From: a bacterium
GTDB taxonomy: Bacteria; RBG-13-66-14
Assembly (NCBI GenBank): GCA_035528375.1
Contig: DATKYS010000031.1
Coordinates: 1 to 64,000 of the forward strand
Direction of reading: 5' to 3'
Length of the DNA stretch: 64,000 bases
Made by a program: the position numbers and the translations under genes. A model generated the notes under the pieces. It was not told where the DNA came from and ran no database searches. It saw only the letters and a list, made by a program, of their open reading frames with translations. Shown here one piece after another: positions 1 through 64,000 of the stretch (its first letter is position 1; every line of letters begins with the position of its first letter).

Positions 1-56
1 TCACCCCGGCCCGTCGGCGCGCCGCCGCCGTGGTCGTAAGGCTCTTAAACGGGCTA

Positions 57-85
57 TTTCTACCACGGCCGCCCCGGATTGTCAA
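57..85 (-). promoter_or_regulatory. sigma70-type promoter facing the left edge
   Basis: On the minus strand TTGACA (85-80) is followed by a 17-nt spacer and TAGAAA (62-57). Transcription would start near position 50 and run off the left edge, so its gene is not visible. The first bases of that transcript resemble part of the candidate ncRNA near 45.96 kb (shared CTTACGACCACG). Bases 1-56 show no ORF that I can support. Confidence 0.45.
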
Positions 86-127
86 CCTGAGCCCCCCGGG
101 ACGCGCATCAGTATCTTATTTATATTG

Positions 128-697
128 CTATTCTTCTGTAATCCGAAACTCCCAGGAGCAAAAACCCCCCGCGGGGAGCTCGTCGGGGGGGCAATAGATG
201 CAGCGGGTGGTAATTCGGGGGTCAACCGCCTCGGCGAAGCGGGAAAATTCGGTGGTCCCCACCGGCCTGCAGGGGAAGAGGGGAAGGCCCTTGCGGCGCC
301 GGGCCGCCTGGACGCGGCATTCGGTCATGGTAAACCGCAGCCGGTCGCCCTCGAGTTCGGCCTCCTGCTCGTTCAGGAAGGAGTACATCCGGAAACGGAG
401 CGCCTCGGCGAGGGCCTCGAGACCGCCTCCCGGGGCGATTCCCCGGGCCTCCATCACCCGACGGGCCTCGAGGGGGGCGAAGCGGGACCAGGAACGCTCG
501 TCCTGCCGAATCGCCTCCTCCAGACCGCGCCCCTCCTCCACCGCCAGGAACCAGCAGCCGTCGTGGGCCAGCCAGCTCTTGGCGTAGGCCTGGACCAGCC
601 GGTGGAGCTCCTCACTGGATAGGTCCTCGTGCAACAACCGTCCCTTTTCAAGTGCCAGAAGGAAGTAAAGTATAAAGAAAAGGGCAGGGTCGGTCAA
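128..697 (-). CDS. DUF6125-like protein, 189 aa
   Basis: Small cytoplasmic-looking protein of unknown function. The middle (HDGCWFLAVEE, then RSWSRFAPLEARRV) and the Cys-rich end (RCIYCPPDE, then GFCSWEF) match my memory of the DUF6125 family, related to L-2-amino-thiazoline-4-carboxylate hydrolase-like proteins. That assignment is from recall only. I chose the TTG at 697 because a GGAGG box lies six bases upstream (complement of 704-708). The frame stays open to 991, but the extra N-terminus is repeat-derived, Arg-rich and unlike a protein. The gene is divergent from the MFS gene, and its upstream region is direct-repeat copy A. The two or three C-terminal cysteines could bind metal, but nothing else supports a reaction. 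Confidence 0.7.
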   Translation of the reverse strand: MTDPALFFILYFLLALEKGRLLHEDLSSEELHRLVQAYAKSWLAHDGCWFLAVEEGRGLEEAIRQDERSWSRFAPLEARRVMEARGIAPGGGLEALAEALRFRMYSFLNEQEAELEGDRLRFTMTECRVQAARRRKGLPLFPCRPVGTTEFSRFAEAVDPRITTRCIYCPPDELPAGGFCSWEFRITEE

Positions 698-886
698 GGC
701 TAACCTCCCGGCCGGTCGCGCGTTGACGCCGCCCGCCGGAGTGCGGGCGTCGGGAGGTCGAGTGGTATAATCGGCCCGGGCTTGAGCGTGAAGGGGGATG
801 ACTTCCCACTGGCGGCAGATGCGCCGTCTTGCCGTCCTCCCCGAAACCGAGCGCAGCGAGCTATGCCTTCGGCAAATCATCCCGGG
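698..886. repeat. direct repeat copy A, left of the MFS gene
   Basis: About 190 bp similar to 2395-2605. Shared blocks are CTCCCG(G/C)CCGGTCGCGCG, TTGACGCCGCCCG, an extended -10 TGGTATAAT (763-771), GATGCGCCG, and an end block with CGAAAC, GCGCAGCGAGCTATGCC and TTCGGCAAATC. The last block is a reverse copy of the dispersed R1 element (847-878). Bases 887-1055 hold nothing else I recognise. Confidence 0.75.
763..771 (+). promoter_or_regulatory. extended -10 (TGGTATAAT) inside repeat copy A
   Basis: TGG followed by a perfect TATAAT, pointing toward the MFS gene. The same nonamer occurs in copy B at 2479-2487. No -35 at 17 nt is convincing, as is usual for extended -10 promoters. It would give a leader of about 270 nt for the MFS gene. 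Confidence 0.4.
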
Positions 887-1055
887 AGTCGCGGCGCCGG
901 CGGACGCAAGGCCCTTAATCGCCCGTCTCTCGACGGCTTTCACCACGAGCGCGTCAGTTACGGGTAGACCTTCCCCGACGATCGCAGCCACGTCGAGCGA
1001 ATCAGACGTACCCGGCCACCTTAGCGCATACCCTACACAGTCTCACAGGTGCGTG

Positions 1056-2381
1056 ATGATCCCAGAAGAAAATCATCCCGAGGCGTCGCCGGCAAATCAT
1101 CCGAAATTCGTTTCGGATTTAAAGCACATGCTGCGGGCCTTCAGGTATCGCAACTACCGGCTCTTTTTCCTCGGTCAGGGCATATCCGTCGTCGGCACGT
1201 GGATGCAGATGATAGCCATGTCCTGGCTCGTCTATAAGCTCACGGGCTCGGCCCTGTTCCTCGGCGCGGTGGGGTTCGTCACCCAGATTCCCTCCCTCGT
1301 AATCATGCCTTTTGCCGGCGTTCTCATAGACAGGCTCGACCGCCGCCGCATACTTTTCTGGACGCAGGGGCTCGCTACGCTTCAGGCGGTCATTCTGACC
1401 ATCATCGTCTACACCGGCGTCGTCCAGATATGGCACATATTCGCCCTGGGCCTCTTCATCGGCCTGGTGAACTCCGTGGATATGCCCACGCGGCAGGCGT
1501 TCGTCATAAAGATGGTTGACCGCAGGGAGGATTTGGCCTCGGCCATAGCGATGAACTCGGCCATGTTCAACGGCGCGAGGCTCGTCGGACCCCTGATCGC
1601 GGGGTTCGTAATCGCCGGATTCGGCGAGAAGTTCTGTTTTCTGTTGAACGCGGTGAGTTACCTCGCGGTCATCGTCTCGCTCGCTGCCATGCGCATCAAG
1701 CACGCTAGGCCCGAGAGGGGCGCAGTAAAGGTGTTTGCCGAGCTCAAGGAAGGCCTTTCCTACACCTTCCGCTCTCCGCCCATACGGTCCATCCTTCTCA
1801 TGATCTCGTTTCTGAGCCTCACGGCCATGCCCTATATAACGATCATGCCGGTCATGGCGAAGCTCGTGCTTGCGGGCGACGCCAGCACCTACGGATTCCT
1901 CATGGGCGCCATCGGCGTGGGTGCGCTGGGCGGCGCGGTGTTCCTCGCGTCGCGCAAGGCCTTTGTCGGTCTGTGGAACATCATTCCCATCGCCACTTGC
2001 ATCTTCGGCACGGGCCTGCTTCTCTTCTCTTTTTCGAGAACGCTCTGGGTTTCACTCCTGCTCATGGTCGTCGCCGGTTTCGGGATGATGGCCCAACTGG
2101 CCACGTCGAACACGGTCATCCAGAACATCGTGGACGAGTCGAAACGCGGTCGGGTAATGGCCTTCTACACGACCGCTTTGATGGGAATCCTCCCTTTCGG
2201 GAGCCTTCTCGTGGGCGGCCTCGCGGACCTCATAACCGCGCCGTGGACGATTTTCGCGGGCGGGGTCGCCGCCATTCTCGCCTCGATAGTTTTCTCTACC
2301 AGGCTCGGGAACTTCAGGGGGATAACCCAATCACTCCTTGCCGATACCCCGTCCCCGCGCCGGAAGGAAATCGAAGCATAG
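1056..2381 (+). CDS. MFS transporter (EntS/MFS_3-like), 441 aa
   Basis: Inner-membrane major facilitator exporter. After a short polar N-terminus there are about ten to twelve hydrophobic segments. The family signature RNYRLFFLGQ (about residues 30-40) starts helix 1, DRLDRRRILFW forms the loop 2-3 motif, and DESKRGRVMAFYTTALMG is the motif late in the protein typical of MFS_3 exporters of siderophores or drugs. The frame is open from 798, but the first 86 codons are repeat-derived. ATG at 1056 is a best guess, since no strong ribosome site is visible; GTG 1053 or ATG 1129 are alternatives. The gene is alone and bracketed by direct repeats A and B, which suggests insertion or local duplication. 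Substrate unknown. Confidence 0.85.
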   Translation: MIPEENHPEASPANHPKFVSDLKHMLRAFRYRNYRLFFLGQGISVVGTWMQMIAMSWLVYKLTGSALFLGAVGFVTQIPSLVIMPFAGVLIDRLDRRRILFWTQGLATLQAVILTIIVYTGVVQIWHIFALGLFIGLVNSVDMPTRQAFVIKMVDRREDLASAIAMNSAMFNGARLVGPLIAGFVIAGFGEKFCFLLNAVSYLAVIVSLAAMRIKHARPERGAVKVFAELKEGLSYTFRSPPIRSILLMISFLSLTAMPYITIMPVMAKLVLAGDASTYGFLMGAIGVGALGGAVFLASRKAFVGLWNIIPIATCIFGTGLLLFSFSRTLWVSLLLMVVAGFGMMAQLATSNTVIQNIVDESKRGRVMAFYTTALMGILPFGSLLVGGLADLITAPWTIFAGGVAAILASIVFSTRLGNFRGITQSLLADTPSPRRKEIEA

Positions 2382-2394
2382 AGAAAAGGGTTAT

Positions 2395-2605
2395 GGCTCA
2401 CCTCCCGCCCGGTCGCGCGTTGACGCCGCCCGGCGGAGCCGTGGGCGGTCGCCGCGCCGGGGCCGGCGGGACACGGGGTGGTATAATGGGGACGGGCCTG
2501 AGCTTGGGGCGCGAGGGCGAATTCCACCTGACGACCGATGCGCCGGTGTGCTATCCTTCCCGAAACAGAGCGCAGCGAGCTATGCCTTCGGCAAATCGGC
2601 CGCGG
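2395..2605. repeat. direct repeat copy B, right of the MFS gene
   Basis: About 210 bp beginning 14 bp after the MFS stop and matching 698-886 in order and orientation, including TGGTATAAT (2479-2487) and an R1 element in reverse orientation (2565-2597). It probably supplies the promoter of the methionine cluster that starts at 2688. Confidence 0.75.
2479..2487 (+). promoter_or_regulatory. extended -10 (TGGTATAAT) for the methionine cluster
   Basis: Perfect TATAAT preceded by TGG, about 200 bp upstream of the MTHFR-like gene and on the same strand. It is the only good promoter-like signal between the MFS stop and 2688. No riboswitch was recognised in the leader. Confidence 0.4.
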
Positions 2606-2687
2606 GTCGTGATGTGCGCATCAGTTTCGGCTGGATCCACGGCGGAATATCACGAACCGGGACCGGCGGCGGGTACGGCGGTTTATC

Positions 2688-3575
2688 ATGGTGAACGGCA
2701 TCATCTTCGAAATCATCACGCCGCCCCAGTCCTGGCTGGAGGGCAAGGTCCGGGGCTGGGCCTCCCGGGTCGCCCGGATTCTGGAGGCCAACTCCATCAC
2801 CCGGTTGAACATCCCAGAGGTGGTGAGCGAAACCCGGGACGGCAGCCGGGCGGTTAGCTTCCTGAAGAAGATGGACCAGGTGCGCTTCGGCGAGATGGTG
2901 CGGGAGGTCTCGCCGGGGGTGGCTCTCGTCCCGAACAAAATCTGCGTCCGCGTCCCGCCGGAGAAATTCCGCGACTGGGTCGGGGAGGTCCACGCCGGGG
3001 GCGTCCGCGACCTGATCCTGGTGGGCGGCGAGTCACACCGGATCGAGTACCCGGGCTGGTCGGTTCCGGAGGCGGCGGCCTTCGTCCGGGAGAATTACCC
3101 CGACGTGCGGCTGGGCGGCATCACCATCTTCACCCGGCCCCGCGAGGCGGACCGCATCGTCGCCAAGATAAAGGCGGGGATTGATTTTTTCTGCTCCCAA
3201 ATCGTCTTCGAGACGGCCAACATGAAGCAGGTGCTCGCCCAGCTCGACCGCCGGTGCAGGGAAGAGGGACTCCATTTCCCCGACGTTTACGTCTCCCTCA
3301 CCCCGGCCTCGCGCATCCGGGACATCGAGTTCATGACCTGGCTGGGGGTGGAGTTCCCCTCGGCGGTGCTGGGCTATCTGGTGGAGGAGGAGGAGCGCAT
3401 CGAGGAGCGCACCTTCGAGGTGGTCGAGCGGGTGATCGGTGAGGTCTTCGATTTCACGGTCGGGGACCTGCAAGATACGGGGATAAAGCTGGGGTTCAAC
3501 GTCGAGCACGTGATGTATTCGAACCTGGAGCTCTCCGAGAGGATTCTGGGCCGTATTCTGGGGAGACTGGGCTGA
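2688..3575 (+). CDS. methylenetetrahydrofolate reductase-like protein, 295 aa
   Basis: Probable folate-linked one-carbon enzyme with the TIM-barrel MTHFR (MetF) fold, length normal for the family. Supporting stretches are ITRLNIPEVV near the N-terminus, RDLILVGGESHRIEYPG in the middle (MetF-like strand and flavin region) and IDFFCSQIVFE (about residues 166-176), the position where MetF proteins carry a DxxxxQ motif. The sequence is divergent and nearer to the short MTHFR-like proteins than to E. coli MetF. It ends one base before a split methionine synthase, so supplying methyl-tetrahydrofolate (or another methyl donor) for methionine is the contextual inference. Flavin and NAD(P)H use cannot be decided here. 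Confidence 0.7.
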   Translation: MVNGIIFEIITPPQSWLEGKVRGWASRVARILEANSITRLNIPEVVSETRDGSRAVSFLKKMDQVRFGEMVREVSPGVALVPNKICVRVPPEKFRDWVGEVHAGGVRDLILVGGESHRIEYPGWSVPEAAAFVRENYPDVRLGGITIFTRPREADRIVAKIKAGIDFFCSQIVFETANMKQVLAQLDRRCREEGLHFPDVYVSLTPASRIRDIEFMTWLGVEFPSAVLGYLVEEEERIEERTFEVVERVIGEVFDFTVGDLQDTGIKLGFNVEHVMYSNLELSERILGRILGRLG

Positions 3576-3576
3576 C

Positions 3577-4503
3577 ATGGACGTTCTCCTGCCGGGTATC
3601 GTGCCGCGTTCGGAGGGGCTGGTCCGCGCCACGCGGGATTTCGAGCGGGGGCGGATCGAACGCCGGGATCTCGAGGAGGCGAGGCGGGCCGACGCCCTGA
3701 ACCTCAGGCGCCTGCAGGAGGGGCTGCCCTACCTCTCCCCCGGTCTGTTCACCTGGGGTGACCTCCTGCGCCCCTTCGCGGAAATAATCCCCGGCTGTAC
3801 GGCGGGCGGCCTGGCGCGGTTCTTCGAGACCAACACCTTCTGGCGCACCCTCGATCTCCCCCCGGACGCCGCGGTGGACGGGGTACGCCTGGACGACTGG
3901 GTCGAGAAGTACTTCCTGGCCGACGGTCTTTTTAAAAAAGAGGAGGGGCTGGTCTTCACGCTTCCCTTCCCCTTCGTTTTCCGCGACTTCTCACGGGGCT
4001 GTACACCGGAGCGGATAGCGGAGCTTTTAATCCGGGCGGCGGAACCCCTTCTAAGGCTGCCGAACAAGGTCCTCTGCCTCTTCGAGCCCGGCTTCGGCTA
4101 CCGGAATTTCTCAGGCGACGACCGCCGCGTCGGCGTGGAATTCATCGCCGGGCTCAAGGCCCTTTCCCCGACGCCCGTTTACCTGGTGAGCGCCTTCTTC
4201 CCCCTGGGCGATGATTTGGAATATTTCTTCGGTCTGCCGGCGGACGGCTTCGGGGTGGACCTCTACGCCAACCCGCTCGACGACGTCCTCGATCGCCTCC
4301 CGGAGGGCAAGGCCCTGCTGGCGGGGGTGCTCGCCACCGGCTCGACGCTCGTCGAATCCCCCGGCGTGTTGCGGGGCGTCCTGGAACGCCTGCGCGGCGG
4401 GCTGCGGTCGGAGAATATCTACCTGACGCCCAACGGGCCGGCGGAGCTCCTCCCCCGGGCCGTGCTGGAAGCCAAGGTCGCGAATCTTCGGGAGCTACTG
4501 TGA
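3577..4503 (+). CDS. methionine synthase N-terminal-domain-like protein (MetE N half), 308 aa
   Basis: TIM-barrel protein resembling the N-terminal half of cobalamin-independent methionine synthase, here a stand-alone gene. GGLARFFETNTFWRTL (about residues 81-96) and LPFPFVFRDFSRGC (about 129-142) resemble separate N-domain proteins in archaea. I see no His-x-Cys zinc site, as expected for the N half. The ATG lies one base after the previous stop, and the stop overlaps the start of the MetE C-half gene, so the three genes are translationally coupled. Likely role: bind folate or interact with the catalytic half. It could instead serve a corrinoid-dependent methyl transfer. Confidence 0.65.
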   Translation: MDVLLPGIVPRSEGLVRATRDFERGRIERRDLEEARRADALNLRRLQEGLPYLSPGLFTWGDLLRPFAEIIPGCTAGGLARFFETNTFWRTLDLPPDAAVDGVRLDDWVEKYFLADGLFKKEEGLVFTLPFPFVFRDFSRGCTPERIAELLIRAAEPLLRLPNKVLCLFEPGFGYRNFSGDDRRVGVEFIAGLKALSPTPVYLVSAFFPLGDDLEYFFGLPADGFGVDLYANPLDDVLDRLPEGKALLAGVLATGSTLVESPGVLRGVLERLRGGLRSENIYLTPNGPAELLPRAVLEAKVANLRELL

Positions 4504-5657
4504 GGCCGCTTCTCACGCACGAAATCGGCTCCATGGCCAAGCCCCCCTGGCGGGTCAAGCCCTTCCGCGGAAAACCCCTGGACGAGGGCGACCTCAAGCA
4601 CGCCTGGGAGTGGGGCGGGCGTCTGGGCGTCGAGGGACAAGACGAGCTTCTGGAGCTCCTGGCCAAGCGGGACGGCTTCACCGCCGAGGAGAAGGACCGC
4701 ATCGTCCGGTTCTCCTCCCTCTACGGTGTCCGCCTCCAGGAGCGGGCGGGGCTGGATCTGGTATGGGACGGCGAACAGCATCGGGTGGAGATGTACGAGT
4801 ACCCGATCCGCCGGATGGGTGGCTTCGCCTTCCGGGGCCACGTGCGCAGCTTCGACGACAAGTACTACCGCAAGGCTTCCTGCGTCGCCCGGCCCACGCT
4901 CGAGGGGCCCTATCACACCGACGAGTACCGGACCATCGCCTCCATAGCCCGGCGGGAGATCAAGATTCCGGTTACCGGCGCCTACACCCTGGTGGACTGG
5001 TCCTTCGACGAGCACTACCAGGGGGGCGTCGCCCCCGGCGCCCGGGACGTGGGCCGGACCCGGAAGGAGGCGCGGAGGCGGTTCCTCCACGACGTGGCCG
5101 TGGACATCGTCCATCCCAACCTGCGCTCCCTCCACGAGGCGGGCGCCCGGTTCCTGCAGATTGATGAGCCCGCCGCCACCACCAAGCGCGACGAGATACC
5201 GGAGTTCATCGAGGCCACGCGCAAGAGCGTCGGCGACCTGGCGGGGAAGGCTTTCTTCACCGTCCACATCTGCTTCTCGAACTACGACCTCCTCTTCCCC
5301 CGGCTCATCGAGCTCGAGGGGGTGCTAGACGAGGTCCACCTGGAGTACGCCAACCGCGACTCCCGGGAGCCCGGCGTCTCGAAGGACAAACGGGTGGGGT
5401 ACGGCATCCTTGACTCCCTCAGGGACACCGCCTTCGTCGTGGGGCTGGGCGTGCTGGACGTGCACACCGATTTCGTCGAGCCGCCGGAGCTGGTGCGCGA
5501 CCGCATCCTCTTTGCCTGCGAGGTCATCGGGGACCCGGGGCGCGTCTTCGTGGCGCCGGATTGCGGCCTGCGCACACGCACCTGGGAGGTGACCTTCGCC
5601 AAACTCGCGAGCATGGTGGCGGGGCGGGACCTGGCGGCGGAGAAGCTCGGCTTGTAA
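4500..5657 (+). CDS. cobalamin-independent methionine synthase, catalytic (C-terminal) domain, 385 aa
   Basis: Transfers a methyl group to homocysteine to make methionine. It matches the MetE C-terminal catalytic barrel: FLQIDEPA, then zinc ligands His256 and Cys258 (VHICFSNYD), Glu282 (HLEYANRD) and Cys355 (PDCGLRTR). All four expected positions are present. Start is GTG at 4500, overlapping the previous stop. At 385 aa it is a core-MetE with no fused N half. Family members of this type (Mes proteins) may use methyl-corrinoid proteins rather than methyl-folate. The neighbouring MTHFR-like and N-half genes suggest a folate route or a bridged complex. A CCACCCC/GGGGTGG hairpin (5709-5733) downstream lacks a T-run. 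Confidence 0.82.
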   Translation: MRPLLTHEIGSMAKPPWRVKPFRGKPLDEGDLKHAWEWGGRLGVEGQDELLELLAKRDGFTAEEKDRIVRFSSLYGVRLQERAGLDLVWDGEQHRVEMYEYPIRRMGGFAFRGHVRSFDDKYYRKASCVARPTLEGPYHTDEYRTIASIARREIKIPVTGAYTLVDWSFDEHYQGGVAPGARDVGRTRKEARRRFLHDVAVDIVHPNLRSLHEAGARFLQIDEPAATTKRDEIPEFIEATRKSVGDLAGKAFFTVHICFSNYDLLFPRLIELEGVLDEVHLEYANRDSREPGVSKDKRVGYGILDSLRDTAFVVGLGVLDVHTDFVEPPELVRDRILFACEVIGDPGRVFVAPDCGLRTRTWEVTFAKLASMVAGRDLAAEKLGL

Positions 5658-5805
5658 CCTTGTCTTGCTCCGCGGCGGTGCAGCCGTAAAAATTTTCTTC
5701 TTCCCTTTCCACCCCGACCCATGCGCGGGGTGGTATTGTGTAACTAATTGTATAATCTAGTATTGCCCCTTTTAATTCGCCTTCCTCCAAACCCCACCCT
5801 TCCCC

Positions 5806-5834
5806 TTGACAGTAACGACCTTGTACCGTATCCT
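5806..5834 (+). promoter_or_regulatory. sigma70-type promoter for the citrate operon
   Basis: TTGACA (5806-5811), 17-nt spacer, TATCCT (5829-5834); start expected near 5841, giving a 140-nt leader. The rest of the 5658-5980 gap holds a CCACCCC/GGGGTGG hairpin, a degraded copy of the GCCGTAAAA palindrome (near 5680) and a lone TATAAT near 5750, but no gene. Confidence 0.7.
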
Positions 5835-5980
5835 GTCGTGTGCGTTTGGTTGAGGTATCATCCGACGTTCAGCCACACCCCCGCGTCGCCTCAATCGAGC
5901 GTTCCTCGATATCAACCCCTTTTTGAAGCTCGAATAGACATGATGAGACGGTCTTCACGTGCAAACACCGGGAGGATGAG

Positions 5981-7411
5981 ATGAGCTGGCATATCCAGGA
6001 AAAAAAGAGCGTCTGGCGGGAGCCGACCGGCAAAAAGATACTCATTGACGACAGAGCCGAGCCGGAACTTTTCCGTGAGGCGTTCCCCTACACAGCCCCC
6101 CCCATGATTCCCTTCGATGGCAAAATCGTGCCGATGGACCCCCCCGACGAAATTTTCATCACCAGCACCACCTTCCGCGACGGCCAGCAGGCCAGGCCGC
6201 CCTACTCGGTCAAGCAGACCGTTGACCTCTTCAAGCTCGAGCACAAGCTCGCGGGCCCGAAGGGCATCCTGCGCAAATCCGAGTTCTTCCTCTACACGGA
6301 TAAAGACCGGGAGGCGGTGCGGCAGTGTCTGGAGCTGGGGTACGCCTACCCCAAGGTAACGGCCTGGATCCGCGCGAACATCAACGACTTCCATCTGCTC
6401 AAGGGCATGGGCCTCAAGGAGACCGGCGTTCTCACCTCCATCTCCGACTACCACATCTACCGCAAATTCAAGAAGACACGCCAGCAGGCCGTGGACGGTT
6501 TCCTCAAGGTGGTGGACGCGGCGCTCGCCGAGGGCATCGAAATCCGCTGCCACTTCGAGGACGTCACCCGCGCCGACTACTACGGGTGCGTCATCCCCTT
6601 CGCCCAGATATTGATGGAACGCTCCAAAGAGGCCAAGATACCCATCACCATCCGCCTGTGCGACACGATGGGCTACGGTGTCCCCTATGCCGGTGCCGCG
6701 CTGCCGCGCAGCGTGCCCAAGCTGGTCTACGGCCTGCACCACGAGGCCGGGGTGCCCAAATCCCAGATCGAGTGGCACGGCCACAACGACTTCTATAAGG
6801 TGCTCATCAACGCCAGCACGGCATGGCTCTACGGCTGCATGTACGCCAACGGAACCCTCCTGGGCTACGGCGAGCGCACCGGCAACACACCCATCGAGGG
6901 CCTGGTCTTCGAGTACGCCGGCCTGCGGGGGACCCTGGACGGGATGGACACCGTGGCCATCCACGACATCACCGACTACTACCAGATGAACTTCCCCCAC
7001 CAGAAGATACCTTCGAACATGCCCTTCGTGGGGGCGAGCTTCAACACGACGCGAGCCGGCATCCACGCCGACGGGCTCACCAAGGACGAGGAAATCTACA
7101 ACATCTTCGACACCACCAAGATTCTGAACCGCCCGCCCGGAATCGCCATCACCGACAAGTCCGGCCTCGCCGGCATCGCCTACTGGATCCAGACCTTCCT
7201 CTCCGGGGCCAAGGGGGTCGACAAAATCGACAAGAACGACGGGCGGGTCGCGCGCGTCGCCGCCTGGGTCGAGAAGCAGTACGAGGAGGGTCGCACCACG
7301 GCCATCTCCCAGCAGGAGATGATCGAGGTCGTGGCCGTGGAGTTCCCCACGATGAAGGACGAGGTGGACAAGCTGCGTCGCACCGGCTTCTTCGTCCAGG
7401 ACACCCAATAG
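5981..7411 (+). CDS. Re-citrate synthase-like enzyme (isopropylmalate/homocitrate synthase family), 476 aa
   Basis: HMGL-like TIM-barrel enzyme that condenses acetyl-CoA with a 2-oxo acid, most likely oxaloacetate to give citrate. TSTTFRDGQQARPPY (about residues 61-75) holds the catalytic Arg-Asp. WHGHNDFYKVLINA (265 on) carries the metal-binding HxH, and GERTGNTPIEGL (297-308) the family signature. These and the long N-terminus match what I remember of the Clostridium kluyveri Re-citrate synthase better than LeuA. The next genes encode a two-subunit aconitase-type enzyme and isocitrate dehydrogenase, which fits citrate rather than isopropylmalate. GGGAGGATGAG precedes the ATG. Homocitrate or isopropylmalate synthase remain alternatives. 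Confidence 0.75.
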   Translation: MSWHIQEKKSVWREPTGKKILIDDRAEPELFREAFPYTAPPMIPFDGKIVPMDPPDEIFITSTTFRDGQQARPPYSVKQTVDLFKLEHKLAGPKGILRKSEFFLYTDKDREAVRQCLELGYAYPKVTAWIRANINDFHLLKGMGLKETGVLTSISDYHIYRKFKKTRQQAVDGFLKVVDAALAEGIEIRCHFEDVTRADYYGCVIPFAQILMERSKEAKIPITIRLCDTMGYGVPYAGAALPRSVPKLVYGLHHEAGVPKSQIEWHGHNDFYKVLINASTAWLYGCMYANGTLLGYGERTGNTPIEGLVFEYAGLRGTLDGMDTVAIHDITDYYQMNFPHQKIPSNMPFVGASFNTTRAGIHADGLTKDEEIYNIFDTTKILNRPPGIAITDKSGLAGIAYWIQTFLSGAKGVDKIDKNDGRVARVAAWVEKQYEEGRTTAISQQEMIEVVAVEFPTMKDEVDKLRRTGFFVQDTQ

Positions 7412-7421
7412 TAGAAATTTA

Positions 7422-7478
7422 GGCAAGGGGTTTTGCCAGGGGCATAGCTCGCTTCGCTCGGTTAAACCCCTTGTCTCA
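7422..7478. repeat. GGGGTTT palindrome split by an R1 element
   Basis: Arms CAAGGGGTTT (7424-7433) and AAACCCCTTG (7464-7473) are perfect inverted repeats flanking an R1 core containing CATAGCTCGCTTCGCTCGG. The same arms occur joined, without the core, inside the sensor kinase at 35306-35325, including flanking GGC and TCTC. It fills the gap between the citrate-synthase-like and dehydratase genes. Confidence 0.75.
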
Positions 7479-7493
7479 GTCATCGTAGGAGCT

Positions 7494-8744
7494 ATGGGAC
7501 TCTCACTCGCCGAGAAAATCATCTCCGCCCACTCGGGCGGACCGGCCGCACCGGGCGAGCTCGTCATCGCCGACGTGGACGCCGCCCTGGTTCAGGACGG
7601 CACCGGCCCCCTGTCGGTGCGGGAGCTGGAGAAGGCCGGGAAAGTCCAGGCCGCCCACCCCGAACGGACGGTCATCTTCCTGGACCACGCCTCGCCCAGC
7701 CCGCGCAAGGAGCTCTCCAACGCCCACACCATCCTGCGGGACTTCGCCGCCAAGACCGGCGTGATCGTCTCCGAGATCGGCGAGGGCGTCTGTCACCAGC
7801 GCATGGTCGAGGACTACATCCGCCCCGGCGACCTCCTCGTCGGGGCGGATTCCCACACCGTCACCTCGGGCGCCCTGGGGGCCTTCGCCACCGGCATGGG
7901 CTCCACCGACGTGGCCTTCGCCATCGCGCTGGGGAAGGTCTGGCTGCGCGTGCCGGAGAGCTTCAAGATAGAGCTCACCGGCACCTTCCCCCCCGGGGTG
8001 TACGCCAAGGACCTGATGCTCTCCATCATCGGGCACATCGGCGCCGACGGGGCGACCTACAAGTCCCTCGACTTCACCGGGCCCGGGGCGTCGGGGCTCA
8101 CCATGTCCGAGCGTTTCACCCTGGCCAACATGGCGGTGGAGGCCGGGGCCAAGGCCGGCATCTTCGCCGCCGACGAAAAGACTCGGGAGTTCCTGGCCGA
8201 GATGGGCCGGCCGGGGGATTTTTCCCCCATCGCCCCCGACCCCGACGCGGTGTACGAGAAGACCTTCGCCTTCGATCTGGGAAAGATCGAGCCCACCGTG
8301 AGCTTCCCCCACACCGTGGACAACACGCGGCCCGTGGGCGAGGCCGGGGGGATAAAAATCCACCAGGCCTTCATCGGCACCTGCACCAACGGCCGCCTGG
8401 ACGACCTGCGCATCGCCGCCGGAATCGTCAAGGGCAAAAAGGCCGCGGCCGGGGTTCGTTTCCTGATCTGCCCCGCCTCGCGGAAGGTGTACCGGGCCGC
8501 CCTGGTCGAGGGCCTTTTGGAAACCTTCGTGGACTCGGGCGCGACGGTGCTGCCCCCGGGCTGCGGGCCCTGCGTGGGCATCCACCAGGGTGTGCTGGGC
8601 GACGGCGAGGTTTGCATCGCCACCCAGAACCGCAACTTCCACGGCCGCATGGGCAACCCCGAGGGGTTCATCTACCTCGCCTCCCCGGCGACGGTGGCAG
8701 CCTCGGCGCTCGCCGGGGAAATCACCGACCCGCGCCGGATTTAA
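7494..8744 (+). CDS. aconitase-type dehydratase, large subunit (LeuC/HacA family), 416 aa
   Basis: [4Fe-4S] hydro-lyase large subunit. Cluster ligands are visible at Cys297 (GTCTNGR) and Cys357/Cys360 (GCGPC). The SHTVTSGALGAFATGMGSTD stretch (about residues 120-138) is the family active-site region. Length fits the archaeal-type LeuC/homoaconitase large subunit rather than full-length aconitase. Between a Re-citrate-synthase-like gene and icd, the expected reaction is citrate to isocitrate. Sequence alone does not exclude isopropylmalate or homocitrate as substrate. ATG at 7494 follows TAGGAG. The 7412-7493 gap to the gene before is only repeat. Confidence 0.85.
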   Translation: MGLSLAEKIISAHSGGPAAPGELVIADVDAALVQDGTGPLSVRELEKAGKVQAAHPERTVIFLDHASPSPRKELSNAHTILRDFAAKTGVIVSEIGEGVCHQRMVEDYIRPGDLLVGADSHTVTSGALGAFATGMGSTDVAFAIALGKVWLRVPESFKIELTGTFPPGVYAKDLMLSIIGHIGADGATYKSLDFTGPGASGLTMSERFTLANMAVEAGAKAGIFAADEKTREFLAEMGRPGDFSPIAPDPDAVYEKTFAFDLGKIEPTVSFPHTVDNTRPVGEAGGIKIHQAFIGTCTNGRLDDLRIAAGIVKGKKAAAGVRFLICPASRKVYRAALVEGLLETFVDSGATVLPPGCGPCVGIHQGVLGDGEVCIATQNRNFHGRMGNPEGFIYLASPATVAASALAGEITDPRRI

Positions 8745-8775
8745 GACCAGGACCGGCGGTCAAGGAGGATCGCAC

Positions 8776-9276
8776 GTGGACGTACTGAAGGGCCGGGCGT
8801 TCAAGTTCGGCGACGACATCTCCACCGACCACATCGCCCCGGGGCGCTACTTCCACCTCCGCAACGACCTGCCGAAGCTGGCCGAGCACACCCTGGAGGA
8901 CGCCGACCCCACCTTCGCCTCCCGGGTGAAGCCGGGGGACTTCGTGGTGGGCGGCCGTAACTTCGGCCTGGGCTCCTCCCGCGAGCACGCCCCCCGCGTG
9001 ATAAAGGTGTGCGGCGTTTCGGCGGTTTTAGCGAAATCCTTCGCCCGCATCTTCTACCGCAACTCGTTCAACGTGGGGCTGCCAGCCCTGGTGTGTGACA
9101 CCGACGGTATCGAGGATGGGGACGAGCTCGAGGTGAACCTCGGCTCGGGCGTCATCCGGGACCTGACCAAGGGCTCCGAGCTCCGCTTCACCCCGATCCC
9201 GGACTCCATGCGTGCTCTGTTGGCCGACGGCGGTCTCACCGAGCACATCATCAAGCACGGAACCTTTAAACTGTAA
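8776..9276 (+). CDS. aconitase-type dehydratase, small subunit (LeuD family), 166 aa
   Basis: Swivel-domain subunit that completes the active site with the preceding gene. [14 protein letters not shown] (about residues 12-25) is the substrate-loop region, and [14 protein letters not shown] (about 57-70) holds the Ser-Arg signature. STDHIAPG is closer to the TTDHISPAG of true aconitases than to the DTDxIIPARY of LeuD, which supports citrate/isocitrate as substrate. That is inference from one loop. GTG start at 8776, chosen for the AAGGAGGAT box (8762-8769); the frame is open to 8590 but upstream it shadows the large-subunit gene. Confidence 0.85.
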
Positions 9277-9283
9277 GGAGAGT

Positions 9284-10567
9284 ATGAGTCCCGAGAAGAT
9301 CACCGTGAGGGACGGGAGGCTGGAGATTCCCGACCAGCCCGTAATCCCCTTCATCGAGGGTGACGGCATCGGCCCCGACATCACGCGGGCCTCGATGCAC
9401 GTGTGGAACGCGGCCGTGGAGAAGCTCTACGGCGGCCGCCGGAAAATCCACTGGAAGGAAATCTACGCCGGCGACAAGGCCTTCGAGAAGACCGGCTCCT
9501 ACCTCCCCGACGAGACCATCGAGGACATCGCCGAGTACGTGGTCGCCATCAAGGGGCCGCTGACCACCCCGGTGGGCGGCGGCTTCCGCAGCCTGAACGT
9601 CAGCCTCCGGCAGATTCTCGACCTCTACGCCTGCGTCCGGCCGGTCAAGTATTACCGCGGTGTCCCCTCGCCCATGCGCGAGCCCGAGAAGCTCGACGTG
9701 GTCATCTACCGAGAGAATACCGAGGACGTTTACGCCGGCATCGAGTGGGAGGAGGGGACCCCGGAGGCCAAGAAGCTCATCGCTTTCATCGGGGACGAAC
9801 TGGGGAAGAAAATCCGCCCCGACTCCGGCATCGGCATCAAGCCCATCTCGATCACCGGCTCCAAGCGTCTCGCGCGCAAGGCGATAAAACATGCCGTGGA
9901 CCACGAGCTGGCCTCCGTCACCTTCGTGCACAAGGGCAACATCATGAAGTACACGGAGGGCGCCTTCAAGCTCTGGGGCTACGAGCTGGCGCTGGACGAG
10001 TTCCGCGACGAGGTCATCACCGAGGTGGAGCTCTGGGACCAGGTGATGGCCGAGGACGGCGTGACCCCGACAATTAAGGATGGCGCCTTCGCCGGTCTGC
10101 GCGGCGGCAAGCCGGCCGGCGACCCCGGCGGGCGCGTGGTGGTCAAGGACCGAATCGCCGACCAGATGTTCCAGCAGGTGCTCCTGCGTCCCGACGAGTA
10201 CGACGTCCTGGCGACGCCCAACCTCAACGGGGACTACCTCTCCGACGCGTGCGCGGCCCAGGTCGGCGGCCTGGGCATAGCCCCCGGCGCCAACATCGGC
10301 GATTACGTCGCCCTCTTCGAGGCCACCCACGGCACCGCCCCCAAGTACCGCGGTCTGGACAAGGTCAACCCCAGCTCGCTCCTTTTATCCGGGGTGATGC
10401 TCCTGGAGTACCTGGGTTGGAACGAGGCCGCCGAGGCCATCAAGACCGCCCTCGAGAAGACCATCCTCGACCGCGTCGTGACTTACGACCTCGCCCGGCA
10501 GTTGGACGGCGTCCGGCCGGTCAAGGCCAGCGAATTCGCCAAGGCCATCGCGGCCAACCTCCCCTAG
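9284..10567 (+). CDS. icd: NADP-type isocitrate dehydrogenase, 427 aa
   Basis: Oxidatively decarboxylates isocitrate to 2-oxoglutarate; cytosolic, normally a dimer. The E. coli Icd pattern is clear. [11 protein letters not shown] is near the start. [13 protein letters not shown] (about residues 99-111) contains the substrate-binding serine that IDH kinase phosphorylates in enterobacteria. [14 protein letters not shown] follows, and [11 protein letters not shown] near the end is the cofactor region. Length is normal. ATG at 9284 has AAGGAG (9275-9280) overlapping the stop of the small-subunit gene, so the genes are coupled. With the three genes before it, the operon runs from oxaloacetate plus acetyl-CoA to 2-oxoglutarate, the oxidative arm needed for glutamate synthesis. 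Confidence 0.93.
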
Positions 10568-10575
10568 GGGGACCG

Positions 10576-11322
10576 ATGAACTGTTCATGCTGCGGCCGGG
10601 AATCAGCGGAGGACTTCAGATTCTGTCCTTACTGCGGCGTGATTCTGGGGGCCGATGACAGCGAGTGCTACCGCCGGGAGGGAGCCCGCCTGCGCTCTCG
10701 GGGCAAGATTGTCGACGCCATCAATGCCTACGAGAAGGCGGCGAAGCTCGTCAAGGACGACCCTTCCTTATACAAGAACCTCGGCGACCTGTACTACCTG
10801 CACGGGGAGCCGGACAGGGCCATCGTGACGCTCAAGCACTCCCTGGATCTCCTCGAGAACCAGAGCTTCACCTGGTACGCCCTCGGCATCGCGTACTACC
10901 GGAGCGGTTACGTCGGCAAGGCCGTGGAGGCCCTGAAGCGCTGCCTCGACTGTGACCCCGACTTCGCCATGGCCTATTACTGGCTGGGAATCGCCTGCTA
11001 CCACATGGGCGATCTGCCCCGGGCCAAGGAGTACAACGAGAAGCTCATCAAGCTCCACCCCGAGTCGCGCATCGCCAACTACCACCTCGGGATCGTCTGC
11101 AACGCCCTTGGGGAGTACGCCAAGGCCATCGAGAATTTCCGGGAGGTCGAGGAGCGCAACCCCAATGACCCGGCGCTCATGTACCACATGGGCTACGCCT
11201 ACAGCTGCCTCTACCAGATGCCCAAGGCCCTGGAGAAGCTCCGCCGCGCCCTGGAGATAAACCCCAACCACCGCCAGGCGAAGATTCTCCTCGACAACTA
11301 CCTGGAGTCAGGCGAGCCTTGA
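10576..11322 (+). CDS. zinc-ribbon TPR-repeat protein, 248 aa
   Basis: Predicted scaffold protein. The first ~30 residues form a double CxxC zinc ribbon (CSCCG, then CPYCG). The rest is about six tetratricopeptide repeats, seen as recurring units such as YKNLGDLYYLHGEPDRAI and YWLGIACYHMGDLPRAKEY. There is no signal peptide or membrane segment, so it should be cytoplasmic. It starts eight bases after icd and ends just before a strong terminator, so it is the last gene of the citrate operon. Partner unknown; a link to the metabolic genes rests only on position. Confidence 0.8.
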   Translation: MNCSCCGRESAEDFRFCPYCGVILGADDSECYRREGARLRSRGKIVDAINAYEKAAKLVKDDPSLYKNLGDLYYLHGEPDRAIVTLKHSLDLLENQSFTWYALGIAYYRSGYVGKAVEALKRCLDCDPDFAMAYYWLGIACYHMGDLPRAKEYNEKLIKLHPESRIANYHLGIVCNALGEYAKAIENFREVEERNPNDPALMYHMGYAYSCLYQMPKALEKLRRALEINPNHRQAKILLDNYLESGEP

Positions 11323-11343
11323 GTCGCGGTTTTTAACGAGGGC

Positions 11344-11368
11344 GGCCCCTTCGGGGGCCTCTCTTTAT
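11344..11368 (+). terminator. intrinsic terminator of the citrate operon
   Basis: Stem GGCCCC/GGGGCC with a TTCG tetraloop (11344-11359) followed by TCTCTTTAT. Confidence 0.75.
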
Positions 11369-11373
11369 CCAAA

Positions 11374-11405
11374 TGTAGGGCGGGGCTTCTACGCCCCGCC
11401 GCAAG
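11374..11405. repeat. GTAGGG palindromic element (short form)
   Basis: GTAGGGCGGGGC, loop, then GCCCCGCCGC: an 8-bp perfect inverted repeat (11379-11386 with 11393-11400). It belongs to the GTAGGG family found at 12.6, 21.5, 43.7 and 47.6-47.8 kb. The remaining gap to 11483 shows nothing further. Confidence 0.7.
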
Positions 11406-11483
11406 CGAGCTGAAAGAGATAACGCCCCTGGTTAAATGAGTTATCATTCCTTCATCTGAGTCGCACTTCAACGGGAGACGCGA

Positions 11484-12548
11484 ATGGAAAACGATGCGAA
11501 GCGAGTTACGCCCCGGCAGATCACCGAGGCCCTGATGCGCGAGCTCGCCCTCCTCGCCGAGGGCGACCGCACCGTCCTGTCCGTTTACCTGGACCTCTCG
11601 CAGGGGTGGGACAGGGCGACCGGGTTCGTCGCGCGGGAATCCTCCCGCCTTGAGCGCCTGGTGTCCGGCGAGGAGCGGGAGTACCTGGAGGCGTCGGTCT
11701 CCTTTCTGGCCGATTTTCTAAAAAGAAAGAAGATGCACGGTTTCGCCGGTCCCGGTCTGGCCTTCTTCGCCGACCTGGGCGCCGACTACGTCCGGGGCGT
11801 GGAGCTGCCCGCTCCCCCGGAGCCGCTACTGGCCGTGGACTCGGGGGCCGTCCTCTTTCCGCTGGCGGTCCAGCTCGACGAGTACGAGCCGGTGGGGGTT
11901 ATTCTGGTGGACGCCTCCGGGGCGCGGATTCTCGTCACCGCCGGTGAGACGGCCGAGGCGGAGGATTCCCTGCGCGAGAAAATCCACCACCGGTCCAAGG
12001 TGGGCGGCTGGTCGCAGATGCGCTACCAGCGCCGCCGCGAGAAGCAGGTGAAGCACCTGGCCAAGGAGCTGGCCGACCGGGCCGAAGAAATCTTCCGCGA
12101 GGAGGGGATCAACCGCGTCGTCCTGGCCGGCCACGCGCGGATGATCGCCGCCCTGAAGGAGGAGCTTCCCCCGTCGCTCGTGGAGAAGGTCATCGGCGAA
12201 ATTCCCTGGAACCTGAAGGAGGGGGACTCCGAGCTGTTGGAGAAGATGGAGCCCCTGGTGGAGGCGGTGGAGAGGGAGCAGGAGAAGAGCCTCCTCGAGC
12301 ACCTGACGGCCGGGCTGCGGCGCGGCGGCCTGGCCGTCGCCGGTGTTGAAGATGCGGAACTGGCCCTGCAGATGGGCGCGGTGGACGTGCTTTTAATCGG
12401 TGACGGTATCGCCGCCGACGCGCGGGAGCGCCTGACCGACCTCGCCGAATCCACCGACGCCCACGTGGAGTACGTGCCCGGGAAGAGTGAAACCCTCGAC
12501 GGCCTGGACGGCGTCGGGGCGCTCCTGCGGTTCAAGGTCCGGCGCTGA
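11484..12548 (+). CDS. eRF1-like release factor / Vms1-type peptidyl-tRNA hydrolase (baeRF/VLRF1 family), 354 aa
   Basis: Predicted ribosome-associated factor that would cleave peptidyl-tRNA on stalled ribosomes or 50S subunits. The loop HRSKVGGWSQMRYQRRREKQ (about residues 168-187) has the G-x-x-Q arrangement equivalent to the catalytic GGQ of eRF1 in Vms1/ANKZF1 and bacterial VLRF1 proteins. A long basic helix follows, then an eRF1 domain-3-like C-terminus (VLLIGDGIAADARERL). Codons 2-13 coincide with a reverse copy of the R1 repeat, so the true functional start may be slightly downstream, though GGGAGACGCGA before ATG 11484 supports this one. An RqcP-like gene lies 7 kb away. The exact subfamily is uncertain. 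Confidence 0.72.
   Translation: MENDAKRVTPRQITEALMRELALLAEGDRTVLSVYLDLSQGWDRATGFVARESSRLERLVSGEEREYLEASVSFLADFLKRKKMHGFAGPGLAFFADLGADYVRGVELPAPPEPLLAVDSGAVLFPLAVQLDEYEPVGVILVDASGARILVTAGETAEAEDSLREKIHHRSKVGGWSQMRYQRRREKQVKHLAKELADRAEEIFREEGINRVVLAGHARMIAALKEELPPSLVEKVIGEIPWNLKEGDSELLEKMEPLVEAVEREQEKSLLEHLTAGLRRGGLAVAGVEDAELALQMGAVDVLLIGDGIAADARERLTDLAESTDAHVEYVPGKSETLDGLDGVGALLRFKVRR
11488..11520 (-). repeat. R1 element inside the release-factor N-terminus
   Basis: ATGCGAAGCGAGTTACGCC matches the reverse complement of R1 (compare GAGCGAAGCGAGCTATGCC). It encodes residues about 2-13 of the baeRF protein in frame. Confidence 0.55.
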
Positions 12549-12575
12549 CGGGTGGAGGACCGCTCGAATGCCCGA

Positions 12576-12631
12576 CGTAGGGCGGCCCCTCTGCGGGCCG
12601 CCGCGGTGGGTGATAAAATCCTCACCCTACA
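12576..12631. repeat. GTAGGG...CCCTAC inverted-repeat element
   Basis: About 54 bp with terminal inverted repeats GTAGGG and CCCTAC and an inner GGCGGCCC/GGGCCGCC hairpin. It sits between the release factor and the GNAT gene. The rest of 12632-12746 shows no recognisable signal. Confidence 0.6.
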
Positions 12632-12746
12632 TTTGGGCTACCCGCATTTTCACTCCTCCCGATTTCTCATCTGTCTGCCGACGTAGTAAGGGATTCACCC
12701 TCCGCCGTAGACGGACCCGCCGTGGAATCAGAAGGGCGGTAATATC

Positions 12747-13535
12747 GTGGCTCAACTCGAAATCAGGGAGATGGACCCCTCCACCGAATACTTCGTGGGC
12801 ACCTGCTCTCACGTGGGGGAGAGCGCCGAGATAGACGCCTGCGGACGGCGGCGTCTGGGCTGGCTCAATGAAATGCGCGAAAGGGGCCTCCGGGTGCACG
12901 TCGCCCTCCTGGACTCAGGCCCGGTGGGCTTCATCTACTCGATGCCGATCGAGGTCAGCCCCTGGGGCCCGGCGGGCCGCGACCTGACGGCGATTCCCTG
13001 CCTGTGGGTTCTGGAGAAGGGGCGCGGCGTCGGCGCCGGACGGGGCCTGGTGGCCGAGGCGGAGAGGGAGGCGAGGGAGCGGAAATCCAGGGGCGTCTGT
13101 ACCGAGGCCTACTATTGGGATTTCTGGTTCCTGCCCGGCGGCTTCTACGAGAAGCTGGGTTACGCCGTCGTGGAGCGCCGGGGCGAGCGGGCGCTCCTGT
13201 GGAAGGTGTTCGATTCTTCCGCCGAGCCGCCGCGGTTTTTCGAGAACGCCTACCGCCACGCACCCGTCCCCGGAAAGGTCGTGATAGACCTCTACTGGAA
13301 CCGCCTGTGCCAGACCTCGGAGATAGAGGCCCAGCGCGTGCGCGAGGTGGCGGCGGAGTTCGGCGACCGGGTGCTGCTGAACGAGTTCCCGGCCCACGAC
13401 GCGGGTGTCCGCGACCGGTACGGGCTCTCCCGCGGTATCTACGTCAACGGGAAGGAAATTTTCTGGGGCTACGAGGCGCCGCGGGAGGGCATCCGGGAGA
13501 CCGTCCAACAGGCGCTGGATTTGCCGGGGGCATAG
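12747..13535 (+). CDS. GNAT acetyltransferase fused to a YoaP-like thioredoxin-fold domain, 262 aa
   Basis: N-terminal GNAT fold (residues ~1-150) with acetyl-CoA site GRGVGAGRGLVAEAE (about 91-105) and the late strand FYEKLGYAVVERRG. A thioredoxin-like C-terminus follows (about 170-262): KVVIDLYWNRLCQTSEIEAQ, with a single Cys, then LSRGIYVNGKEIFWG. This two-part layout is that of Bacillus YoaP-type proteins, whose substrate I cannot name. GTG start at 12747; ATGs upstream in this frame are lacking. The last residues (LDLPGA) and the TAG stop come from an R1 repeat, so the original C-terminus may have differed. Confidence 0.75.
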   Translation: MAQLEIREMDPSTEYFVGTCSHVGESAEIDACGRRRLGWLNEMRERGLRVHVALLDSGPVGFIYSMPIEVSPWGPAGRDLTAIPCLWVLEKGRGVGAGRGLVAEAEREARERKSRGVCTEAYYWDFWFLPGGFYEKLGYAVVERRGERALLWKVFDSSAEPPRFFENAYRHAPVPGKVVIDLYWNRLCQTSEIEAQRVREVAAEFGDRVLLNEFPAHDAGVRDRYGLSRGIYVNGKEIFWGYEAPREGIRETVQQALDLPGA

Positions 13536-13551
13536 CTCGCTTCGCTCGGTT
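13519..13551 (+). repeat. R1 element supplying a stop codon
   Basis: TTGCCGGGGGCATAG then CTCGCTTCGCTCGG. The TAG inside the element is the stop codon of the GNAT-YoaP gene. Other copies: 847-878, 2565-2597, 7433-7463, 11488-11520, 21477-21511 and 34766-34800. Confidence 0.75.
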
Positions 13552-13602
13552 CGCCCGCCTGAAGGAAGGACGCCAGGGCCTGATGGTGAGTTCGTCCATA
13601 CA

Positions 13603-13628
13603 AAAACGGGCGTCCGGGCGCCCGTTTT
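13603..13628. terminator. bidirectional intrinsic terminator
   Basis: Perfect 10-bp stem AAAACGGGCG/CGCCCGTTTT with a 6-nt loop, between convergent genes. T-runs exist in both reading directions. Confidence 0.8.
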
Positions 13629-13705
13629 ACGTCGTCTAACTTTTTTACGGTAAGAGCCGGGGATGCTCCCGGCTCCTCCGTCGGGATTCGCCTGTCGCTC
13701 CAATC

Positions 13706-15832
13706 CTACCGGCTGACCACCATCCGCCGCGTCAGGGTTCCGTCTCCCGCCGTCAGACGGTAGATGTAAACCCCCGCGGTCAGGGCGGCCGCGTCGAATC
13801 CCACCTCGTGGCGGCCGGCGGCGAGCTCGCCGGAGACCAGGGTCGTCACCCTCCGGCCGGAGAGGTCGTAGACCGCCAGCTCCACCGGGCCCTCCGCGGG
13901 AAGACTGAAGCCGATGGTGGCGAGGCCCGTGGTCGGGTTCGGGTGGCTCTGCTCCAGCACGAGTCGGTTCCGCTCCGCGTCCCCGCCCGCCACGGCGACG
14001 ACCGGGCCGTACTCGGAGACGAGACCTTCGGAGTCCACCGCCCGGATCAGGTAGGCGTAGCTCCGTCCGGCCTCGACCTCGTAATCCAGGTAGCGGCTCA
14101 CGGAAGACGAGGGGAAGGGCAGGTCGTTCAGCTTGACGTACAGCTCGCGGCGGTCGGCGTCCCCGGCCGAAGCGCGGAGGAGGTCGAAGGTGCTGAACTC
14201 ACCTGCGGAGGTCCAGCTCACCAGCACCCCCTCGTCGTGGGTCTCGGCCTCTACGGCCAAAGAATCCGCGGCCACGTCGCCGTCCTGGTAGTACACTTCC
14301 ACCTGGTACAGGCTGGGCGAGACGTCGGGGTCGTCGCTGGTCAGCTCCACCCTGTACTGGAAGTAGCGGGTGCCGTCTCCTATCTGGTCCCCGACGTCGA
14401 ACATGGAGTAGAAGGGCCCGCTCCAGGAGGAGCCCAGCAGGTCGGACACGTCGTCGCCGCCGCGGACGTAAAAGGCGATGTCCGAGTCCGTCTCCTCGAA
14501 CCCCTCCCAGTAGAGATAGAGCCAGTTGGGATTCTCGAACTCGCATTCCAGGATGCGCGAGTCGAGCGTGCCCTGGTCGCGGAAACCATCGGTTATCGCC
14601 CACCAATCCACGGTGTCCTCGATGCGGGCGGTGGAGATGGCGATGGGGGCCTTGGTGTCGGTGATGTCGCCGGTGCGGACGCCGTGGGCGCCGTCGTAAC
14701 TCGTGGTCCACGACCGCTTGGTGAAGTTCATCTGGCCGTCGTTTTCCCACCAGTCCAGGCTGTCGCCGGTCTCCGTGGCGCCGAGGATGTCAATGTCGCC
14801 GTCGTAATCGGCGTCTATGGGGTAAACCTCCCGGCATTCCGTGTAGCTCGAGGTAATGGAATGGTTGGTGAAAGTGCCCGTCCCGTCGTTCTCGAACCAG
14901 TCTATGCGACCGTTGCGCGAGCTCGTCACCAGGTCGCGGTCCTGGTCCCAGTCCATGTCGAAGGCGACACAGGTGTAGGCCTCGGTCATCCCGGTGTAGA
15001 TGACGTGCTCGGTGAAGGCCAGGGTCGGATCGGTCCAGTCCTCCAAGTACTCCCACCAGACGACCTCGCCGTTGCCGCGGCAGCTGAAGGCCACGTCAGT
15101 CCAGCCGTCGGCGTTGAAATCACCCGTGGTGAGGCCGATGTTTTCGGCGCCGTAGTGCCCCGAGGGGACGAGCGTGTGGATGTCGAAGGTCTCGTCGCCC
15201 AGGTTTTCGTACCAGCGCAGGGGTGACGACTGGTACGCCCCGGCGAAGAGGTCGAGGTCACCGTCCTGATCGAAGTCCACCGCCACGGGCAGGTCCACCT
15301 GGGGGAAGTTCGGGTCCACGACGTGCTCGGTGAAGTTACCGTTGCCGTCGTTTTCCAGCCAGGAGAGGTGCGCCGGTCCGGGGGTGTCTATGCCGATGAT
15401 GATGTCCCCGTAGCCGTTGTCGTTCAAGTCCACGATGTTGAAGGCGGCCCACTGGTTGGGGACGATTGAGCGCGGGGTCGAATCGAACACCCCGTCCCCC
15501 AGGTTCCTGAACCACACGAAGATGGACGCGTCCGAGGATGAGACCACCACGTCCATGTAGCTGTCCAGGTCTATGTAACCCGCCTTGACGTAGTACGCCC
15601 CGTTGACGTCCCCGATGTGCTCCTGCGTCGGCGTCAGGTTCGGCGAGAAGGCGAGCCAGAGCTGCTCGAAGTAGTAGAAGTTGATGCTGGAGCTGGCGTA
15701 GAAAGTCGCGCCCCAAACCGAGTCCGGCTCCGTATCCCCCGGTCCGCCGGTCCAGTCGTTCTGGCGGCGCAGGTTGCCGAAAGCGGCCAAAGCGAGGATC
15801 AGCACCAGAATGACCACCGTTATACGTCGCAT
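13706..15832 (-). CDS. secreted FG-GAP/VCBS beta-propeller protein with T9SS-type C-terminal domain, 708 aa
   Basis: Exported surface protein. A signal peptide (residues 1-19, hydrophobic core VVILVLILALAAFG) precedes a run of FG-GAP/VCBS units with D-x-D-x-D-x-D calcium-type loops (DFDQDGDLDLF, DFNADGWTDVAF, DADYDGDIDILG), about residues 50-390. A fibronectin-like segment follows. The last ~85 residues are a Por-secretion or FlgD-Ig-like domain: SHPNPTTG, YDLSGRRVTTLV, then GVYIYRL and a basic end. That tail normally directs export by the type IX system and anchoring at the cell surface. CTGGGAGGAGCC precedes the ATG. Monocistronic, with its own promoter. Ligand unknown; adhesion is a guess. 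Confidence 0.85.
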   Translation of the reverse strand: MRRITVVILVLILALAAFGNLRRQNDWTGGPGDTEPDSVWGATFYASSSINFYYFEQLWLAFSPNLTPTQEHIGDVNGAYYVKAGYIDLDSYMDVVVSSSDASIFVWFRNLGDGVFDSTPRSIVPNQWAAFNIVDLNDNGYGDIIIGIDTPGPAHLSWLENDGNGNFTEHVVDPNFPQVDLPVAVDFDQDGDLDLFAGAYQSSPLRWYENLGDETFDIHTLVPSGHYGAENIGLTTGDFNADGWTDVAFSCRGNGEVVWWEYLEDWTDPTLAFTEHVIYTGMTEAYTCVAFDMDWDQDRDLVTSSRNGRIDWFENDGTGTFTNHSITSSYTECREVYPIDADYDGDIDILGATETGDSLDWWENDGQMNFTKRSWTTSYDGAHGVRTGDITDTKAPIAISTARIEDTVDWWAITDGFRDQGTLDSRILECEFENPNWLYLYWEGFEETDSDIAFYVRGGDDVSDLLGSSWSGPFYSMFDVGDQIGDGTRYFQYRVELTSDDPDVSPSLYQVEVYYQDGDVAADSLAVEAETHDEGVLVSWTSAGEFSTFDLLRASAGDADRRELYVKLNDLPFPSSSVSRYLDYEVEAGRSYAYLIRAVDSEGLVSEYGPVVAVAGGDAERNRLVLEQSHPNPTTGLATIGFSLPAEGPVELAVYDLSGRRVTTLVSGELAAGRHEVGFDAAALTAGVYIYRLTAGDGTLTRRMVVSR

Positions 15833-15924
15833 GGCTCCTCCCAGATTTGAGGCCCACCTCAGCTTCTTCGAGGTGTCGCGTAAAGTGTGCTTTTTTAGCT
15901 CGGGTGGACAATACTCACGACATT

Positions 15925-15953
15925 AATATAGTACACTTTTCACCACACGGCAA
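15925..15953 (-). promoter_or_regulatory. sigma70-type promoter of the FG-GAP protein gene
   Basis: Minus strand TTGCCG (15953-15948), 17-nt spacer, TATATT (15930-15925). This gives a leader of about 85 nt before the ATG at 15832. Confidence 0.75.
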
Positions 15954-15990
15954 CATGCCTTCCCCCGCCAGTCCCGCCGGATACTCCGAA

Positions 15991-16013
15991 TCTGCGACGG
16001 CGAAGCCGTAAAA
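15991..16013 (+). repeat. GACGGCGAAGCCGT palindrome (R3)
   Basis: TCTGCGACGGCGAAGCCGTA followed by AAA; ACGGC-gaa-GCCGT hairpin. Same element as at 57194-57234, with degenerate forms near 5680 and 41950. It lies between the divergent promoters of the FG-GAP gene and rplS. Confidence 0.7.
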
Positions 16014-16037
16014 CCGGCCCGCCGCTCACTTTTTCCC

Positions 16038-16066
16038 TTGCCTTTTTTTTCGTTCTTTATTACACT
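16038..16066 (+). promoter_or_regulatory. sigma70-type promoter of rplS
   Basis: TTGCCT (16038-16043), 17-nt T-rich spacer, TACACT (16061-16066). Leader about 40 nt to the ATG at 16114. Confidence 0.65.
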
Positions 16067-16113
16067 CCACCGCCCGGCGAAACTTTTCCGGGTCACCCCA
16101 TCGGCAGGTCAGT

Positions 16114-16467
16114 ATGCTCCGGCTGCACCGCTTGGAAAAAAACGACATGCGCGAGACCGTCCCCGAGTTCGAGGTGGGCGACACCGTCGAGGTGTCGGTC
16201 CGCATAACGGAGGGTGCCAAGACGCGCATCCAGAAATTCACCGGCATCGTCATCGCCAAGAACCACGGCGGTGTGCGCGAGACCTTCACCGTCCGCCGCG
16301 TTTCCGGGACCGGAAACATCGGCGTCGAGCGCATCTTTCCCCTCCACTCCCCCAACGTGGACGGCGTCGTCGTCGTGCGCCAGGGCAAGGTCCGCCGGTC
16401 GAAGCTCTACTTCCTGCGCCAGAAAATCGGCAAGGCGGCCCGAATCAGGGACAAGCGCCTGAGCTGA
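16114..16467 (+). CDS. rplS: 50S ribosomal protein L19, 117 aa
   Basis: Large-subunit ribosomal protein at the 30S-50S interface. Family hallmarks span the whole length: ETVPEFEVGDTVEVSVRITE (residues ~11-30), RIQKFTGIVIAKNHGG, ETFTVRRVSGTGNIGVERIF, and the basic end SKLYFLRQKIGKAARI. Length is standard. ATG at 16114 matches the usual L19 start with about ten residues before the PEFxVGD motif. In many bacteria rplS follows rpsP-rimM-trmD. Here it stands alone between its own promoter and a terminator-like hairpin, so it is likely transcribed singly. Confidence 0.97.
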   Translation: MLRLHRLEKNDMRETVPEFEVGDTVEVSVRITEGAKTRIQKFTGIVIAKNHGGVRETFTVRRVSGTGNIGVERIFPLHSPNVDGVVVVRQGKVRRSKLYFLRQKIGKAARIRDKRLS

Positions 16468-16496
16468 ACCGGCCGGCCGCGGAGTGACGTTTTTTT

Positions 16497-16521
16497 GCGC
16501 GGACATCGGTTCGCGCTTTTT
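16497..16521 (+). terminator. possible intrinsic terminator after rplS
   Basis: Short stem GCGCG/CGCGC with a 10-nt loop followed by TTTTT. An upstream T7 run (16490-16496) adds to it. Weak stem. Confidence 0.45.
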
Positions 16522-16546
16522 GCATCGCCCCTAGAATGAGCCGCCC

Positions 16547-18499
16547 ATGCCTCCCGACAAGCTGAACCGTAGGTTAAACCTCTGCCTCGTCTGGCACCAG
16601 CACCAGCCGCTCTACCGCGACCCGGCCGCCAGAAGCCCCCGCGGGAGCTACCGCCTGCCCTGGGTTCGGCTCCACGGGCTGCGCGATTACTTCGGTATGG
16701 CGGCGAGGCTCTGGGAACGCCCCGGACTGCGTTGTTCCATAAATCTCACCCCGATTCTGGTCCGGCAGTTGAACGATTACCTCTCGGGGGCCACGGACCG
16801 GCTGTGGGAGTTTTCCGAAAAATCCGTGGACGGCCTGGACCCCGGGGAGACGCTCCGGCTCCTCCGGGACGCCTTCGACGCCGACTTTTCGCATCAGATC
16901 GGCATCCACCCGCGTTACGCCGAACTCTTCGAGCGATACTCACTCCTGAGTCAATCCCTGGCCGACCTGGACCTCTGGCCGGAGGACGGCGTTCCGTCCC
17001 GACTCGCGGCGGAGGCGATGGATGTGCCCCGGCGGGACCTGGTGGACCTCGCCTTCTGGTGCAACCTGGCCTGGTTCCCCGTGGAGCTGCGCGAGGGGGA
17101 ATGGGTGACTCCCCGGGGTGAGACCCTCACCGTGGCCGGTCTCGCGGCCAAGGGGGCGGACTTCGATTCCGGCGACGTGGCCGAGCTCGGGCGGGCCTGG
17201 CGGCGCACACTGGCGGCCGTCATCCCCCTCCACCGCGCCCTGGCGGAGCGCGGCCAGGTGGAGCTGACCGCGACCCCCTTCGCCCACCCCATCCTGCCGA
17301 TTCTGGTGAACTCGGACTCGGCGCTCATTGACCGCGCCGGCAGCGTTCACCCACCGCGCTTCTCGTACCCCGCCGACGCCCGTGGGCAGATCGAGCTGGG
17401 CCTGGACGTGCTCCGCGAGGCGTACGGCTTCGCTCCCTCGGGCTGGTGGCCCGCGGAGGGGGCGGTCGGCCGGAACGTCGTCGAGATTTTCAAGCGCGCC
17501 GGGGCTCGCTGGCTGGCCACCGACGAGGGGGTCCTGGCGCTCGTTCTGGGGCGCGAGCCCGCGCCGGCCGAGCTGGCCGTACCCTGGAACGCCGGGGTGC
17601 CCGTCTTTTTCCGTGACCACCCGCTCTCCGACGCCGTGGGGTTCCACTACAGCCGCCTCGCCCCCCGGGAGGCGGCCGGGGATTTCCTCTGGGGCCTGCG
17701 GCACCGCTACGCCGGGCTGGAGGGCGGCTGCGCCACCGTGATTCTGGACGGCGACAACGCCTGGGGCGCCTACCCCCGCGACGGACGGGACTTCCTCCTC
17801 GCCCTCTACGACGAGCTACTCCGGGCGGAGGACATCGCACTGACGACCCCCGGCGCGTATCTGACCGAGCTGGAGGGGCGGGGCGTACGATTGCCCGTGA
17901 TAGAGGACCTCCCCCACGCGAGCTGGATAGACGAGTTCGGCTCGGCGCCGGGGAACGACCTGGGCACCTGGATCGGCGAGCCCGAGGAGAACCGGGCCTG
18001 GGAGCTCCTCTCGACCCTGCGCCGCGCGCTGGACGGGGCCGGGGTGACCGCCGAAGAGCGGCCCGACGTCTTCCTCCACGTGTACGCCGCCGAGGGGTCG
18101 GACTGGTTCTGGTGGTACGGGACGGATCAGGCGACGGCGCCCAAGGCGGAACGCGAGTTCGACCGCCTGTTCCGCGCCCACCTGGCCGCCGCGTACCGGA
18201 CCGCCGGGCTCCCGGTTCCCGAAGAGCTCGACCGCCCGGTAATCCTGGACTACCTCGTCTGGACCCCCGACCGGGGGGACGCGGAGGTTTCCGCGGGGAC
18301 GCGGCTCTTCGTGCAACTGGAGAGCCCGGGCGGCCTCGAGGTGCGCTGGCCCGACGGTTCCCGGACCCGGCCGGATTTCATGCCCATCGGCGGGGTGATG
18401 GGGCTCAGCACTGCCTGGCGGGCGGAGTTGGGTTATCCCCCCGTGGGTGAAATAGAGCTCGTGCTGGGCGACCGTCGGTCCGTGGTGCGCGTCACTTGA
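16547..18499 (+). CDS. glycoside hydrolase family 57 enzyme (amylopullulanase/DUF1957-like), 650 aa
   Basis: Alpha-glucan-active GH57 enzyme. Conserved regions appear in order: WHQHQPLY (residues ~16-23, motif 1); the Ile-His pair in IGIHPRY (motif 2 region); the catalytic nucleophile Glu304 in WWPAEGAVG (motif 3); the acid/base Asp401 in LDGDNAWG (motif 4); and a helical C-terminal region with GSDWFWWYGTD (about residues 517-527), typical of the amylopullulanase-like subgroup. No signal peptide, so probably cytosolic and acting on stored glycogen. A TAGAAT box ends about ten bases before the ATG, hinting at an almost leaderless mRNA. A second, unrelated-subgroup GH57 enzyme is encoded at 38.9 kb. 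Bond specificity cannot be read from sequence. Confidence 0.85.
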   Translation: MPPDKLNRRLNLCLVWHQHQPLYRDPAARSPRGSYRLPWVRLHGLRDYFGMAARLWERPGLRCSINLTPILVRQLNDYLSGATDRLWEFSEKSVDGLDPGETLRLLRDAFDADFSHQIGIHPRYAELFERYSLLSQSLADLDLWPEDGVPSRLAAEAMDVPRRDLVDLAFWCNLAWFPVELREGEWVTPRGETLTVAGLAAKGADFDSGDVAELGRAWRRTLAAVIPLHRALAERGQVELTATPFAHPILPILVNSDSALIDRAGSVHPPRFSYPADARGQIELGLDVLREAYGFAPSGWWPAEGAVGRNVVEIFKRAGARWLATDEGVLALVLGREPAPAELAVPWNAGVPVFFRDHPLSDAVGFHYSRLAPREAAGDFLWGLRHRYAGLEGGCATVILDGDNAWGAYPRDGRDFLLALYDELLRAEDIALTTPGAYLTELEGRGVRLPVIEDLPHASWIDEFGSAPGNDLGTWIGEPEENRAWELLSTLRRALDGAGVTAEERPDVFLHVYAAEGSDWFWWYGTDQATAPKAEREFDRLFRAHLAAAYRTAGLPVPEELDRPVILDYLVWTPDRGDAEVSAGTRLFVQLESPGGLEVRWPDGSRTRPDFMPIGGVMGLSTAWRAELGYPPVGEIELVLGDRRSVVRVT

Positions 18500-18557
18500 C
18501 CGCGGTCCGCCGGCGGGATAAACTGAACCTGATTTCATTCCGCACCCGCGGACGACC

Positions 18558-19433
18558 GTGGCAGAGCTGACAGTTAACGCACCGCATCCGGGCCTGCTGG
18601 TCTTCACCGGGAGCCCGCTCAAGGTCAACGTCGCGGCGCTGGTCGGCGAAGGCGAGGCCGTGGTGGTGGACTCGACGGCCACCGTCGCCCAGGCCGGTCA
18701 GATCCGCCGTAATCTGGTTGACGGGGAGGGTCTCCGGCCGGTCGCCCTGGTCAACACCCATTGGCACTCGGACCACTGCGGGGGCAACGCCGGTTTCCTG
18801 GACGACGGGACGCCGTTAATCGCCCACCGGCGCCATTTCGAGACCATCTCCCTGGAGCGGAACATGGTCTCCCGGGGCCCGGTGCGCATCGCCTTCGAAC
18901 GCCTGGCTCGGCCGCGGATTCTGGTGGACCGCCGGCTGGACCTGCGCCTGGGGGGGAGGACCGTCCAGCTCCTCCACGCCCCCGGGCACAGCCCCGACCT
19001 GGTGATGGTGTGGGACCCGGCGCAAAGGACCCTCGTCGCCGGGGACAACCTCCTGGCCGGCGAACGGCCCGAGGACCCGGCCATCCCCTACTTCTACTGG
19101 GGGGACCCCTGGCGGTTGATCGGCGCCCTGGAGCTCGCCCGGTCGCTCTCGCCGGAGCTCGTCGTGCCGGGACACGGCGTCCCCCTCGTCGGGGAGCACG
19201 CCAAGAGGGCCCTCGAGTACGCCCTGGGCTATCTCCGCTGGATTCTTTCGCTCCCGGCGGAGCTGCCGCGGGACGTGCCACTCGAAGTGGAAGACGAACC
19301 GCCGCGGTCCTGGATCGAGGCCGCGCCGCTCTCGGATTACCACGCCGACGCCGGAGCGCCGGACTGGGTGGCCCGCATGCACGAGCTGAACCTGCTCCGC
19401 ATCTTTCTCGGCGTCCGGTACTCCAACCCGTAG
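18558..19433 (+). CDS. metallo-beta-lactamase-fold hydrolase, 291 aa
   Basis: Zinc-dependent hydrolase of the MBL superfamily. THWHSDHCGGN (about residues 69-79) is the HxHxDH metal motif. HAPGHSPD, AGDNLL and VPGHGVPL supply the later His, bridging Asp and last His in the expected order and spacing. No signal peptide, so cytoplasmic. GTG start at 18558; this matches the usual beginning just before the first strand and no better start is near. It lies 58 bp after the GH57 gene and six bases before the RqcP-like gene, so co-transcription is likely. Glyoxalase-II-like or other thioester substrates are possible, but none is indicated. Confidence 0.8.
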   Translation: MAELTVNAPHPGLLVFTGSPLKVNVAALVGEGEAVVVDSTATVAQAGQIRRNLVDGEGLRPVALVNTHWHSDHCGGNAGFLDDGTPLIAHRRHFETISLERNMVSRGPVRIAFERLARPRILVDRRLDLRLGGRTVQLLHAPGHSPDLVMVWDPAQRTLVAGDNLLAGERPEDPAIPYFYWGDPWRLIGALELARSLSPELVVPGHGVPLVGEHAKRALEYALGYLRWILSLPAELPRDVPLEVEDEPPRSWIEAAPLSDYHADAGAPDWVARMHELNLLRIFLGVRYSNP

Positions 19434-19439
19434 GTTGCC

Positions 19440-19715
19440 ATGCGCCTGGACAAGTTTCTAAAAGTCTCGCGGATCATCAAGCGCCGCCCCGTGGCCAAGC
19501 AGGCCGCCGACGCCGGTCGGATCAAGGTGAACGGCCGGGTCGCCGACGCGGCCAAGCAGGTCGCCGTGGGGGACGAGCTCGAGATAAGGCTCCACTCGCG
19601 TACCCTGGTGGTGCGGATCGAGAGCGTTTCCGAAACCGCGCGGAAGGGCGAGGCCGAATCCCTCTACACCGTCCTCGAGCGGAAGGGCGGCCGGGACGAC
19701 CTACTCTCCTTTTAA
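19440..19715 (+). CDS. rqcP: RqcP-like S4-domain RNA-binding protein, 91 aa
   Basis: Small S4-domain protein that in Firmicutes binds stalled 50S-peptidyl-tRNA complexes and helps RqcH add alanine tails. MRLDKFLKVSRIIKRRPVAK at the N-terminus and AGRIKVNGRVAD in the S4 loop match Bacillus RqcP (YabO) closely, and the length is right. HslR (Hsp15) is the alternative name for the Gram-negative paralogue, but the KVSRIIKRR core favours RqcP. ATG at 19440 is six bases after the MBL gene stop. A release-factor-like gene that could act on the same complexes is at 11.5 kb. Confidence 0.8.
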   Translation: MRLDKFLKVSRIIKRRPVAKQAADAGRIKVNGRVADAAKQVAVGDELEIRLHSRTLVVRIESVSETARKGEAESLYTVLERKGGRDDLLSF

Positions 19716-19740
19716 ACGAACCCCAACCGAAGGATTGAAG

Positions 19741-21444
19741 ATGCGCCGTTTATTAATCCCCCTGTTGACCGCCTGCCTTTTCCTCGGGCTCGCCGGTTGC
19801 GCCTCCGAGGGGGGCGACCCCACCGAGGCCGTCCCGACGGGAGTCTTCCAGGTGGTCTACGTTCCCGACCTCGCCGGCCTCTGGGACGGCGCCGAAAGCC
19901 TGATCAACGAACTGCGCGGGGTGGCCCCGAACCTGGCGGACGAGGTGGTGGGTAGAATCGAGGAGCTCGTCCGGGAGATGTTCGATAGCGAGGAGCCCCC
20001 CGCGGACTCCCTCCAGGGGCTCTGGGACCTGGGGATTGACGTGGACAAACCGTTCTGCATCGCCCTGGGCGGATTCCCGGAGCCGCAGCCGGTCGTCCTG
20101 GTCTCCCTCAACGACCCCGCCTCGTTCTCCGATTTCTACTACTCCAGCATCAAAGAGGAAAAGCCGGAGCCCATCGAAAACTACGCGGAGGCCGAAATCA
20201 GGCTCTCCAACGGTGTTTACAGCGCCGAAACCGGCGGCCTCTTCATCGCGAGCGAGTCGCTCCCCCTCGTGAAGAGCTGCCTGGACGCCCTGGGCGATCC
20301 CGAGAAGCGGTTCTTCGCCGGGGACGGCGTCCGCCCCCTGGCGGAGCATTACGGGGATTACTCGGCCTGCGTCCTCATTGACCTGAGCTCCATCCGCGGT
20401 TTCCTGGCCCTGGCCCTGACCCAGGCCCCGGAGGTCCCCGGGGTGGTCAGGGATTGGTTGACCAAGGTCCAGAGCGTCGGGCTGGGGCTCAAAATCCAGC
20501 CCGAGGGGCTCCGCTTTTCCGCGGTGGCCTGCGGCGACTTTACCGATTCGAATGAACCGGAGAACAAGCTGCCCGTGCCCCGGGACTGCCTCGCCTTCAT
20601 CGGCGGGGACGAGGGCCTGGTTCCCCTTGAGGAGAAAGAGGGTATCGCCGGGATGCTCGTCCACGCGCTCGACATGATCCCGGAGTCGGCGGAGTTCATC
20701 GCGGCCGTGGGTGAGGAGAACCTGGTCAGCCTCATCCAGAGCGTCGGCGGGGGCTCCTTCCTCTTCCTCACCGACGCCGGCTGGATGCCGGGCGTCACCT
20801 TCGGGCTCAAGCTGGACGACCCGGCGCTCTTCAAGCTCATCTACGACTCCAAGCTCCGGCCGCTCCTGGTGTCGGCCCTCGAGGGCGAGATGGAAGCCGT
20901 CTCGCTGGAGCGCCGCACCGAGGGCGATGTGGAGCTGGACGAGCTGACCGTGGGCGGACCGATTTCTATGCCGTTGAAACCGGCGTTGGCCTTCTACGAC
21001 GGCTATCTCATCCTGACCAGCGACTCGGGGATGGTGGGCAAAATCCGGGACGTGGACCTGGGGCGGGCCGAGGGGGTTTACTCCAACGAGGATTACCGGC
21101 TGGTCGAGGGTCAGTTGCCCGGGTACCGATTGGTCAGCTTCGTCAGCGTGGATAAACTGGTCAAGCTTCTGGCCATGACGCCGGGGCTGGAGCTGCCCGA
21201 GGTGGTGCAGATTCTGGGTGACCACTATGCTCTCGTCTCAGCGGGCGTCGCCCTCGACAGGGGTGTCGCCGAGGCGGTCCTTCTGGTTTCCACGCGCGCA
21301 TACTTGCCGGACGGGGCGGTGCCACGGACCGAAATCACCCGGGGCCTGCCCTGGTGGTTGTGGCTCGTGATAGGCCTTGGCGCCGCGATCATCATCGTTC
21401 TGGTCGTCGTCCTCGCGGGCCGGAAGCGGCGGGAGGCTGACTAA
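19741..21444 (+). CDS. DUF3352-like lipoprotein with C-terminal membrane anchor, 567 aa
   Basis: Envelope protein of unknown function. The N-terminus is a lipoprotein signal with lipobox LGLAGC (Cys20). The body contains repeated half-domains starting with phrases like YVPDLAGLWDG and CLAFIGGDEGLVPLEE, resembling DUF3352 proteins from diverse bacteria (my recall). A single hydrophobic helix (WWLWLVIGLGAAIIIVLVVV, about residues 537-556) and a basic tail end it. Having both a lipid anchor and a C-terminal helix is unusual. I prefer ATG 19741 over TTG 19735 because it gives a clean signal peptide. It may share a transcript with the RqcP-like gene, 26 bases upstream. Confidence 0.7.
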   Translation: MRRLLIPLLTACLFLGLAGCASEGGDPTEAVPTGVFQVVYVPDLAGLWDGAESLINELRGVAPNLADEVVGRIEELVREMFDSEEPPADSLQGLWDLGIDVDKPFCIALGGFPEPQPVVLVSLNDPASFSDFYYSSIKEEKPEPIENYAEAEIRLSNGVYSAETGGLFIASESLPLVKSCLDALGDPEKRFFAGDGVRPLAEHYGDYSACVLIDLSSIRGFLALALTQAPEVPGVVRDWLTKVQSVGLGLKIQPEGLRFSAVACGDFTDSNEPENKLPVPRDCLAFIGGDEGLVPLEEKEGIAGMLVHALDMIPESAEFIAAVGEENLVSLIQSVGGGSFLFLTDAGWMPGVTFGLKLDDPALFKLIYDSKLRPLLVSALEGEMEAVSLERRTEGDVELDELTVGGPISMPLKPALAFYDGYLILTSDSGMVGKIRDVDLGRAEGVYSNEDYRLVEGQLPGYRLVSFVSVDKLVKLLAMTPGLELPEVVQILGDHYALVSAGVALDRGVAEAVLLVSTRAYLPDGAVPRTEITRGLPWWLWLVIGLGAAIIIVLVVVLAGRKRREAD

Positions 21445-21476
21445 ATCTGCGACACCTTGGCGTAATAGGGCGTGGG

Positions 21477-21511
21477 AAACGAAGCGAAGCGAGTTATACC
21501 CCAGCAAAACG
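21477..21511 (-). repeat. R1 element, reverse copy
   Basis: AACGAAGCGAAGCGAGTTAT followed by ACCCCAGCAAAACG, a variant of the R1 repeat, just after the DUF3352-like gene. Confidence 0.6.
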
Positions 21512-21546
21512 TTGAAGTCGTCCCCGGTGGACGGCTTCTCATTCTC

Positions 21547-21573
21547 GTAGGGGCGGGTGTCTACACCCGCCCG
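21547..21573. repeat. GTAGGGGCGGGTGT palindromic element
   Basis: GTAGGGGCGGGTGT, then CTACACCCGCCCG. It forms a hairpin and is the short form of the GTAGGGG family. It is followed by CTTTTAA, so it could double as a terminator. Confidence 0.7.
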
Positions 21574-21626
21574 CTTTTAATGAGGGTAGCCCACACCCCG
21601 ACCAGTGTCTCGTTGATTGCGTTGAC

Positions 21627-21692
21627 GTAGGGTCGGGCCTTCGGGCCCACCCGCGGGCCGACCTGAACGGCGCGCCGTCGGTCGGCCCCTAC
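21627..21692. repeat. GTAGGG...CCCCTAC inverted-repeat element (long form)
   Basis: 66-bp element with GTAGGGTCGGGCC at one end and GGTCGGCCCCTAC at the other. Two inner hairpins are GGGCCttcGGGCCC and CGGCGCGCCG. A TAAAAT box follows (21711-21716), the best -10 candidate for the glycosyltransferase genes. Confidence 0.65.
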
Positions 21693-21739
21693 GAGGGCGC
21701 AATCCGTGCTAAAATTGGCGACTGAAACGGACGACGCCG

Positions 21740-22849
21740 ATGCGCATAGCCCTCTTTTCCAGCGCCGCCAACGTGCACACCCCCCGCTGGGTGGATTTCT
21801 TCACCGGGCGCGGCCACGAGGTGCACCTCATCAGTATCGAGCGCGGAGAAAAGCTCTGCGCCAACCAGCACACCCTCACCCGGACGGACGGCGTCAGCCA
21901 GTGGAAGGTCTTCCGTTCGGTGGGCCGGGCCCGCCGCCTGGTCCGGGAGATTGACCCCGACGTCGTTCTCGGCCAGTACCTTCCGAGCCACGGCTTCCTG
22001 GCCGCCCTGGTGGACCGCCACCCGCTGGCCGTGGCGGCCTGGAGCCCGGACATCCCCTACGCCGTGGACCGCCACCCCTACGACCGGTGGCGCGTGGGCC
22101 TGATACTGAAGCGGGCCGACCTGACGCTGGTCTGCGGCCGGCACCTCCTGGACCACGCCCGCCGGTTGGGGGCCGAGGAGCGCCGGGTGGCGGCGACCTA
22201 CGTGGGGGTGAACCCGGACATGTTCCATCCGGGCGACGATGGGGAGCGCGACCCCCGCCTCGTCTTCACCAACCGCGAGCACAAGGGCATCCTCCGCGTG
22301 GAGACCCTGATTCAGGCCCTGCCCGACGTCGTCAGGCGCATCCCCGACGTGCGCGTCGTCGTCGCCAACGACGGGCCGCGGCGTGGCTCCCTGGAACGGT
22401 TGGCCGAAAAGCTCGGCGTTCGGGACCGGTGCGAGTTCGTCGGGAGGCTCGCCTCCAGGCAGACGGCGGATTACCTCCGCAACGCCGCAGTCTACGTCTC
22501 CTGCTCCGAGGTGGACGGGATGTCCATTTCCCTCCTGGAAGCCCTGGCCTGCGGCGCCTACCCCGTCGTCACCGACATCCCCGCCGACCGGGAGATAATC
22601 GCTGCCGGGGCGCGGGCGGACCTCTTCCCCGTGGGGGATGCCGTAGGCAATGCCTCCGCCCTCGCCGAACGCCTGATCGCACGGCTGGTCGGACCGGAGC
22701 GGTCGGACGAGGACAGGCGGGTCAACCTCGAGGTCTTCCGCCGCGTCGGGCGGCTGGAGGATAACCTGGCCCTGGTCGAACGGCGGTTGCAGGCCCTGGT
22801 CGGGGGCGAGGCATTCGTCGGCGAGCCGTGGGCGCCGGGACCGGTATGA
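21740..22849 (+). CDS. glycosyltransferase, GT4/GT-B fold, 369 aa
   Basis: Retaining GT-B glycosyltransferase, probably acting on envelope polysaccharide at the cytoplasmic face. The N-terminal Rossmann half starts MRIALFSSAANVHTPRWVDF. The C-terminal half has LASRQTADYLRNAAVYVSCS and the E-x7-E-type motif region DGMSISLLEALACGAYPVV (about residues 256-274), which binds the nucleotide sugar. No signal peptide. ATG at 21740 begins directly with the first strand. The stop overlaps the next start (ATGA), so the three transferase genes form one translation-coupled unit ending in lptC. Donor and acceptor cannot be told. Confidence 0.87.
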   Translation: MRIALFSSAANVHTPRWVDFFTGRGHEVHLISIERGEKLCANQHTLTRTDGVSQWKVFRSVGRARRLVREIDPDVVLGQYLPSHGFLAALVDRHPLAVAAWSPDIPYAVDRHPYDRWRVGLILKRADLTLVCGRHLLDHARRLGAEERRVAATYVGVNPDMFHPGDDGERDPRLVFTNREHKGILRVETLIQALPDVVRRIPDVRVVVANDGPRRGSLERLAEKLGVRDRCEFVGRLASRQTADYLRNAAVYVSCSEVDGMSISLLEALACGAYPVVTDIPADREIIAAGARADLFPVGDAVGNASALAERLIARLVGPERSDEDRRVNLEVFRRVGRLEDNLALVERRLQALVGGEAFVGEPWAPGPV

Positions 22850-24126
22850 AGCGGCTTTTAATCATCGCCTACTACTACCCGCCGCTGGGGATGGGCGGCG
22901 TGAAAGAGCCGCTGCCCTACGTCAAATTTCTCTCGGATTACGGCTGGCGGCCCGAGGTGCTCACCGTCAAGCCGATTCTCTACTACGCCTACGACCGCGC
23001 GCTGGAGCGCGATTTCGCAAAATTCGCCGAGGTCCAACGGGCGGGCTCGCTGGACCCGGCGCGGCTCCTATGGCTGGCGGGCGTGCGCCGGGCTGGCTTC
23101 GGCTCCGGCGGTTTCCGCCACGGTGGAGCCCTGTCCCGCCTCCAGCACGTCCTGTTGAAGCCAGACCCCAAGGTGCTGTCGGTCCCCTTCTTCTACGCAA
23201 AAGGCCGGCGGCTGGGGCGCGGCGGACGCTTCGATGCGCTCCTGGTCATCGCGCCCCCCTTCAGCCACCTGCGGCTGGCCGACCGCCTGGCCCGCAGTTT
23301 CGATATTCCCTGGGTGGCCTACCTGGCCGACCGGTGGGTGGACGGCTGGGTGGCGAAAACGACGGGTCCGCTGGCCCGACCCGTGGCCCTGCGGGGGGAG
23401 GCCCGAGCGGTGGAGAGCGCGCGGGCGGTTCTCTGCGCTTCCCCCGTCGAGACGGAAGATCTACGGATGCGCTATCCCGCCGCGGCCCGGAAAATCGTCT
23501 GGGCGCCGCTCTCCTACGACCCGGAGCCGGACGCCGACCTCGGCCCCGTCGAGCGCGACCCGTCCCGGTTCCTGGTCTCCATGGTCGGCACCCACCGGGA
23601 CGACGAGGGGCTGCCTACGGTCTGCCGCGCCCTGGCCCGGCTGGCCGGGGAGAATCCCGCGCGCAGAATAGTTCTGCGCCACGTGGGGACCAGCGTCGGG
23701 CGACCCTTCCTGGACGTGGCCCGGGAGAACGGGGCAGGCGCCTTCACCGAGGTTTTGGGTCAGGTCCCCTACCGGGAAAGCCTGCGACAGCAACGCGCGG
23801 CGGACGTGCTCCTCCTCACCGCCGCCCGGGACAACCCCCACGGGCTGCCGGGGCGCACCTCGGATTACGTCGGCGCCGGACGGCCGGTACTTCTGGTCTC
23901 GGCCAACCGGGCCGCCCGCCGGACGCTGGAGCGCTTCGATCTGGGCGCGGCCCACGACGACGACGACGACGAGGGCGTGTACCGTTCGCTAAAAGGGGCC
24001 CTGGAGGGGACGGGTCCGCTGAGCCGGCCCGTTCCCGTGGCGGCCCGGCGATTCTTCGCCGCTCCGGCCCGCGCGGAGCAGCTCGCAAAAATCCTCGACC
24101 GCTGGGACGGCGACCGTGCTCGCTGA
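22846..24126 (+). CDS. glycosyltransferase-like protein, GT4 type, 426 aa
   Basis: GT-B-fold protein. N-terminal LLIIAYYYPPLGMGGVKEPL is the glycine-rich start seen in GT4 enzymes that replace the usual GG-loop with PPxxGG. The C-terminal half includes VGTHRDDEGLPTV, TEVLGQVPYRESLRQQRAAD, and GRTSDYVGAGRPVLLVS in the donor-binding region. A run of six Asp after AAH near residue 370 is odd but in frame. ATG 22846 overlaps the preceding stop, and the stop lies inside the next gene's first codons. Paralogous to its downstream neighbour, with which it shares the YxxPPLGxGG start; likely works on the same glycan. Confidence 0.82.
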   Translation: MKRLLIIAYYYPPLGMGGVKEPLPYVKFLSDYGWRPEVLTVKPILYYAYDRALERDFAKFAEVQRAGSLDPARLLWLAGVRRAGFGSGGFRHGGALSRLQHVLLKPDPKVLSVPFFYAKGRRLGRGGRFDALLVIAPPFSHLRLADRLARSFDIPWVAYLADRWVDGWVAKTTGPLARPVALRGEARAVESARAVLCASPVETEDLRMRYPAAARKIVWAPLSYDPEPDADLGPVERDPSRFLVSMVGTHRDDEGLPTVCRALARLAGENPARRIVLRHVGTSVGRPFLDVARENGAGAFTEVLGQVPYRESLRQQRAADVLLLTAARDNPHGLPGRTSDYVGAGRPVLLVSANRAARRTLERFDLGAAHDDDDDEGVYRSLKGALEGTGPLSRPVPVAARRFFAAPARAEQLAKILDRWDGDRAR

Positions 24127-25393
24127 ACATCGGGTGCTGCTGGTCAGCTACTTCTTCCCGCCGCTGGGGGGCGGGGGGATGCTGCGCGCGTTGAAACTGG
24201 GAAAGTACCTCCCCGCCGCGGGGTGGGAGCCCGAGGTGCTTGGCGCGGACGACCCCCGGTATCACCTGCGGGACGAGGGTGCCCTGGGGGAGGTGGACTG
24301 TCCGGTCCACCGGGCGCCCGCCCGGCGTTTTCCCAGCGCGGCCCGGCTTCTGGGCGTCGGCGGCGGTTCCTCGGCCGGTTCAAGGGGTTCCGCCGGTTCT
24401 TCTTGGCGGGGGAGGTTGCGCACGGGCCTGGCCCGCCTGGGGAACCTGCCCGACCAGCAGGCGGGCTGGTCGCGAGCCGCCCGGTCCCTGGGGCTCAAGC
24501 TGGCCCGCCAGGGGCGCTATTCCACCGTCTGGACCACCTCTCCGCCGGTGAGCGGCCACCTGGTGGGCCTGGCGCTCAAGCGGGAGCTGGGGTTGAAGTG
24601 GGTGGCCGATCTGCGCGATTCCTGGACCCTCGGCCCCTTCTTCGACCCCGCGACGTCCTTCCATCGGATCCTGCAGCGGCGGCTGGAGCGGGTCGTCGTG
24701 GAGACGGCGGACGCCCTGGTCTGCGCCACGCCGCGGATGGGGGAGCTCTACCGCCGGTTCTATCCCGACTCCGCCCGCAAAATCAAAGTCATCACCAACG
24801 GCTACGATGAGGCGGATTTCGCCGGTCTGGACGACTTGACGCCCCATCCGGGGACGGTGGTCGGTCACGCGGGGACCTTCTACGGGGCGCGGCGGCCCGA
24901 CGCCTTCCTCGCCGCCCTGGAGACCGTCGCCGACGAGCGGCCGGAGACCGGCCTGCGCTTCCTCGAAATCGGCACGTCGGGGCTGGAGGCCGAGGATACC
25001 CTAAGTCGCTTCGTTGAACGCAGGCCCGAGCTCATCACCCGCCTGGGGAACCTGCCCCACCGGCGGACGTTGGAAGAGCTGGCCCGCTGCCGCCTGCTCC
25101 TTCTTGTCGTGGGGAACCAGCCCGGAGCGCAGACCGTACTTACGGGGAAGCTCTTCGAGTACCTCCGCCTGGGTAAGCCCATTCTGGCCTGCTGTCCGCC
25201 CGGCGACGCCGCCGACCTGGTCCGCTCCCTGGGCGCGGGGCCGACGGCCGACCCCGACGATTCGGAAAAAATCGCCGGGGCGCTCCGCCTCCTCCTCGAC
25301 GACCCGCCCCAGCCGCCGCCCCGGGAACGGGTGAGCGCGTACGAACGGTCGAGGCTGGCCGCGGAAACGGCCGCGCTCTTCGAGAGCCTTTGA
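24116..25393 (+). CDS. glycosyltransferase, GT4 type, 425 aa
   Basis: GT-B glycosyltransferase, third of the run. HRVLLVSYFFPPLGGGGMLR (residues ~5-24) is the N-terminal glycine loop. KWVADLRDSWTLGPFF (about 162-177) is a motif common in this GT4 group. The C-terminal half has VVGHAGTFYGARRPDAF and GKLFEYLRLGKPILAC (about 345-360). A Ser/Gly-rich insertion (around residues 82-100) is low complexity. Start is GTG 24116, inside the end of the preceding gene (11-bp overlap). The next gene is lptC, so export as lipopolysaccharide or a related outer-membrane glycolipid is the likely fate of the product. Confidence 0.85.
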   Translation: MLAEHRVLLVSYFFPPLGGGGMLRALKLGKYLPAAGWEPEVLGADDPRYHLRDEGALGEVDCPVHRAPARRFPSAARLLGVGGGSSAGSRGSAGSSWRGRLRTGLARLGNLPDQQAGWSRAARSLGLKLARQGRYSTVWTTSPPVSGHLVGLALKRELGLKWVADLRDSWTLGPFFDPATSFHRILQRRLERVVVETADALVCATPRMGELYRRFYPDSARKIKVITNGYDEADFAGLDDLTPHPGTVVGHAGTFYGARRPDAFLAALETVADERPETGLRFLEIGTSGLEAEDTLSRFVERRPELITRLGNLPHRRTLEELARCRLLLLVVGNQPGAQTVLTGKLFEYLRLGKPILACCPPGDAADLVRSLGAGPTADPDDSEKIAGALRLLLDDPPQPPPRERVSAYERSRLAAETAALFESL

Positions 25394-25428
25394 CCCGGCG
25401 GGCGGTCGGAGGATTGCGCGCGAGTGAT

Positions 25429-25962
25429 ATGAAAACGATTCCAATTTTCTTCACCGCCCTTCTGCTCCTGGCCTGCGGGGAGGAGCGCCCGGTGGATTTC
25501 TTCCCGGTGGAGGGAGACCCCGACCAGGAGATAGAGAAGTTCACCCTCCGGCAGAGCGAGGGCGGCGAGCTTACCTGGGAGCTGGTGGCCGAGCTGGCCT
25601 TCGTTTGGGACGACACGCACCAGGCGGTGGCCAAGCACCCCCGGGTGGATTTCTACAAAAACGGCGAGCACGTGGCCGTCCTCAACGCCGAGGAGGGCAC
25701 GGTCAACCTCCTGACCAACGACATGGAGGCCCGGACCGGAGTGGTGGTCGTTTCCGACGCCGGGGCCGTCCTCGAGACCGAGGTGCTCGGGTGGGACAAC
25801 CGCCAGCAGCGCCTGTTCACCGAGCGGGCCGTGAGCTATGAGAAGGGGGGTATCTCCCTCACCGGCTCGGGCTTCGAGTCCGACGCCGACCTCACCGACT
25901 GGAAGATCCGTCATCCCAGGGGTATGGTCCCGCCCGAGGAGCTGGGGGGCGAGGTGTTTTAA
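25429..25962 (+). CDS. lptC: LptC-like LPS-transport lipoprotein, 177 aa
   Basis: Periplasmic component of the LPS bridge (LptBFGCADE), passing lipopolysaccharide from the inner-membrane complex to LptA. The N-terminus is a lipoprotein signal with Cys16 (ALLLLACGEE). The body is the LptC/YrbK beta-jellyroll: VDFYKNGEHVAVLNAEEGTV (about residues 77-96), then TNDMEARTGVVVVSDAG and LETEVLGWDNRQQRLFTE. Lipoprotein forms of LptC occur outside enterobacteria. ATG 25429 gives a proper lipobox; the longer in-frame start at 25390 does not. Follows three glycosyltransferase genes and ends before a strong terminator. lptA and lptB are not in the window. Confidence 0.82.
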   Translation: MKTIPIFFTALLLLACGEERPVDFFPVEGDPDQEIEKFTLRQSEGGELTWELVAELAFVWDDTHQAVAKHPRVDFYKNGEHVAVLNAEEGTVNLLTNDMEARTGVVVVSDAGAVLETEVLGWDNRQQRLFTERAVSYEKGGISLTGSGFESDADLTDWKIRHPRGMVPPEELGGEVF

Positions 25963-25983
25963 GTACGCCATCAGCTGGAAGCT

Positions 25984-26011
25984 GGGCGATTGCGCCGGAT
26001 CGCCCTTTTTT
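25984..26011 (+). terminator. intrinsic terminator after lptC
   Basis: Stem GGGCGAT/ATCGCCC (25984-25990 with 25999-26005), 8-nt loop, T6. Confidence 0.85.
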
Positions 26012-26086
26012 CATGCCGCGGTTCGGGTTTCTTCGCTGCTTTGGCGTGAAAGAAGGGGGAAAAACGGCCCATCTCTTTGTACGTTG

Positions 26087-26118
26087 TTGACTACCGACTG
26101 TTTTCGTATTAAGTTAAT
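26087..26118 (+). promoter_or_regulatory. probable promoter of the transglutaminase-domain gene
   Basis: TTGACT (26087-26092) is a good -35. The -10 is ambiguous: TAAGTT at 17 nt, with TATTAA and TTAATA overlapping it. AT content rises sharply here. A strong AGGAGGT site follows 10 nt before the ATG. Confidence 0.4.
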
Positions 26119-26152
26119 AGGTGCATAAATGAGATCATAGGAGGTAGGTATC

Positions 26153-28864
26153 ATGTTTTGGAGAAGGAGCGGATGTTACCCGTTCACTTCATGTGTCGTC
26201 GTCTTCCTGGCGCTTCCTCTTCTTGCGTTTGCCGAGCAAGTTCCCGAAGACGCTGGATGCACGACCGTCCTTCCCGAGGGGAGCCTGCCTCCCGGCCCCG
26301 TCGTCGGGACCAACCTGGCGGCCACCGGCGTTGTTGTAACCGGCGAGGACCGGGAGGAAACCTCGGAGGGAGAGGGAGCACTGTCGCCTGAGATGGAGCC
26401 GACCTACGACTGGCAGCTCATTGACGTCTACCACGGGCGGCGGATGGTGCCGGAGTCGGAGTACTTCGCCCTGTACTTCGATCGGGCGAGCGAATCCCTG
26501 GTCGAGGTGCCGCCGGAGGACCCGCTGACCGAGCTGGCCCACCAGGCGCTCGATTACGCGCCGGAATGGCTTTACGACGATCTTGCAACCAATCTCAGCC
26601 GATTCGGCACCACCATCCAGGACAGGGCGGCTCAGGCCATCCTCTCGGCGAGCCCCCCCTACGTGGACGAAGTCGCCTTTCAGGTGGCCCACATCTCCTA
26701 CTTCAACTTCATCCCCCTCGACGAGGCACTTTTAGAGGTGAACGCCCGGCTTTGCTACTCCAACGACGAGTATCTGAACTACGTGAACATCGTGGACTAC
26801 GGCGCTCCCCCGGGTGATTACTACTCCACCGTCGAGTACTGCGTGGAGGACGAGGGGCAAAAAACCTGGATCGAGATGCCGCGGGAATTTTATTACTGGT
26901 ACATCGTTCATCCCAGGTGCTCCGACGAGGCGCCCAAGATGGACTCCGAGGTCTACAACGAGTTCTGGCGCGAGTTCCTCTTCGATTACACCCATCCCGA
27001 CTACCTGAACCGCGAGCTCTTCGATTTGCTGTCGCAGACCGAGATCGTCTGGGATAGACAGCCGCACGATAACCTGGACGGCGGTCGGCCCTTCTCGGAC
27101 GACGACATGGCGCTGGACGTCATCGGCAACTGGGTGTCGCGCCACGTAGCCAACCAGGCCTCGAACCCGCGGCCCATCCAGCCTAACCTGATCATCACCG
27201 ATCACAACGGCAACTGCGGCGAGCTGCAGGACCTCTTGTGCGCCGGCACCAGGACCGCGCTCATCCCCTGCATCTCGGCGATGGACATCGTCGAGGACCA
27301 CGTCTGGTGCGAGTTCTGGGACGAAGGCTGGCACCCCTACCAGGTGAGCTGGGGCGCCCCCGCCGGCTCCCCACCCTCACCCGGTCCGACCCACATAGAC
27401 AACTACGGCATCTGCTACGATCCCGACGTGGGCGGCGGCAAGGAGGTGTCGGGCATCTGGGACTGGCGCAACGACCACTACAACTACCAGGTGATTGACA
27501 GCGGCTACTCCGAGTACTGCACCCTGGACCTCACCGTGCGGGACCTGGACGGCAACCTGGTTGACGGCGCCTTCTGCAAGATAGCCACGGACAGCCTCTA
27601 CGGTGGTCAGGGCTGGACGGCCTGGGATACAACCGATTCGACGGGAAAGGCCTATTTCGTCCTCGGCGACGACGACCCGGATTGCGGGCCCCCAGCCGGC
27701 AGGGACTACAACCTCAAGGTTTTCTCGGCCGAACTCGGCGGCGGCTATCCCCAAGGCAGCGGCACGGTGAAGATCATTGACAACGCCCAGGCGGAGGAGC
27801 ACTACACGCTGGACGTGCGGCTGGAGAACGGCGGGATCATGCCGCTGTTGCCGGTGAGCGAGGCGGACCCCCCGTCGGACCCCGCCGACCAGTACAAGTT
27901 CGAGGTGGATTACAATCTGCCCTGGGAGTACAAGTTCGGCGAGAGCGTCTACGGCACCACCTACAGCTACGACAACGTTGGTACAGGCAACTTCGAGCTG
28001 TTCTTCTGCGACGAGGCCAACTACCAGTCGTTCGTCTCCGGTGAGTCCTTCGAGGCCTATGGGATAACCGAGGACTCCGGCTCCGGCTCGCTTACCTTCA
28101 TGCTTCCCGACAACGGCAAGTGGTATCTGGTTTTTTCCAACTACGATCAGGTCAACTGCGCCCAGGTCGGGGACGTCACCGTCCGTCTCTACGTGGACCA
28201 GGATGCCCTGGACATCGTATTGACGGATTTATACGCCCGCGGCGTCGAGGAGGGCGTTGAGGTTCACTGGAGCACCGCCGCTCCCCTCTCGGGCCTCGTG
28301 GGCTGGAACGTGCTCCGCCGGAGCCGCATTCCGGCGGATACCTGCACCATCGTCCCCGCCACCGCCTCACCGTCGCGACCGTCCGACCCGCGTACGGCGG
28401 CCTCGCCGAGTGATTGGCGGCTACTCAACGGTCTGCTCTTGACCGGCGACTCACCCTTCGTCTTTACCGACACGGGCGCTTTGGACGGGGAGTCGTACTC
28501 CTACAAGCTGGAGGCGATTTTCAACGACGGGTCGGTTTCCACCTTCGGTCCCGTTTACGCCGTGGCCGGTGGAGAAACCGCGCCGGCCAGGTGCACCCTC
28601 TCCCAGAACTTCCCGAATCCCTTCACCGATGAGTCCACCATCCGCTACAGCCTGCCCGACCGGGGGTACGTCCGGTTGAACGTCTACAACCTCGCGGGCC
28701 AGCTGGTGGGTACACTGGTGGACGGCGAACAGGAAGCGGGTGTGCACGAGGTCGTCTTTCGCGGTCTCGATGCAGGAGGAGCTCCGCTCCCCAGTGGTGT
28801 TTACCTCTACCGTTTCCGGGCCGGTGATTTCGCCACTGTCAAGAGACTGGTCATCGCCCGTTGA
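26153..28864 (+). CDS. secreted transglutaminase-like protein with T9SS-type C-terminal domain, 903 aa
   Basis: Large exported protein. Signal peptide at residues 1-27 (hydrophobic VVVFLALPLLAFA). A transglutaminase/protease-like core has Cys355 in NGNCGELQDLL and His383 in EDHVWCEFWDEGWHPY, the Cys-His order of the superfamily; the acidic third residue is probably in the strand after HPYQVSW. A carboxypeptidase-regulatory-like beta domain follows (about 460-560), then a prepeptidase-type domain and a fibronectin-like part. The last ~85 residues are a Por-secretion domain (NFPNPFTDESTIRYSL, YNLAGQLVGTLV, GVYLYRFRAG). It may cleave or crosslink surface protein. It is followed after 26 bp by a lipoprotein gene and a shared terminator. 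Confidence 0.83.
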   Translation: MFWRRSGCYPFTSCVVVFLALPLLAFAEQVPEDAGCTTVLPEGSLPPGPVVGTNLAATGVVVTGEDREETSEGEGALSPEMEPTYDWQLIDVYHGRRMVPESEYFALYFDRASESLVEVPPEDPLTELAHQALDYAPEWLYDDLATNLSRFGTTIQDRAAQAILSASPPYVDEVAFQVAHISYFNFIPLDEALLEVNARLCYSNDEYLNYVNIVDYGAPPGDYYSTVEYCVEDEGQKTWIEMPREFYYWYIVHPRCSDEAPKMDSEVYNEFWREFLFDYTHPDYLNRELFDLLSQTEIVWDRQPHDNLDGGRPFSDDDMALDVIGNWVSRHVANQASNPRPIQPNLIITDHNGNCGELQDLLCAGTRTALIPCISAMDIVEDHVWCEFWDEGWHPYQVSWGAPAGSPPSPGPTHIDNYGICYDPDVGGGKEVSGIWDWRNDHYNYQVIDSGYSEYCTLDLTVRDLDGNLVDGAFCKIATDSLYGGQGWTAWDTTDSTGKAYFVLGDDDPDCGPPAGRDYNLKVFSAELGGGYPQGSGTVKIIDNAQAEEHYTLDVRLENGGIMPLLPVSEADPPSDPADQYKFEVDYNLPWEYKFGESVYGTTYSYDNVGTGNFELFFCDEANYQSFVSGESFEAYGITEDSGSGSLTFMLPDNGKWYLVFSNYDQVNCAQVGDVTVRLYVDQDALDIVLTDLYARGVEEGVEVHWSTAAPLSGLVGWNVLRRSRIPADTCTIVPATASPSRPSDPRTAASPSDWRLLNGLLLTGDSPFVFTDTGALDGESYSYKLEAIFNDGSVSTFGPVYAVAGGETAPARCTLSQNFPNPFTDESTIRYSLPDRGYVRLNVYNLAGQLVGTLVDGEQEAGVHEVVFRGLDAGGAPLPSGVYLYRFRAGDFATVKRLVIAR

Positions 28865-28890
28865 CGATAGCCCGTACGGAAAGGTGGGAC

Positions 28891-29835
28891 ATGGGTAAAA
28901 ATAAAAAGGCTCTCACGGTCCTTTTAGCCGCCGGGCTTCTCACGGTGATTTCCTGTGACACGGGAACGGGCCCCGGCGATAAAGGTTACGAGTTCTCCTT
29001 CGCCTGGGGGAGCGAGGGCGATGAAGAGGGGCAGTTCCAAAGCCCGCGCGGTATCGCGCAGGGTGACCAGACGAACGTCTACGTCGCGGATGTGGAGAAC
29101 AACCGGATACAGGTCTTCGATTCGGAGGGCGTCTTCCTCCTGGCCTGGGGAAGCTTCGGCACCGGGGACGGCGAATTCCTGTACCCCAACGACGTTGCGC
29201 TCGACTCGGGCGCCAATGTTTACGTCGCGGACACCTTCAACGATCGCGTCCAGGTCTTCGACGCCTCGGGGACTTTCCTCAGGACCTGGGGTGAAAGCGG
29301 TAACGGCGACGGTGAGTTGGATCGCCCCTTCGGCATCGCCGTTGATTCCCAGGATCGGGTTATCGTCGCCGACACTTACAACCATCGCATCCAGGTTTTC
29401 GACGGCGAGGGCGGGTTCATCGCCTCCTGGGGAACGCAGGGCGGGGGCGACGGCGAGTTCGACCGGCCCGCAGCCGTGGCCGTTGACTCCGCGGACGACA
29501 TCTACGTGGCCGATCTGATGAACTGCCGCATCCAGAAGTTCGCCTCCGACGGGACGTATTTGACCGCGTGGGGCGAGCTGGGCGAGGACAACGGCGATTT
29601 CCGCTATCCGCAGGGCGTCGCGGTTTCGGGTGACGATAAGGTCTTCGTCGCCGACACCAACAACGACCGTGTTCAGCGGTTCGACACCGATGGAGGTTAT
29701 GAGCTCAAGTTCGGTGTCGAGGGAGACGCCGAGGGCGAGTTCAACCAGCCCCAGGACGTCATCGTTGACTCCCAGGGCGGCGTCTACATCGTGGATACAT
29801 CGAATCACCAGATCCAGGTGTTCGTACAGGGGTAG
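28891..29835 (+). CDS. NHL-repeat beta-propeller lipoprotein, 314 aa
   Basis: Outer-surface or periplasmic lipoprotein with lipobox VISC (Cys22). The body is about six NHL repeats, each with a core like GIAVDSQDRVIVADTYNHRI followed by QVFDxxGxF and a W-G turn. These form a six-bladed propeller usually used for binding. ATG 28891 is preceded by AAGGTGG and gives a proper signal; the frame opens at 28861 with TTG but that extension is not a signal peptide. Likely the second gene of the transcript begun at 26.1 kb, ending at the terminator at 29863. Ligand unknown. Confidence 0.85.
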   Translation: MGKNKKALTVLLAAGLLTVISCDTGTGPGDKGYEFSFAWGSEGDEEGQFQSPRGIAQGDQTNVYVADVENNRIQVFDSEGVFLLAWGSFGTGDGEFLYPNDVALDSGANVYVADTFNDRVQVFDASGTFLRTWGESGNGDGELDRPFGIAVDSQDRVIVADTYNHRIQVFDGEGGFIASWGTQGGGDGEFDRPAAVAVDSADDIYVADLMNCRIQKFASDGTYLTAWGELGEDNGDFRYPQGVAVSGDDKVFVADTNNDRVQRFDTDGGYELKFGVEGDAEGEFNQPQDVIVDSQGGVYIVDTSNHQIQVFVQG

Positions 29836-29862
29836 ACGAACCCCTGATAAAGCGCAGGACGA

Positions 29863-29896
29863 GGCCGGAGCGGATTATTTCCTCCGGCCTTTTTTT
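29863..29896 (+). terminator. intrinsic terminator
   Basis: 8-bp stem GGCCGGAG/CTCCGGCC, 11-nt loop, T7. Confidence 0.9.
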
Positions 29897-29900
29897 AGGC

Positions 29901-29920
29901 GGGGGGCTTGAGCCCCTGTC
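29901..29920. repeat. GGGGCTTGAGCCCC palindrome (R4 variant)
   Basis: GGGGCTTGAGCCCCTGTC resembles GGGGCTTAAGCCCCTCGTC (38986) and the palindrome at 35306. Intergenic copy. Confidence 0.5.
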
Positions 29921-29970
29921 CGCCGTCAGGCTCCGGAGGCGGTCGGCTTTTCGCCCCTTTTTTCACGCGT

Positions 29971-29999
29971 TTGACCGTGGGGCGGGGGTTGCCTATAAT
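29971..29999 (+). promoter_or_regulatory. sigma70-type promoter of the beta-propeller gene
   Basis: TTGACC (29971-29976), 17-nt spacer, perfect TATAAT (29994-29999). Start near 30006; leader about 18 nt containing AGGGGGTG. Confidence 0.85.
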
Positions 30000-30023
30000 C
30001 ATCGCAGCATACAGGGGGTGCCG

Positions 30024-31862
30024 ATGAAAAGAGCTATCTGGTTGATTTTTCTGCTGCCGGCGCTGGTGGCGGCCGGCGGGACCGACACCGGCCTGATCCT
30101 CGTGACCGGCGGGGAGGGGACCGTGGAGGAGCTCGATTACGGCGCCCGCGTCTCCCCATCCGCGGCGGGGTGCCCCATCCCGCCGCCGCCCGACTGCGAC
30201 GTCCTGTGGCAGTACCACATTGATGACGGCGGGCCGCAGCGCAACTGCGTCGCCATCGGCTGCGACGACGGGTACGTGTGGAGCGGCGGCTGGTACGGCG
30301 GGGGTAAGATGTTCGAGATGGACGGCGACGGCGTTCCGCTCTGGGAGTTTGACCGGGAGCGCGAATTCGGGGTGGCGGCGGCCGAGGACGCCGACGTCTT
30401 CTACGGCGTCTGGCACGACGACCGGGACGACAGCTTCGAGGTGTACAAGTTCCACGCCTCATCCCCCGAGCCGGACTGGACCTGGGACGGCGACGCGGCG
30501 GGCTACGCCCCCTACAGCGTGGACCGTCCGGGGCGCGTCGCCTGCTCCGCCGACGGGGGCGTCCTGGCCGTGGGGGGCAACGACGGCGATTCCCTGGCGG
30601 TGATGTTTTTCGCAGAAAATTCCCCGGAGCCCATCTCGATTTACGAGGACGAGAGCCTGGCCTACAGCCCCCGGCAGCTCCGCCTGACCGCCGACGGCAC
30701 CAAGTGCATCTTCCGGGCCCACGCTTTTCTCTACCGCGTGGACGTGGCCACGGGCGCCCTGGAGGACACCTACGACCTGGGCGCCTCCACGGACTGCTTC
30801 GGCGTCAGCCCCGACGGCTCGGTGGTGGTCTACGGCTTCGGCGGGATGAACGTGCTAGGGTGGAACGGGTCCAGCTACGAGCACCTCTGGACGTACTACC
30901 ACCCCGGCTCAAACTACGCGGGTGTGGCCGACGTGGCCGCGGACGACGAGGAGATAGTCCTGGTCTGGTACTCGACCACATACCTGCAGAACTGGGTCAC
31001 CCGCTTCAACGTCTCCGACGGTTCCGAGCCGCTGTGGGTGTACGAGACCCACCCCGGCGGCGGCGATTACCAGGACGTCCCCGCCTGGATCGAGCTCTCC
31101 CGGGACGGCGAGTGGATCGTCGTCGGTTACTGGGGCGACCAAACCAAGGCCAACCCCGAGGTGCAGATTCTGCGGGATTCCAAGCCCGACGGCCTCTGGT
31201 TCGGCTTCTACACGCCGGGGTCCGTCTTCGGGGTGGACATCTCCCCCGGGGGGGAGTACGTGGTCAGCGCCGGCAAGGGGGTGCACGCCAACCAGATGGG
31301 CTCGGGCGGGGACATCTTCGCCGGGTACGTGGACCCCGAGGCCGGCGTAGCGGTCGTCTCCTTCGAGGCTGAGCCTGCGGCGGACGGGGTTCTCGTGCGC
31401 TGGTGCGTAGAGGGGGCCGTCGAGGTTGATATTCAGCGGGACGGAGAGCCGCTCTCGGACTCGCCGCTCCCGGCCGCGGGCGCTTATTTGGATCCGGGAT
31501 TGGCCTCTGGGACCTACGCCTATACTCTGCGCGCCTACGACGACACGGGGGGGTACGTCGAGGCGGGTCCGATCGAGGTGGAGTACGTCCGGGACGGGGA
31601 TGGGCTTTGGCTCTCGACGCCCTACCCCAACCCGGCGGGCGCGGGGGCGGTTCTCGCCTTCAACCTGCCGGAGGAGGCCCGGGTGACCGTCGCGCTTTAC
31701 GACGTGGCGGGGCGCCGGGTGGCGACGCCGGTGGACGCGTTCCTGCCGCGGGGTCGTCATTCTTTCGGGTTGGACACGGCCGAGTTACCGCCGGGCGTGT
31801 ACCTGGTGCGCCTGAGCGCCGACGGTGAAACGGTGACCACACGCCTGGCCGTGGTCCGCTGA
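30024..31862 (+). CDS. secreted beta-propeller protein with T9SS-type C-terminal domain, 612 aa
   Basis: Exported protein. Signal peptide at residues 1-18 (AIWLIFLLPALVAA). A WD40/PQQ-like propeller spans about 55-440, with repeated short blades such as RVACSADGGVLAVGGNDGDS, DCFGVSPDGSVVVYG and VDISPGGEYVVSAG. A fibronectin-like part follows, then a Por-secretion C-terminal domain (YPNPAGAG, YDVAGRRVATPV, GVYLVRLSAD, ending LAVVR). ATG at 30024 is chosen over the in-frame GTG 30018 because it gives the compact signal peptide and fits the AGGGGGTG site. It has its own strong promoter. It may share the surface with the two other T9SS-tailed proteins here. Confidence 0.83.
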   Translation: MKRAIWLIFLLPALVAAGGTDTGLILVTGGEGTVEELDYGARVSPSAAGCPIPPPPDCDVLWQYHIDDGGPQRNCVAIGCDDGYVWSGGWYGGGKMFEMDGDGVPLWEFDREREFGVAAAEDADVFYGVWHDDRDDSFEVYKFHASSPEPDWTWDGDAAGYAPYSVDRPGRVACSADGGVLAVGGNDGDSLAVMFFAENSPEPISIYEDESLAYSPRQLRLTADGTKCIFRAHAFLYRVDVATGALEDTYDLGASTDCFGVSPDGSVVVYGFGGMNVLGWNGSSYEHLWTYYHPGSNYAGVADVAADDEEIVLVWYSTTYLQNWVTRFNVSDGSEPLWVYETHPGGGDYQDVPAWIELSRDGEWIVVGYWGDQTKANPEVQILRDSKPDGLWFGFYTPGSVFGVDISPGGEYVVSAGKGVHANQMGSGGDIFAGYVDPEAGVAVVSFEAEPAADGVLVRWCVEGAVEVDIQRDGEPLSDSPLPAAGAYLDPGLASGTYAYTLRAYDDTGGYVEAGPIEVEYVRDGDGLWLSTPYPNPAGAGAVLAFNLPEEARVTVALYDVAGRRVATPVDAFLPRGRHSFGLDTAELPPGVYLVRLSADGETVTTRLAVVR

Positions 31863-31931
31863 GGTCGCCCGGCCTTGGGGCTGACGGCGCCGGGTGTACT
31901 CACGATCCTGTGTTGAATAAAAAAGGACTCG

Positions 31932-32864
31932 ATGGTCGAAGCATTCAACCCGCTCGATCCGGCCGCCGTGGCCGAAATCGGGGACCTCCGCCTCCGGGCG
32001 CGCCTGGTGGTGGAGGGCCTGCTGACCGGTCTGCACCGCTCGCCCCTGCGCGGCGTGGCCCAGGAGTTCGTCGAGCACCGCCCCTACCGGCCCGGTGACG
32101 AGCCGCGCCTGGTGGACTGGCGGGTCTGGGCCAAGACCGACCGGCTGTACGTGAAGAATTTCCGGCAGGAGGCCGATCTGCGCTGCTGGTTGGCGGTGGA
32201 CACCTCGGCCTCGATGGATTACGCGGGAGGGCGTTCGCGCGGCGTGACGAAACTGGGCTACGCGGTGAGCCTGGCGGCCGCCCTGGCCTACATCGTCGTC
32301 CGTCAGGGGGACGGCCTGGCGCTGGCCGGCTTCGGCGAGGGGATAGAGCCCTACCTGCCGCCGCGGAGGGGGCCCCTGCAACTCTCCATCGTCCTCTCCG
32401 CGCTCGGCGGGCTGAAGACCGGAGGCCGGACGGATTTCGCCGCCCTGGCCCGGGAGCTCGCCGCCCGGACCACCCGCCGCGGCCTGTTCGTCATCATCTC
32501 GGACCTCTGGGGCGACCCCGAAGCCCTCGGTACGTCCCTGGCCGCCCTGGCCGCCCGCAAGCACGAGCTCCTCTGCCTGCACATCCTGGACCCCGACGAG
32601 CTGGAGCCCGATTTCAAGGGGGCCCTGCTGCTGGAGGACGCCGAGGATTCCAGCCGCCTGCCGGTGGATGGTGAGGCGCTCGCCCTGCGCTACCGCCGGC
32701 GCGCCCGGGAGCATTTCGAAAAAATCTCCGGTCGGCTACGCTCGGCGGGCATTGATTACCTCCGCCTGACCACCGACGAGCCCTTCACCGGCCCACTCCG
32801 CCGCTTCCTCTCCCGGAGGGCCGACCTCGTGGCCGCGGTGGGCCGTAGAACCCTGAGACGGTAG
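31932..32864 (+). CDS. DUF58 domain protein, 310 aa
   Basis: Cytoplasmic or membrane-peripheral protein of the MoxR-associated system. Hallmark DUF58 stretch VEHRPYRPGDEPRLVDWRVW (about residues 47-66) precedes a von Willebrand A-like fold with MIDAS-type start VDTSASMDYAG (about 93-103) and ISDLWGDPEAL. In most genomes DUF58 genes sit beside a MoxR AAA+ ATPase and vWA/Bat proteins; here the BatA-like gene follows two bases after the stop, but no MoxR gene is upstream. AAAAGGACTCG precedes the ATG. Role in envelope or metalloprotein maturation is inferred from the family only. Confidence 0.87.
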   Translation: MVEAFNPLDPAAVAEIGDLRLRARLVVEGLLTGLHRSPLRGVAQEFVEHRPYRPGDEPRLVDWRVWAKTDRLYVKNFRQEADLRCWLAVDTSASMDYAGGRSRGVTKLGYAVSLAAALAYIVVRQGDGLALAGFGEGIEPYLPPRRGPLQLSIVLSALGGLKTGGRTDFAALARELAARTTRRGLFVIISDLWGDPEALGTSLAALAARKHELLCLHILDPDELEPDFKGALLLEDAEDSSRLPVDGEALALRYRRRAREHFEKISGRLRSAGIDYLRLTTDEPFTGPLRRFLSRRADLVAAVGRRTLRR

Positions 32865-32866
32865 CC

Positions 32867-34750
32867 TTGCTGCAATTTTCCGCCCCCTGGCTGCTCTTCG
32901 CCCTGCCGGCGGCGCTCCTGCCGCTCCTGTTGTACTGGTGGAAGCGCAGGCAGAGGCATCGGCGCCGCTTCCCCTCCCTACAGCTCGTCCGGCAGACGGC
33001 CGCGGAGCAGGCACGTCGTCTGCGGCTCCGGGAAATCCTGCTGCTGCTGTTGCGCATCCTGGCCCTGGCGTGCCTCGTTCTGGCGGCGGCGGGACCCGTC
33101 GTTCGCTCCGAGGGCATCCTGGGCGGCGTCCCCGAGAGGGTGGTGGTCCTGCTGGACCGCTCGCTCTCCATGACGGCCGTGGACTCGGGCGGGGAGCGGT
33201 TCGAGAGGGCCAAGAGCGCCTGCGCGCGGTACCTCAAGCTGCTGCCCGCCGGGACCCCGGTGGATTTAGTCGCCTTCGACGACCACCCGCGCCCCGCGGC
33301 CGAATCCGTGGAGCCTATCGAGGCGCTCGCGGCCCTGGGCGGCGTCGAGGCGGGGCTGGGGGGCACAGATCTCGCCTCGGCCCTGGAGTTCGCCGCCTCC
33401 AGGCTGGGCACCTCCGGGGGTAAAGGCGTCGCGGCGCTGTTCAGCGATCTCCCCGCCGCCTGCGTCACCGGGCCGCTCGCATTCCCCTACCCCCTCCTCG
33501 TCTACCCCGCCGGTATTTCAGCCCGGAACGGAGGCATCAAGGAGCTCGGAGCCCGGAATCCCCTGCCCCTGGCCGGGGCCGAGCTGGAACTGACCGCCTC
33601 GGTCACCGGCCCGCCCCGGGATTACCGGCTGTCCACCGGCGGCCAGGAGGCGTCGCTGCGGGAATCGGTCGGAGGCCGGTTCGACATGGGTGTCGTACCC
33701 GTCGATCCCGGCTGGACGGTCATCCAACTCACCGCCGAGCCGTCCGACGCCTTCGGGGTGGACGACGTCGCGCGGCTGGCGGTCCTCGTGCATCCGGCGC
33801 CGGCCGTCTTCACCCTCGGCGACGCGGGGCTTCTCGGGACGGCCCTGGACACCGCTCCCGGGCTGGCCGCCGGGACGACCGACGCCGCCGGGGCCGACGT
33901 GTTACTCTGGAACGCCCAGCGACCACTGAGCGCGGAGCAGGAAACGTTGGTGAAGACCCGGCTGGATGGGGGCGCCGGCCTGATGATCGCCGTACCGCCC
34001 GAGGACGGGCTCGCCTTCCCCCCCTGGACGGGTATCGGGTCGGCGGTCCGCCGGGAGGCGGCGGCGGGGTACAGGCTGGGCCGGATTCCCGAGAACGAGG
34101 TCACCCGACCCCTCGCCGGTCCCCTCGGCGAGCTGACCCGGAGCACGGTCGCCGACCGCATCGCCGCTTGCGCCCTGAGCGACGAGTGGCGGGTTCTCCT
34201 CCGCTACTCGGGTGGTGAGCCGGCGCTGGCGTACCGGGGATTTTCCACGGGAAGGCTGCTCCTCTGGCTGCTGCCATATCGGCTCCAGGACGGGACCTTC
34301 GCCGCCACGGAGGCCTTCCCCTCCCTTTTCAACCAGGCGCTCCGGTTCTGCGCTTACGGTGAGGCCGAGTCGGCTGCGTACACCGCAGGGCGGGTCCTGA
34401 CCGTTCCGACTTCGAGGGGTGGGAGGCTCACGGCGCCCGACGGCGGGGAGACGATCCTGGACGGGGACGGGCCCTGGAGCGTCGAGCTCGATCGTCTGGG
34501 GGTGTGGAGGCTGGAATCGGATGCGGGCGAACAGATGTTCGCCGTCAACGCCCCGACCGGCGAGGGCGACCTCACCGTTCTGGACCCCGGCGATTACGGG
34601 CTGCTCGGCCCCTCGATCGAGGTGCTGATGTCGGAGCGGCTGACCCCGGAGGCCGTCCCGGTCCCCTTCCCCCTGTGGCGCGTGCTGTTGGCGCTGACCG
34701 TCCTATTCCTCCTGGCGGAGCTGGCGCTGGCCGACGCCCGTTGGCGTTAG
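32867..34750 (+). CDS. BatA-like membrane protein with vWA domain, 627 aa
   Basis: Inner-membrane protein. The N-terminal 85 residues are the aerotolerance-regulator BatA domain: FSAPWLLFALPAALLPLLLY, a basic KRRQRHRRRFPSLQLV linker, and a second helix ILLLLLRILALACLVLAAAGP. A vWA fold follows with VVVLLDRSLSMTAVDSGGER (MIDAS D-x-S-x-S at about residues 96-100) and a long periplasmic-type beta region. A last hydrophobic helix (LWRVLLALTVLFLLAELAL) ends the protein. TTG start at 32867, two bases after the DUF58 stop, so coupled translation. Works with DUF58 and, elsewhere in the genome, presumably a MoxR ATPase. Confidence 0.82.
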   Translation: MLQFSAPWLLFALPAALLPLLLYWWKRRQRHRRRFPSLQLVRQTAAEQARRLRLREILLLLLRILALACLVLAAAGPVVRSEGILGGVPERVVVLLDRSLSMTAVDSGGERFERAKSACARYLKLLPAGTPVDLVAFDDHPRPAAESVEPIEALAALGGVEAGLGGTDLASALEFAASRLGTSGGKGVAALFSDLPAACVTGPLAFPYPLLVYPAGISARNGGIKELGARNPLPLAGAELELTASVTGPPRDYRLSTGGQEASLRESVGGRFDMGVVPVDPGWTVIQLTAEPSDAFGVDDVARLAVLVHPAPAVFTLGDAGLLGTALDTAPGLAAGTTDAAGADVLLWNAQRPLSAEQETLVKTRLDGGAGLMIAVPPEDGLAFPPWTGIGSAVRREAAAGYRLGRIPENEVTRPLAGPLGELTRSTVADRIAACALSDEWRVLLRYSGGEPALAYRGFSTGRLLLWLLPYRLQDGTFAATEAFPSLFNQALRFCAYGEAESAAYTAGRVLTVPTSRGGRLTAPDGGETILDGDGPWSVELDRLGVWRLESDAGEQMFAVNAPTGEGDLTVLDPGDYGLLGPSIEVLMSERLTPEAVPVPFPLWRVLLALTVLFLLAELALADARWR

Positions 34751-34765
34751 AGGGTGGAGGTCGGG

Positions 34766-34830
34766 ATTTGCCGGGGGCATTACTTCGCTTCGCTTCGTTT
34801 TACCGGGGGCTTTACTTCCTTCGTTTCCGC
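34766..34830. repeat. degenerate double R1 element
   Basis: TTTGCCGGGGGCATTACTTC, then a second partial copy ACCGGGGGCTTTACTTCCTT. It fills the gap before the sensor kinase; a TATTAT box follows at 34869-34874. No ribosome site precedes the kinase ATG. Confidence 0.5.
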
Positions 34831-34908
34831 GGATAACGTGGTGCGGCCTCACCATCGCGGGTTGTGGTATTATTCGGTTCTGATTCTAAACTGCGCCCGT
34901 TTAACTAC

Positions 34909-37900
34909 ATGCGGACAAAACTCTTCAAGTTCAGTTGGATCGTCCTCTCGCTGCTTCTGGTCGCGCTGACCACCCTGACCCTGTTGTTCGATATTGGGGC
35001 CGGGAGGGAGGCGGTGCAGAATTTCGCCGTGGAGCAGGAGGATCTCCTGCACTCGGCGGTGTACGGCATCACCGAGGCCTTCAACGACCTTTCCAATTCC
35101 ATCTCGATTCTGGCCCACCCCGAGGTCGCGCGGGGAACGGCCGAGCTCCGAGCGGCCATGGCGGCCGTTTATGAGCATTCCCAGTTGCGCGGCTCCAAGA
35201 GCTTCCTCCACATCGCCTTCTACGACGAGGCCGGCGGCGCCGTCATCGTCTACCCGCCCGGTTCTTCCGCACCGTCCGTCCCGGCGGATAAACAACCCAC
35301 AGAGGCAAGGGGTTTAAACCCCTTGTCTCCCGACGGGGTGAGCGTGTCCGAGCCCTGCCTCACCGACGAGGGCTGCTTCGTAACCGTGAGCATCCCGGTG
35401 CGCAGCGGGGCCGTTCAGGGTCGAATCGTAGGCTATCTGGACCTCTCCCGCGCCTTCTCCGCGGGGCGGAACGATGGCGGTTACCTCTCCGGGGTCATCC
35501 ACTCGGGCGCGACCTGTTACGTCCTCAACGGATCGGGCATGATCCTCCAGGGTCTCGACCACTCGCCCGGCTGGAAAGGTGCGGCCTACGGCGCGACCTA
35601 CGGCGCTTTGGCTCAGCCCGCCGGAGAGGCGGGCCCCGCGCAGGCGTCCGGGAGGCGCGGCCTACGGAGTTTGAGCAGCGTAGCGGAAGCGGAGGATCCG
35701 CGGTCGGCGCTCGCTTCCATCTTCGTAACCAACGGCTACGGCGGTCCCGTCCGGCTGACCCTGGCCGACACGCACCGCGAGGCGGTGGGCGTCCTGCGCC
35801 CCTTCGAGCTCGGTGGGCACCGCTTTGAGCTCCTGAGCCTCAAAGACTCCGAAGGGGTTATCGCGCCGGCGAAGAACGCCCAGAGGCGGTACTTTTTCAC
35901 GTTCGTAGGATTCTTCCTCCTCTTGGTGGCGGGCGGCGTCATCTACTGGCGCCACAATCTGATCCGCCTGAAAAAAGAGCGGGAGGAGGGTGATCGCGAG
36001 GCGCGGGAACTCGAAATGGTCGGCATAACGAGCATAAGGGAGATAAGCCAGTCCCTCACCCGGGAACTCGAGCTGTCGCAGCTCCTGGACCTCCTTTGCG
36101 GGAAGATCTCCGAGGCTCTCGGGCTGGCCGGTCTGCAGGTTCTCGCGCCGGTGGAACGGCGCGCCGAAGGGCGGGAAGTGTCGTACCGCCTGCTGGCGAA
36201 CCACTTCTCGGACGAGCTCAAGCGGGCTTTGAACCGGCGGAAAGGCGGGGGCGTCGAGTCCCGCGGCAACCCCCTCTTCACTGCCGAATCGCTCCCGCGG
36301 GTGATGGACGACATTGTGGAGCGGATGAAGACGACGGGGTGTTCTCTGCGTATGGGTCACGAAACCCGGGAGGCAGGGGAGAACGGGGGGGGTGCACAGA
36401 TCCTCGGTGAACTCAAACTCCTGTGGGACGATGCCCTCAAGTCGGCCCGGGGGGTCGGGATAGCGGAGCTCATCGTCTCCCCCTTGGTGTCGAAGGACCA
36501 CTTCGAGGGGGTGGCGGTGTTCCTGCCGTCCAGGGGAGGGATTCCCCTGGAGCTCTACGAGACCTTCGCCGCGAACCTTGCCCAGGCAATACAGGGCGCG
36601 CGCGACATCGAGCACCAGAAGAAAACGCTCGAGGAGCTGGACCAGGCGTATGGTCGGTTGAGGGCCTTCTCGCGCATCGGCGCCGAGATCATCCTCCAGA
36701 AGAATTTTTACAAGATAGGGCAGACGATTGTGGACGCTATCACCACTTACTCGACATTCTCGCGGGCGGTTCTGTCCCTCGTCGAGGGGGAGGGGATGAG
36801 GAGGGTGGCGTTCTCGAAGCTGACGCAGGAGGAAATCGCCGAGCTTCTGGACAGGCGGCCGTTCAGCCTGGAGGACCTGGAGAGGATTAAGGCGAACGCC
36901 AATAAAATCAGCCGCTCGTACTACCTGCCCGCGGCGCTGGTCCGGGGGACCATCGGAGAGCAGGGGCTGGCCTCGATGCGCGCTCGGGAGGAGTTCATAG
37001 ACTGGGACCCCAACGACTTCTTCTTCGTGCCTCTCGAAGGGCCCACGGGGATGTTGGGGGTCATATCGTTGGACGACCCCCGGGACGGGCTCGCGCCCAC
37101 CGAGGCGACGATACAGCCGCTGGAATCCTTCGCCCACCTGGCGGCCCAGGCGATTACCACGTCAAAGCTGCGTTGGGAATTGGAGCGCTCGCAGAACGAT
37201 TACCGCAACCTCTTCCGCGACGCCACCGACGCGCTCTTCGTCCTCGACGAGGAGCTGGAGGTCATGACCTTCAACCGCCAGTTCTCCACCCTGGTCGGCG
37301 AGCCGGGGGGGGACTTCGCCGGGACGAGCTTTCTGGACCTCGTGATGCCCGACTGGCGGGCCGCGGTGACGCGCGCCTTTGAAAGGGTGAGGTCGGGCCT
37401 GGGGCGTCAGGAGCTGGAGTTCCACCTGCAATCGCGCTCCAGACCATCGCGCATCGTCGCCATGAGCGTCGAGGCCAAGGCCTTCCCCCGCCACATGACC
37501 GGCGAGGAGCTGGGGTTTTCATCCATCCACGACGGGGGCAACGGTGATCTGCGGGAGGTGATGGACCCCAAGACGGACCTCGACCTGGCGGTGGACGGGG
37601 GGTACATCCGCTACCAGGGGTCTCTCCGCGACATCACCTCCGCGAAGGAGGCCGAGCGTGAGCTCCTGCGGCGACAGGAGCAGCTGAAAATCATCAACAC
37701 CCTCGGACGGCTGGCGCTGTCCTCCTTCGATTTGGAACCCCTGTTCCGTAAAACCGTGAACGCCATCCACCAGTCCCTGGGTTACGACAACGTCGCCCTC
37801 TTCATACTGGACGCCGAGGCGGGCGATCTCGTCCTGGAGGCCCAATCGGGCATCTTCGACGTGCTGGTCGGTCGGGGTTACCGGGCCCCCGCCACCGAAG

Positions 37901-38943
37901 GCGTCGTGGGGTGGACGGCACGGTCCGGCGTCACCCGCTACGTCCCCGACACCTCGAAGGATCCCCACTACATCATGCCCGCCGGCATTTTCGAAATCGG
38001 GGCGGAGCTCGCGATCCCCCTCCTCGTCGAGGGGGAGGTCAAGGGGGTGCTCGACCTCGAAACGACGCAAACCGAAGCCTTCGATCCGGCGGATATCTCG
38101 GCCCTGGAGACGGTCGCCGATCAGCTCTCCCAGGCGATACACAACATCAACCTCTACCAGGAGCTGCGCGAGCGCGCCCTGGCACTCGCCCTGGCCAACG
38201 AGGAGCTCCTGAAGGTAGACAAGATGAAGTCAGACTTCGTCTCCATGGTTTCCCACGAGCTCAACACCCCGGTCACCGTCATCAAAGGCTACGCCCAGCT
38301 CATGGCCGGTCGCGTCATCGGCGAGATCAACGAGAAGCAGCAGGACATCCTGGAAACCATCATCGAAAAATCCGACCACCTGAGCCACCTCATCATCGAG
38401 CTCCTGGACCTCTTGAAAATCGAAACCGGTCAGTACACCCCGGAGCTCATAACCGCCAACCTGACCAAAATGTTGGAGGAGTTCTTCGTAGAGCAATCGG
38501 CGTACCTCGCCACCCCGCGGATGAGCCTGGTCCTCGAGCTCCCCAAACAGCCCATCATCGCCGATGTTGACCTTCCCAAAATACGGACCGTCTTCACCCA
38601 TCTTCTCTCGAACGCCAACAAGTTCACCATCGGCGAGGGCACGGTGACCGTCTCCTGCGTCGAGACCGTGGACCACTACCGCTTCACGATCGCCGACACC
38701 GGCATCGGCATCCCCGAGATCGAGTTCGAGCGCATCTTCGAGCGTCTTTACCAGGTTGATTCGACGCTCACCCGCCACTACGGCGGAACGGGCCTTGGCC
38801 TCGCGGTGACCCGCGCCATCATCGAACGCCACCACGGCCGCATCTGGGTCGAGTCGGAGCTCGGCGAGGGCAGCCGCTTCATCTTCACCCTGCCCAAGAG
38901 CCCCGGCGAAAGACCTCCGGAGCCCCCCGGCGGTTCCGTCTGA
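34909..38943 (+). CDS. membrane sensor histidine kinase with three GAF and one PAS domains, 1344 aa
   Basis: Large signal-sensing kinase. TM1 at residues ~7-27; an extracytoplasmic sensor (28-328); TM2 ~329-348 (FFTFVGFFLLLVAGGVIYW); GAF-like regions at ~378-575 and ~587-750; PAS from ~764 (NLFRDATDALFVLDEELEV); a third GAF ~929-1090; HisKA with phospho-acceptor His1116 (SMVSHELNTPVTVIKGY); and an HATPase with N-box LLSNANKF (~1231), G1 ADTGIGIP (~1262) and G2 GGTGLGLAV (~1292). All catalytic boxes are intact. No response regulator is adjacent. The sensor domain carries two repeat-like insertions (residues ~132-140 and ~223-266). ATG 34909 is chosen over GTG 34864 because it gives a clean signal anchor. 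Confidence 0.85.
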   Translation: MRTKLFKFSWIVLSLLLVALTTLTLLFDIGAGREAVQNFAVEQEDLLHSAVYGITEAFNDLSNSISILAHPEVARGTAELRAAMAAVYEHSQLRGSKSFLHIAFYDEAGGAVIVYPPGSSAPSVPADKQPTEARGLNPLSPDGVSVSEPCLTDEGCFVTVSIPVRSGAVQGRIVGYLDLSRAFSAGRNDGGYLSGVIHSGATCYVLNGSGMILQGLDHSPGWKGAAYGATYGALAQPAGEAGPAQASGRRGLRSLSSVAEAEDPRSALASIFVTNGYGGPVRLTLADTHREAVGVLRPFELGGHRFELLSLKDSEGVIAPAKNAQRRYFFTFVGFFLLLVAGGVIYWRHNLIRLKKEREEGDREARELEMVGITSIREISQSLTRELELSQLLDLLCGKISEALGLAGLQVLAPVERRAEGREVSYRLLANHFSDELKRALNRRKGGGVESRGNPLFTAESLPRVMDDIVERMKTTGCSLRMGHETREAGENGGGAQILGELKLLWDDALKSARGVGIAELIVSPLVSKDHFEGVAVFLPSRGGIPLELYETFAANLAQAIQGARDIEHQKKTLEELDQAYGRLRAFSRIGAEIILQKNFYKIGQTIVDAITTYSTFSRAVLSLVEGEGMRRVAFSKLTQEEIAELLDRRPFSLEDLERIKANANKISRSYYLPAALVRGTIGEQGLASMRAREEFIDWDPNDFFFVPLEGPTGMLGVISLDDPRDGLAPTEATIQPLESFAHLAAQAITTSKLRWELERSQNDYRNLFRDATDALFVLDEELEVMTFNRQFSTLVGEPGGDFAGTSFLDLVMPDWRAAVTRAFERVRSGLGRQELEFHLQSRSRPSRIVAMSVEAKAFPRHMTGEELGFSSIHDGGNGDLREVMDPKTDLDLAVDGGYIRYQGSLRDITSAKEAERELLRRQEQLKIINTLGRLALSSFDLEPLFRKTVNAIHQSLGYDNVALFILDAEAGDLVLEAQSGIFDVLVGRGYRAPATEGVVGWTARSGVTRYVPDTSKDPHYIMPAGIFEIGAELAIPLLVEGEVKGVLDLETTQTEAFDPADISALETVADQLSQAIHNINLYQELRERALALALANEELLKVDKMKSDFVSMVSHELNTPVTVIKGYAQLMAGRVIGEINEKQQDILETIIEKSDHLSHLIIELLDLLKIETGQYTPELITANLTKMLEEFFVEQSAYLATPRMSLVLELPKQPIIADVDLPKIRTVFTHLLSNANKFTIGEGTVTVSCVETVDHYRFTIADTGIGIPEIEFERIFERLYQVDSTLTRHYGGTGLGLAVTRAIIERHHGRIWVESELGEGSRFIFTLPKSPGERPPEPPGGSV
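35304..35328. repeat. in-frame palindrome in the kinase sensor domain (R4)
   Basis: Perfect 20-bp palindrome CAAGGGGTTTAAACCCCTTG (35306-35325). It is read in frame as RGLNPLS. The same arms flank an R1 element at 7424-7473. Confidence 0.75.
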
Positions 38944-41042
38944 TGCCCGACCACCGGAGAGCCTTCGCGCGCGAGTCCCCGGCACGGGGCTTAAGCCCCT
39001 CGTCCGGCCGGTTGTTGGTGCCGGTCCTTTTTCACCTGCACCAGCCCGCCGGTAATTTTCCAGGAACCTTCGAGCACGCCTTCGACCGGAGCTACTCACC
39101 GCTCGTCGGTGCGCTCAGGGCGAGCGGGTTGAAGTTCAACCTCCACATCTCCGGGGCGCTCCTGGAGTGGCTGCTATCGGCCCGGCGCCCATTCATCGAG
39201 CTTCTGCGCTCGCTCGTCGCCGCCGGTCGGTTGGAGATTCTGGGGGGAGGCTACTACGAGCCGATTCTGCCCATGATCCCCTCCGGAGACCGCCACCGGC
39301 AGCTCACCCGCCTGGCCGCCCGCGTGGAGGAAGTCTTCGGCCGCCGGCCTCTGGGTGCCTGGCTGGCCGAGCGGGTCTGGGAGCCGGAACTGGCCGCCGA
39401 CCTGGCCCACGCCGGGTACCGCTACACGCTGTTGGACGACCGGCACTTCCTCGATTTGGGCTGGCGACGGGAGGAGGCGCACGCCCTCTTCTCCACGGAG
39501 CACGACGGGGAGGCCCTGGCGGTCTTTCCCATAGACGAGCCCATCCGGTACCTCATCCCGTGGGAGAAGCCGGAGCGGACCGTGGAGTACCTGGCGGGTT
39601 GCCGTCGAAACGAGGCCGACGGGCGCGCCGTCGTGGTCGTGATGAGCGACGCCGAGAAGATGGGCCTCTGGCCCGCCCGCCGGGGCACGACCTACGACCT
39701 GTGCTACCGCGAGGGGTGGATGGCCCGTTTCCTGGATGGTCTCTCGGCCCCGCCCTGGCTCGATACGGCGCTCCTTTCGGATATTCTTGAGCTGGAGCCG
39801 CCTCGCCGCCTCGTCTACCTCCCCACGGCCTCCTACGACCGGATGGGGGTCTGGGCGCTCCCCACCGAGGCCCGGTCCCGTCTGGAGTCGCTTCCCGGGC
39901 GGCTCGAAGAGGCCGGCCTGGCCCCCGAGCTCCGGCTCGAGGTGGAACGGTTTGCCCGGGGAACCCACTGGCGCAACTTTCTGGTGAAGTACCCCGCGGC
40001 CGGCCGCCTGCACCTGGCTTACCTCTACACCCGTGACCGCCTCGCCGACTCGGAAGATACCCTGGAGCCCGCCGAGGCGGACCGCCTGCTGGACCTCCTC
40101 GACGCCGCCGCCGTGAACGACGTCTACTGGCACGGCCTCTTCGGAGGGGTGTACTACCACTTCCTCCGCCACCACTGCTACCGTTGCCTGGCCGGGGTGC
40201 TGGCCCGGCTGGACCGCGGCTCCCGCCGCCGGGTCGCCCTGTGCGACTACGAGAGGCTCGGCCGGCCCGGGGTTGTAATTTCCGACTCGGCGCAGACGGT
40301 GGTTCTGGATCACGGTGGGGCGGTGCTGGACTGGCTGTCCAAGGCCCCGCCCGCCGGTCTGGCCGGGGGATTCACCCGCATCGCCGAGCCGTACCACCGG
40401 GGGGGCGAGCGCGGTTTCACCGTGGACCGGGCCCGACGCGGATTCTGCCGGCTGGTCGTCATGCCCGGCAACGCCGCGAAGGAGCGCCTGCTGGCCGGGA
40501 CCGGGGAGGCCCTCTTCCCCGAGCTCACGGGCCCCGAGGTGCACGGGGGATGGATCGGCTATACCGGGTCGGTTCCCCTCGGGCGGGGAAAGGTCGAGGT
40601 CGAGCTCGTGTACTCACCGGTCCGTGGCGGGTGGAGTTGCGAGGTGCGTATCTCCAACCCCGGGCCGAGGCCGGTCGCCCTGACCCTGGCGTTGGATTCC
40701 TCCCCCTCGCCGCCCAGCGGTCCCCGTGATCTCAAGTTGACCCTCCGTTGCGCGGGGGGTTCGGGGCCGGTTCCGCAAAAAATCACCCGGCGCGACGGGC
40801 GCGGGTCCGTCGCTTCCTGGTCGCTGGCCGACCGCCGGGCGGGCCTCGTCGTTAAAAGCGAGGCGGAGCCGGTCGCGGACCTCTGGTCATCTCCCTTAAT
40901 CACCGTCGAGGGCACCGAGGGGGGGATAAAGAGGAGCTGGCAGGGGCTGCAGCTCGTCTGGGCCTGGTCGGTGCGGCTGGCGCCGGGCGAGGAGAGGCGG
41001 ATGGGGGCGCGCTTCACCCTATCCCGCGGCGGTGCGCCGTGA
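38943..41042 (+). CDS. GH57 4-alpha-glucanotransferase/alpha-amylase-like enzyme, 699 aa
   Basis: Cytosolic GH57 enzyme of the Thermococcus 4-alpha-glucanotransferase type. Motifs are FHLHQPAGNF (~residues 29-38), GGGYYEPILPM (~101-111), catalytic nucleophile Glu143 in WLAERVWEPEL and acid/base Asp236 in VVMSDAEKMG. The C-terminal half matches the DUF1925/DUF1926 domains of that group: YWHGLFGGVYYHFLRHHCY (about 397-415), then a beta-sandwich. It disproportionates or hydrolyses alpha-1,4-glucans. The ATG at 38943 overlaps the kinase stop (TGATG). The first ~25 residues contain a palindromic repeat and precede the family's normal start, so translation could begin near codon 24. Confidence 0.88.
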   Translation: MPDHRRAFARESPARGLSPSSGRLLVPVLFHLHQPAGNFPGTFEHAFDRSYSPLVGALRASGLKFNLHISGALLEWLLSARRPFIELLRSLVAAGRLEILGGGYYEPILPMIPSGDRHRQLTRLAARVEEVFGRRPLGAWLAERVWEPELAADLAHAGYRYTLLDDRHFLDLGWRREEAHALFSTEHDGEALAVFPIDEPIRYLIPWEKPERTVEYLAGCRRNEADGRAVVVVMSDAEKMGLWPARRGTTYDLCYREGWMARFLDGLSAPPWLDTALLSDILELEPPRRLVYLPTASYDRMGVWALPTEARSRLESLPGRLEEAGLAPELRLEVERFARGTHWRNFLVKYPAAGRLHLAYLYTRDRLADSEDTLEPAEADRLLDLLDAAAVNDVYWHGLFGGVYYHFLRHHCYRCLAGVLARLDRGSRRRVALCDYERLGRPGVVISDSAQTVVLDHGGAVLDWLSKAPPAGLAGGFTRIAEPYHRGGERGFTVDRARRGFCRLVVMPGNAAKERLLAGTGEALFPELTGPEVHGGWIGYTGSVPLGRGKVEVELVYSPVRGGWSCEVRISNPGPRPVALTLALDSSPSPPSGPRDLKLTLRCAGGSGPVPQKITRRDGRGSVASWSLADRRAGLVVKSEAEPVADLWSSPLITVEGTEGGIKRSWQGLQLVWAWSVRLAPGEERRMGARFTLSRGGAP
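38984..39003. repeat. in-frame palindrome at the GH57 N-terminus (R4)
   Basis: GGGGCTTAAGCCCC (38986-38999) followed by TCGTC, read in frame as ARGLSPSS. Close to ARGLNPLS encoded by the related palindrome at 35306. Confidence 0.65.
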
Positions 41043-41941
41043 CGACCCCCGATTGGCTTATCCTCTCCTTCGGGGCGGGGCTTCTTTTACTCGTCGTTTT
41101 TCTGCGTTTTTACCACCGGCGGCGCTACGGGACGGTGCGCCCCGAGCCGGTCGTCATCCTGACCTACCACAAGGTGCAGAACCGCCCCGAGCTCGGAGGG
41201 ACCTGGCTCACCGTGGGAGCCTTCCGGCGGCAGATGGAGTTCGTCCGTTCCTCCGGGCTCCCGTTCCTCCACCTCACGGATTACCTGGACACCCTCGGGC
41301 GTGGCGGTGACGCGGGGAGGGGGGTTGTGCTCACCTTCGACGACGGCTACGAATCGGTGTACACGGGGGCGTGGCCCGTGTTGCGGAAATTGGGGCTGCC
41401 GGCCACCGTTTTTCTGGTGACCGGTTACATGGGGCGGGCGAACGACTGGGACCAGCCCCTGGCTCGCGGCGCCTTCCGCCACCTGAGTTGGGAACAGGCG
41501 CGGGAGATGGCCGCCGACGGCCTCGTCCGTTTCGCAAGCCACGGCGTCACCCACCGGGACCTCACCGCGTTGGACGACGCCGCGCTAGAGAGGGAGTTCT
41601 ACGAGTCCCGGGCGGCGATAACCGGGGAGCTGGGTCGGGTCCCGGAGGCCTTCAGCTACCCCTTCGGCCGCTTCGACGCCCGGGTCGTGACCGCCCTCCG
41701 GGAGGCCGGTTACACCTACGGAATCGCCGTGACATCGTCGCCGGGGGGGAGCCGTCGAAATCCCCTGGCCGTGGCCCGGACGGGCATGTACCTCACCGAC
41801 GGCGTGAACGCCCTGGCGGTCAGATTGGGCCTGCGTTCGCCGGGGCGCTACTGGGCCGAGGACTTGAACAACCGGATGATCAACCGTTTCACCCTTCTGA
41901 CCGCCTCCTTGCAGAGAGGGCGGCGTTCCCGGCGCGGTTGA
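41039..41941 (+). CDS. membrane-anchored polysaccharide deacetylase, 300 aa
   Basis: NodB-homology carbohydrate esterase (CE4). An N-terminal anchor helix (WLILSFGAGLLLLVVFLRFY) places the catalytic domain outside the cytoplasm. Motif 1 is TFDDGY (~residues 99-104) with the catalytic base and metal Asp. Motif 2 is SHGVTH (~167-172), with the two metal His. SYPFGRFD is motif 3. The start ILTYHKV is typical of this CE4 subgroup, which removes N-acetyl groups from poly-GlcNAc or peptidoglycan-like glycans. GTG start overlaps the GH57 stop by four bases (GTGA). A carbohydrate operon with the preceding gene is plausible, though the two act in different compartments. Confidence 0.88.
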   Translation: MTTPDWLILSFGAGLLLLVVFLRFYHRRRYGTVRPEPVVILTYHKVQNRPELGGTWLTVGAFRRQMEFVRSSGLPFLHLTDYLDTLGRGGDAGRGVVLTFDDGYESVYTGAWPVLRKLGLPATVFLVTGYMGRANDWDQPLARGAFRHLSWEQAREMAADGLVRFASHGVTHRDLTALDDAALEREFYESRAAITGELGRVPEAFSYPFGRFDARVVTALREAGYTYGIAVTSSPGGSRRNPLAVARTGMYLTDGVNALAVRLGLRSPGRYWAEDLNNRMINRFTLLTASLQRGRRSRRG

Positions 41942-41970
41942 ATAAATGCGCCGGCGAAGCCGGAAAACCC

Positions 41971-42013
41971 TTGACACCCCTCGGGGGCCGTGGTAAGGTT
42001 TCCAAGGTATAAT
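41971..42013 (+). promoter_or_regulatory. strong promoter region of the orphan secreted-protein gene
   Basis: TTGACA (41971-41976) has TAAGGT at 17 nt (41994-41999), and a perfect TATAAT lies further on (42008-42013), preceded by AAGG. Either box may serve. A degenerate GCCGGCGAAGCCGG palindrome sits just upstream. Confidence 0.6.
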
Positions 42014-42100
42014 AGCTCTTCAGCACACCCTTACGGTGCAAAGGGTCACGCTCTTGTGCACTTATAAGGATTAACTTTCAGCCATACATGGAGGAGACTC

Positions 42101-43519
42101 ATGCGGAAACTCCTGCTGGTTCTCTCTTTGTTGGTCTTGGTGTGCATGGTGCACGCCGAAACCCCCTTCGCCATCTGCGCCGATAAGACGTTGTGTGTTT
42201 CGACCCACCTCCCCGATTTCATCGGTCTGAATCTGGACCGCTTCCTGGAACGGCCCGATGAGGTACAGGGCGGGGACGATATCGGCTCCGAGCACGACGG
42301 CGACTGGGATTCAGATAGCCTCGAGACGATGAGAAATCCCGAGTACTACGCATACATAGACAACGCCCCCGACCAGAGCGGTGGTCCGTCCTACAACTGG
42401 TACGACATCAGCGACGGTGAAGAGATCGACTTCGACGGCGCCGACGACAGCGCGGCCTCGGTGCCCCTGCCCGGCAATTTTGAGTTCTACAACAACGCTA
42501 AGTTCGGCAGCGGCGGCGCATACAGCCGCGTGTACGTCAGCACGAACTTCCTCATCGGTTTCGAGAGCACGTATTACGACGACGGCTCATACGACGATTA
42601 CGCGAACCGTCCCCTACCCTCGGAGGGTTCCCCCTACTACCCCCACGCGTTCTTCGCCCCCTTCTGGGACGACGGGGTGAAGCTCGAGAACAGCCATTGC
42701 TACTACAAATCGGTGGGCAACCTCTTCATCATCTCCTGGAACGACTGGGGCATCCGGGGATACGAGGACCTGGTGGACGGCACGGTCAGCCTCCAGGTCG
42801 TCCTCGATATGACCACCTACGAGATAAGGGTCAACTACGATGACACCGAGGTGCCGGGAACGGCGCATGACAACGGCGGCAGCGCGACCGTCGGCGCCGA
42901 GGACAAGCGGGGGCTCCTCGGGTTCATGTACTCCTACATGGACGACGTGAACCTGTCCGCGGCCGACGAGATGGCGCTGGCGGTTTTCGTGTACGCCCAG
43001 CCCGACAACTTCGACTTCCCCGATCCGGGCGGAAGCGACCCCGACTCAGACGGCGCCTACGAGGTCGAGCAGGGTGATCCCTACGGGCCCTTCTCCTGGT
43101 CCGCCAGCTCCCAGAACAACCCCTACGGATCTTCGCAGATCGCCTATTCGGTCGAGCTTTGGGAAGACTTGCGCGATGCCGACCGGCTGATTTACCCCGA
43201 TGTGGTGGTGGGCTGGGAGGAGTTTCTCAAGCTAGAGAACCTGACGACCAGCACCAGCCATACAATAGACACCTCCACTCTCGAAGTCGTTCCGTACGAG
43301 AGAACTTCTGCCGAAGACTCGAGATATACGGTTTGGTGCGACCACTACCAGATAGCGGTCTTCGCCACCGACGGTTGGGGCTACACCGAGTCCACGAACA
43401 CCGCCGCCCCCGGCGGCACCGACCACCACTACTGGCTGGACGTGATCGAGCCGACGAGGCTCCCCGACGCTAATACTCTGGAAACGACCTGGGGTGCCAT
43501 CAAGGCTACCTCGTTCTAA
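42101..43519 (+). CDS. secreted protein of unknown function, 472 aa
   Basis: I do not recognise a family. Signal peptide at residues 1-19 (LLLVLSLLVLVCMVHA). The mature protein is acidic, rich in Asp, Tyr and Ser, with beta-sandwich-like phrases such as ASVPLPGNFEFYNNAKFG, RVYVSTNFLIGFEST and FFAPFWDDGVKLENSHCYYK. The last resemble the nidogen-like or 'PASTA-less' surface domains of other uncultured bacteria, where a beta strand with APFWDD recurs. No T9SS tail, lipobox or membrane anchor, so it may be released. GGAGGA precedes the ATG, with a strong promoter and tandem terminators around it: built for high expression. A structural surface protein is a guess. Confidence 0.65.
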   Translation: MRKLLLVLSLLVLVCMVHAETPFAICADKTLCVSTHLPDFIGLNLDRFLERPDEVQGGDDIGSEHDGDWDSDSLETMRNPEYYAYIDNAPDQSGGPSYNWYDISDGEEIDFDGADDSAASVPLPGNFEFYNNAKFGSGGAYSRVYVSTNFLIGFESTYYDDGSYDDYANRPLPSEGSPYYPHAFFAPFWDDGVKLENSHCYYKSVGNLFIISWNDWGIRGYEDLVDGTVSLQVVLDMTTYEIRVNYDDTEVPGTAHDNGGSATVGAEDKRGLLGFMYSYMDDVNLSAADEMALAVFVYAQPDNFDFPDPGGSDPDSDGAYEVEQGDPYGPFSWSASSQNNPYGSSQIAYSVELWEDLRDADRLIYPDVVVGWEEFLKLENLTTSTSHTIDTSTLEVVPYERTSAEDSRYTVWCDHYQIAVFATDGWGYTESTNTAAPGGTDHHYWLDVIEPTRLPDANTLETTWGAIKATSF

Positions 43520-43534
43520 CCGATTCATTCCCGA

Positions 43535-43562
43535 AAAAGGGCGTCCAAGGGGGCGCCCTTTT
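43535..43562 (+). terminator. intrinsic terminator of the secreted-protein gene
   Basis: 9-bp stem AAAAGGGCG/CGCCCTTTT with a 10-nt loop. A second copy of its 3' part (GGGCG/CGCCCTTTT, 43618-43641) follows one repeat unit later. Confidence 0.8.
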
Positions 43563-43714
43563 GATTAGGCGAGGGCCTTTCCGTCGGTCGAGTCGTAGCA
43601 TTAAATATTCGTACCTGGGGCGTCCAAGGGGGCGCCCTTTTGATTAGGTGAGGGCCTTTCCGTCGGTCGAGTCGTAGCATTAAATATTCGTACCTGGGGC
43701 GTCCAAGGGGGCGC
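43542..43714 (+). repeat. 79-bp tandem repeat, about 2.2 copies
   Basis: Units begin at 43542, 43621 and 43700, each with CGTCCAAGGGGGCGC. Units 1 and 2 differ at one base seen (C at 43570 versus T at 43649). Each full unit holds a terminator hairpin plus an AT-rich tail (GCATTAAATATTCGTACC). The third copy breaks off after 15 bp. Confidence 0.85.
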
Positions 43715-43728
43715 GATTCACACCTTAG

Positions 43729-43786
43729 CCGTAGGGGCGGGTGTCCACACCCGCCCGCGGCCGACCGTGGACGGTCGCCCCTACGG
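43729..43786. repeat. CCGTAGGGGCG...CGCCCCTACGG element
   Basis: 58-bp element with 11-bp perfect terminal inverted repeats and inner hairpins GCGGGTGTccACACCCGC and ACCGTggACGGT. Best-preserved full-length member of the family. Confidence 0.8.
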
Positions 43787-43937
43787 GGATACGCCGTTGC
43801 AGATTTACGAGTATCGCTTGCCGTAAGTGACTGGTGTTCGGGGGCGCCCCTTTATCGCTCCACAGCCCGCTAGAAGGCGGCGCGCACGTCCCGCTCGGCG
43901 CCTATGCGGCGTGTTTGTTTATCGGGCTCCCCGGGTC

Positions 43938-43946
43938 TGGTATAAT
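43938..43946 (+). promoter_or_regulatory. extended -10 promoter of uvrC
   Basis: TGGTATAAT; the ATG follows seven bases after the -10, so the transcript should start at or next to the start codon (leaderless). No good -35 at 17 nt. Confidence 0.6.
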
Positions 43947-43953
43947 TTCTCCC

Positions 43954-45885
43954 ATGGGTGGCTACGCGGCAGGGCTCGAGCTCAAGCTGAAGAACCTGAC
44001 CCACGAGCCCGGCGTCTACCGCCTGCTGGGCGGCGGGAGCCGGGTGCTCTACGTGGGGAAGGCGAAGGACCTGGCGAATCGGGTCCGCTCATACTTCCAG
44101 CCGTCGGCCGACCATCCCCCCCGCATCCGCTCCCTCCTCAAACGGGTGGTGGACTTCGAGGTCACCATCACGGCCAATCCCGTCGAGGCGCTCCTGTTGG
44201 AGTCGTCCCTCATCAAGCTCCACAAGCCCGCCTACAACGTCAACCTCAAAGACGACAAGCGCTACCCCTACGTGCGCGTGACCGCGGAGGAGGAGTTCCC
44301 CCGGCTCGTGGTCACCCGCGACACCCGGGCCAGGGGCAGCCTCTTCTTCGGTCCCTTCTCCAACGCCGGGGACATCCGGCGGACCATCCGGACGATCCAG
44401 CGGCTCTTCCGGCTGCGCGTCTGTCGTCGGGAAATCCACGTCTGGCGGGAACAGGGCGGCACGGCGCCCATGCCCGACTGGCGGCCCTGCCTCCACTACA
44501 ACATGGACCGCTGCAGCGCGCCCTGCGTCGGCTTTGTGAGCCTGGAGAATTACGCGGGTTACGTGCGGGCGGCCAGAGACTTCCTCCAGGGCCGCCGGGG
44601 CGACGTGGTCGAGACCCTCCGGTCCGAGATGCTCCAGGCGAGCCAGAAGCGGGAGTACGAGCGGGCGGCGAAGCTGCGCGATTCCCTGCGGGCCCTGGAA
44701 TCGGTGATGACCAGGCAGCGCGTGGTCAGCCCCGGGAAGGAGGACCTGGACGTGCTGGCCCTGGCCCGCCGCCGCGGGGAGACGGTGGTGGAGCTTCTGA
44801 AAATCCGGGAGGGCTTTCTGCTCGCCGACGAGCATTTCTCCCTGGAGCACACCCGGGGCTCCAGCGACGCCGACGTACTCTCCGCCTTCACCGTTCGGTA
44901 CTACACCGGCGCCGACTGGGTGCCCCGGGTGGTGGTGCTGCCCGAGGAGCCCACAGACGGGGAAGATCTGGAACTTTTACTGTCCCGGCTTCGCTCGGAG
45001 AGCTCCCCGATGGTGGTGGCCCGGGCTCTGTTGCGCGCGTCGCCGTCCGAGGAGCCGGAGCAGAAGCCCGGCCGCGTCCGGGTCCGCCTCGCCGTTCCCC
45101 GCCGCGGGGCCCGGCGGGAGCTCCTGGAGCTGGCGCGTAAAAACGCGGAGAAGAACCTCGAGGAGGAGCTGCTGGCCGAACTCGGTCGGCACGGTCAGGC
45201 CGAGGCGGCCCTGGAGCTGGCCGAAAAGCTCCGGCTGCCCGTCATCCCCACCCTCATCGAGGGGCTCGACATCTCCAACCTCGGGGCGGAGCAGCCGGTG
45301 GCCGGGGTGGTAGGCTTCCGGGGCGGGCGGCCCGCCAAGAACCTCTACCGCCGCTACAAGCTGAAGACCCCCGGCCCGGACGACTGCGCCATGCTGGCCG
45401 AGGTCGCCCACCGGCGCTATCCCAAACTGGCCGAGAGTGGCGAGCTGCCGGACCTTATCCTGGTGGACGGGGGGAAGGGCCAGCTCGGCGCGGTGGTCGT
45501 CCAGTTGAAGGAAGACGGCCTGGCGGGCCGTTTTGCCGTGGCCGGGCTGGCGAAGAAGGAGGAACTGCTGTTCCTCCCGGGGCGCTCGACGCCGGTCCGC
45601 CTGCCCCCGGACTCGCCGGCGCTGCACCTGGTCCAGCGGGTCAGGGACGAGGCCCACCGCTTCGGCCTGCGCTACCACAGGCAACTGCGCCGCTCCGAGG
45701 GGTTGCAGTCCATACTGGAACGTATCCCCGGCATCGGACCGAAGAGGAGGAGGGCGCTTTTGGACGCCTTCGGCTCGCTGAAAAAAATCCGGGCGGCGAG
45801 GCCGGAGCGGATAGCCGAGGTGAAGGGGATGAGCGAGAAGCTGGCCGCCGAGCTCCTGCGGTACTTAAAGATCCACTACTACTAG
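43954..45885 (+). CDS. uvrC: excinuclease ABC subunit C, 643 aa
   Basis: Nucleotide excision repair nuclease making both incisions with UvrB at DNA damage. GIY-YIG endonuclease at residues ~13-90 (GVYRLLGGGSRVLYVGKAKD, then RVRSYFQ). UVR motif for UvrB contact ~225-255 (REYERAAKLRDSLRALE). RNase H-like 3' nuclease ~400-560, with GLDISNLG and ILVDGGKGQLGAV. Helix-hairpin-helix pair at the end (ERIPGIGPKRRRALLDAFGS). Full length. I chose ATG 43954 because the family starts there and the longer frame to 43834 lies upstream of the promoter. No ribosome site precedes it, in line with a leaderless mRNA. Confidence 0.95.
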   Translation: MGGYAAGLELKLKNLTHEPGVYRLLGGGSRVLYVGKAKDLANRVRSYFQPSADHPPRIRSLLKRVVDFEVTITANPVEALLLESSLIKLHKPAYNVNLKDDKRYPYVRVTAEEEFPRLVVTRDTRARGSLFFGPFSNAGDIRRTIRTIQRLFRLRVCRREIHVWREQGGTAPMPDWRPCLHYNMDRCSAPCVGFVSLENYAGYVRAARDFLQGRRGDVVETLRSEMLQASQKREYERAAKLRDSLRALESVMTRQRVVSPGKEDLDVLALARRRGETVVELLKIREGFLLADEHFSLEHTRGSSDADVLSAFTVRYYTGADWVPRVVVLPEEPTDGEDLELLLSRLRSESSPMVVARALLRASPSEEPEQKPGRVRVRLAVPRRGARRELLELARKNAEKNLEEELLAELGRHGQAEAALELAEKLRLPVIPTLIEGLDISNLGAEQPVAGVVGFRGGRPAKNLYRRYKLKTPGPDDCAMLAEVAHRRYPKLAESGELPDLILVDGGKGQLGAVVVQLKEDGLAGRFAVAGLAKKEELLFLPGRSTPVRLPPDSPALHLVQRVRDEAHRFGLRYHRQLRRSEGLQSILERIPGIGPKRRRALLDAFGSLKKIRAARPERIAEVKGMSEKLAAELLRYLKIHYY

Positions 45886-45902
45886 GGCCTGCCCCGCGGC
45901 TG

Positions 45903-45926
45903 AAAAAAAGGACCCCTTAGGGTCCT
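45903..45926 (-). terminator. intrinsic terminator reading leftward (ncRNA 3' end)
   Basis: Minus strand: AGGACCC-TAAG-GGGTCCT stem followed by T7. No T-run on the plus strand, so it does not serve uvrC. No minus-strand protein gene lies upstream, only the candidate ncRNA. Confidence 0.7.
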
Positions 45927-46128
45927 GGTCTCGATAGTGGCGGCCGGCGTACCGCGTGGTCGTAAGTTTCGCTTTAACAGAACCTTTGCACCAAGTGGGT
46001 GCCTTGGGATCGTCGTCAGCCGTAGGCCGCGAAGGCCCGAGCCGCGTTCGATCCAGCCAGGGTCCCGTTCATACAATTGTTGGTTCTTTTTTACGCTCTG
46101 CTTACGGGCCCCGCAGAGGGCGCCGGCC
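45903..46128 (-). ncRNA. candidate structured noncoding RNA (6S-like rod?), ~226 nt
   Basis: A leftward transcript defined by a promoter (46163-46135) and the terminator above. Nested complementary blocks, by plus-strand coordinates, are 46121-46128 with 45942-45949 (8 bp), 46101-46106 with 45961-45966, 46082-46087 with 45979-45984, and 46049-46054 with 46007-46012. A side hairpin is 45988-45992 with 45998-46002. The predicted first base, 46128, is the first base of the outermost helix. A competing 5-bp hairpin (46096-46100 with 46114-46118) exists. The rod with a side hairpin on the 3' half recalls 6S RNA, but I see no sequence signature. It lacks tmRNA, RNase P and SRP hallmarks. Confidence 0.5.
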
Positions 46129-46134
46129 ACGAAA

Positions 46135-46163
46135 AGGGTACACCAACGGGGGCACCTTGACAA
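46135..46163 (-). promoter_or_regulatory. promoter of the candidate ncRNA
   Basis: Minus strand TTGTCA (46163-46158), 17-nt spacer, TACCCT (46140-46135); the start expected at 46128 coincides with the first base of the outer helix. Confidence 0.5.
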
Positions 46164-46223
46164 GCCTGAATTCCCTCCATGCCTTATTTTACTGGAATTG
46201 CGAAGCTTGCACGGACTCCCATC

Positions 46224-46252
46224 TTGGTTTTTCCGCCCCGTATGTGTATGAT
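46224..46252 (+). promoter_or_regulatory. promoter of the ClC gene
   Basis: TTGGTT (46224-46229), 17-nt spacer, TATGAT (46247-46252); start near 46259, leader about 28 nt. The other bases between 46164 and 46223 hold only a weak AATTCC/GGAATT hairpin. Confidence 0.5.
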
Positions 46253-46286
46253 GGCCCGCCTGGACCGTAACCGTGCGTGAAGGCTC

Positions 46287-47564
46287 GTGCGCAGGATTAA
46301 AAATTTCACCGTCTGGCTGCTCGTGGGCGCCCTGGGCGGAATCGCCGCAATCGGCGCCCGGGAGTTCATCGTCTGGTTCGGCGCGGTGATTCACGGCGGC
46401 GTGCCGCCGGCGGATTGGGGGACCCTCGCCTGGTGGCGGATTCTCGTTCCCCTCACGCTGGGCGGCCTCGCCGTCGGTCTCATCGGGAAGTACGACTGGG
46501 AGATGATTTCCGGCGCCGGACTGGACGACACGCTCCAGTGCTACCACCAACACGGGGCCCGCCAGAAACCGCTCGATACGCCGGCCAAGCTCTCCGCGAG
46601 CCTGGTGGGCCTGGGGTGCGGCATCTCCGGGGGGCTGATGGGCCCCATGACCTACGTCGGGATGGGTGTGGGCGGCTGGATCGGACGCGCCTTCCGTTTC
46701 GACGCCGACGGTGTGAGGACGGCCGGCCTTTGCGGCATGGCGGCCACCCTGGCGGCCATCCTCGGGGCTCCGCTGGGGGCGGCCATCTTCACCTGCGAGG
46801 TGCTCTACCACGAGCACATCGAATACCGCCGTTTCTTCCCCGTTCTCCTGGCCGCTCTGACGGCGCACCTGTTGACCCGGCTCACCGGTTTCTACAAGCC
46901 GCTCTTCTCCTTCAACCCCACCGGGACGCCCACGGTCAGCCTGGAGCTGGTCGGGTCGGTCCTGTCGGTCGTCGCCGTGGGCCTGGCCGTGGCCGCGGGA
47001 TTCTTCTACCTCTACCGCCTGCTCGAGCGTCTCCGCGAGCGATCCGGGCTGCCCCGGTGGCTCTCGCCGGCCCTGGGCGCCCTGGCGAGCGCCCTCCTCA
47101 TCGTCCTGGTCGCCCCGGAGGCGGCGGGCAAGGTGCTGTCGGTGGGGGCGACGACGATTCGAACCGTGAGCGTGTCGGCGCCGGTCACCTGGACCGACGC
47201 CCTTGTCCTGACGGTGCTCAAGGCGACCCTGGTGGCCCTCGCCGTGGGGAGCGGCGCCAGCGTCGGCCTCCTGGCCCCGGCGCTCATGTTGGGCAGCCTG
47301 GTCGGGGCCGGGGTGGCCGATCTGATTCCGGTTCAGCAGACCATCCTCGTGGCCACCGGCATCACCGTGGTCCTGGTCACCCTGACCAACTCGCCCGTCG
47401 GGACTATCGTGATGATGCTGGAGATATTCGGGCCCGAGGTGCTCATCCCGGTCACCCTGGCCGGGCTGGTGGCCAACCTGGCGAGCCGGAAGCTGGTCAT
47501 CTACCGGGACGTCCTGCCCTGGCGGTCGGAGGTGCGGGTCGTGGACAGGGGGCCGGGGGATTGA
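46287..47564 (+). CDS. ClC-family chloride channel/transporter, 425 aa
   Basis: Integral membrane anion channel or exchanger with about ten hydrophobic segments. Signature 2 region reads GCGISGGLMGPMTYVGMGVGG (residues ~111-131). Where classical ClCs have G-K/R-E-G-P with the gating glutamate, this has G-L-M-G-P. The later filter GSGASVGLLAPALMLGSLVG (~322-341) is well preserved, and GAGLDDTL replaces the GSGIP motif. It therefore belongs to the Glu-less SGG-x-x-GP branch common in bacteria, more likely a passive channel than a proton antiporter; that is inference. No CBS domains. GTG start at 46287. Promoter close upstream; the gene ends in a repeat cluster. Confidence 0.85.
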   Translation: MRRIKNFTVWLLVGALGGIAAIGAREFIVWFGAVIHGGVPPADWGTLAWWRILVPLTLGGLAVGLIGKYDWEMISGAGLDDTLQCYHQHGARQKPLDTPAKLSASLVGLGCGISGGLMGPMTYVGMGVGGWIGRAFRFDADGVRTAGLCGMAATLAAILGAPLGAAIFTCEVLYHEHIEYRRFFPVLLAALTAHLLTRLTGFYKPLFSFNPTGTPTVSLELVGSVLSVVAVGLAVAAGFFYLYRLLERLRERSGLPRWLSPALGALASALLIVLVAPEAAGKVLSVGATTIRTVSVSAPVTWTDALVLTVLKATLVALAVGSGASVGLLAPALMLGSLVGAGVADLIPVQQTILVATGITVVLVTLTNSPVGTIVMMLEIFGPEVLIPVTLAGLVANLASRKLVIYRDVLPWRSEVRVVDRGPGD

Positions 47565-47570
47565 TCCGAG

Positions 47571-47776
47571 GCGGCGGGTGTCCACACCCGCCCGTTGGGT
47601 TATTCAACTCCGTACCCAAAATGTAGGGCGGGGACTTTAGTCCCCGCCGCAATCTACACCTCTCCCTAGCCCTCCCCCCAAAGGGGGGAGGGGACATGCC
47701 TTCACCTCCGCGATGCGATGATGTAGGGGCGGACCTTTAGGTCCGCCCGCGGGCGACCGTGGGCGGTCGCCCCTAC
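47571..47776. repeat. cluster of GTAGGG-family palindromes
   Basis: Four elements in 200 bp. They are GGCGGGTGTCCACACCCGCC (47574-47593), GTAGGGCGGGGACTTTAGTC continuing to 47650, a CCCTCCCCCC-AAA-GGGGGGAGGG hairpin (47670-47692), and a full-length member 47723-47776 with GTAGGGGCG/CGCCCCTAC ends. No gene in 47565-47833. Confidence 0.75.
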
Positions 47777-47800
47777 GGATTGGATTTGCAACTTGCCGCC

Positions 47801-47834
47801 GTAGGGGCGGGTGTCCACACCCGCCCGTTTTTTT
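47801..47834 (+). terminator. GTAGGGG repeat acting as intrinsic terminator
   Basis: GGGCGGGTGT-cc-ACACCCGCCC hairpin (47804-47825) followed by G and a T7 run that abuts the queA stop codon. It would end ClC transcripts. Confidence 0.65.
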
Positions 47835-48880
47835 CATCCCGTGGGCAGGAGGAGGGTGGCGTCGCCGTAGGAGTAGAAGCGATAACCCTCCACCATCGCC
47901 TCCCGGTAGGCGTCGAGAATCCGCTCCCTCCCGGCGAGGGCCGCGACCAGCATCAGGAGGCTGGAGCGGGGGAGGTGAAAATTGGTGAGGAGCCCGTCCA
48001 CGGCGCGGAACCTGTGGGGTGGGTGGATGAAGATGTCCGTCTCGCCGGAGGACGCCGAAACGATGCCGGTCTCGTCGGCCGACGCCTCCAGGACCCGGGC
48101 GGTCGTGGTGCCGACGGCTATCACCCGGCGCCCCTCGAGCCGGGCCCGGTTGACGGCGCGCGCCGTGGATTTACCCAGAGAGAAGCTCTCGGTGTGGAGC
48201 CGGTGGTCGGTCAGGTCCCCATCGGGGAGCGGGGCGAAGGTGCCGTAGCCCACGTGGAGGGTTAGGGTGAGCCACTCGATCCCCCGCGCCCGGAGCCGTT
48301 CCAGGAGGTCGGGTGTGAAATGCAAACCGGCGGTGGGCGCCGCGATGGAGCCGGGTCGGCGCGAGTAGACCGTCTGGTAGCGGCGCGAATCGCGGGAATC
48401 GGCTCCGGTCGGTCTTTCGATGTACGGCGGCAGGGGGGCCTCGCCGAACTCGTCAAGAATCTCTCCGATGGGCCGCGCCCCCGCCAGTCCCAGGACCACG
48501 AGCCCCCCCTCCAGCTTGGCCAGCACCTCCCCGGCCAGCTCCCCGCGGAAATCAATCCTCGTCCCCAGCTTCAGCCGCTTGCCCGGCTTGGCCAGGGCGG
48601 TCCAGCGGCCGTCGCCCAGGTCCCGCAGGAGGAGGGCCTCGACCTCGGCCCCGCCCTCCCGCTTGACCCCCCGGATGCGCGCCGGGATGACCCGGCTGTC
48701 GTTGGCCACCAGCACGTCCCCCTCCCGCAGCATCTTCGGCAGGTCGGTGAAGGGACGGTGCTCCGGCGGCCGGTTGCCCACCAGGACCATCAGGCGGGAC
48801 CCGTCGCGCCGCTCGGTCGGGCGCTGGGCGATGAGCTCCCGGGGCAGCTCGTAGTCGTAATCCGCGGCGAAGAGGGGCAT
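47834..48880 (-). CDS. queA: S-adenosylmethionine:tRNA ribosyltransferase-isomerase, 348 aa
   Basis: Adds the ribosyl part of SAM to preQ1-tRNA to make epoxyqueuosine in tRNAs with GUN anticodons. Clear family blocks: YDYELPRELIAQRPTERRDG at the N-terminus, VLVANDSRVIPARI (~residues 52-65), the AAPTAGLHFT signature (~residues 170-179), LHVGYGTFAPL, HTESFSL, AVGTTTARVLE, TNFHLPRSSLLMLV, and YRFYSYGDATLLL at the end. Full length. ATG 48880 is the family start, two bases after the GNAT stop; the frame continues to 49048 but that shadows the GNAT gene. Third gene of the aminotransferase-GNAT-queA operon. tgt, its pathway partner, is not in the window. Confidence 0.96.
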   Translation of the reverse strand: MPLFAADYDYELPRELIAQRPTERRDGSRLMVLVGNRPPEHRPFTDLPKMLREGDVLVANDSRVIPARIRGVKREGGAEVEALLLRDLGDGRWTALAKPGKRLKLGTRIDFRGELAGEVLAKLEGGLVVLGLAGARPIGEILDEFGEAPLPPYIERPTGADSRDSRRYQTVYSRRPGSIAAPTAGLHFTPDLLERLRARGIEWLTLTLHVGYGTFAPLPDGDLTDHRLHTESFSLGKSTARAVNRARLEGRRVIAVGTTTARVLEASADETGIVSASSGETDIFIHPPHRFRAVDGLLTNFHLPRSSLLMLVAALAGRERILDAYREAMVEGYRFYSYGDATLLLPTG

Positions 48881-48882
48881 AA

Positions 48883-49395
48883 TTACAGCTTTTTCACGAA
48901 AAAGGCGCCCGGAACCCATTTTCCGAGCCGGGCCACGTAGTCGTGACCCGGGTGGACGGCGAAACCGAGGGCGAGCTTGAGGGCGTAGTTGGCGGGCTTG
49001 TCGAGGGACGACCAGGACCGCATCTGGTAAAAACCGCGGCGGCGGCATTCCCCGAGCGCCGCCAGTTGCAGACGCCGGCCGAGCCCCCGCCGCCGGTGGG
49101 CCTCCTCCACCGCGAAGCTCTGGACGAAACCCTCGAGGAGGTCGCGCCCCGCCGCCTCGCTGAAAGTTTTTTGCGGCAGCTCCAGGACGGGCACCGGGAT
49201 GCCCGGCGGAACTGCGACGGGCTGCACCTTCACCGAGATGTCGCCGACCAGTTTAGCCCCGTCGAAGGCGCCGAAGGCGAAAACACCCTCCCCCCGCAGG
49301 TCCGGGAAATCCCTCTCCTGCCCGGTTTTGGCGAGGTGAGCCCGTAGCTCCTCATCGCCGGGACGGTCGGGGGTGATGGGCCTTATTCTGTACAA
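48883..49395 (-). CDS. GNAT-family N-acetyltransferase, 170 aa
   Basis: Acetyl-CoA-dependent transferase of unknown substrate. Core motif QSFAVEEAHRRRGLGRRLQL (about residues 90-109) holds the acetyl-CoA loop R-R-x-G-L-G-x-R, followed by ALGECRRRGFYQMRSWSSLD and the last strand ALKLALGFAVHPG. No signal peptide. TTG start at 49395, four bases after the aminotransferase stop; no ATG lies at the right place, and MYRIRPITPD is a typical GNAT first strand. It sits between a class V aminotransferase and queA in one tight minus-strand operon, which does not point to a particular substrate. Confidence 0.8.
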   Translation of the reverse strand: MYRIRPITPDRPGDEELRAHLAKTGQERDFPDLRGEGVFAFGAFDGAKLVGDISVKVQPVAVPPGIPVPVLELPQKTFSEAAGRDLLEGFVQSFAVEEAHRRRGLGRRLQLAALGECRRRGFYQMRSWSSLDKPANYALKLALGFAVHPGHDYVARLGKWVPGAFFVKKL

Positions 49396-49398
49396 ACT

Positions 49399-50580
49399 CT
49401 AAAGCTCCGCCAGCAGGCGGTCCACGTCGTCCTCGTCGTTGTAGAAATGGATGCCCGCCCGGACGTTCCCCTCGCGCGCCGAGACGATGACGTCCCTCTC
49501 GATGAGCCTCTCGGCGAGGTTCACCGCATCCTCGACCCCGAAGCAGACGATTCCCGACCGGCGCCCCTCCACCAGCGGGGTGACGATGGGGCGGCCCTTT
49601 CTCCGGAGCCCCTCGATGAGGTAGTCGGCGAGTGCGATTATCCGTTCCTCGACGGCCGCCGGCCCCAGCTCTTTTAAATAGCGGCAGCTCTCCCCCAGGG
49701 CGGTCTGGGTGAGGAGGGAGTTGCTGCCGGTCTCTACGCGCCGGGCGTCGCCGACGAGCTCGAACCGGTACGCCGTCAGGGCGTTCAAGTCGTCTAGCTC
49801 CGCCAGGCCGGCGATGGAGAGCCAGCCCACCCGGTCGGGGTGGAGCTTCTCCACCAGGGAGGGGCGGATATAAACGAAGCCGGAGCCCTGGGGGGCCAGG
49901 GTCCACTTCCCGCCGCCCGATACCAGGATGTCCATCCCCTCGAGGTCCACCCGGAGCGCGCCGACCCCCTGGATGGCGTCCACGACGAAGAAAATCCCCC
50001 GCTCGGCGCACAGGGCCCCCACGGCCGCGGTGTCAATCCTCGTCCCGTCGGAGAAGCCGACCCAGGAGAGGGCGACGACCCGGGTCCGCCCGTCCACCGC
50101 CTCCCGGACCTGGTCCACGGTGACCCCGCCGGGCCGGCTTTCCAGAAAGCGGACCTCCACCCCGCGCCGGGTGAGGTTCAGCCAGGGGTACACGTTGGCC
50201 GGGAACTCCCCCCGGGCGCAGATGACGTTGTCGCCCGACTGGATGGGCAGCGAGCCGGCGGCCATGGCTATTCCCGAGGAGGTGTTGGGGACCAGGCCGA
50301 TGGAGGTAGACGGAGCACCGATCAGTTCCGCGATGGCGCTCCGGGTGCGGCGTAAGTCCTCGATCATCCCGGGGAGCTGGTCCGGGTGGACGTAGAGCAT
50401 CTCCTCGGTGATGCGTCCCATGACCGCGTGCGCGGGAGGCGAGAGGGGGCCGCGCCCGGCGTGGTTCAGGTAGGCGTACCGCCGGGTGATGGGGAATTTT
50501 AGCCGTTCCTCTCGGAATCTCGTCAGGGTGTCGTTCAAGGTCGCTCCCGGTGTGGTGTGGGGTCCGGCTGGGTCTGACAT
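49399..50580 (-). CDS. class V aminotransferase (cysteine desulfurase/epimerase-like), 393 aa
   Basis: PLP enzyme of the fold-type I class V group. YAYLNHAGRGPLSPPAHAVM (~residues 35-54) is the N-terminal substrate segment; LVPNTSSGIAMAAG binds the PLP phosphate; VVDAIQGVGA has the PLP-ring Asp and Gln; and VSGGGKWTLAPQGSGFVYI carries the Schiff-base Lys225. The last third lacks the Cys-containing loop needed for sulfur transfer in IscS/SufS, as far as I can see, so a lyase, epimerase or kynureninase-like activity is as likely as cysteine desulfurase. ATG 50580; translation could start later, near RERLKFPITRRY. First gene of the operon with the GNAT and queA genes. Confidence 0.83.
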   Translation of the reverse strand: MSDPAGPHTTPGATLNDTLTRFREERLKFPITRRYAYLNHAGRGPLSPPAHAVMGRITEEMLYVHPDQLPGMIEDLRRTRSAIAELIGAPSTSIGLVPNTSSGIAMAAGSLPIQSGDNVICARGEFPANVYPWLNLTRRGVEVRFLESRPGGVTVDQVREAVDGRTRVVALSWVGFSDGTRIDTAAVGALCAERGIFFVVDAIQGVGALRVDLEGMDILVSGGGKWTLAPQGSGFVYIRPSLVEKLHPDRVGWLSIAGLAELDDLNALTAYRFELVGDARRVETGSNSLLTQTALGESCRYLKELGPAAVEERIIALADYLIEGLRRKGRPIVTPLVEGRRSGIVCFGVEDAVNLAERLIERDVIVSAREGNVRAGIHFYNDEDDVDRLLAEL

Positions 50581-50588
50581 GTCTCGGC

Positions 50589-50964
50589 TTTACCTTCCGT
50601 TACGCAGCGACGGCTCCCCCGGTTGCGCGCCGCGTGAGCACTTCGGTGGTTGACTCGGATTGAATTGATTAACCTCTTTATTATACCAAAAGGCACCCTG
50701 TACATGCCACGTTAAAGTCATCGGTGCCGGGGGATGACCTCTCGCACCTCTATCGGGCGACGGGGAAGGGGGGACCTCCGCGTCCGGGGACGGGGGCTGT
50801 GTCCATTTCTCGACGGGGGCCGGGGCGGATTTACAGGGATTGAGCCGAGGAAAAACCCTCCGATTTAAGTCGCCGTAATTCATTGAATGCCCATGATATA
50901 CGGTAGTCCACCCACCGCCAACCAAAACGAGGTGGAATATGGCGCAGTTGAATATTTGGCAATT
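50589..50964. other. intergenic stretch, no gene supported
   Basis: Between the aminotransferase start and the phosphodiesterase operon terminator. Apart from the minus-strand promoter at 50680-50688, there is a possible second one (TTGCCA at 50962-50957, TATTCC after 17 nt). A 111-codon minus ORF (50590-50925) looks Pro-rich and random. G-rich runs (50765-50825) show no clear hairpin. Confidence 0.4.
50680..50688 (-). promoter_or_regulatory. extended -10 promoter of the aminotransferase-queA operon
   Basis: Minus strand TGGTATAAT, leader about 95 nt to the ATG at 50580. Same nonamer as at 763, 2479 and 43938. Confidence 0.6.
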
Positions 50965-50993
50965 AAAAAAAGGGACCGGACGGGCGCCGGTCC
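50965..50993 (-). terminator. intrinsic terminator of the phosphodiesterase operon
   Basis: Minus strand: stem GGACCGG/CCGGTCC with a 7-nt loop, then T7. Twenty-odd bases after the stop at 51015. Confidence 0.88.
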
Positions 50994-51014
50994 TCCAGGT
51001 TCAGCCTGTTCTCT

Positions 51015-52847
51015 TCACTGCAGGTAGCCGATGGCGCGGAGGCGTTCCAACTCGGTCTCGGAGAGCTCCGGCGAGAGCTCCGGCCCCCCGATTTTTTCTC
51101 GGCCGTAGGTCGGGACGATGTTGGACAGTGGGCCATTCTCCAGCGACTCCGCCAGGGCCGGCTCCAGGTTACCGGTGAGCGCCCGGCCGGGCATGTCCCC
51201 CGCGGGTGAAAGCCCCAGGAGGGCCAGGAAGGTGGGGCAGACGTCGTACACGCTGGCCTCGGGACCCCTCTCGCCCTGCCTGACGCCCATCCCGTAGAGA
51301 ATCAGCACCCCGGTCGGGTCGTGCCAGTAGGACATGCGCTGGACGGCGCCGCCGCCGACGGGGATGTCCGCCGGAGGGTAGACGCTGGCGAAGCCGTGAT
51401 CGGAGAGGACTATCAGGATGTCGCCCGGTTCGAGCCGCTCCAGGACCGTGCCGACGAATTTATCCGCCCAGACGTAGAAATCCCGGATGACGGTGCCCCA
51501 GCCGTTCGCCTCCGCCTTTTCCATGTACTCGGGGGTCCGTGGTGGTACGAGGGCCGGGTCCCCGCTCAGGCGCTCCCACCACAGGGCGTGGGCGGGCCAC
51601 AGGAGGTGACAGGACACGTCGCCCGCCTCGATGTAGCAGGCCGCCACCCGCCAGTCCCGCGTGTCCATCAGGTACTCCAGGGCGTTGGCGGCGAGCGCGT
51701 CCCGGGTGAGGTAGTGGACCAGGGGGTTGCCCTGCTGGCGCTCCACGGTTTCCAGGCGCCGGACGTCGGGGTAGTCGTCCTCGCCGATGTACGGCCGACG
51801 AGCGATGGCCGGGTCCACCTCCTCCATGATCCCCTCGGGCCAGGTCCGCCGGGGTAGCTGCGCGAAATCGTCGTTCGGCGTGTAAACCCGCGTGAAGCGA
51901 GGCTCCCAGGCGTAGCTGGTCAGCGTCACCCCGACCGGAATTTCCCGGGCCGGCCAGGTGGCGTACCAGTTGACCGTTATCGGGGGCAGCCCCCCGGCGG
52001 CGGCTATCTCCCAGAACGTCGGCGCCCGACGGTCACCGGCGGTGATCGGGCGGCGGCCTCCGTCACCCGTCGGGAAAGTGAAGTCCGTCAGCCCGTGCTC
52101 CGCGGGCGGCAGCCCCGTGGCGATGGTGGTCCAGATTACGGGGGAGAAGTAGGGCGCCTCGGAGCGCAAAACGGAGAAACATCCGCCGTCGAGGAGGCGG
52201 GAGAAGTTCGGCAGCCAGCCACGGGCGGTGAAGTCGGCGAGCAGTTTGTCGTCCAGGGCGTCCACGCCCAGAATGACCAGCCGGCGTTCGGCTGGGGGAT
52301 CCGGGGCCCCGTCGAGAATCGCCGGGAAAAAGACCCGGTGAACCGCCAGCCCCGGCACCGCGTCGGTCAGTGTTTCTCGGAGGAGGCCTTCGGCGGCGGC
52401 CCGGAACTCGCCGCGTCGGCCCCACCAGAGCTCACCGGTCGTGAACCCGCCCGCCGTGTCGGCCAGGAGTCGTCCGGCCAGCCCGCCGAGTCCAGATTCC
52501 GGGTCCCCATCCACGAGGTCGTAGAAACCGGGCGCGACGGTCGGGTCCAGGTCCAGCTCCGTTTCCAGCTCCAGGGTGAGCGGGCCGTCGGCGGCCTCGA
52601 GCTCTACCGGGCTGCGCAGGACGTTTTTCCCCAGTCGGTAGGATTTGATCTCCCCGAAGAGGGGGAAGACCCAGACCGTCTCTCCGGCGCCCACCGCCCG
52701 GTACTCCCCCGAGACGCCGCGGACGAGGTAGCCGCATCCGGGCTCCGACGGCGCCTCGGTGTAGCCGGTGAGCCAGACCGCCAGGGCGATGACGACGACG
52801 GCCCCGCCCGCAATCAGTACGGTTTTGACGCTTTTCTTCAGGGTCAC
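51015..52847 (-). CDS. membrane-anchored alkaline-phosphatase-superfamily protein, copy 2, 610 aa
   Basis: Predicted periplasmic type I phosphodiesterase or phosphatase. One N-terminal helix (VLIAGGAVVVIALAVWL, residues ~10-26) precedes a ~150-residue beta/helix region resembling an SPFH/band-7 domain (VWVFPLFGEIKSY, LTLELETELDLDP, RRGEFRAAAEGLLRETLTDA). The catalytic domain has LVILGVDALDD (metal Asp), WTTIATGLPPAEHG (nucleophile Thr region), CHLLWPAHALWW and LSDHGFASVYPP (metal Asp-His). The end ELSETELERLRAIGYLQ is nearly the same as in its paralogue upstream. GTG start overlaps that gene's stop (GTGA). Substrate unknown; phospholipid-linked glycan or nucleotide substrates are possible. 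Confidence 0.75.
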   Translation of the reverse strand: MTLKKSVKTVLIAGGAVVVIALAVWLTGYTEAPSEPGCGYLVRGVSGEYRAVGAGETVWVFPLFGEIKSYRLGKNVLRSPVELEAADGPLTLELETELDLDPTVAPGFYDLVDGDPESGLGGLAGRLLADTAGGFTTGELWWGRRGEFRAAAEGLLRETLTDAVPGLAVHRVFFPAILDGAPDPPAERRLVILGVDALDDKLLADFTARGWLPNFSRLLDGGCFSVLRSEAPYFSPVIWTTIATGLPPAEHGLTDFTFPTGDGGRRPITAGDRRAPTFWEIAAAGGLPPITVNWYATWPAREIPVGVTLTSYAWEPRFTRVYTPNDDFAQLPRRTWPEGIMEEVDPAIARRPYIGEDDYPDVRRLETVERQQGNPLVHYLTRDALAANALEYLMDTRDWRVAACYIEAGDVSCHLLWPAHALWWERLSGDPALVPPRTPEYMEKAEANGWGTVIRDFYVWADKFVGTVLERLEPGDILIVLSDHGFASVYPPADIPVGGGAVQRMSYWHDPTGVLILYGMGVRQGERGPEASVYDVCPTFLALLGLSPAGDMPGRALTGNLEPALAESLENGPLSNIVPTYGREKIGGPELSPELSETELERLRAIGYLQ

Positions 52848-54712
52848 TGGAGGTACCCCAGCGCGCGCAGTCGCTCAAGCTCCGCCTCGCCCACGACGTT
52901 GACGATGTCGCGGTCCACCTCGCGCTCATGTGGGTCGTAGGTCGCCGGCCTTTCGGCCAGCGGGCCGGCCTTCATCCGGTCGAGGAACTCCGGCTCGAGG
53001 GCCTCCTCCACCACCCGCCCCGGCATGTCCTGCGCCGCCGGTACGCCGAGGAGGGCCAGGACTGTGGGGAGGAAGTCGTAGATGGTTATCTCGCCCGACA
53101 CCCCCTGCTGGACGTGGCGGCCCCAGAGCCCGAAGACGCCGGTGGGGTCGTGCCAGTACATCATCGTCTGCATCTGGTCGTCGCCGATGAGAATGGTCTT
53201 CGGCGGGTAGATGGTGTTGAAGCCGTGGTCGCTCACCACCACGATGACCGCCTCGTCGCCCCAGCGGTCCATGGCCACGCCCAGGAGTTTGTCCTCGAAG
53301 CGGTACGCCTCGATGATGGTGTCGCCGGCTTCCTCGGACAGCTCCCGGCGGTAGGGCGGGATGGGCGGCAGGTTGGCCGGTTTGCCGGTCAGCTTTTCCC
53401 ACCGGTAGGCGTGGGCCGGCCAGATGAGATGGCAGAGCACGTCCGGGAATTCCTGGTACACCGCCGCGATGTTCCAGTCCTCGTGGTCCATGAGCCAGAA
53501 GCAGGCATTGGCGGCCAGGACGTCCCGCTCCAGGTAGTGGGGCAGGGGCGGCCCCCCTTTCAGCGGCGTCCCGTCGGTGGTGGCCGCCGGGATGTACGGT
53601 AGGACCCAGGCCAGCGCGTAGTCGTCCTCGGAGATGTAGGGTCGGTCGGCGATGGCCTCGTTCACCGTTTCCGTGACGCCCTCGGGCCAGTCCTTGCCCG
53701 GGAGCTCGTCGTAGTGGGGGATGCCGATGAAGCCCTTGCCGAACTTGGGTTTCCAGGCATAGTTGGTCAGGTTGAAGCCCTTAATCTCCCCCGTGGGCCA
53801 GGAGTAGTACCAGTTGGTGACGATGCTGGAGAGGCCGCATCCGCCCAAAAATTCCCAGAAGGTCGAAACCTTGCGGTCCATCGCCGACAGGGGTTCCAGC
53901 CGGCCGGTCTCGGGGTTGGTCCGGGTGAAGGCGGTTATGCCGTGCTCCTGCGCCGGTTTGCCGGTGGCGAAGGTGGTCCAGATCATGGGGGAGAAGTAGG
54001 GCGCCTCGGATTGCAGGGTCCCCAGGTAGCCCTCGTCGCGCATTTTCGCGAAGTGCGGCAGCTCGCCCATGTCTATGAGGTCGTTCAGGAGGGTGTCCTC
54101 CAGGGCGTCCATCCCCAGCACGACCACCTTCACCGGCTTGAAAACCCCAGGGTCTTCGGCCGGTGCGGCGGTGAGGCGGACCGAGGGGAGCGCGATGCGC
54201 CCCACCCGCAGGGCCGGCGCCCTTTCGTTCAGGTGATTCCGCAACTCCGGTTCGAGTTCTCGGAGCAGCTCCCCCCGGCGGGTGGTGTAGAGCTCCGCGG
54301 TCGTCCCGTCGAAGGTCCTCTCCCCGACGACGTCGTCCAGGATCTCCCGGATGAGCCCCCCGCCCCAGTCGGCGCCCCACGCATCCACGACCTGCACCGC
54401 GCCGGCGGGGTCGAGGTCCAGCTCGAGGCGGACCTCCACCTCCAGTCCGCCGTCAGAGGTTACGATTGGTGCGAAACCGGACGGCTCGTACAGCCCCGCG
54501 GGAACCGGGACCAGCGAGTCCACCAGGGGGAAGAGCCAAACCGTCGAGCCCAGCATGAGCGTTTCCGCCCCGCCGAGGCCCCTTTGGGCGACGTAGATGT
54601 AAGCCGGGTCGGAATCCACTTCGGTGTAGCCCAGAATCCAGACCAGCACCGCCAGGGCGGCGACGGCGGAGACGGTAATAATCCAAGCGGTGCGGCCCTT
54701 TATCTCCATCAT
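52844..54712 (-). CDS. membrane-anchored alkaline-phosphatase-superfamily protein, copy 1, 622 aa
   Basis: Paralogue of the following gene with the same layout. N-terminal helix AWIITVSAVAALAVLVWIL; an SPFH-like segment (STVWLFPLVDSLVPVPAG, then VEVRLELDLDPAGAVQVVDA and RRGELLRELEPELRNHL); and the phosphodiesterase domain with VVVLGMDALED, IWTTFATGKPAQEHG, CHLIWPAHAYRWEKL and VSDHGFNTIYPPKTILIGDD. Metal and nucleophile positions are intact in both copies. It ends EAELERLRALGYLQ. I start at ATG 54712 (next codon also ATG), after AAAAAAGGTCGG; the frame opens at 54778, but that is upstream of a likely transcription start. Tandem duplication with divergence is evident. Confidence 0.75.
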   Translation of the reverse strand: MMEIKGRTAWIITVSAVAALAVLVWILGYTEVDSDPAYIYVAQRGLGGAETLMLGSTVWLFPLVDSLVPVPAGLYEPSGFAPIVTSDGGLEVEVRLELDLDPAGAVQVVDAWGADWGGGLIREILDDVVGERTFDGTTAELYTTRRGELLRELEPELRNHLNERAPALRVGRIALPSVRLTAAPAEDPGVFKPVKVVVLGMDALEDTLLNDLIDMGELPHFAKMRDEGYLGTLQSEAPYFSPMIWTTFATGKPAQEHGITAFTRTNPETGRLEPLSAMDRKVSTFWEFLGGCGLSSIVTNWYYSWPTGEIKGFNLTNYAWKPKFGKGFIGIPHYDELPGKDWPEGVTETVNEAIADRPYISEDDYALAWVLPYIPAATTDGTPLKGGPPLPHYLERDVLAANACFWLMDHEDWNIAAVYQEFPDVLCHLIWPAHAYRWEKLTGKPANLPPIPPYRRELSEEAGDTIIEAYRFEDKLLGVAMDRWGDEAVIVVVSDHGFNTIYPPKTILIGDDQMQTMMYWHDPTGVFGLWGRHVQQGVSGEITIYDFLPTVLALLGVPAAQDMPGRVVEEALEPEFLDRMKAGPLAERPATYDPHEREVDRDIVNVVGEAELERLRALGYLQ

Positions 54713-54743
54713 AACCGACCTTTTTTCGAAGTATTCACAACTC

Positions 54744-54773
54744 ATTATAAACGAAGGGTCCGCGCACCGACAA
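54744..54773 (-). promoter_or_regulatory. promoter of the phosphodiesterase operon
   Basis: Minus strand TTGTCG (54773-54768), 18-nt spacer, perfect TATAAT (54749-54744). Leader about 25 nt. Confidence 0.75.
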
Positions 54774-54826
54774 CACAAATCCGAACTCCCCCCGTTATTC
54801 GGGTACGAACGGGAAAAAATTGAACC

Positions 54827-54856
54827 TTGACACGTCGTCGTTCTTAGTGTTAGCCT
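54827..54856 (+). promoter_or_regulatory. possible promoter of the EB_dh-like lipoprotein gene
   Basis: TTGACA (54827-54832) with TAGCCT 18 nt on (54851-54856). Good -35, weak -10. Leader about 110 nt; nothing else is evident in the gap. Confidence 0.4.
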
Positions 54857-54974
54857 CTAACCGATTAAGGTACTCAATTAGGATTCACCGGAGCGGCTAC
54901 CGCGTTTCGCCAGAAGCGTTACTTCGTTTCCCTGAAACTTTTACTCCCCCACTCTTTAGAAGGAGGGGTTGAAA

Positions 54975-56384
54975 GTGCGTAACCTATTCTTATGCGCGCT
55001 CATTGGGGCGCTCTTCTGTCTTGTTTCCTGCGCCCCCGAGGAACAGGAGACCACCTTCCCCATCGCCGAGTACATGGATCAGGCCTTCAGCGTGTTCGTC
55101 ACCGACGACTCGTACGACAACTGGTGCGGCACCCAACTAATCCTCGACTTCAACGGCGGTCAGAGCGCTGACAACGCCATCATTCCCGAGTACATCACCA
55201 ACCTGCCGACCATTGACGGTGTGCTGTCGCCCGACGAGGTCTGGAATCCCGAGCTGGGCACGGTCACGTGGCACACCTTCGACCTGGAGCACAAGGAATA
55301 CGCCTCGGGCTACGGCGACGACCTCGACTCGGAAGGTTTCAACGTGAATGCGCCGTCCTCGGGCGTGGTGGACGAGATCAATGTCGCGGCGTGCTTCAAC
55401 GTGGCCGCCGGCGTCGGCACACTCTACATGGCCTTCCAGTGGACCGACCCCTACGGCAGCGACGACCGCTACTACAAGCGCTGGCGCTTCTATCGGGATA
55501 TCCACGGTGAAGTGGATTTGATCAATTATATGCGCCAGGTGTCGAACGGCTGGGATCCGATCGTTGATCATGGAGGCCCCGGCGGCACGCCCGTGGATCC
55601 GGATTTCTGGGGCGACAAGCTTTACAACCACGGCTTCTCCTCCGATACACTGCTCCTGGTCTGGGACTGCTGGCAGGACCCCGACGGATCCTACAACCCC
55701 GACGTTGACCCGCCGGAGGGCGAACTGCCGCCCGTCCCCTCGATCCCCGATTTCTGGGAGAACGGCTGGGACGTGTGCTGGCAACAGGACGGCAACGACT
55801 GGACCTGCAAGCTCACCCCCGACATGGGTAACGAGGATTTCGATCTCGCGCCCCAGTTGGACCTCTGGTGGTGGAAGTCCGCCCAGACCAACAACTGGTG
55901 GCCCACCGAGGTGCAGGAGTACGGCTACGCCGACGACTACTGGCAGACCTCCGACTCCCTGTACAACGACCACGGCCCCATCATTGACGCCGGCTTCCCC
56001 TGCTACCGGTACAACTGGAACGTTTTTCACATGGCCCCGAGGTTGTACTACGAGCGCCCGCTCTTCAAGCACCAGGAACAGCCCAAGTACATGTACTACC
56101 CCGAGAATCCCGAGTGGATTTACATGGGCTACATCCACTGGGGTGCCCAGCAGCCCGATAAGTTCGGTTGGTTATGGACCGAAGATCCCGATATGTTCTG
56201 GCATCAGGGCGACGAGATTCCGGCGTTCGCCTCCCTCGCCAGTACCCTGGGCTCCACCGGCGACGTATTGGCCAAGGGGAACCTGGACGAGAACACCTGC
56301 GTCTGGTCGGTCGAGCTCAAGCGCCTGTTCGACCCCGGCAACGACGACGACGCCAACCTGGCCCAGTTCGACTATCTGAAGTAA
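54975..56384 (+). CDS. ethylbenzene-dehydrogenase-related (EB_dh-like) lipoprotein, 469 aa
   Basis: Exported lipoprotein with lipobox LVSC (Cys19). The mature protein resembles the EB_dh domain seen in heme-binding gamma subunits of DMSO-reductase-type enzymes and in many lone secreted proteins. Supporting stretches are the opening PTIDGVLSPDEVW (about residues 77-89), AGVGTLYMAFQWTDPYGSDD (about 150-169) and the repeated W-rich acidic segments. I see no CxxCH and no molybdenum subunit gene nearby, so electron transfer is not supported; binding of a small ligand or sugar is as likely. GTG 54975 is preferred over TTG 54969 because AGGAGGGG (54961-54968) is spaced correctly. It is monocistronic. 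Confidence 0.65.
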   Translation: MRNLFLCALIGALFCLVSCAPEEQETTFPIAEYMDQAFSVFVTDDSYDNWCGTQLILDFNGGQSADNAIIPEYITNLPTIDGVLSPDEVWNPELGTVTWHTFDLEHKEYASGYGDDLDSEGFNVNAPSSGVVDEINVAACFNVAAGVGTLYMAFQWTDPYGSDDRYYKRWRFYRDIHGEVDLINYMRQVSNGWDPIVDHGGPGGTPVDPDFWGDKLYNHGFSSDTLLLVWDCWQDPDGSYNPDVDPPEGELPPVPSIPDFWENGWDVCWQQDGNDWTCKLTPDMGNEDFDLAPQLDLWWWKSAQTNNWWPTEVQEYGYADDYWQTSDSLYNDHGPIIDAGFPCYRYNWNVFHMAPRLYYERPLFKHQEQPKYMYYPENPEWIYMGYIHWGAQQPDKFGWLWTEDPDMFWHQGDEIPAFASLASTLGSTGDVLAKGNLDENTCVWSVELKRLFDPGNDDDANLAQFDYLK

Positions 56385-56404
56385 GACGGACAGAGTTGAA
56401 ACGA

Positions 56405-56430
56405 CCGGCGCCCGCGGGCGCCGGTTTTTT
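56405..56430 (+). terminator. intrinsic terminator of the EB_dh-like gene
   Basis: 9-bp GC stem CCGGCGCCC/GGGCGCCGG around a 2-nt loop (effectively 8 bp with a tetraloop), T6. Confidence 0.9.
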
Positions 56431-56539
56431 ATCGGGGACGCCCGAGCCAAGGCCGTCAGATCGGAAAATACGGGCCTACCTGGGAAAAACGGCCCACTCC
56501 GGGTAGAATATATTCAGTAGCAGCAACGGAAGGTCGAAG

Positions 56540-57214
56540 ATGACGCCCCCGTTCAGTCTGAAGCGGATTCCACTGTTCAGCGAGCTGTCGGAGTCTGAAT
56601 TGGAGCGGATTTACCCGCTCCTCAAACGCCGCCGATACCCCAAAGGCCACGCCGTCATCAAGGAGGGCGAACGGGGCGACGTCATCTACCTCATCGAGAG
56701 CGGGCAGGTCAAGGTCACCCGCCAGAGCCTGGACGGGAGGGAGAAAATCCTCGACATCCTCTCCGACGGGTCCTTCTTCGGCGAGCTCAGTGTCCTGGAC
56801 GAGATGCCGCGCAGCGCCACCGTGGAGACGATGGGCGAGGTCTCCATCCTCACCCTGCACAAGAACGACTTCCTGCGGCTGTTGGAGGAGATACCGCCGA
56901 TAGCGGTCAAGATAATCCGCGTCCTCTCCCGGCGCCTGCGGGCGGCCGATTCACAGATCGAAGACCTCACGTTCAAATCCAGCCGGGAGAAAATCGAGTC
57001 CATGTTCATCAAATTGCGCGACGCCCACGGGGTTGCCGACCACCGCGGCGTCCGTCTCGCCGTGTCCCTCACCCACCAGGAACTGGCGGATATGGCCGGG
57101 TGCAGCCGGGAGACCGTCTGTCGGTACGTCAAGGAGCTCAAGGACAAGGGCTGCATCACCGTGGACGACGCCAAGCGCTACATTTTCCTGAAATCTGCGA
57201 CGGCGAAGCCGTAA
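56540..57214 (+). CDS. Crp/Fnr-family transcription regulator, 224 aa
   Basis: DNA-binding regulator. The N-terminal cyclic-nucleotide-binding fold (~residues 8-125) has IPLFSELSESELERI, KEGERGDVIYLIESGQVKV and the phosphate-cassette-like FFGELSVLDEMPRSATVE, where the E and R that contact cAMP in Crp are matched. A long dimer helix (~125-150) leads to a Crp-type winged helix with LTHQELADMAGCSRETVCRY (~170-189). No Fnr-type iron-sulfur cysteines. A TAGAAT box at 56504-56509 may be its -10. The last five codons and stop are from an R3 repeat: the normal protein probably ended near IFLK. Effector and targets unknown. Confidence 0.88.
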   Translation: MTPPFSLKRIPLFSELSESELERIYPLLKRRRYPKGHAVIKEGERGDVIYLIESGQVKVTRQSLDGREKILDILSDGSFFGELSVLDEMPRSATVETMGEVSILTLHKNDFLRLLEEIPPIAVKIIRVLSRRLRAADSQIEDLTFKSSREKIESMFIKLRDAHGVADHRGVRLAVSLTHQELADMAGCSRETVCRYVKELKDKGCITVDDAKRYIFLKSATAKP

Positions 57215-57234
57215 ATCTGCGACGGCGAAGCCGT
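57194..57234 (+). repeat. two tandem GACGGCGAAGCCGT palindromes (R3)
   Basis: Two copies, 22 bp apart. The first encodes the last residues (SATAKP) and the TAA stop of the Crp/Fnr gene; the second lies before the GNAT gene. Confidence 0.85.
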
Positions 57235-57261
57235 GACCCGTGAGCACAAGGTCGGTTTCCG

Positions 57262-57711
57262 ATGCCCTCACCGACGGATCGGGTGATACTCGAGAGGCTC
57301 GAGGCGGCCGATCACGACCGCCTCGTTTCCCTGTGGACCGCGGCCGGTCTCGAGCACAAGCCCCGCGGACGTGACTCTCGCCCCGCCTTCGAGCGGCAGC
57401 TGGGGCTGGGCATGGTCGCCTACTTCGGTCTGTTCCGGGACGGGGAGCTCCTGGGGAGCGTTCTGGCCAGTCACGACGGGCGGAAGGGCTGGATCAACCG
57501 GCTGGCCGTGGCCCCGGCCCACAGGCGAAAGGGGCTGGCGCGCAGGCTCATCGTCGCGGCCGAGGAGTGGCTCGCCTCGCAGGGGTTGGAAATTTACGCC
57601 TGCCTCGTCGAGGGGTGGAACAGGGGATCCCGGGACGCCTTCGCCGCTTGCGGCTATGAGCCGTACCCCGGGGTGGTCTACCTGACGAAGCGGAGGCACC
57701 CGGAGGTCTGA
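57262..57711 (+). CDS. GNAT-family N-acetyltransferase, 149 aa
   Basis: Small acetyltransferase. INRLAVAPAHRRKGLARRLI (~residues 78-97) is the acetyl-CoA motif A with the R-x-K-G-L-A loop. EIYACLVEGWNRGSRDAFAA (112-131) and CGYEPYPGVVYLTK complete the fold. It resembles the YpeA/YhdJ-like group often annotated only as GNAT. ATG 57262, 47 bp after the Crp/Fnr gene and probably in the same transcript. Convergent with the methyltransferase gene across a shared terminator. Substrate unknown. Confidence 0.82.
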   Translation: MPSPTDRVILERLEAADHDRLVSLWTAAGLEHKPRGRDSRPAFERQLGLGMVAYFGLFRDGELLGSVLASHDGRKGWINRLAVAPAHRRKGLARRLIVAAEEWLASQGLEIYACLVEGWNRGSRDAFAACGYEPYPGVVYLTKRRHPEV

Positions 57712-57717
57712 TGAAAA

Positions 57718-57739
57718 AAAGCGGGTCCCGGCCCGCTTT
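57718..57739. terminator. bidirectional intrinsic terminator
   Basis: 8-bp stem AAAGCGGG/CCCGCTTT with a 6-nt loop between convergent genes. The minus strand has the longer T-run (T7). Confidence 0.82.
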
Positions 57740-57763
57740 CGTTATCCCGCTCGTGGGTGGGGG

Positions 57764-58510
57764 TCATCGCTTGACCGCCAGGAGGTAGAACACGGGGAGG
57801 AACTCGACGTAGGAGCCGTGCCTGGCCGCCCGGCGGGCGTTCGTCCACCAGACGCCGCCCGAACGGGGGTGAATCTCCCGGCGGAATCCGAACACCCGGT
57901 CCAGCTCCTCCAGGTCTTCCCGGCCGTACCGCCAGGGCCGGGAGGCGAGGCCGTACTCGAGAATTTTCAGCCCTGCGGAGTCCACCAGGACGGGTAGCCG
58001 CCTCCCGATGTAGGGGTCGCCGCCGGCGCGCTGGATGCCCCGGGCCAACTTCTCGGCCATGGGCGTCCGACCGTCGGGTTCCGGATGGATGAGCATCCCG
58101 GCGTAATCCGGCTCGGCGGCCAGAATCAGATGCCCCCCCCTTTTCAGGACCCGCTCGGCCTCGGCGAGCGCCTCGGCGGGCCTGACCCACATGAGGCCGA
58201 GGTGGAAGATGACCGCCGCGGCGCACCCGTCGGCGAAGGGCAGCGCTTCAGCCAAACCCGCCACCCGGGAAATTTCGGGGTCGGCCTCGCGCAGAATCAG
58301 CGGGTCAACATCCAGCCCGACGGCCTTCAGCCCCGGTCGGGTGGACTTGAGCTCCGAGAGAACCAGGCCGGTGCCGCAGGCGACCTCGACGGCCAGCCCC
58401 TCGCGCAACGCGGCGCGGCGGGCCAGGTAGCGCCTCGTCCTTTTGGTCTGGTCCGCCTGCCAGGCGAGGAAGTCCAGCCAGAACCGGGGGGGCTGTTCGG
58501 GTCGGGTCAT
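57764..58510 (-). CDS. SAM-dependent methyltransferase, class I, 248 aa
   Basis: Rossmann-fold methyltransferase. Motif I is AVEVACGTGLVLSEL (~residues 40-54, G-x-G SAM loop). VGLDVDPLILREA is motif II with the acidic residue for the SAM ribose. ALPFADGCAAAVIFHLGLMW is motif III/IV, and LKRGGHLILAAEPDY motif V. The C-terminal part (~150-248) is a substrate cap without known relatives that I can name. ATG 58510 is preferred over the longer frame start at 58552, since the family begins near it. It is divergent from the carbamate kinase gene. Substrate unknown. Confidence 0.82.
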   Translation of the reverse strand: MTRPEQPPRFWLDFLAWQADQTKRTRRYLARRAALREGLAVEVACGTGLVLSELKSTRPGLKAVGLDVDPLILREADPEISRVAGLAEALPFADGCAAAVIFHLGLMWVRPAEALAEAERVLKRGGHLILAAEPDYAGMLIHPEPDGRTPMAEKLARGIQRAGGDPYIGRRLPVLVDSAGLKILEYGLASRPWRYGREDLEELDRVFGFRREIHPRSGGVWWTNARRAARHGSYVEFLPVFYLLAVKR

Positions 58511-58544
58511 GGCGGTTGACCGGTAAGCTCCGGGCCGTGCGGTT

Positions 58545-58573
58545 TTGCACAAACAAGGGCATTTTAGTATAAT
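58545..58573 (+). promoter_or_regulatory. sigma70-type promoter of the carbamate kinase gene
   Basis: TTGCAC (58545-58550), 17-nt spacer, perfect TATAAT (58568-58573). Leader about 58 nt. Confidence 0.85.
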
Positions 58574-58638
58574 CCGTCCCGTAAAGAAACCGGCTCCGGC
58601 CGGTGATTTTCGCTTTAAAAACGGAGGCCGATCACCCG

Positions 58639-59577
58639 ATGCGCATCGTCGTCGCCGTGGGGGGGAATTCGCTCATCCGCGCCGGGCAGCGCGGCACGAT
58701 GGCCGAGCAGTGGAAGAACGTGTTGTCCACCGCGGTGGCCATCTCCGACCTGGTCCGGGCCGGCCACCGGATTTTAGTCACCCACGGGAACGGACCCCAG
58801 GTCGGCAACCTGCTCCTGATGGCCGAGAACACGAAAGACGTCCTGCCCGAGCTGCGCCTGGACTACTGGGGGGCCAACACCCAGGGCGGCATAGGCTACC
58901 TCCTGCAGAGCTCGGTGACCAACGAGCTCAGCCGCCGGGACATCGCCGGCCGTGTGATAACCCTGGCCACGATGGTGGTGGTGGACCTCGAAGACCCGGC
59001 CTTCCAAAATCCCACCAAGCCGGTGGGGCCGTTCTTCTCCGAAGAGGACGCGCTCGGTTACGCCCGCGAGAGAGACTGGTGCGTGGCCGAAGATTCGGGT
59101 CGCGGCTGGCGGCGGCGGGTGCCGAGCCCGCACCCGGTGGACATCGTCGAGATCGGCGCCATCCGCGACCTTCTGGAGAGGGGCTACGTGGTGGTCGGGG
59201 TCGGCGGCGGCGGGATACCGGTCGTCCGCCGGGCCGACGGCACCTACCACGGGATCGAGGCGGTCATTGACAAGGACCTGGCCAGCGCCCTGGCGGCCCG
59301 CCTCCTGGATGCCGAAATAATGGCCCTCTCCACCGACGTCAGTCACGCGGTCCTCCACTATGGGCGGACGGAGCAGCGCGACATCGGTCAGGTCACCGCG
59401 GCGGAGATGGCCCGGTACGCTAGCGAGGGCCACTTCCCCCCCGGCAGCATGGGGCCCAAGGTGGAGGCGGCCCTCGAGTTCTTGAAAAACGACGGGAAGA
59501 GGGCCATCATCACCGACCCGGCGCATCTGGCCGCGGCGGTGGACGACCCCCGGATCGGCACGAGCATAACCCCCTAA
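58639..59577 (+). CDS. arcC: carbamate kinase, 312 aa
   Basis: Amino-acid-kinase-fold enzyme converting carbamoyl phosphate plus ADP to ATP, CO2 and ammonia. Family blocks are VVAVGGNSLIRAGQRGT (~residues 4-20), VTHGNGPQVGNLL (~48-60), WGANTQGGIGYLLQSSVTNE (~76-95), VVGVGGGGIPVVR, GIEAVIDKDLASALAAR (~212-228), and FPPGSMGPKVEAALEFL (~273-289). Length is normal. Start ATG 58639 follows ACGGAGG. It is not next to arginine deiminase or transcarbamylase genes, so it may work in purine, agmatine or carbamoyl phosphate metabolism. Four bases overlap the convergent recF 3' end. Monocistronic. Confidence 0.92.
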   Translation: MRIVVAVGGNSLIRAGQRGTMAEQWKNVLSTAVAISDLVRAGHRILVTHGNGPQVGNLLLMAENTKDVLPELRLDYWGANTQGGIGYLLQSSVTNELSRRDIAGRVITLATMVVVDLEDPAFQNPTKPVGPFFSEEDALGYARERDWCVAEDSGRGWRRRVPSPHPVDIVEIGAIRDLLERGYVVVGVGGGGIPVVRRADGTYHGIEAVIDKDLASALAARLLDAEIMALSTDVSHAVLHYGRTEQRDIGQVTAAEMARYASEGHFPPGSMGPKVEAALEFLKNDGKRAIITDPAHLAAAVDDPRIGTSITP

Positions 59578-60683
59578 TCCCCCGCGCCGGCGGGACGAAT
59601 CTCGCCGCCCTCCAGCTCGTACACCTCCCCCTCGATTCCCAGATGCTCCACGTCCTGGGGCAGGGCCGTCACGATTAGCTGCCCCACGCGCCGCCTCAGG
59701 ACGGGCAGCAGGCGGCGGTTCGTCAGCTCGTCCAGCTCCGAGGCCGCGTCGTCCAACAGGAAGACCGGCCGGGTGGCGGTATGACGGGTGAGGAATTCCG
59801 CTTCGGCCAGGCGCAGGGCCAGCGTGGAGAGCCGCAACTGCCCCCGGCTGGCGAACCGTCGGAGGTCCACGCCGTCCAGGCTCAGCCGGAGGTCGTCCCG
59901 GTGGGGACCCGCCGTGGTGTGGCCGCGCCGCCTGTCCCTCTCCCGGTGCCGTTCGAAAATGGCCATGAATAGCTCGACGAGCCGCTCTGCGTCCAGGCGG
60001 GCCTCGGCCAGGCTGGATTCGTAGCCCAGACGCAGGTCGTGCTCCCGCTCGGTGAGCTCGGCGAAGACGGGTCGGAGGAAGCCGGTCAGCTCGTCGGCGG
60101 CGCTCTGCCGGAGGGCCGTAATCCGGGCGGCCGAGGCGGCCAGGGGCGTCTCCCAGGCCCGGACCTCGGCGGGGTCGTACTGTTCGGCCCGCAGCGAGGC
60201 GTTCCGCTGGCGAAGGGCTTTTACGAACTCGCCCGAGGCGGCGGTGTACGATGGGGAGACCTGGCCCAGGAGGAGGTCCAGGAAGCGTCGCCGGCGGCCT
60301 GCGCTGCCCCGGACGGTGTCCAGGTCCTCCACGGTGAAGCAGCAGACGACCAGCCGGCCCAGAAGCTCCGACAGCCGTTTACACCGCTCGCCGTCCACGG
60401 CCGCGGACTTCCCCTCGGGTTCGAGGAGGAGGGCCAGCTCGTTGTTCTCCCCCTCCCGCTCCAGCCGGGCGCGGATGGAGAAATGCCCGGCCCCGTGACG
60501 GACCAGGTCCCGGTCGTCGGCGAAGCGGAAGCTCCGCGCCGTGCCCAAATAATAAACGGCCTCCAGGAGGCTGGTCTTTCCGCTGGCGTTGGGACCGACC
60601 AGGGCCAGCTCGCGGGCCTCGGTCGCAAAGCGGAGACGCTCGTAAAGGCGGAAGTGGTCCAGTTCCAAGCCGACGAGGCGCAT
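59574..60683 (-). CDS. recF: DNA replication and repair protein RecF, 369 aa
   Basis: SMC-like ATPase that loads RecA at single-strand gaps with RecOR. The N-terminus LELDHFRLYERLRFATEARE is the family start. Walker A is VGPNASGKTSLLEAVYYLGT (~residues 28-47). GPHRDDLRLSLDG (~257-269) and the ABC signature SRGQLRLSTLALRLAEAEFL (~277-296) follow. Walker B is PVFLLDDAASELD (~305-317). All are intact. ATG 60683 lies seven bases after a TGCTATACT box, suggesting a leaderless mRNA. recF is usually beside dnaA-dnaN-gyrB; here it is alone between carbamate kinase and hsp20, which is a departure from that order. Confidence 0.95.
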   Translation of the reverse strand: MRLVGLELDHFRLYERLRFATEARELALVGPNASGKTSLLEAVYYLGTARSFRFADDRDLVRHGAGHFSIRARLEREGENNELALLLEPEGKSAAVDGERCKRLSELLGRLVVCCFTVEDLDTVRGSAGRRRRFLDLLLGQVSPSYTAASGEFVKALRQRNASLRAEQYDPAEVRAWETPLAASAARITALRQSAADELTGFLRPVFAELTEREHDLRLGYESSLAEARLDAERLVELFMAIFERHRERDRRRGHTTAGPHRDDLRLSLDGVDLRRFASRGQLRLSTLALRLAEAEFLTRHTATRPVFLLDDAASELDELTNRRLLPVLRRRVGQLIVTALPQDVEHLGIEGEVYELEGGEIRPAGAGD

Positions 60684-60689
60684 GCCCGG

Positions 60690-60698
60690 AGTATAGCA
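60690..60698 (-). promoter_or_regulatory. extended -10 promoter of recF
   Basis: Minus strand TGCTATACT, with the ATG seven bases from the last base of the -10. The expected transcription start is the A of ATG (leaderless). No -35 of TTG type at 17 nt. Confidence 0.55.
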
Positions 60699-60732
60699 CA
60701 CCGGGCGGTGGAGGCCCGACCGTGTAATGCGC

Positions 60733-60738
60733 TATAAT
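60733..60738 (+). promoter_or_regulatory. possible -10 of the hsp20-lon pair
   Basis: TATAAT preceded by GC; no clear -35 at 17 nt and no CIRCE element. Leader about 50 nt. Confidence 0.4.
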
Positions 60739-60793
60739 TCACCGGAGACATGACCTCGTTTTCCGGCGGTGAACCAACCAAAGGCGGGTGAGC

Positions 60794-61168
60794 ATGACGC
60801 CGCGGATCTCTTTCTACACCGAGGGGCGCTGGTCCGAGTACCACCCCTTCCCCTACCTCGACGTGATCGAGCTGGCCGACGGCTACCTGGTCCAGGTGGA
60901 GCTCGCCGGGGTGGACCCCGCGGCGGTCAACGTGAGGGTGGTGGGCGACGCCCTGGTCATCGAGGGCTCGAGGACCCCCGGCTACCCGCCTGGGGCGCAG
61001 AAGGTCCTCCGCATGGAGCTCGTTTACGGCCGGTTCCACCGCGAGCTGTTGATGCCCTTCGACGCGGACCCAACCCGGATAACCGCCCAGTGGACCAAGG
61101 GGATGCTATCGGTCATGGTTCCGCGGCAGACCGAGAGTTTCAAAATAGACATCGAGGTGGAGGATTGA
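60794..61168 (+). CDS. small heat-shock protein, Hsp20/alpha-crystallin, 124 aa
   Basis: ATP-independent holdase chaperone. The alpha-crystallin domain spans ~residues 20-124: PYLDVIELADGYLVQVELAG (strand 2-3), VNVRVVGDALVIEGSR, then ELVYGRFHRELLMPFDAD, the F-x-R-x-L-P-like region, with ITAQWTKGMLSVMVPR, the A-x-x-x-x-G-x-L motif near the end. The C-terminal I-x-I tail is FKIDIEVED. The N-terminal arm is short. ATG 60794 is preferred over GTG 60788 for spacing to AAGGCGGG. The next gene, 59 bp on, is lon. Pairing a holdase with a protease suggests a shared stress response. Confidence 0.88.
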   Translation: MTPRISFYTEGRWSEYHPFPYLDVIELADGYLVQVELAGVDPAAVNVRVVGDALVIEGSRTPGYPPGAQKVLRMELVYGRFHRELLMPFDADPTRITAQWTKGMLSVMVPRQTESFKIDIEVED

Positions 61169-61227
61169 CCCGGTCGCCCGGCCGGTCCGGGGGACGAACG
61201 GTTTTCATCCTTAAAAGGACTTAGGTG

Positions 61228-63588
61228 ATGGCGCGAGAAAGGTTTAAAAGCTCCGAGGGGGACGTTCAGCTCGAGCCGGGTGAGGAGAAGGTTTTCCCGG
61301 TTCTCCCCCTGACGAACCTGGTCTGCTTCCCCTACATGCTCCTGCCCATCGGGGTGGAGGGCGCCCGGGACACGAGGCTGGTGGACCGGGTGATGCTGGG
61401 CGACCGTCTCGTCACCCTCTTCACCGTCAAGAATCCCAAAACGGGGGAGCTTTTCAAGGTCGGCGTACTGGCCATCATCCTGAAGATGCTCCGCATGCCC
61501 GACGACTCCATGCGGCTGATGGTCCAGGGGGTGCAGCGGATCAGACGGGGCGAGGTGCTCACCGACGGGGAGTTTCTCCGGGCGAAGGTCGCGCCCCTGG
61601 AGGAGCGGGAACCGGACACGGTCAGGGTCAAGGCGCTGCGGTCGAGCATCCTGGACGTTTTCGGTAACCTGGTGAAGCTCTCGGGGCGCGCGGAGGAGCT
61701 CACGGTGGCCGCCCTCAACCTCGAGGAAAACTCCCGCCTGGCCGACTTCGTCGCCACCAATCTCAACCTCGAGGTCCCGGAACGGCAGGGCATCCTCGCC
61801 ACCCCCAACGTGGAGAAGCGCCTGGACGCCGTCTTGAAGCAGGCGGGCAGGGAGCTGGAGGTGCTCCGCATCGGCCAGTCCATCCAGCAGGAAATCTCCG
61901 AGGAGATGACCAAGGCGCAGCGCGAGTTTTACCTGCGCCAGCAGCTACAGGCCATCCAGCGCGAGCTGGGCGAGGGGGAGGAATCGTCCGTCGAGCTGGA
62001 CGAGCTCGCCGAACGTATCACCGCCAAGGCCTGGCCCGAGGAGATACGGACGAAGGCCGAGCGTGAGCTCGGGCGGCTGCGCCAGATGAGCGCCGGCTCG
62101 GCGGAGTACGTCGTTTCCCACACTTATCTGACCTGGCTCCTGGACCTGCCCTGGGGCCACTACTCCCAGGACAAGCTGGAAGTGAAGCGGGCCGCCCGCA
62201 TCCTCGACGAGGACCACTACGGCCTCGTCCAGATAAAGGACCGCATCCTGGAGTTCCTGGCGGTGCGGAGCCTGGTCCCCGACGGGAAGGGGCCTATCCT
62301 GTGCCTGGTCGGTCCCCCGGGGACGGGAAAGACCTCCCTGGGCCGCAGCATCGCCCGGGCGCTCTCACGGGAGTTCGTGCGCGTCTCCCTGGGCGGCGTC
62401 CACGACGAGGCCGAGATTCGGGGCCACCGCCGGACCTACGTCGGCGCCCTCCCGGGCCGGATCATCCAGGGGATAAAGACCGCCGGCACCTCCAATCCCG
62501 TCTTCATGCTCGACGAGGTGGACAAGCTGGCCAGCGACTTCCGCGGCGACCCCAGCTCGGCGCTCCTGGAGGTCCTCGACCCCGAGCAGAACTGGAGTTT
62601 TCGGGACAACTACATCGAGGAGGCCTACGACCTGTCCAAGGTGTTTTTCATCACCACGGCCAACACCGCCACCACCATCCCGCGGCCGCTTTTGGACCGG
62701 ATGGAGACCCTGAACCTCGCCGGGTACACCCTCGAGGAGAAGGTGCAGATTGCCCGGCGCTACCTGCTGCCGCGTCAGCTCGAGTCCAACGGCCTGACGA
62801 GGAAAAAACTCTCCATCCCCGCGGGGACCTTGCGCGTCATCGCCGACCGCTACACCCGCGAGGCCGGCGTGCGCAACCTGGAGCGCGCCATCGGAGGCGT
62901 CTGCCGCAAGGTGGCCCGGAAGGTGGCCACCGGAGAGGAGAGCGGGAAGGTCACCGTCAAGGTCACAGACCTGGTGGATTACCTCGGTTCCACCGTTTTC
63001 GAGCGCGAGCGGCGGAAGCGGACCGACATGGTGGGAGTGGCCACGGGGCTCGTCTGGACGCCCTTCGGCGGCGACATCATCTTCATCGAGGCGGCCCGGA
63101 TGGAGGGCAAGGGCGGTCTGGTGCTCACCGGCCAGCTCGGCGAGGTGATGCAGGAGAGCGCCCGGATCGCGGTCAGCTTCGTCCGCAGCCGGGCGAAGCG
63201 GTTCAAGATTCCCCCCGACTTCAACGCCGACTCCGACATCCACATCCACGTGCCGGCGGGCGCCGTGCCCAAGGACGGTCCCTCGGCCGGGGTGACGATG
63301 GCCACGGCGCTGGTGAGCCTCCTCTCCGGACGACCGGTCAAAAACGACCTGGCGATGACCGGGGAACTGAGCCTGCGGGGCGACGTGCTCCCCGTGGGCG
63401 GGCTGAAGGAGAAGCTGCTGGCCGCGCGGCGGGCCGGGATCAAAACCGTCGTCCTCCCCGAGAGAAACCGGACGATGGTCCAGGACGCCTTCCGGGACGA
63501 GCCGACCGAGACCCTGGAGGGCCTGGAGCTACTCTACGTCAGCCGCGCCGAGGAGGCGGTGAGACTGGCGCTGGAGAGCCCGGGTTAG
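61228..63588 (+). CDS. lon: ATP-dependent Lon protease, 786 aa
   Basis: Hexameric AAA+ serine-lysine protease that degrades damaged and regulatory proteins. N-terminal substrate domain ~residues 15-205 (VLPLTNLVCFPYMLLPIGVE). Coiled helix REFYLRQQLQAIQRELGEG (~231-249). Walker A VGPPGTGKTSLGRS (~360-373). Walker B NPVFMLDEVDKL (~421-432) and sensor-1 TTANTA. The proteolytic domain has the Ser in PKDGPSAGVTMATALVSLLS and the Lys in GGLKEKLLAARRAGIKTVVL. Full length. ATG 61228 follows AAAAGGACT; GTG 61225 is an alternative. Probably co-transcribed with hsp20; ends at a strong terminator. Confidence 0.96.
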   Translation: MARERFKSSEGDVQLEPGEEKVFPVLPLTNLVCFPYMLLPIGVEGARDTRLVDRVMLGDRLVTLFTVKNPKTGELFKVGVLAIILKMLRMPDDSMRLMVQGVQRIRRGEVLTDGEFLRAKVAPLEEREPDTVRVKALRSSILDVFGNLVKLSGRAEELTVAALNLEENSRLADFVATNLNLEVPERQGILATPNVEKRLDAVLKQAGRELEVLRIGQSIQQEISEEMTKAQREFYLRQQLQAIQRELGEGEESSVELDELAERITAKAWPEEIRTKAERELGRLRQMSAGSAEYVVSHTYLTWLLDLPWGHYSQDKLEVKRAARILDEDHYGLVQIKDRILEFLAVRSLVPDGKGPILCLVGPPGTGKTSLGRSIARALSREFVRVSLGGVHDEAEIRGHRRTYVGALPGRIIQGIKTAGTSNPVFMLDEVDKLASDFRGDPSSALLEVLDPEQNWSFRDNYIEEAYDLSKVFFITTANTATTIPRPLLDRMETLNLAGYTLEEKVQIARRYLLPRQLESNGLTRKKLSIPAGTLRVIADRYTREAGVRNLERAIGGVCRKVARKVATGEESGKVTVKVTDLVDYLGSTVFERERRKRTDMVGVATGLVWTPFGGDIIFIEAARMEGKGGLVLTGQLGEVMQESARIAVSFVRSRAKRFKIPPDFNADSDIHIHVPAGAVPKDGPSAGVTMATALVSLLSGRPVKNDLAMTGELSLRGDVLPVGGLKEKLLAARRAGIKTVVLPERNRTMVQDAFRDEPTETLEGLELLYVSRAEEAVRLALESPG

Positions 63589-63610
63589 TCCCCTCACATT
63601 TATTATCTTG

Positions 63611-63634
63611 GGCGGGACCGATCCCGCCTTTTTT
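63611..63634 (+). terminator. intrinsic terminator of lon
   Basis: 7-bp stem GGCGGGA/TCCCGCC, loop CCGA, T6. Confidence 0.9.
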
Positions 63635-63710
63635 GCGGGCTGTGATAACATCGGGGCGATTTACGTCGTCCGGGTCGGCCTTCCGGCGACGTTCTGAACG
63701 GGACGAGGCC

Positions 63711-64000
63711 ATGCCCTTCTGGCTGAATATCCTCGTTGGCTTCGCCGCCCTGGTGGTGGGCGCTGACCTCCTGGTCCGGGGCTCGTCTAAAATCGCCGCC
63801 GGATTCGGTGTGCCGCCCGTGGTCATCGGGCTGACACTGGTGGCCTACGGGACGTCGGCGCCGGAGTTCGCCGTCAGCACCGCGGCCTCCCTCAGGGGCG
63901 CGGGAGCCATCGCCCTGGGCAACGTCACCGGCTCCAACATCGCCAACATCGGGTTGATCCTGGGCCTGGCGTCCCTGGTGCGTCCCCTGGAGGTGGAAAG
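63711..64000 (+). CDS. Na+/Ca2+ exchanger family protein (CaCA, YrbG-like), N-terminal part
   Basis: Partial; runs off the right edge after about 96 codons. It begins MPFWLNILVGFAALVVGADL, with three hydrophobic segments visible. The CaCA alpha-1 repeat is plain: VIGLTLVAYGTSAPEFAVS (G-T-S-x-P-E, about residues 42-60) and GNVTGSNIANIGLILG (about 73-88), the ion-coordinating pair of motifs. Such proteins exchange calcium against sodium or protons across the inner membrane. ATG 63711 is the usual family start. No Shine-Dalgarno is obvious (GGACGAGGCC). A TGATAAC box near 63643 may be its -10. Confidence 0.88.
   Translation, partial: MPFWLNILVGFAALVVGADLLVRGSSKIAAGFGVPPVVIGLTLVAYGTSAPEFAVSTAASLRGAGAIALGNVTGSNIANIGLILGLASLVRPLEVE

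Follow-up and report, generated by a model that had tools for sequence, protein, structure and literature searches.

Homology and covariation evidence for a divergent 6S RNA gene beside uvrC in a poorly sampled bacterial family

6S RNA is a small bacterial RNA that holds the main RNA polymerase idle and acts as a global brake on housekeeping transcription. Its rod imitates an open promoter and occupies the housekeeping holoenzyme, which is released upon transcription of a product RNA from the bubble (PMC8876501). GG at positions 4/5 is a hallmark of the product RNAs of E. coli, A. aeolicus and Rhodobacter, the criterion for such RNAs being GG at positions 4/5 or 5/6 together with an A just past the start, and 6S genes next to rarA have been documented in lactic acid bacteria (PMC8414754). 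Ms1 RNA, known from Actinobacteria, is a 6S-shaped rod of related overall architecture that binds sigma-free RNA polymerase core and whose homology is hard to detect (PMC9130861). Our search for literature on 6S RNA in the phylum studied here found nothing, a weak result since the phylum name was not usable as a query.

The window, which is the whole stretch of 64,000 nucleotides that we analysed, contains between uvrC (43834-45885, plus strand; Pfam UvrC_RNaseH_dom, E 2.8e-43) and a ClC-type chloride channel gene (46287-47564, plus strand; Pfam Voltage_CLC, E 9.8e-50) a region that a preliminary description had read as the gene of a regulatory RNA of about 226 nt, perhaps a divergent 6S RNA. 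Homology models indicate 6S RNA at this locus, and its helices covary. We conclude that it is very probably this genome's single-copy 6S RNA (ssrS) gene, convergent with uvrC and divergent from the ClC gene, with leftward transcription predicted from a promoter at 46163-46135 to a terminator at 45926-45903. The predicted primary transcript, terminator included, spans 45903-46128 on the minus strand (about 226 nt). This kind of RNA is already known; what is new is a relocated version, scoring below the Rfam threshold, in a poorly sampled bacterial family.

At Rfam gathering thresholds no family was found in the whole window, and to that extent the locus is unannotated, as had been claimed. In E-value mode, the best match among 4227 Rfam families was 6S RNA (RF00013), which aligned over its full length (positions 1-187 of 187) to 45945-46122 on the minus strand with 28.2 bits and E 5.8e-4, compared with E 0.045 for the runner-up family. 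The gathering score of RF00013 is 46.4, and the shortfall counts against a 6S reading. Such cut-offs protect against false hits; we tested common descent apart from them, and, since a sub-threshold score alone cannot decide identity, we examined relatives. Matches to Atu_C8, ASpks and isrO at the locus lay far under their own cut-offs and were taken as chance, that of Atu_C8 falling mainly on the terminator. A search of the whole genome with RF00013 did not report the locus, apparently owing to its first-look filter, and a direct scan does report it. No other 6S gene was found in this genome with RF00013 or with the family model R1 described below.

Our sample of the phylum comprised 14 genomes, and the family set consisted of six sequences, the window and five relatives. 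RF00013 matched the five same-family genomes with 34-37 bits at loci homologous to that in the window, and it exceeded its cut-off in five genomes from two other families of the phylum, with 51-100 bits. We built a covariance model, R1, from the six family sequences alone (conserved core 45940-46127, minus strand, in the window) and searched 145 genomes with it. R1 gave one match in each of the six family genomes and, at E <= 0.01, seven loci outside the family, all of them above the RF00013 cut-off. One is the canonical 6S RNA of a genome of the same phylum, G007 (R1 E 1.4e-7, RF00013 100 bits), and each of the other six, from outside the phylum, coincides with an RF00013 match of 62-107 bits. 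These searches support common descent of the family RNA with canonical 6S RNA. On the opposite strand of the locus R1 scored 23.6 bits, as expected because the rod is near-palindromic. A second model, R2, made from the canonical 6S RNAs of sister families, did not recover the window-family loci at significance. This result counts against the 6S reading, and the 6S link therefore rests on R1 and RF00013; the failure of R2 is a measure of how far the family has diverged.

The R1 result bears directly on the suggestion that a different structured regulatory RNA, such as a base-pairing sRNA, merely converged on the shape of a rod. The score under the curated 6S cut-off and the new gene neighbourhood would both fit that suggestion, but a convergent rod would not retrieve 6S RNAs, which make up 7/7 of the significant R1 matches outside the family, and the searched genome would then have no other 6S gene; we regard it as very unlikely. 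An Ms1-like RNA binding polymerase core, as in Actinobacteria, is highly improbable. In its favour, the locus shares with Ms1 an overall rod and a central bubble, and Ms1 is difficult to detect by homology; however, Ms1 is known from Actinobacteria (PMC9130861), no Ms1 family appeared among the locus matches up to E 10, the 6S motifs GAACCAAC, GGGA and CCCACYUGG are retained, and the R1 matches in other phyla are canonical 6S RNAs.

The 6S reading is further supported by conservation of the RNA within its family. The six RNA sequences are 58-95% identical in pairs. The RNA is conserved beyond its flanks; between G004 and G006 the core is 84% identical, the upstream flank 51% and the downstream flank 35%. 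The family consensus fold has 47 pairs, and 12/47 show two-sided changes with pairing retained, so the compensatory changes sought downstream of uvrC in relatives are present. Paired cells amounted to 94.3%; shuffling gave 85.1 +/- 1.3, and sliding the partners gave 35-45%. When the seven outside matches were added, the resulting set of 13 6S sequences had two-sided changes in 34/47 pairs, a count that leans towards structure because the alignment was fitted to the model. Three tracts, AGAACCAAC, GGGACCC and GGCACCCAC(C/U)UGG, are invariant in the family apart from that single C/U, and CCAAC is invariant in all 13 RNAs. A degenerate pseudogene or chance palindrome, for which only the low RF00013 score speaks, is scarcely credible given compensatory changes, invariant bubble motifs, a kept promoter and conservation above the flanks in six genomes with identity down to 58%.

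The four nested complementary blocks of the preliminary description were all located, and the minus strand from 46128 to 45903 folds into a rod in which a central bubble lies between a closing and an apical stem, an arrangement backed throughout by compensatory changes. Its energy is -97.3 kcal/mol, compared with -78.1 +/- 5.1 in dinucleotide shuffles (z = -3.74; 0/200 shuffles as stable). The outer helix of the closing stem pairs 46121-46127 with 45943-45949 (compensatory changes in 3/7 pairs within the family), and the inner helix pairs 46101-46116 with 45952-45966, whose strand includes a conserved ACG (3/13 pairs). Above it, a downstream, P2-type helix joins AGAACC (46082-46087) to GGUUCU (45979-45984); AGAACC is family-invariant, and 3/6 pairs are compensatory across the 13 6S RNAs. 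The base of the apical stem is formed by GGGACCC (46060-46066) with GG-ACCC at about 45997-46004. A side hairpin, GCACC-CACUU-GGUGC, lies where it had been noticed, at 46002-45988 on the 3' side of the bubble, and contains the 6S signature CCCAC(C/U)UGG. In the free minimum-energy fold it yields to the main rod; it appears in constrained folding once the template strand is blocked.

Both ends of the transcript bear the signals that had been described. A leftward TTGTCA-17-TACCCT promoter is present on the minus strand (-35 box 46163-46158, -10 box 46140-46135), and the closing helix begins with the expected start, 46128. The exact pattern, chosen post hoc, occurred once in the window and never in shuffles. 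TACCCT agrees with TATAAT at just 3/6 positions; this weak box counts against the 6S reading, and because of it a strict consensus scan misses the promoter. The promoter is conserved as TTG(T/C)CA-17-TA(C/T/A)CCT in 6/6 family genomes, 10-13 nt ahead of the RNA. At the other end, an intrinsic terminator (45903-45926) consists of a unit tailed by T7 that ends at 45903 and includes a 7-bp stem (45926-45909), and comparable hairpins occur in most relatives. A conserved protein frame is absent from the region. A protein-coding reading was rejected, sense and antisense frames all being interrupted somewhere among the relatives. Long open frames do cross the RNA in the window at 45937-46251 and 45956-46270 on the plus strand, which are not kept in relatives, and at 45882-47585 on the minus strand, antisense to the ClC gene; these frames look spurious, a product of GC-rich DNA.

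The locus resembles 6S/SsrS (RF00013) in its bubbled rod, length, bubble motifs, full-length model alignment, single copy and own promoter and terminator, as well as in the retrieval of canonical 6S RNAs across phyla by R1. It differs in its score (28.2 bits against the 46.4 cut-off) and in adjoining uvrC rather than ygfA or rarA. By analogy with described 6S RNAs, we infer the following course of events in the cell. Transcription would run leftward from the promoter at 46163-46135 to the terminator at 45926-45903, and the RNA would fold as a rod that, with its bubble between closing and apical stems, imitates an open promoter. It would then bind RNA polymerase loaded with the housekeeping sigma factor, blocking the enzyme while growth is slow or stationary. 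Using a template on the bubble's 5' side (46079-46092), the polymerase would initiate at a C that alignment places at 46079 and make a short product RNA, GUUGGUUCUUU..., the template giving 5'-GUUGGUUCUUUUUU. Synthesis would melt AGAACC/GGUUCU, and the freed GGUUCU strand would pair with GGGACC as the 3' hairpin forms, releasing the polymerase.

Several features of the sequence are consistent with this course. With the start placed at 46079, the product RNA would carry GG at positions 4/5, and the window has an A directly after CCAAC; in both respects GUUGGUUCUUU is in line with known product RNAs. When the template was blocked in silico, GGUUCUGUU (45976-45984) left AGAACC and paired over 9 bp with AACGGGACC (46061-46069), its putative partner in a collapse helix, and the GCACC/GGUGC hairpin formed. 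The collapse helix was predicted in 4/6 family members and in 3/7 other 6S RNAs, the former count weighing against the 6S reading; covariation is uninformative on it within the family because 6/9 of its pairs are invariant. A refolding of the central bubble on template use is plausible as a model. Bacillus subtilis 6S-1 (bsrA) is similar in having a G-initiated product RNA, which is predicted here, a 3' bubble hairpin and a possible collapse helix formed by the freed 3' strand of P2 (PMC8876501). It differs in that the collapse helix of the window family is predicted in just 4/6 members and in that the 3' hairpin of the window RNA is unstable in the free fold.

The neighbourhood of the gene has changed within the phylum. 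Within the family, the RNA gene and uvrC face each other with their 3' ends in G000, G001, G003, G005 and G006. uvrC had no match in G004, and neither uvrC nor the RNA was found in G002, where the locus is probably just missing, as this genome is 75% complete. In other families the 6S gene lies upstream of rarA (mgsA), at about 80-120 bp and on the same strand in G007, G012 and G010 and at about 1 kb in G008, G011 and G013; the rarA of the window's genome is on a separate contig. The simplest reading is that 6S departed from an ancestral rarA neighbourhood in the line of the window family and now sits at uvrC, a clear change of neighbourhood inside one phylum. There is a small chance that the family has a lineage-specific 6S RNA that is not only out of the rarA neighbourhood and beyond standard detection but altered in behaviour, for example with release shifted to suit its own polymerase or, by way of its constant adjacency to uvrC, with a tie to DNA repair.

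Returning to the reading as an ordinary though divergent 6S RNA, annotation by the Rfam cut-off would fail to list the gene in all six family genomes and in G012, which belongs to another family; where 6S seems to be lacking in poorly sampled phyla, detection may therefore have failed. As seeds for widening the Rfam 6S model, the six family sequences would be useful. The additional sub-threshold 6S gene in G012 was exposed by R2 (G012:C1:1364215-1364391, minus strand; R2 47.8 bits, RF00013 33.9 bits) and lies directly upstream of rarA. In G009, a genome of another family, f4 (1.6 Mb, 91% complete), searches with RF00013, R1 and R2 and for rarA all came back empty, and a true loss of both 6S and rarA is possible there. 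The ClC gene adjoins 6S in G006, and in two close relatives, G001 and G003, queA adjoins it instead, which reflects gene loss or gain within the genus. In all four genomes of a further family (f3), the canonical 6S gene is closely preceded by the end of a gene on its own strand and has rarA downstream; in the sole one scanned (L137), the upstream gene encodes a TPR protein.
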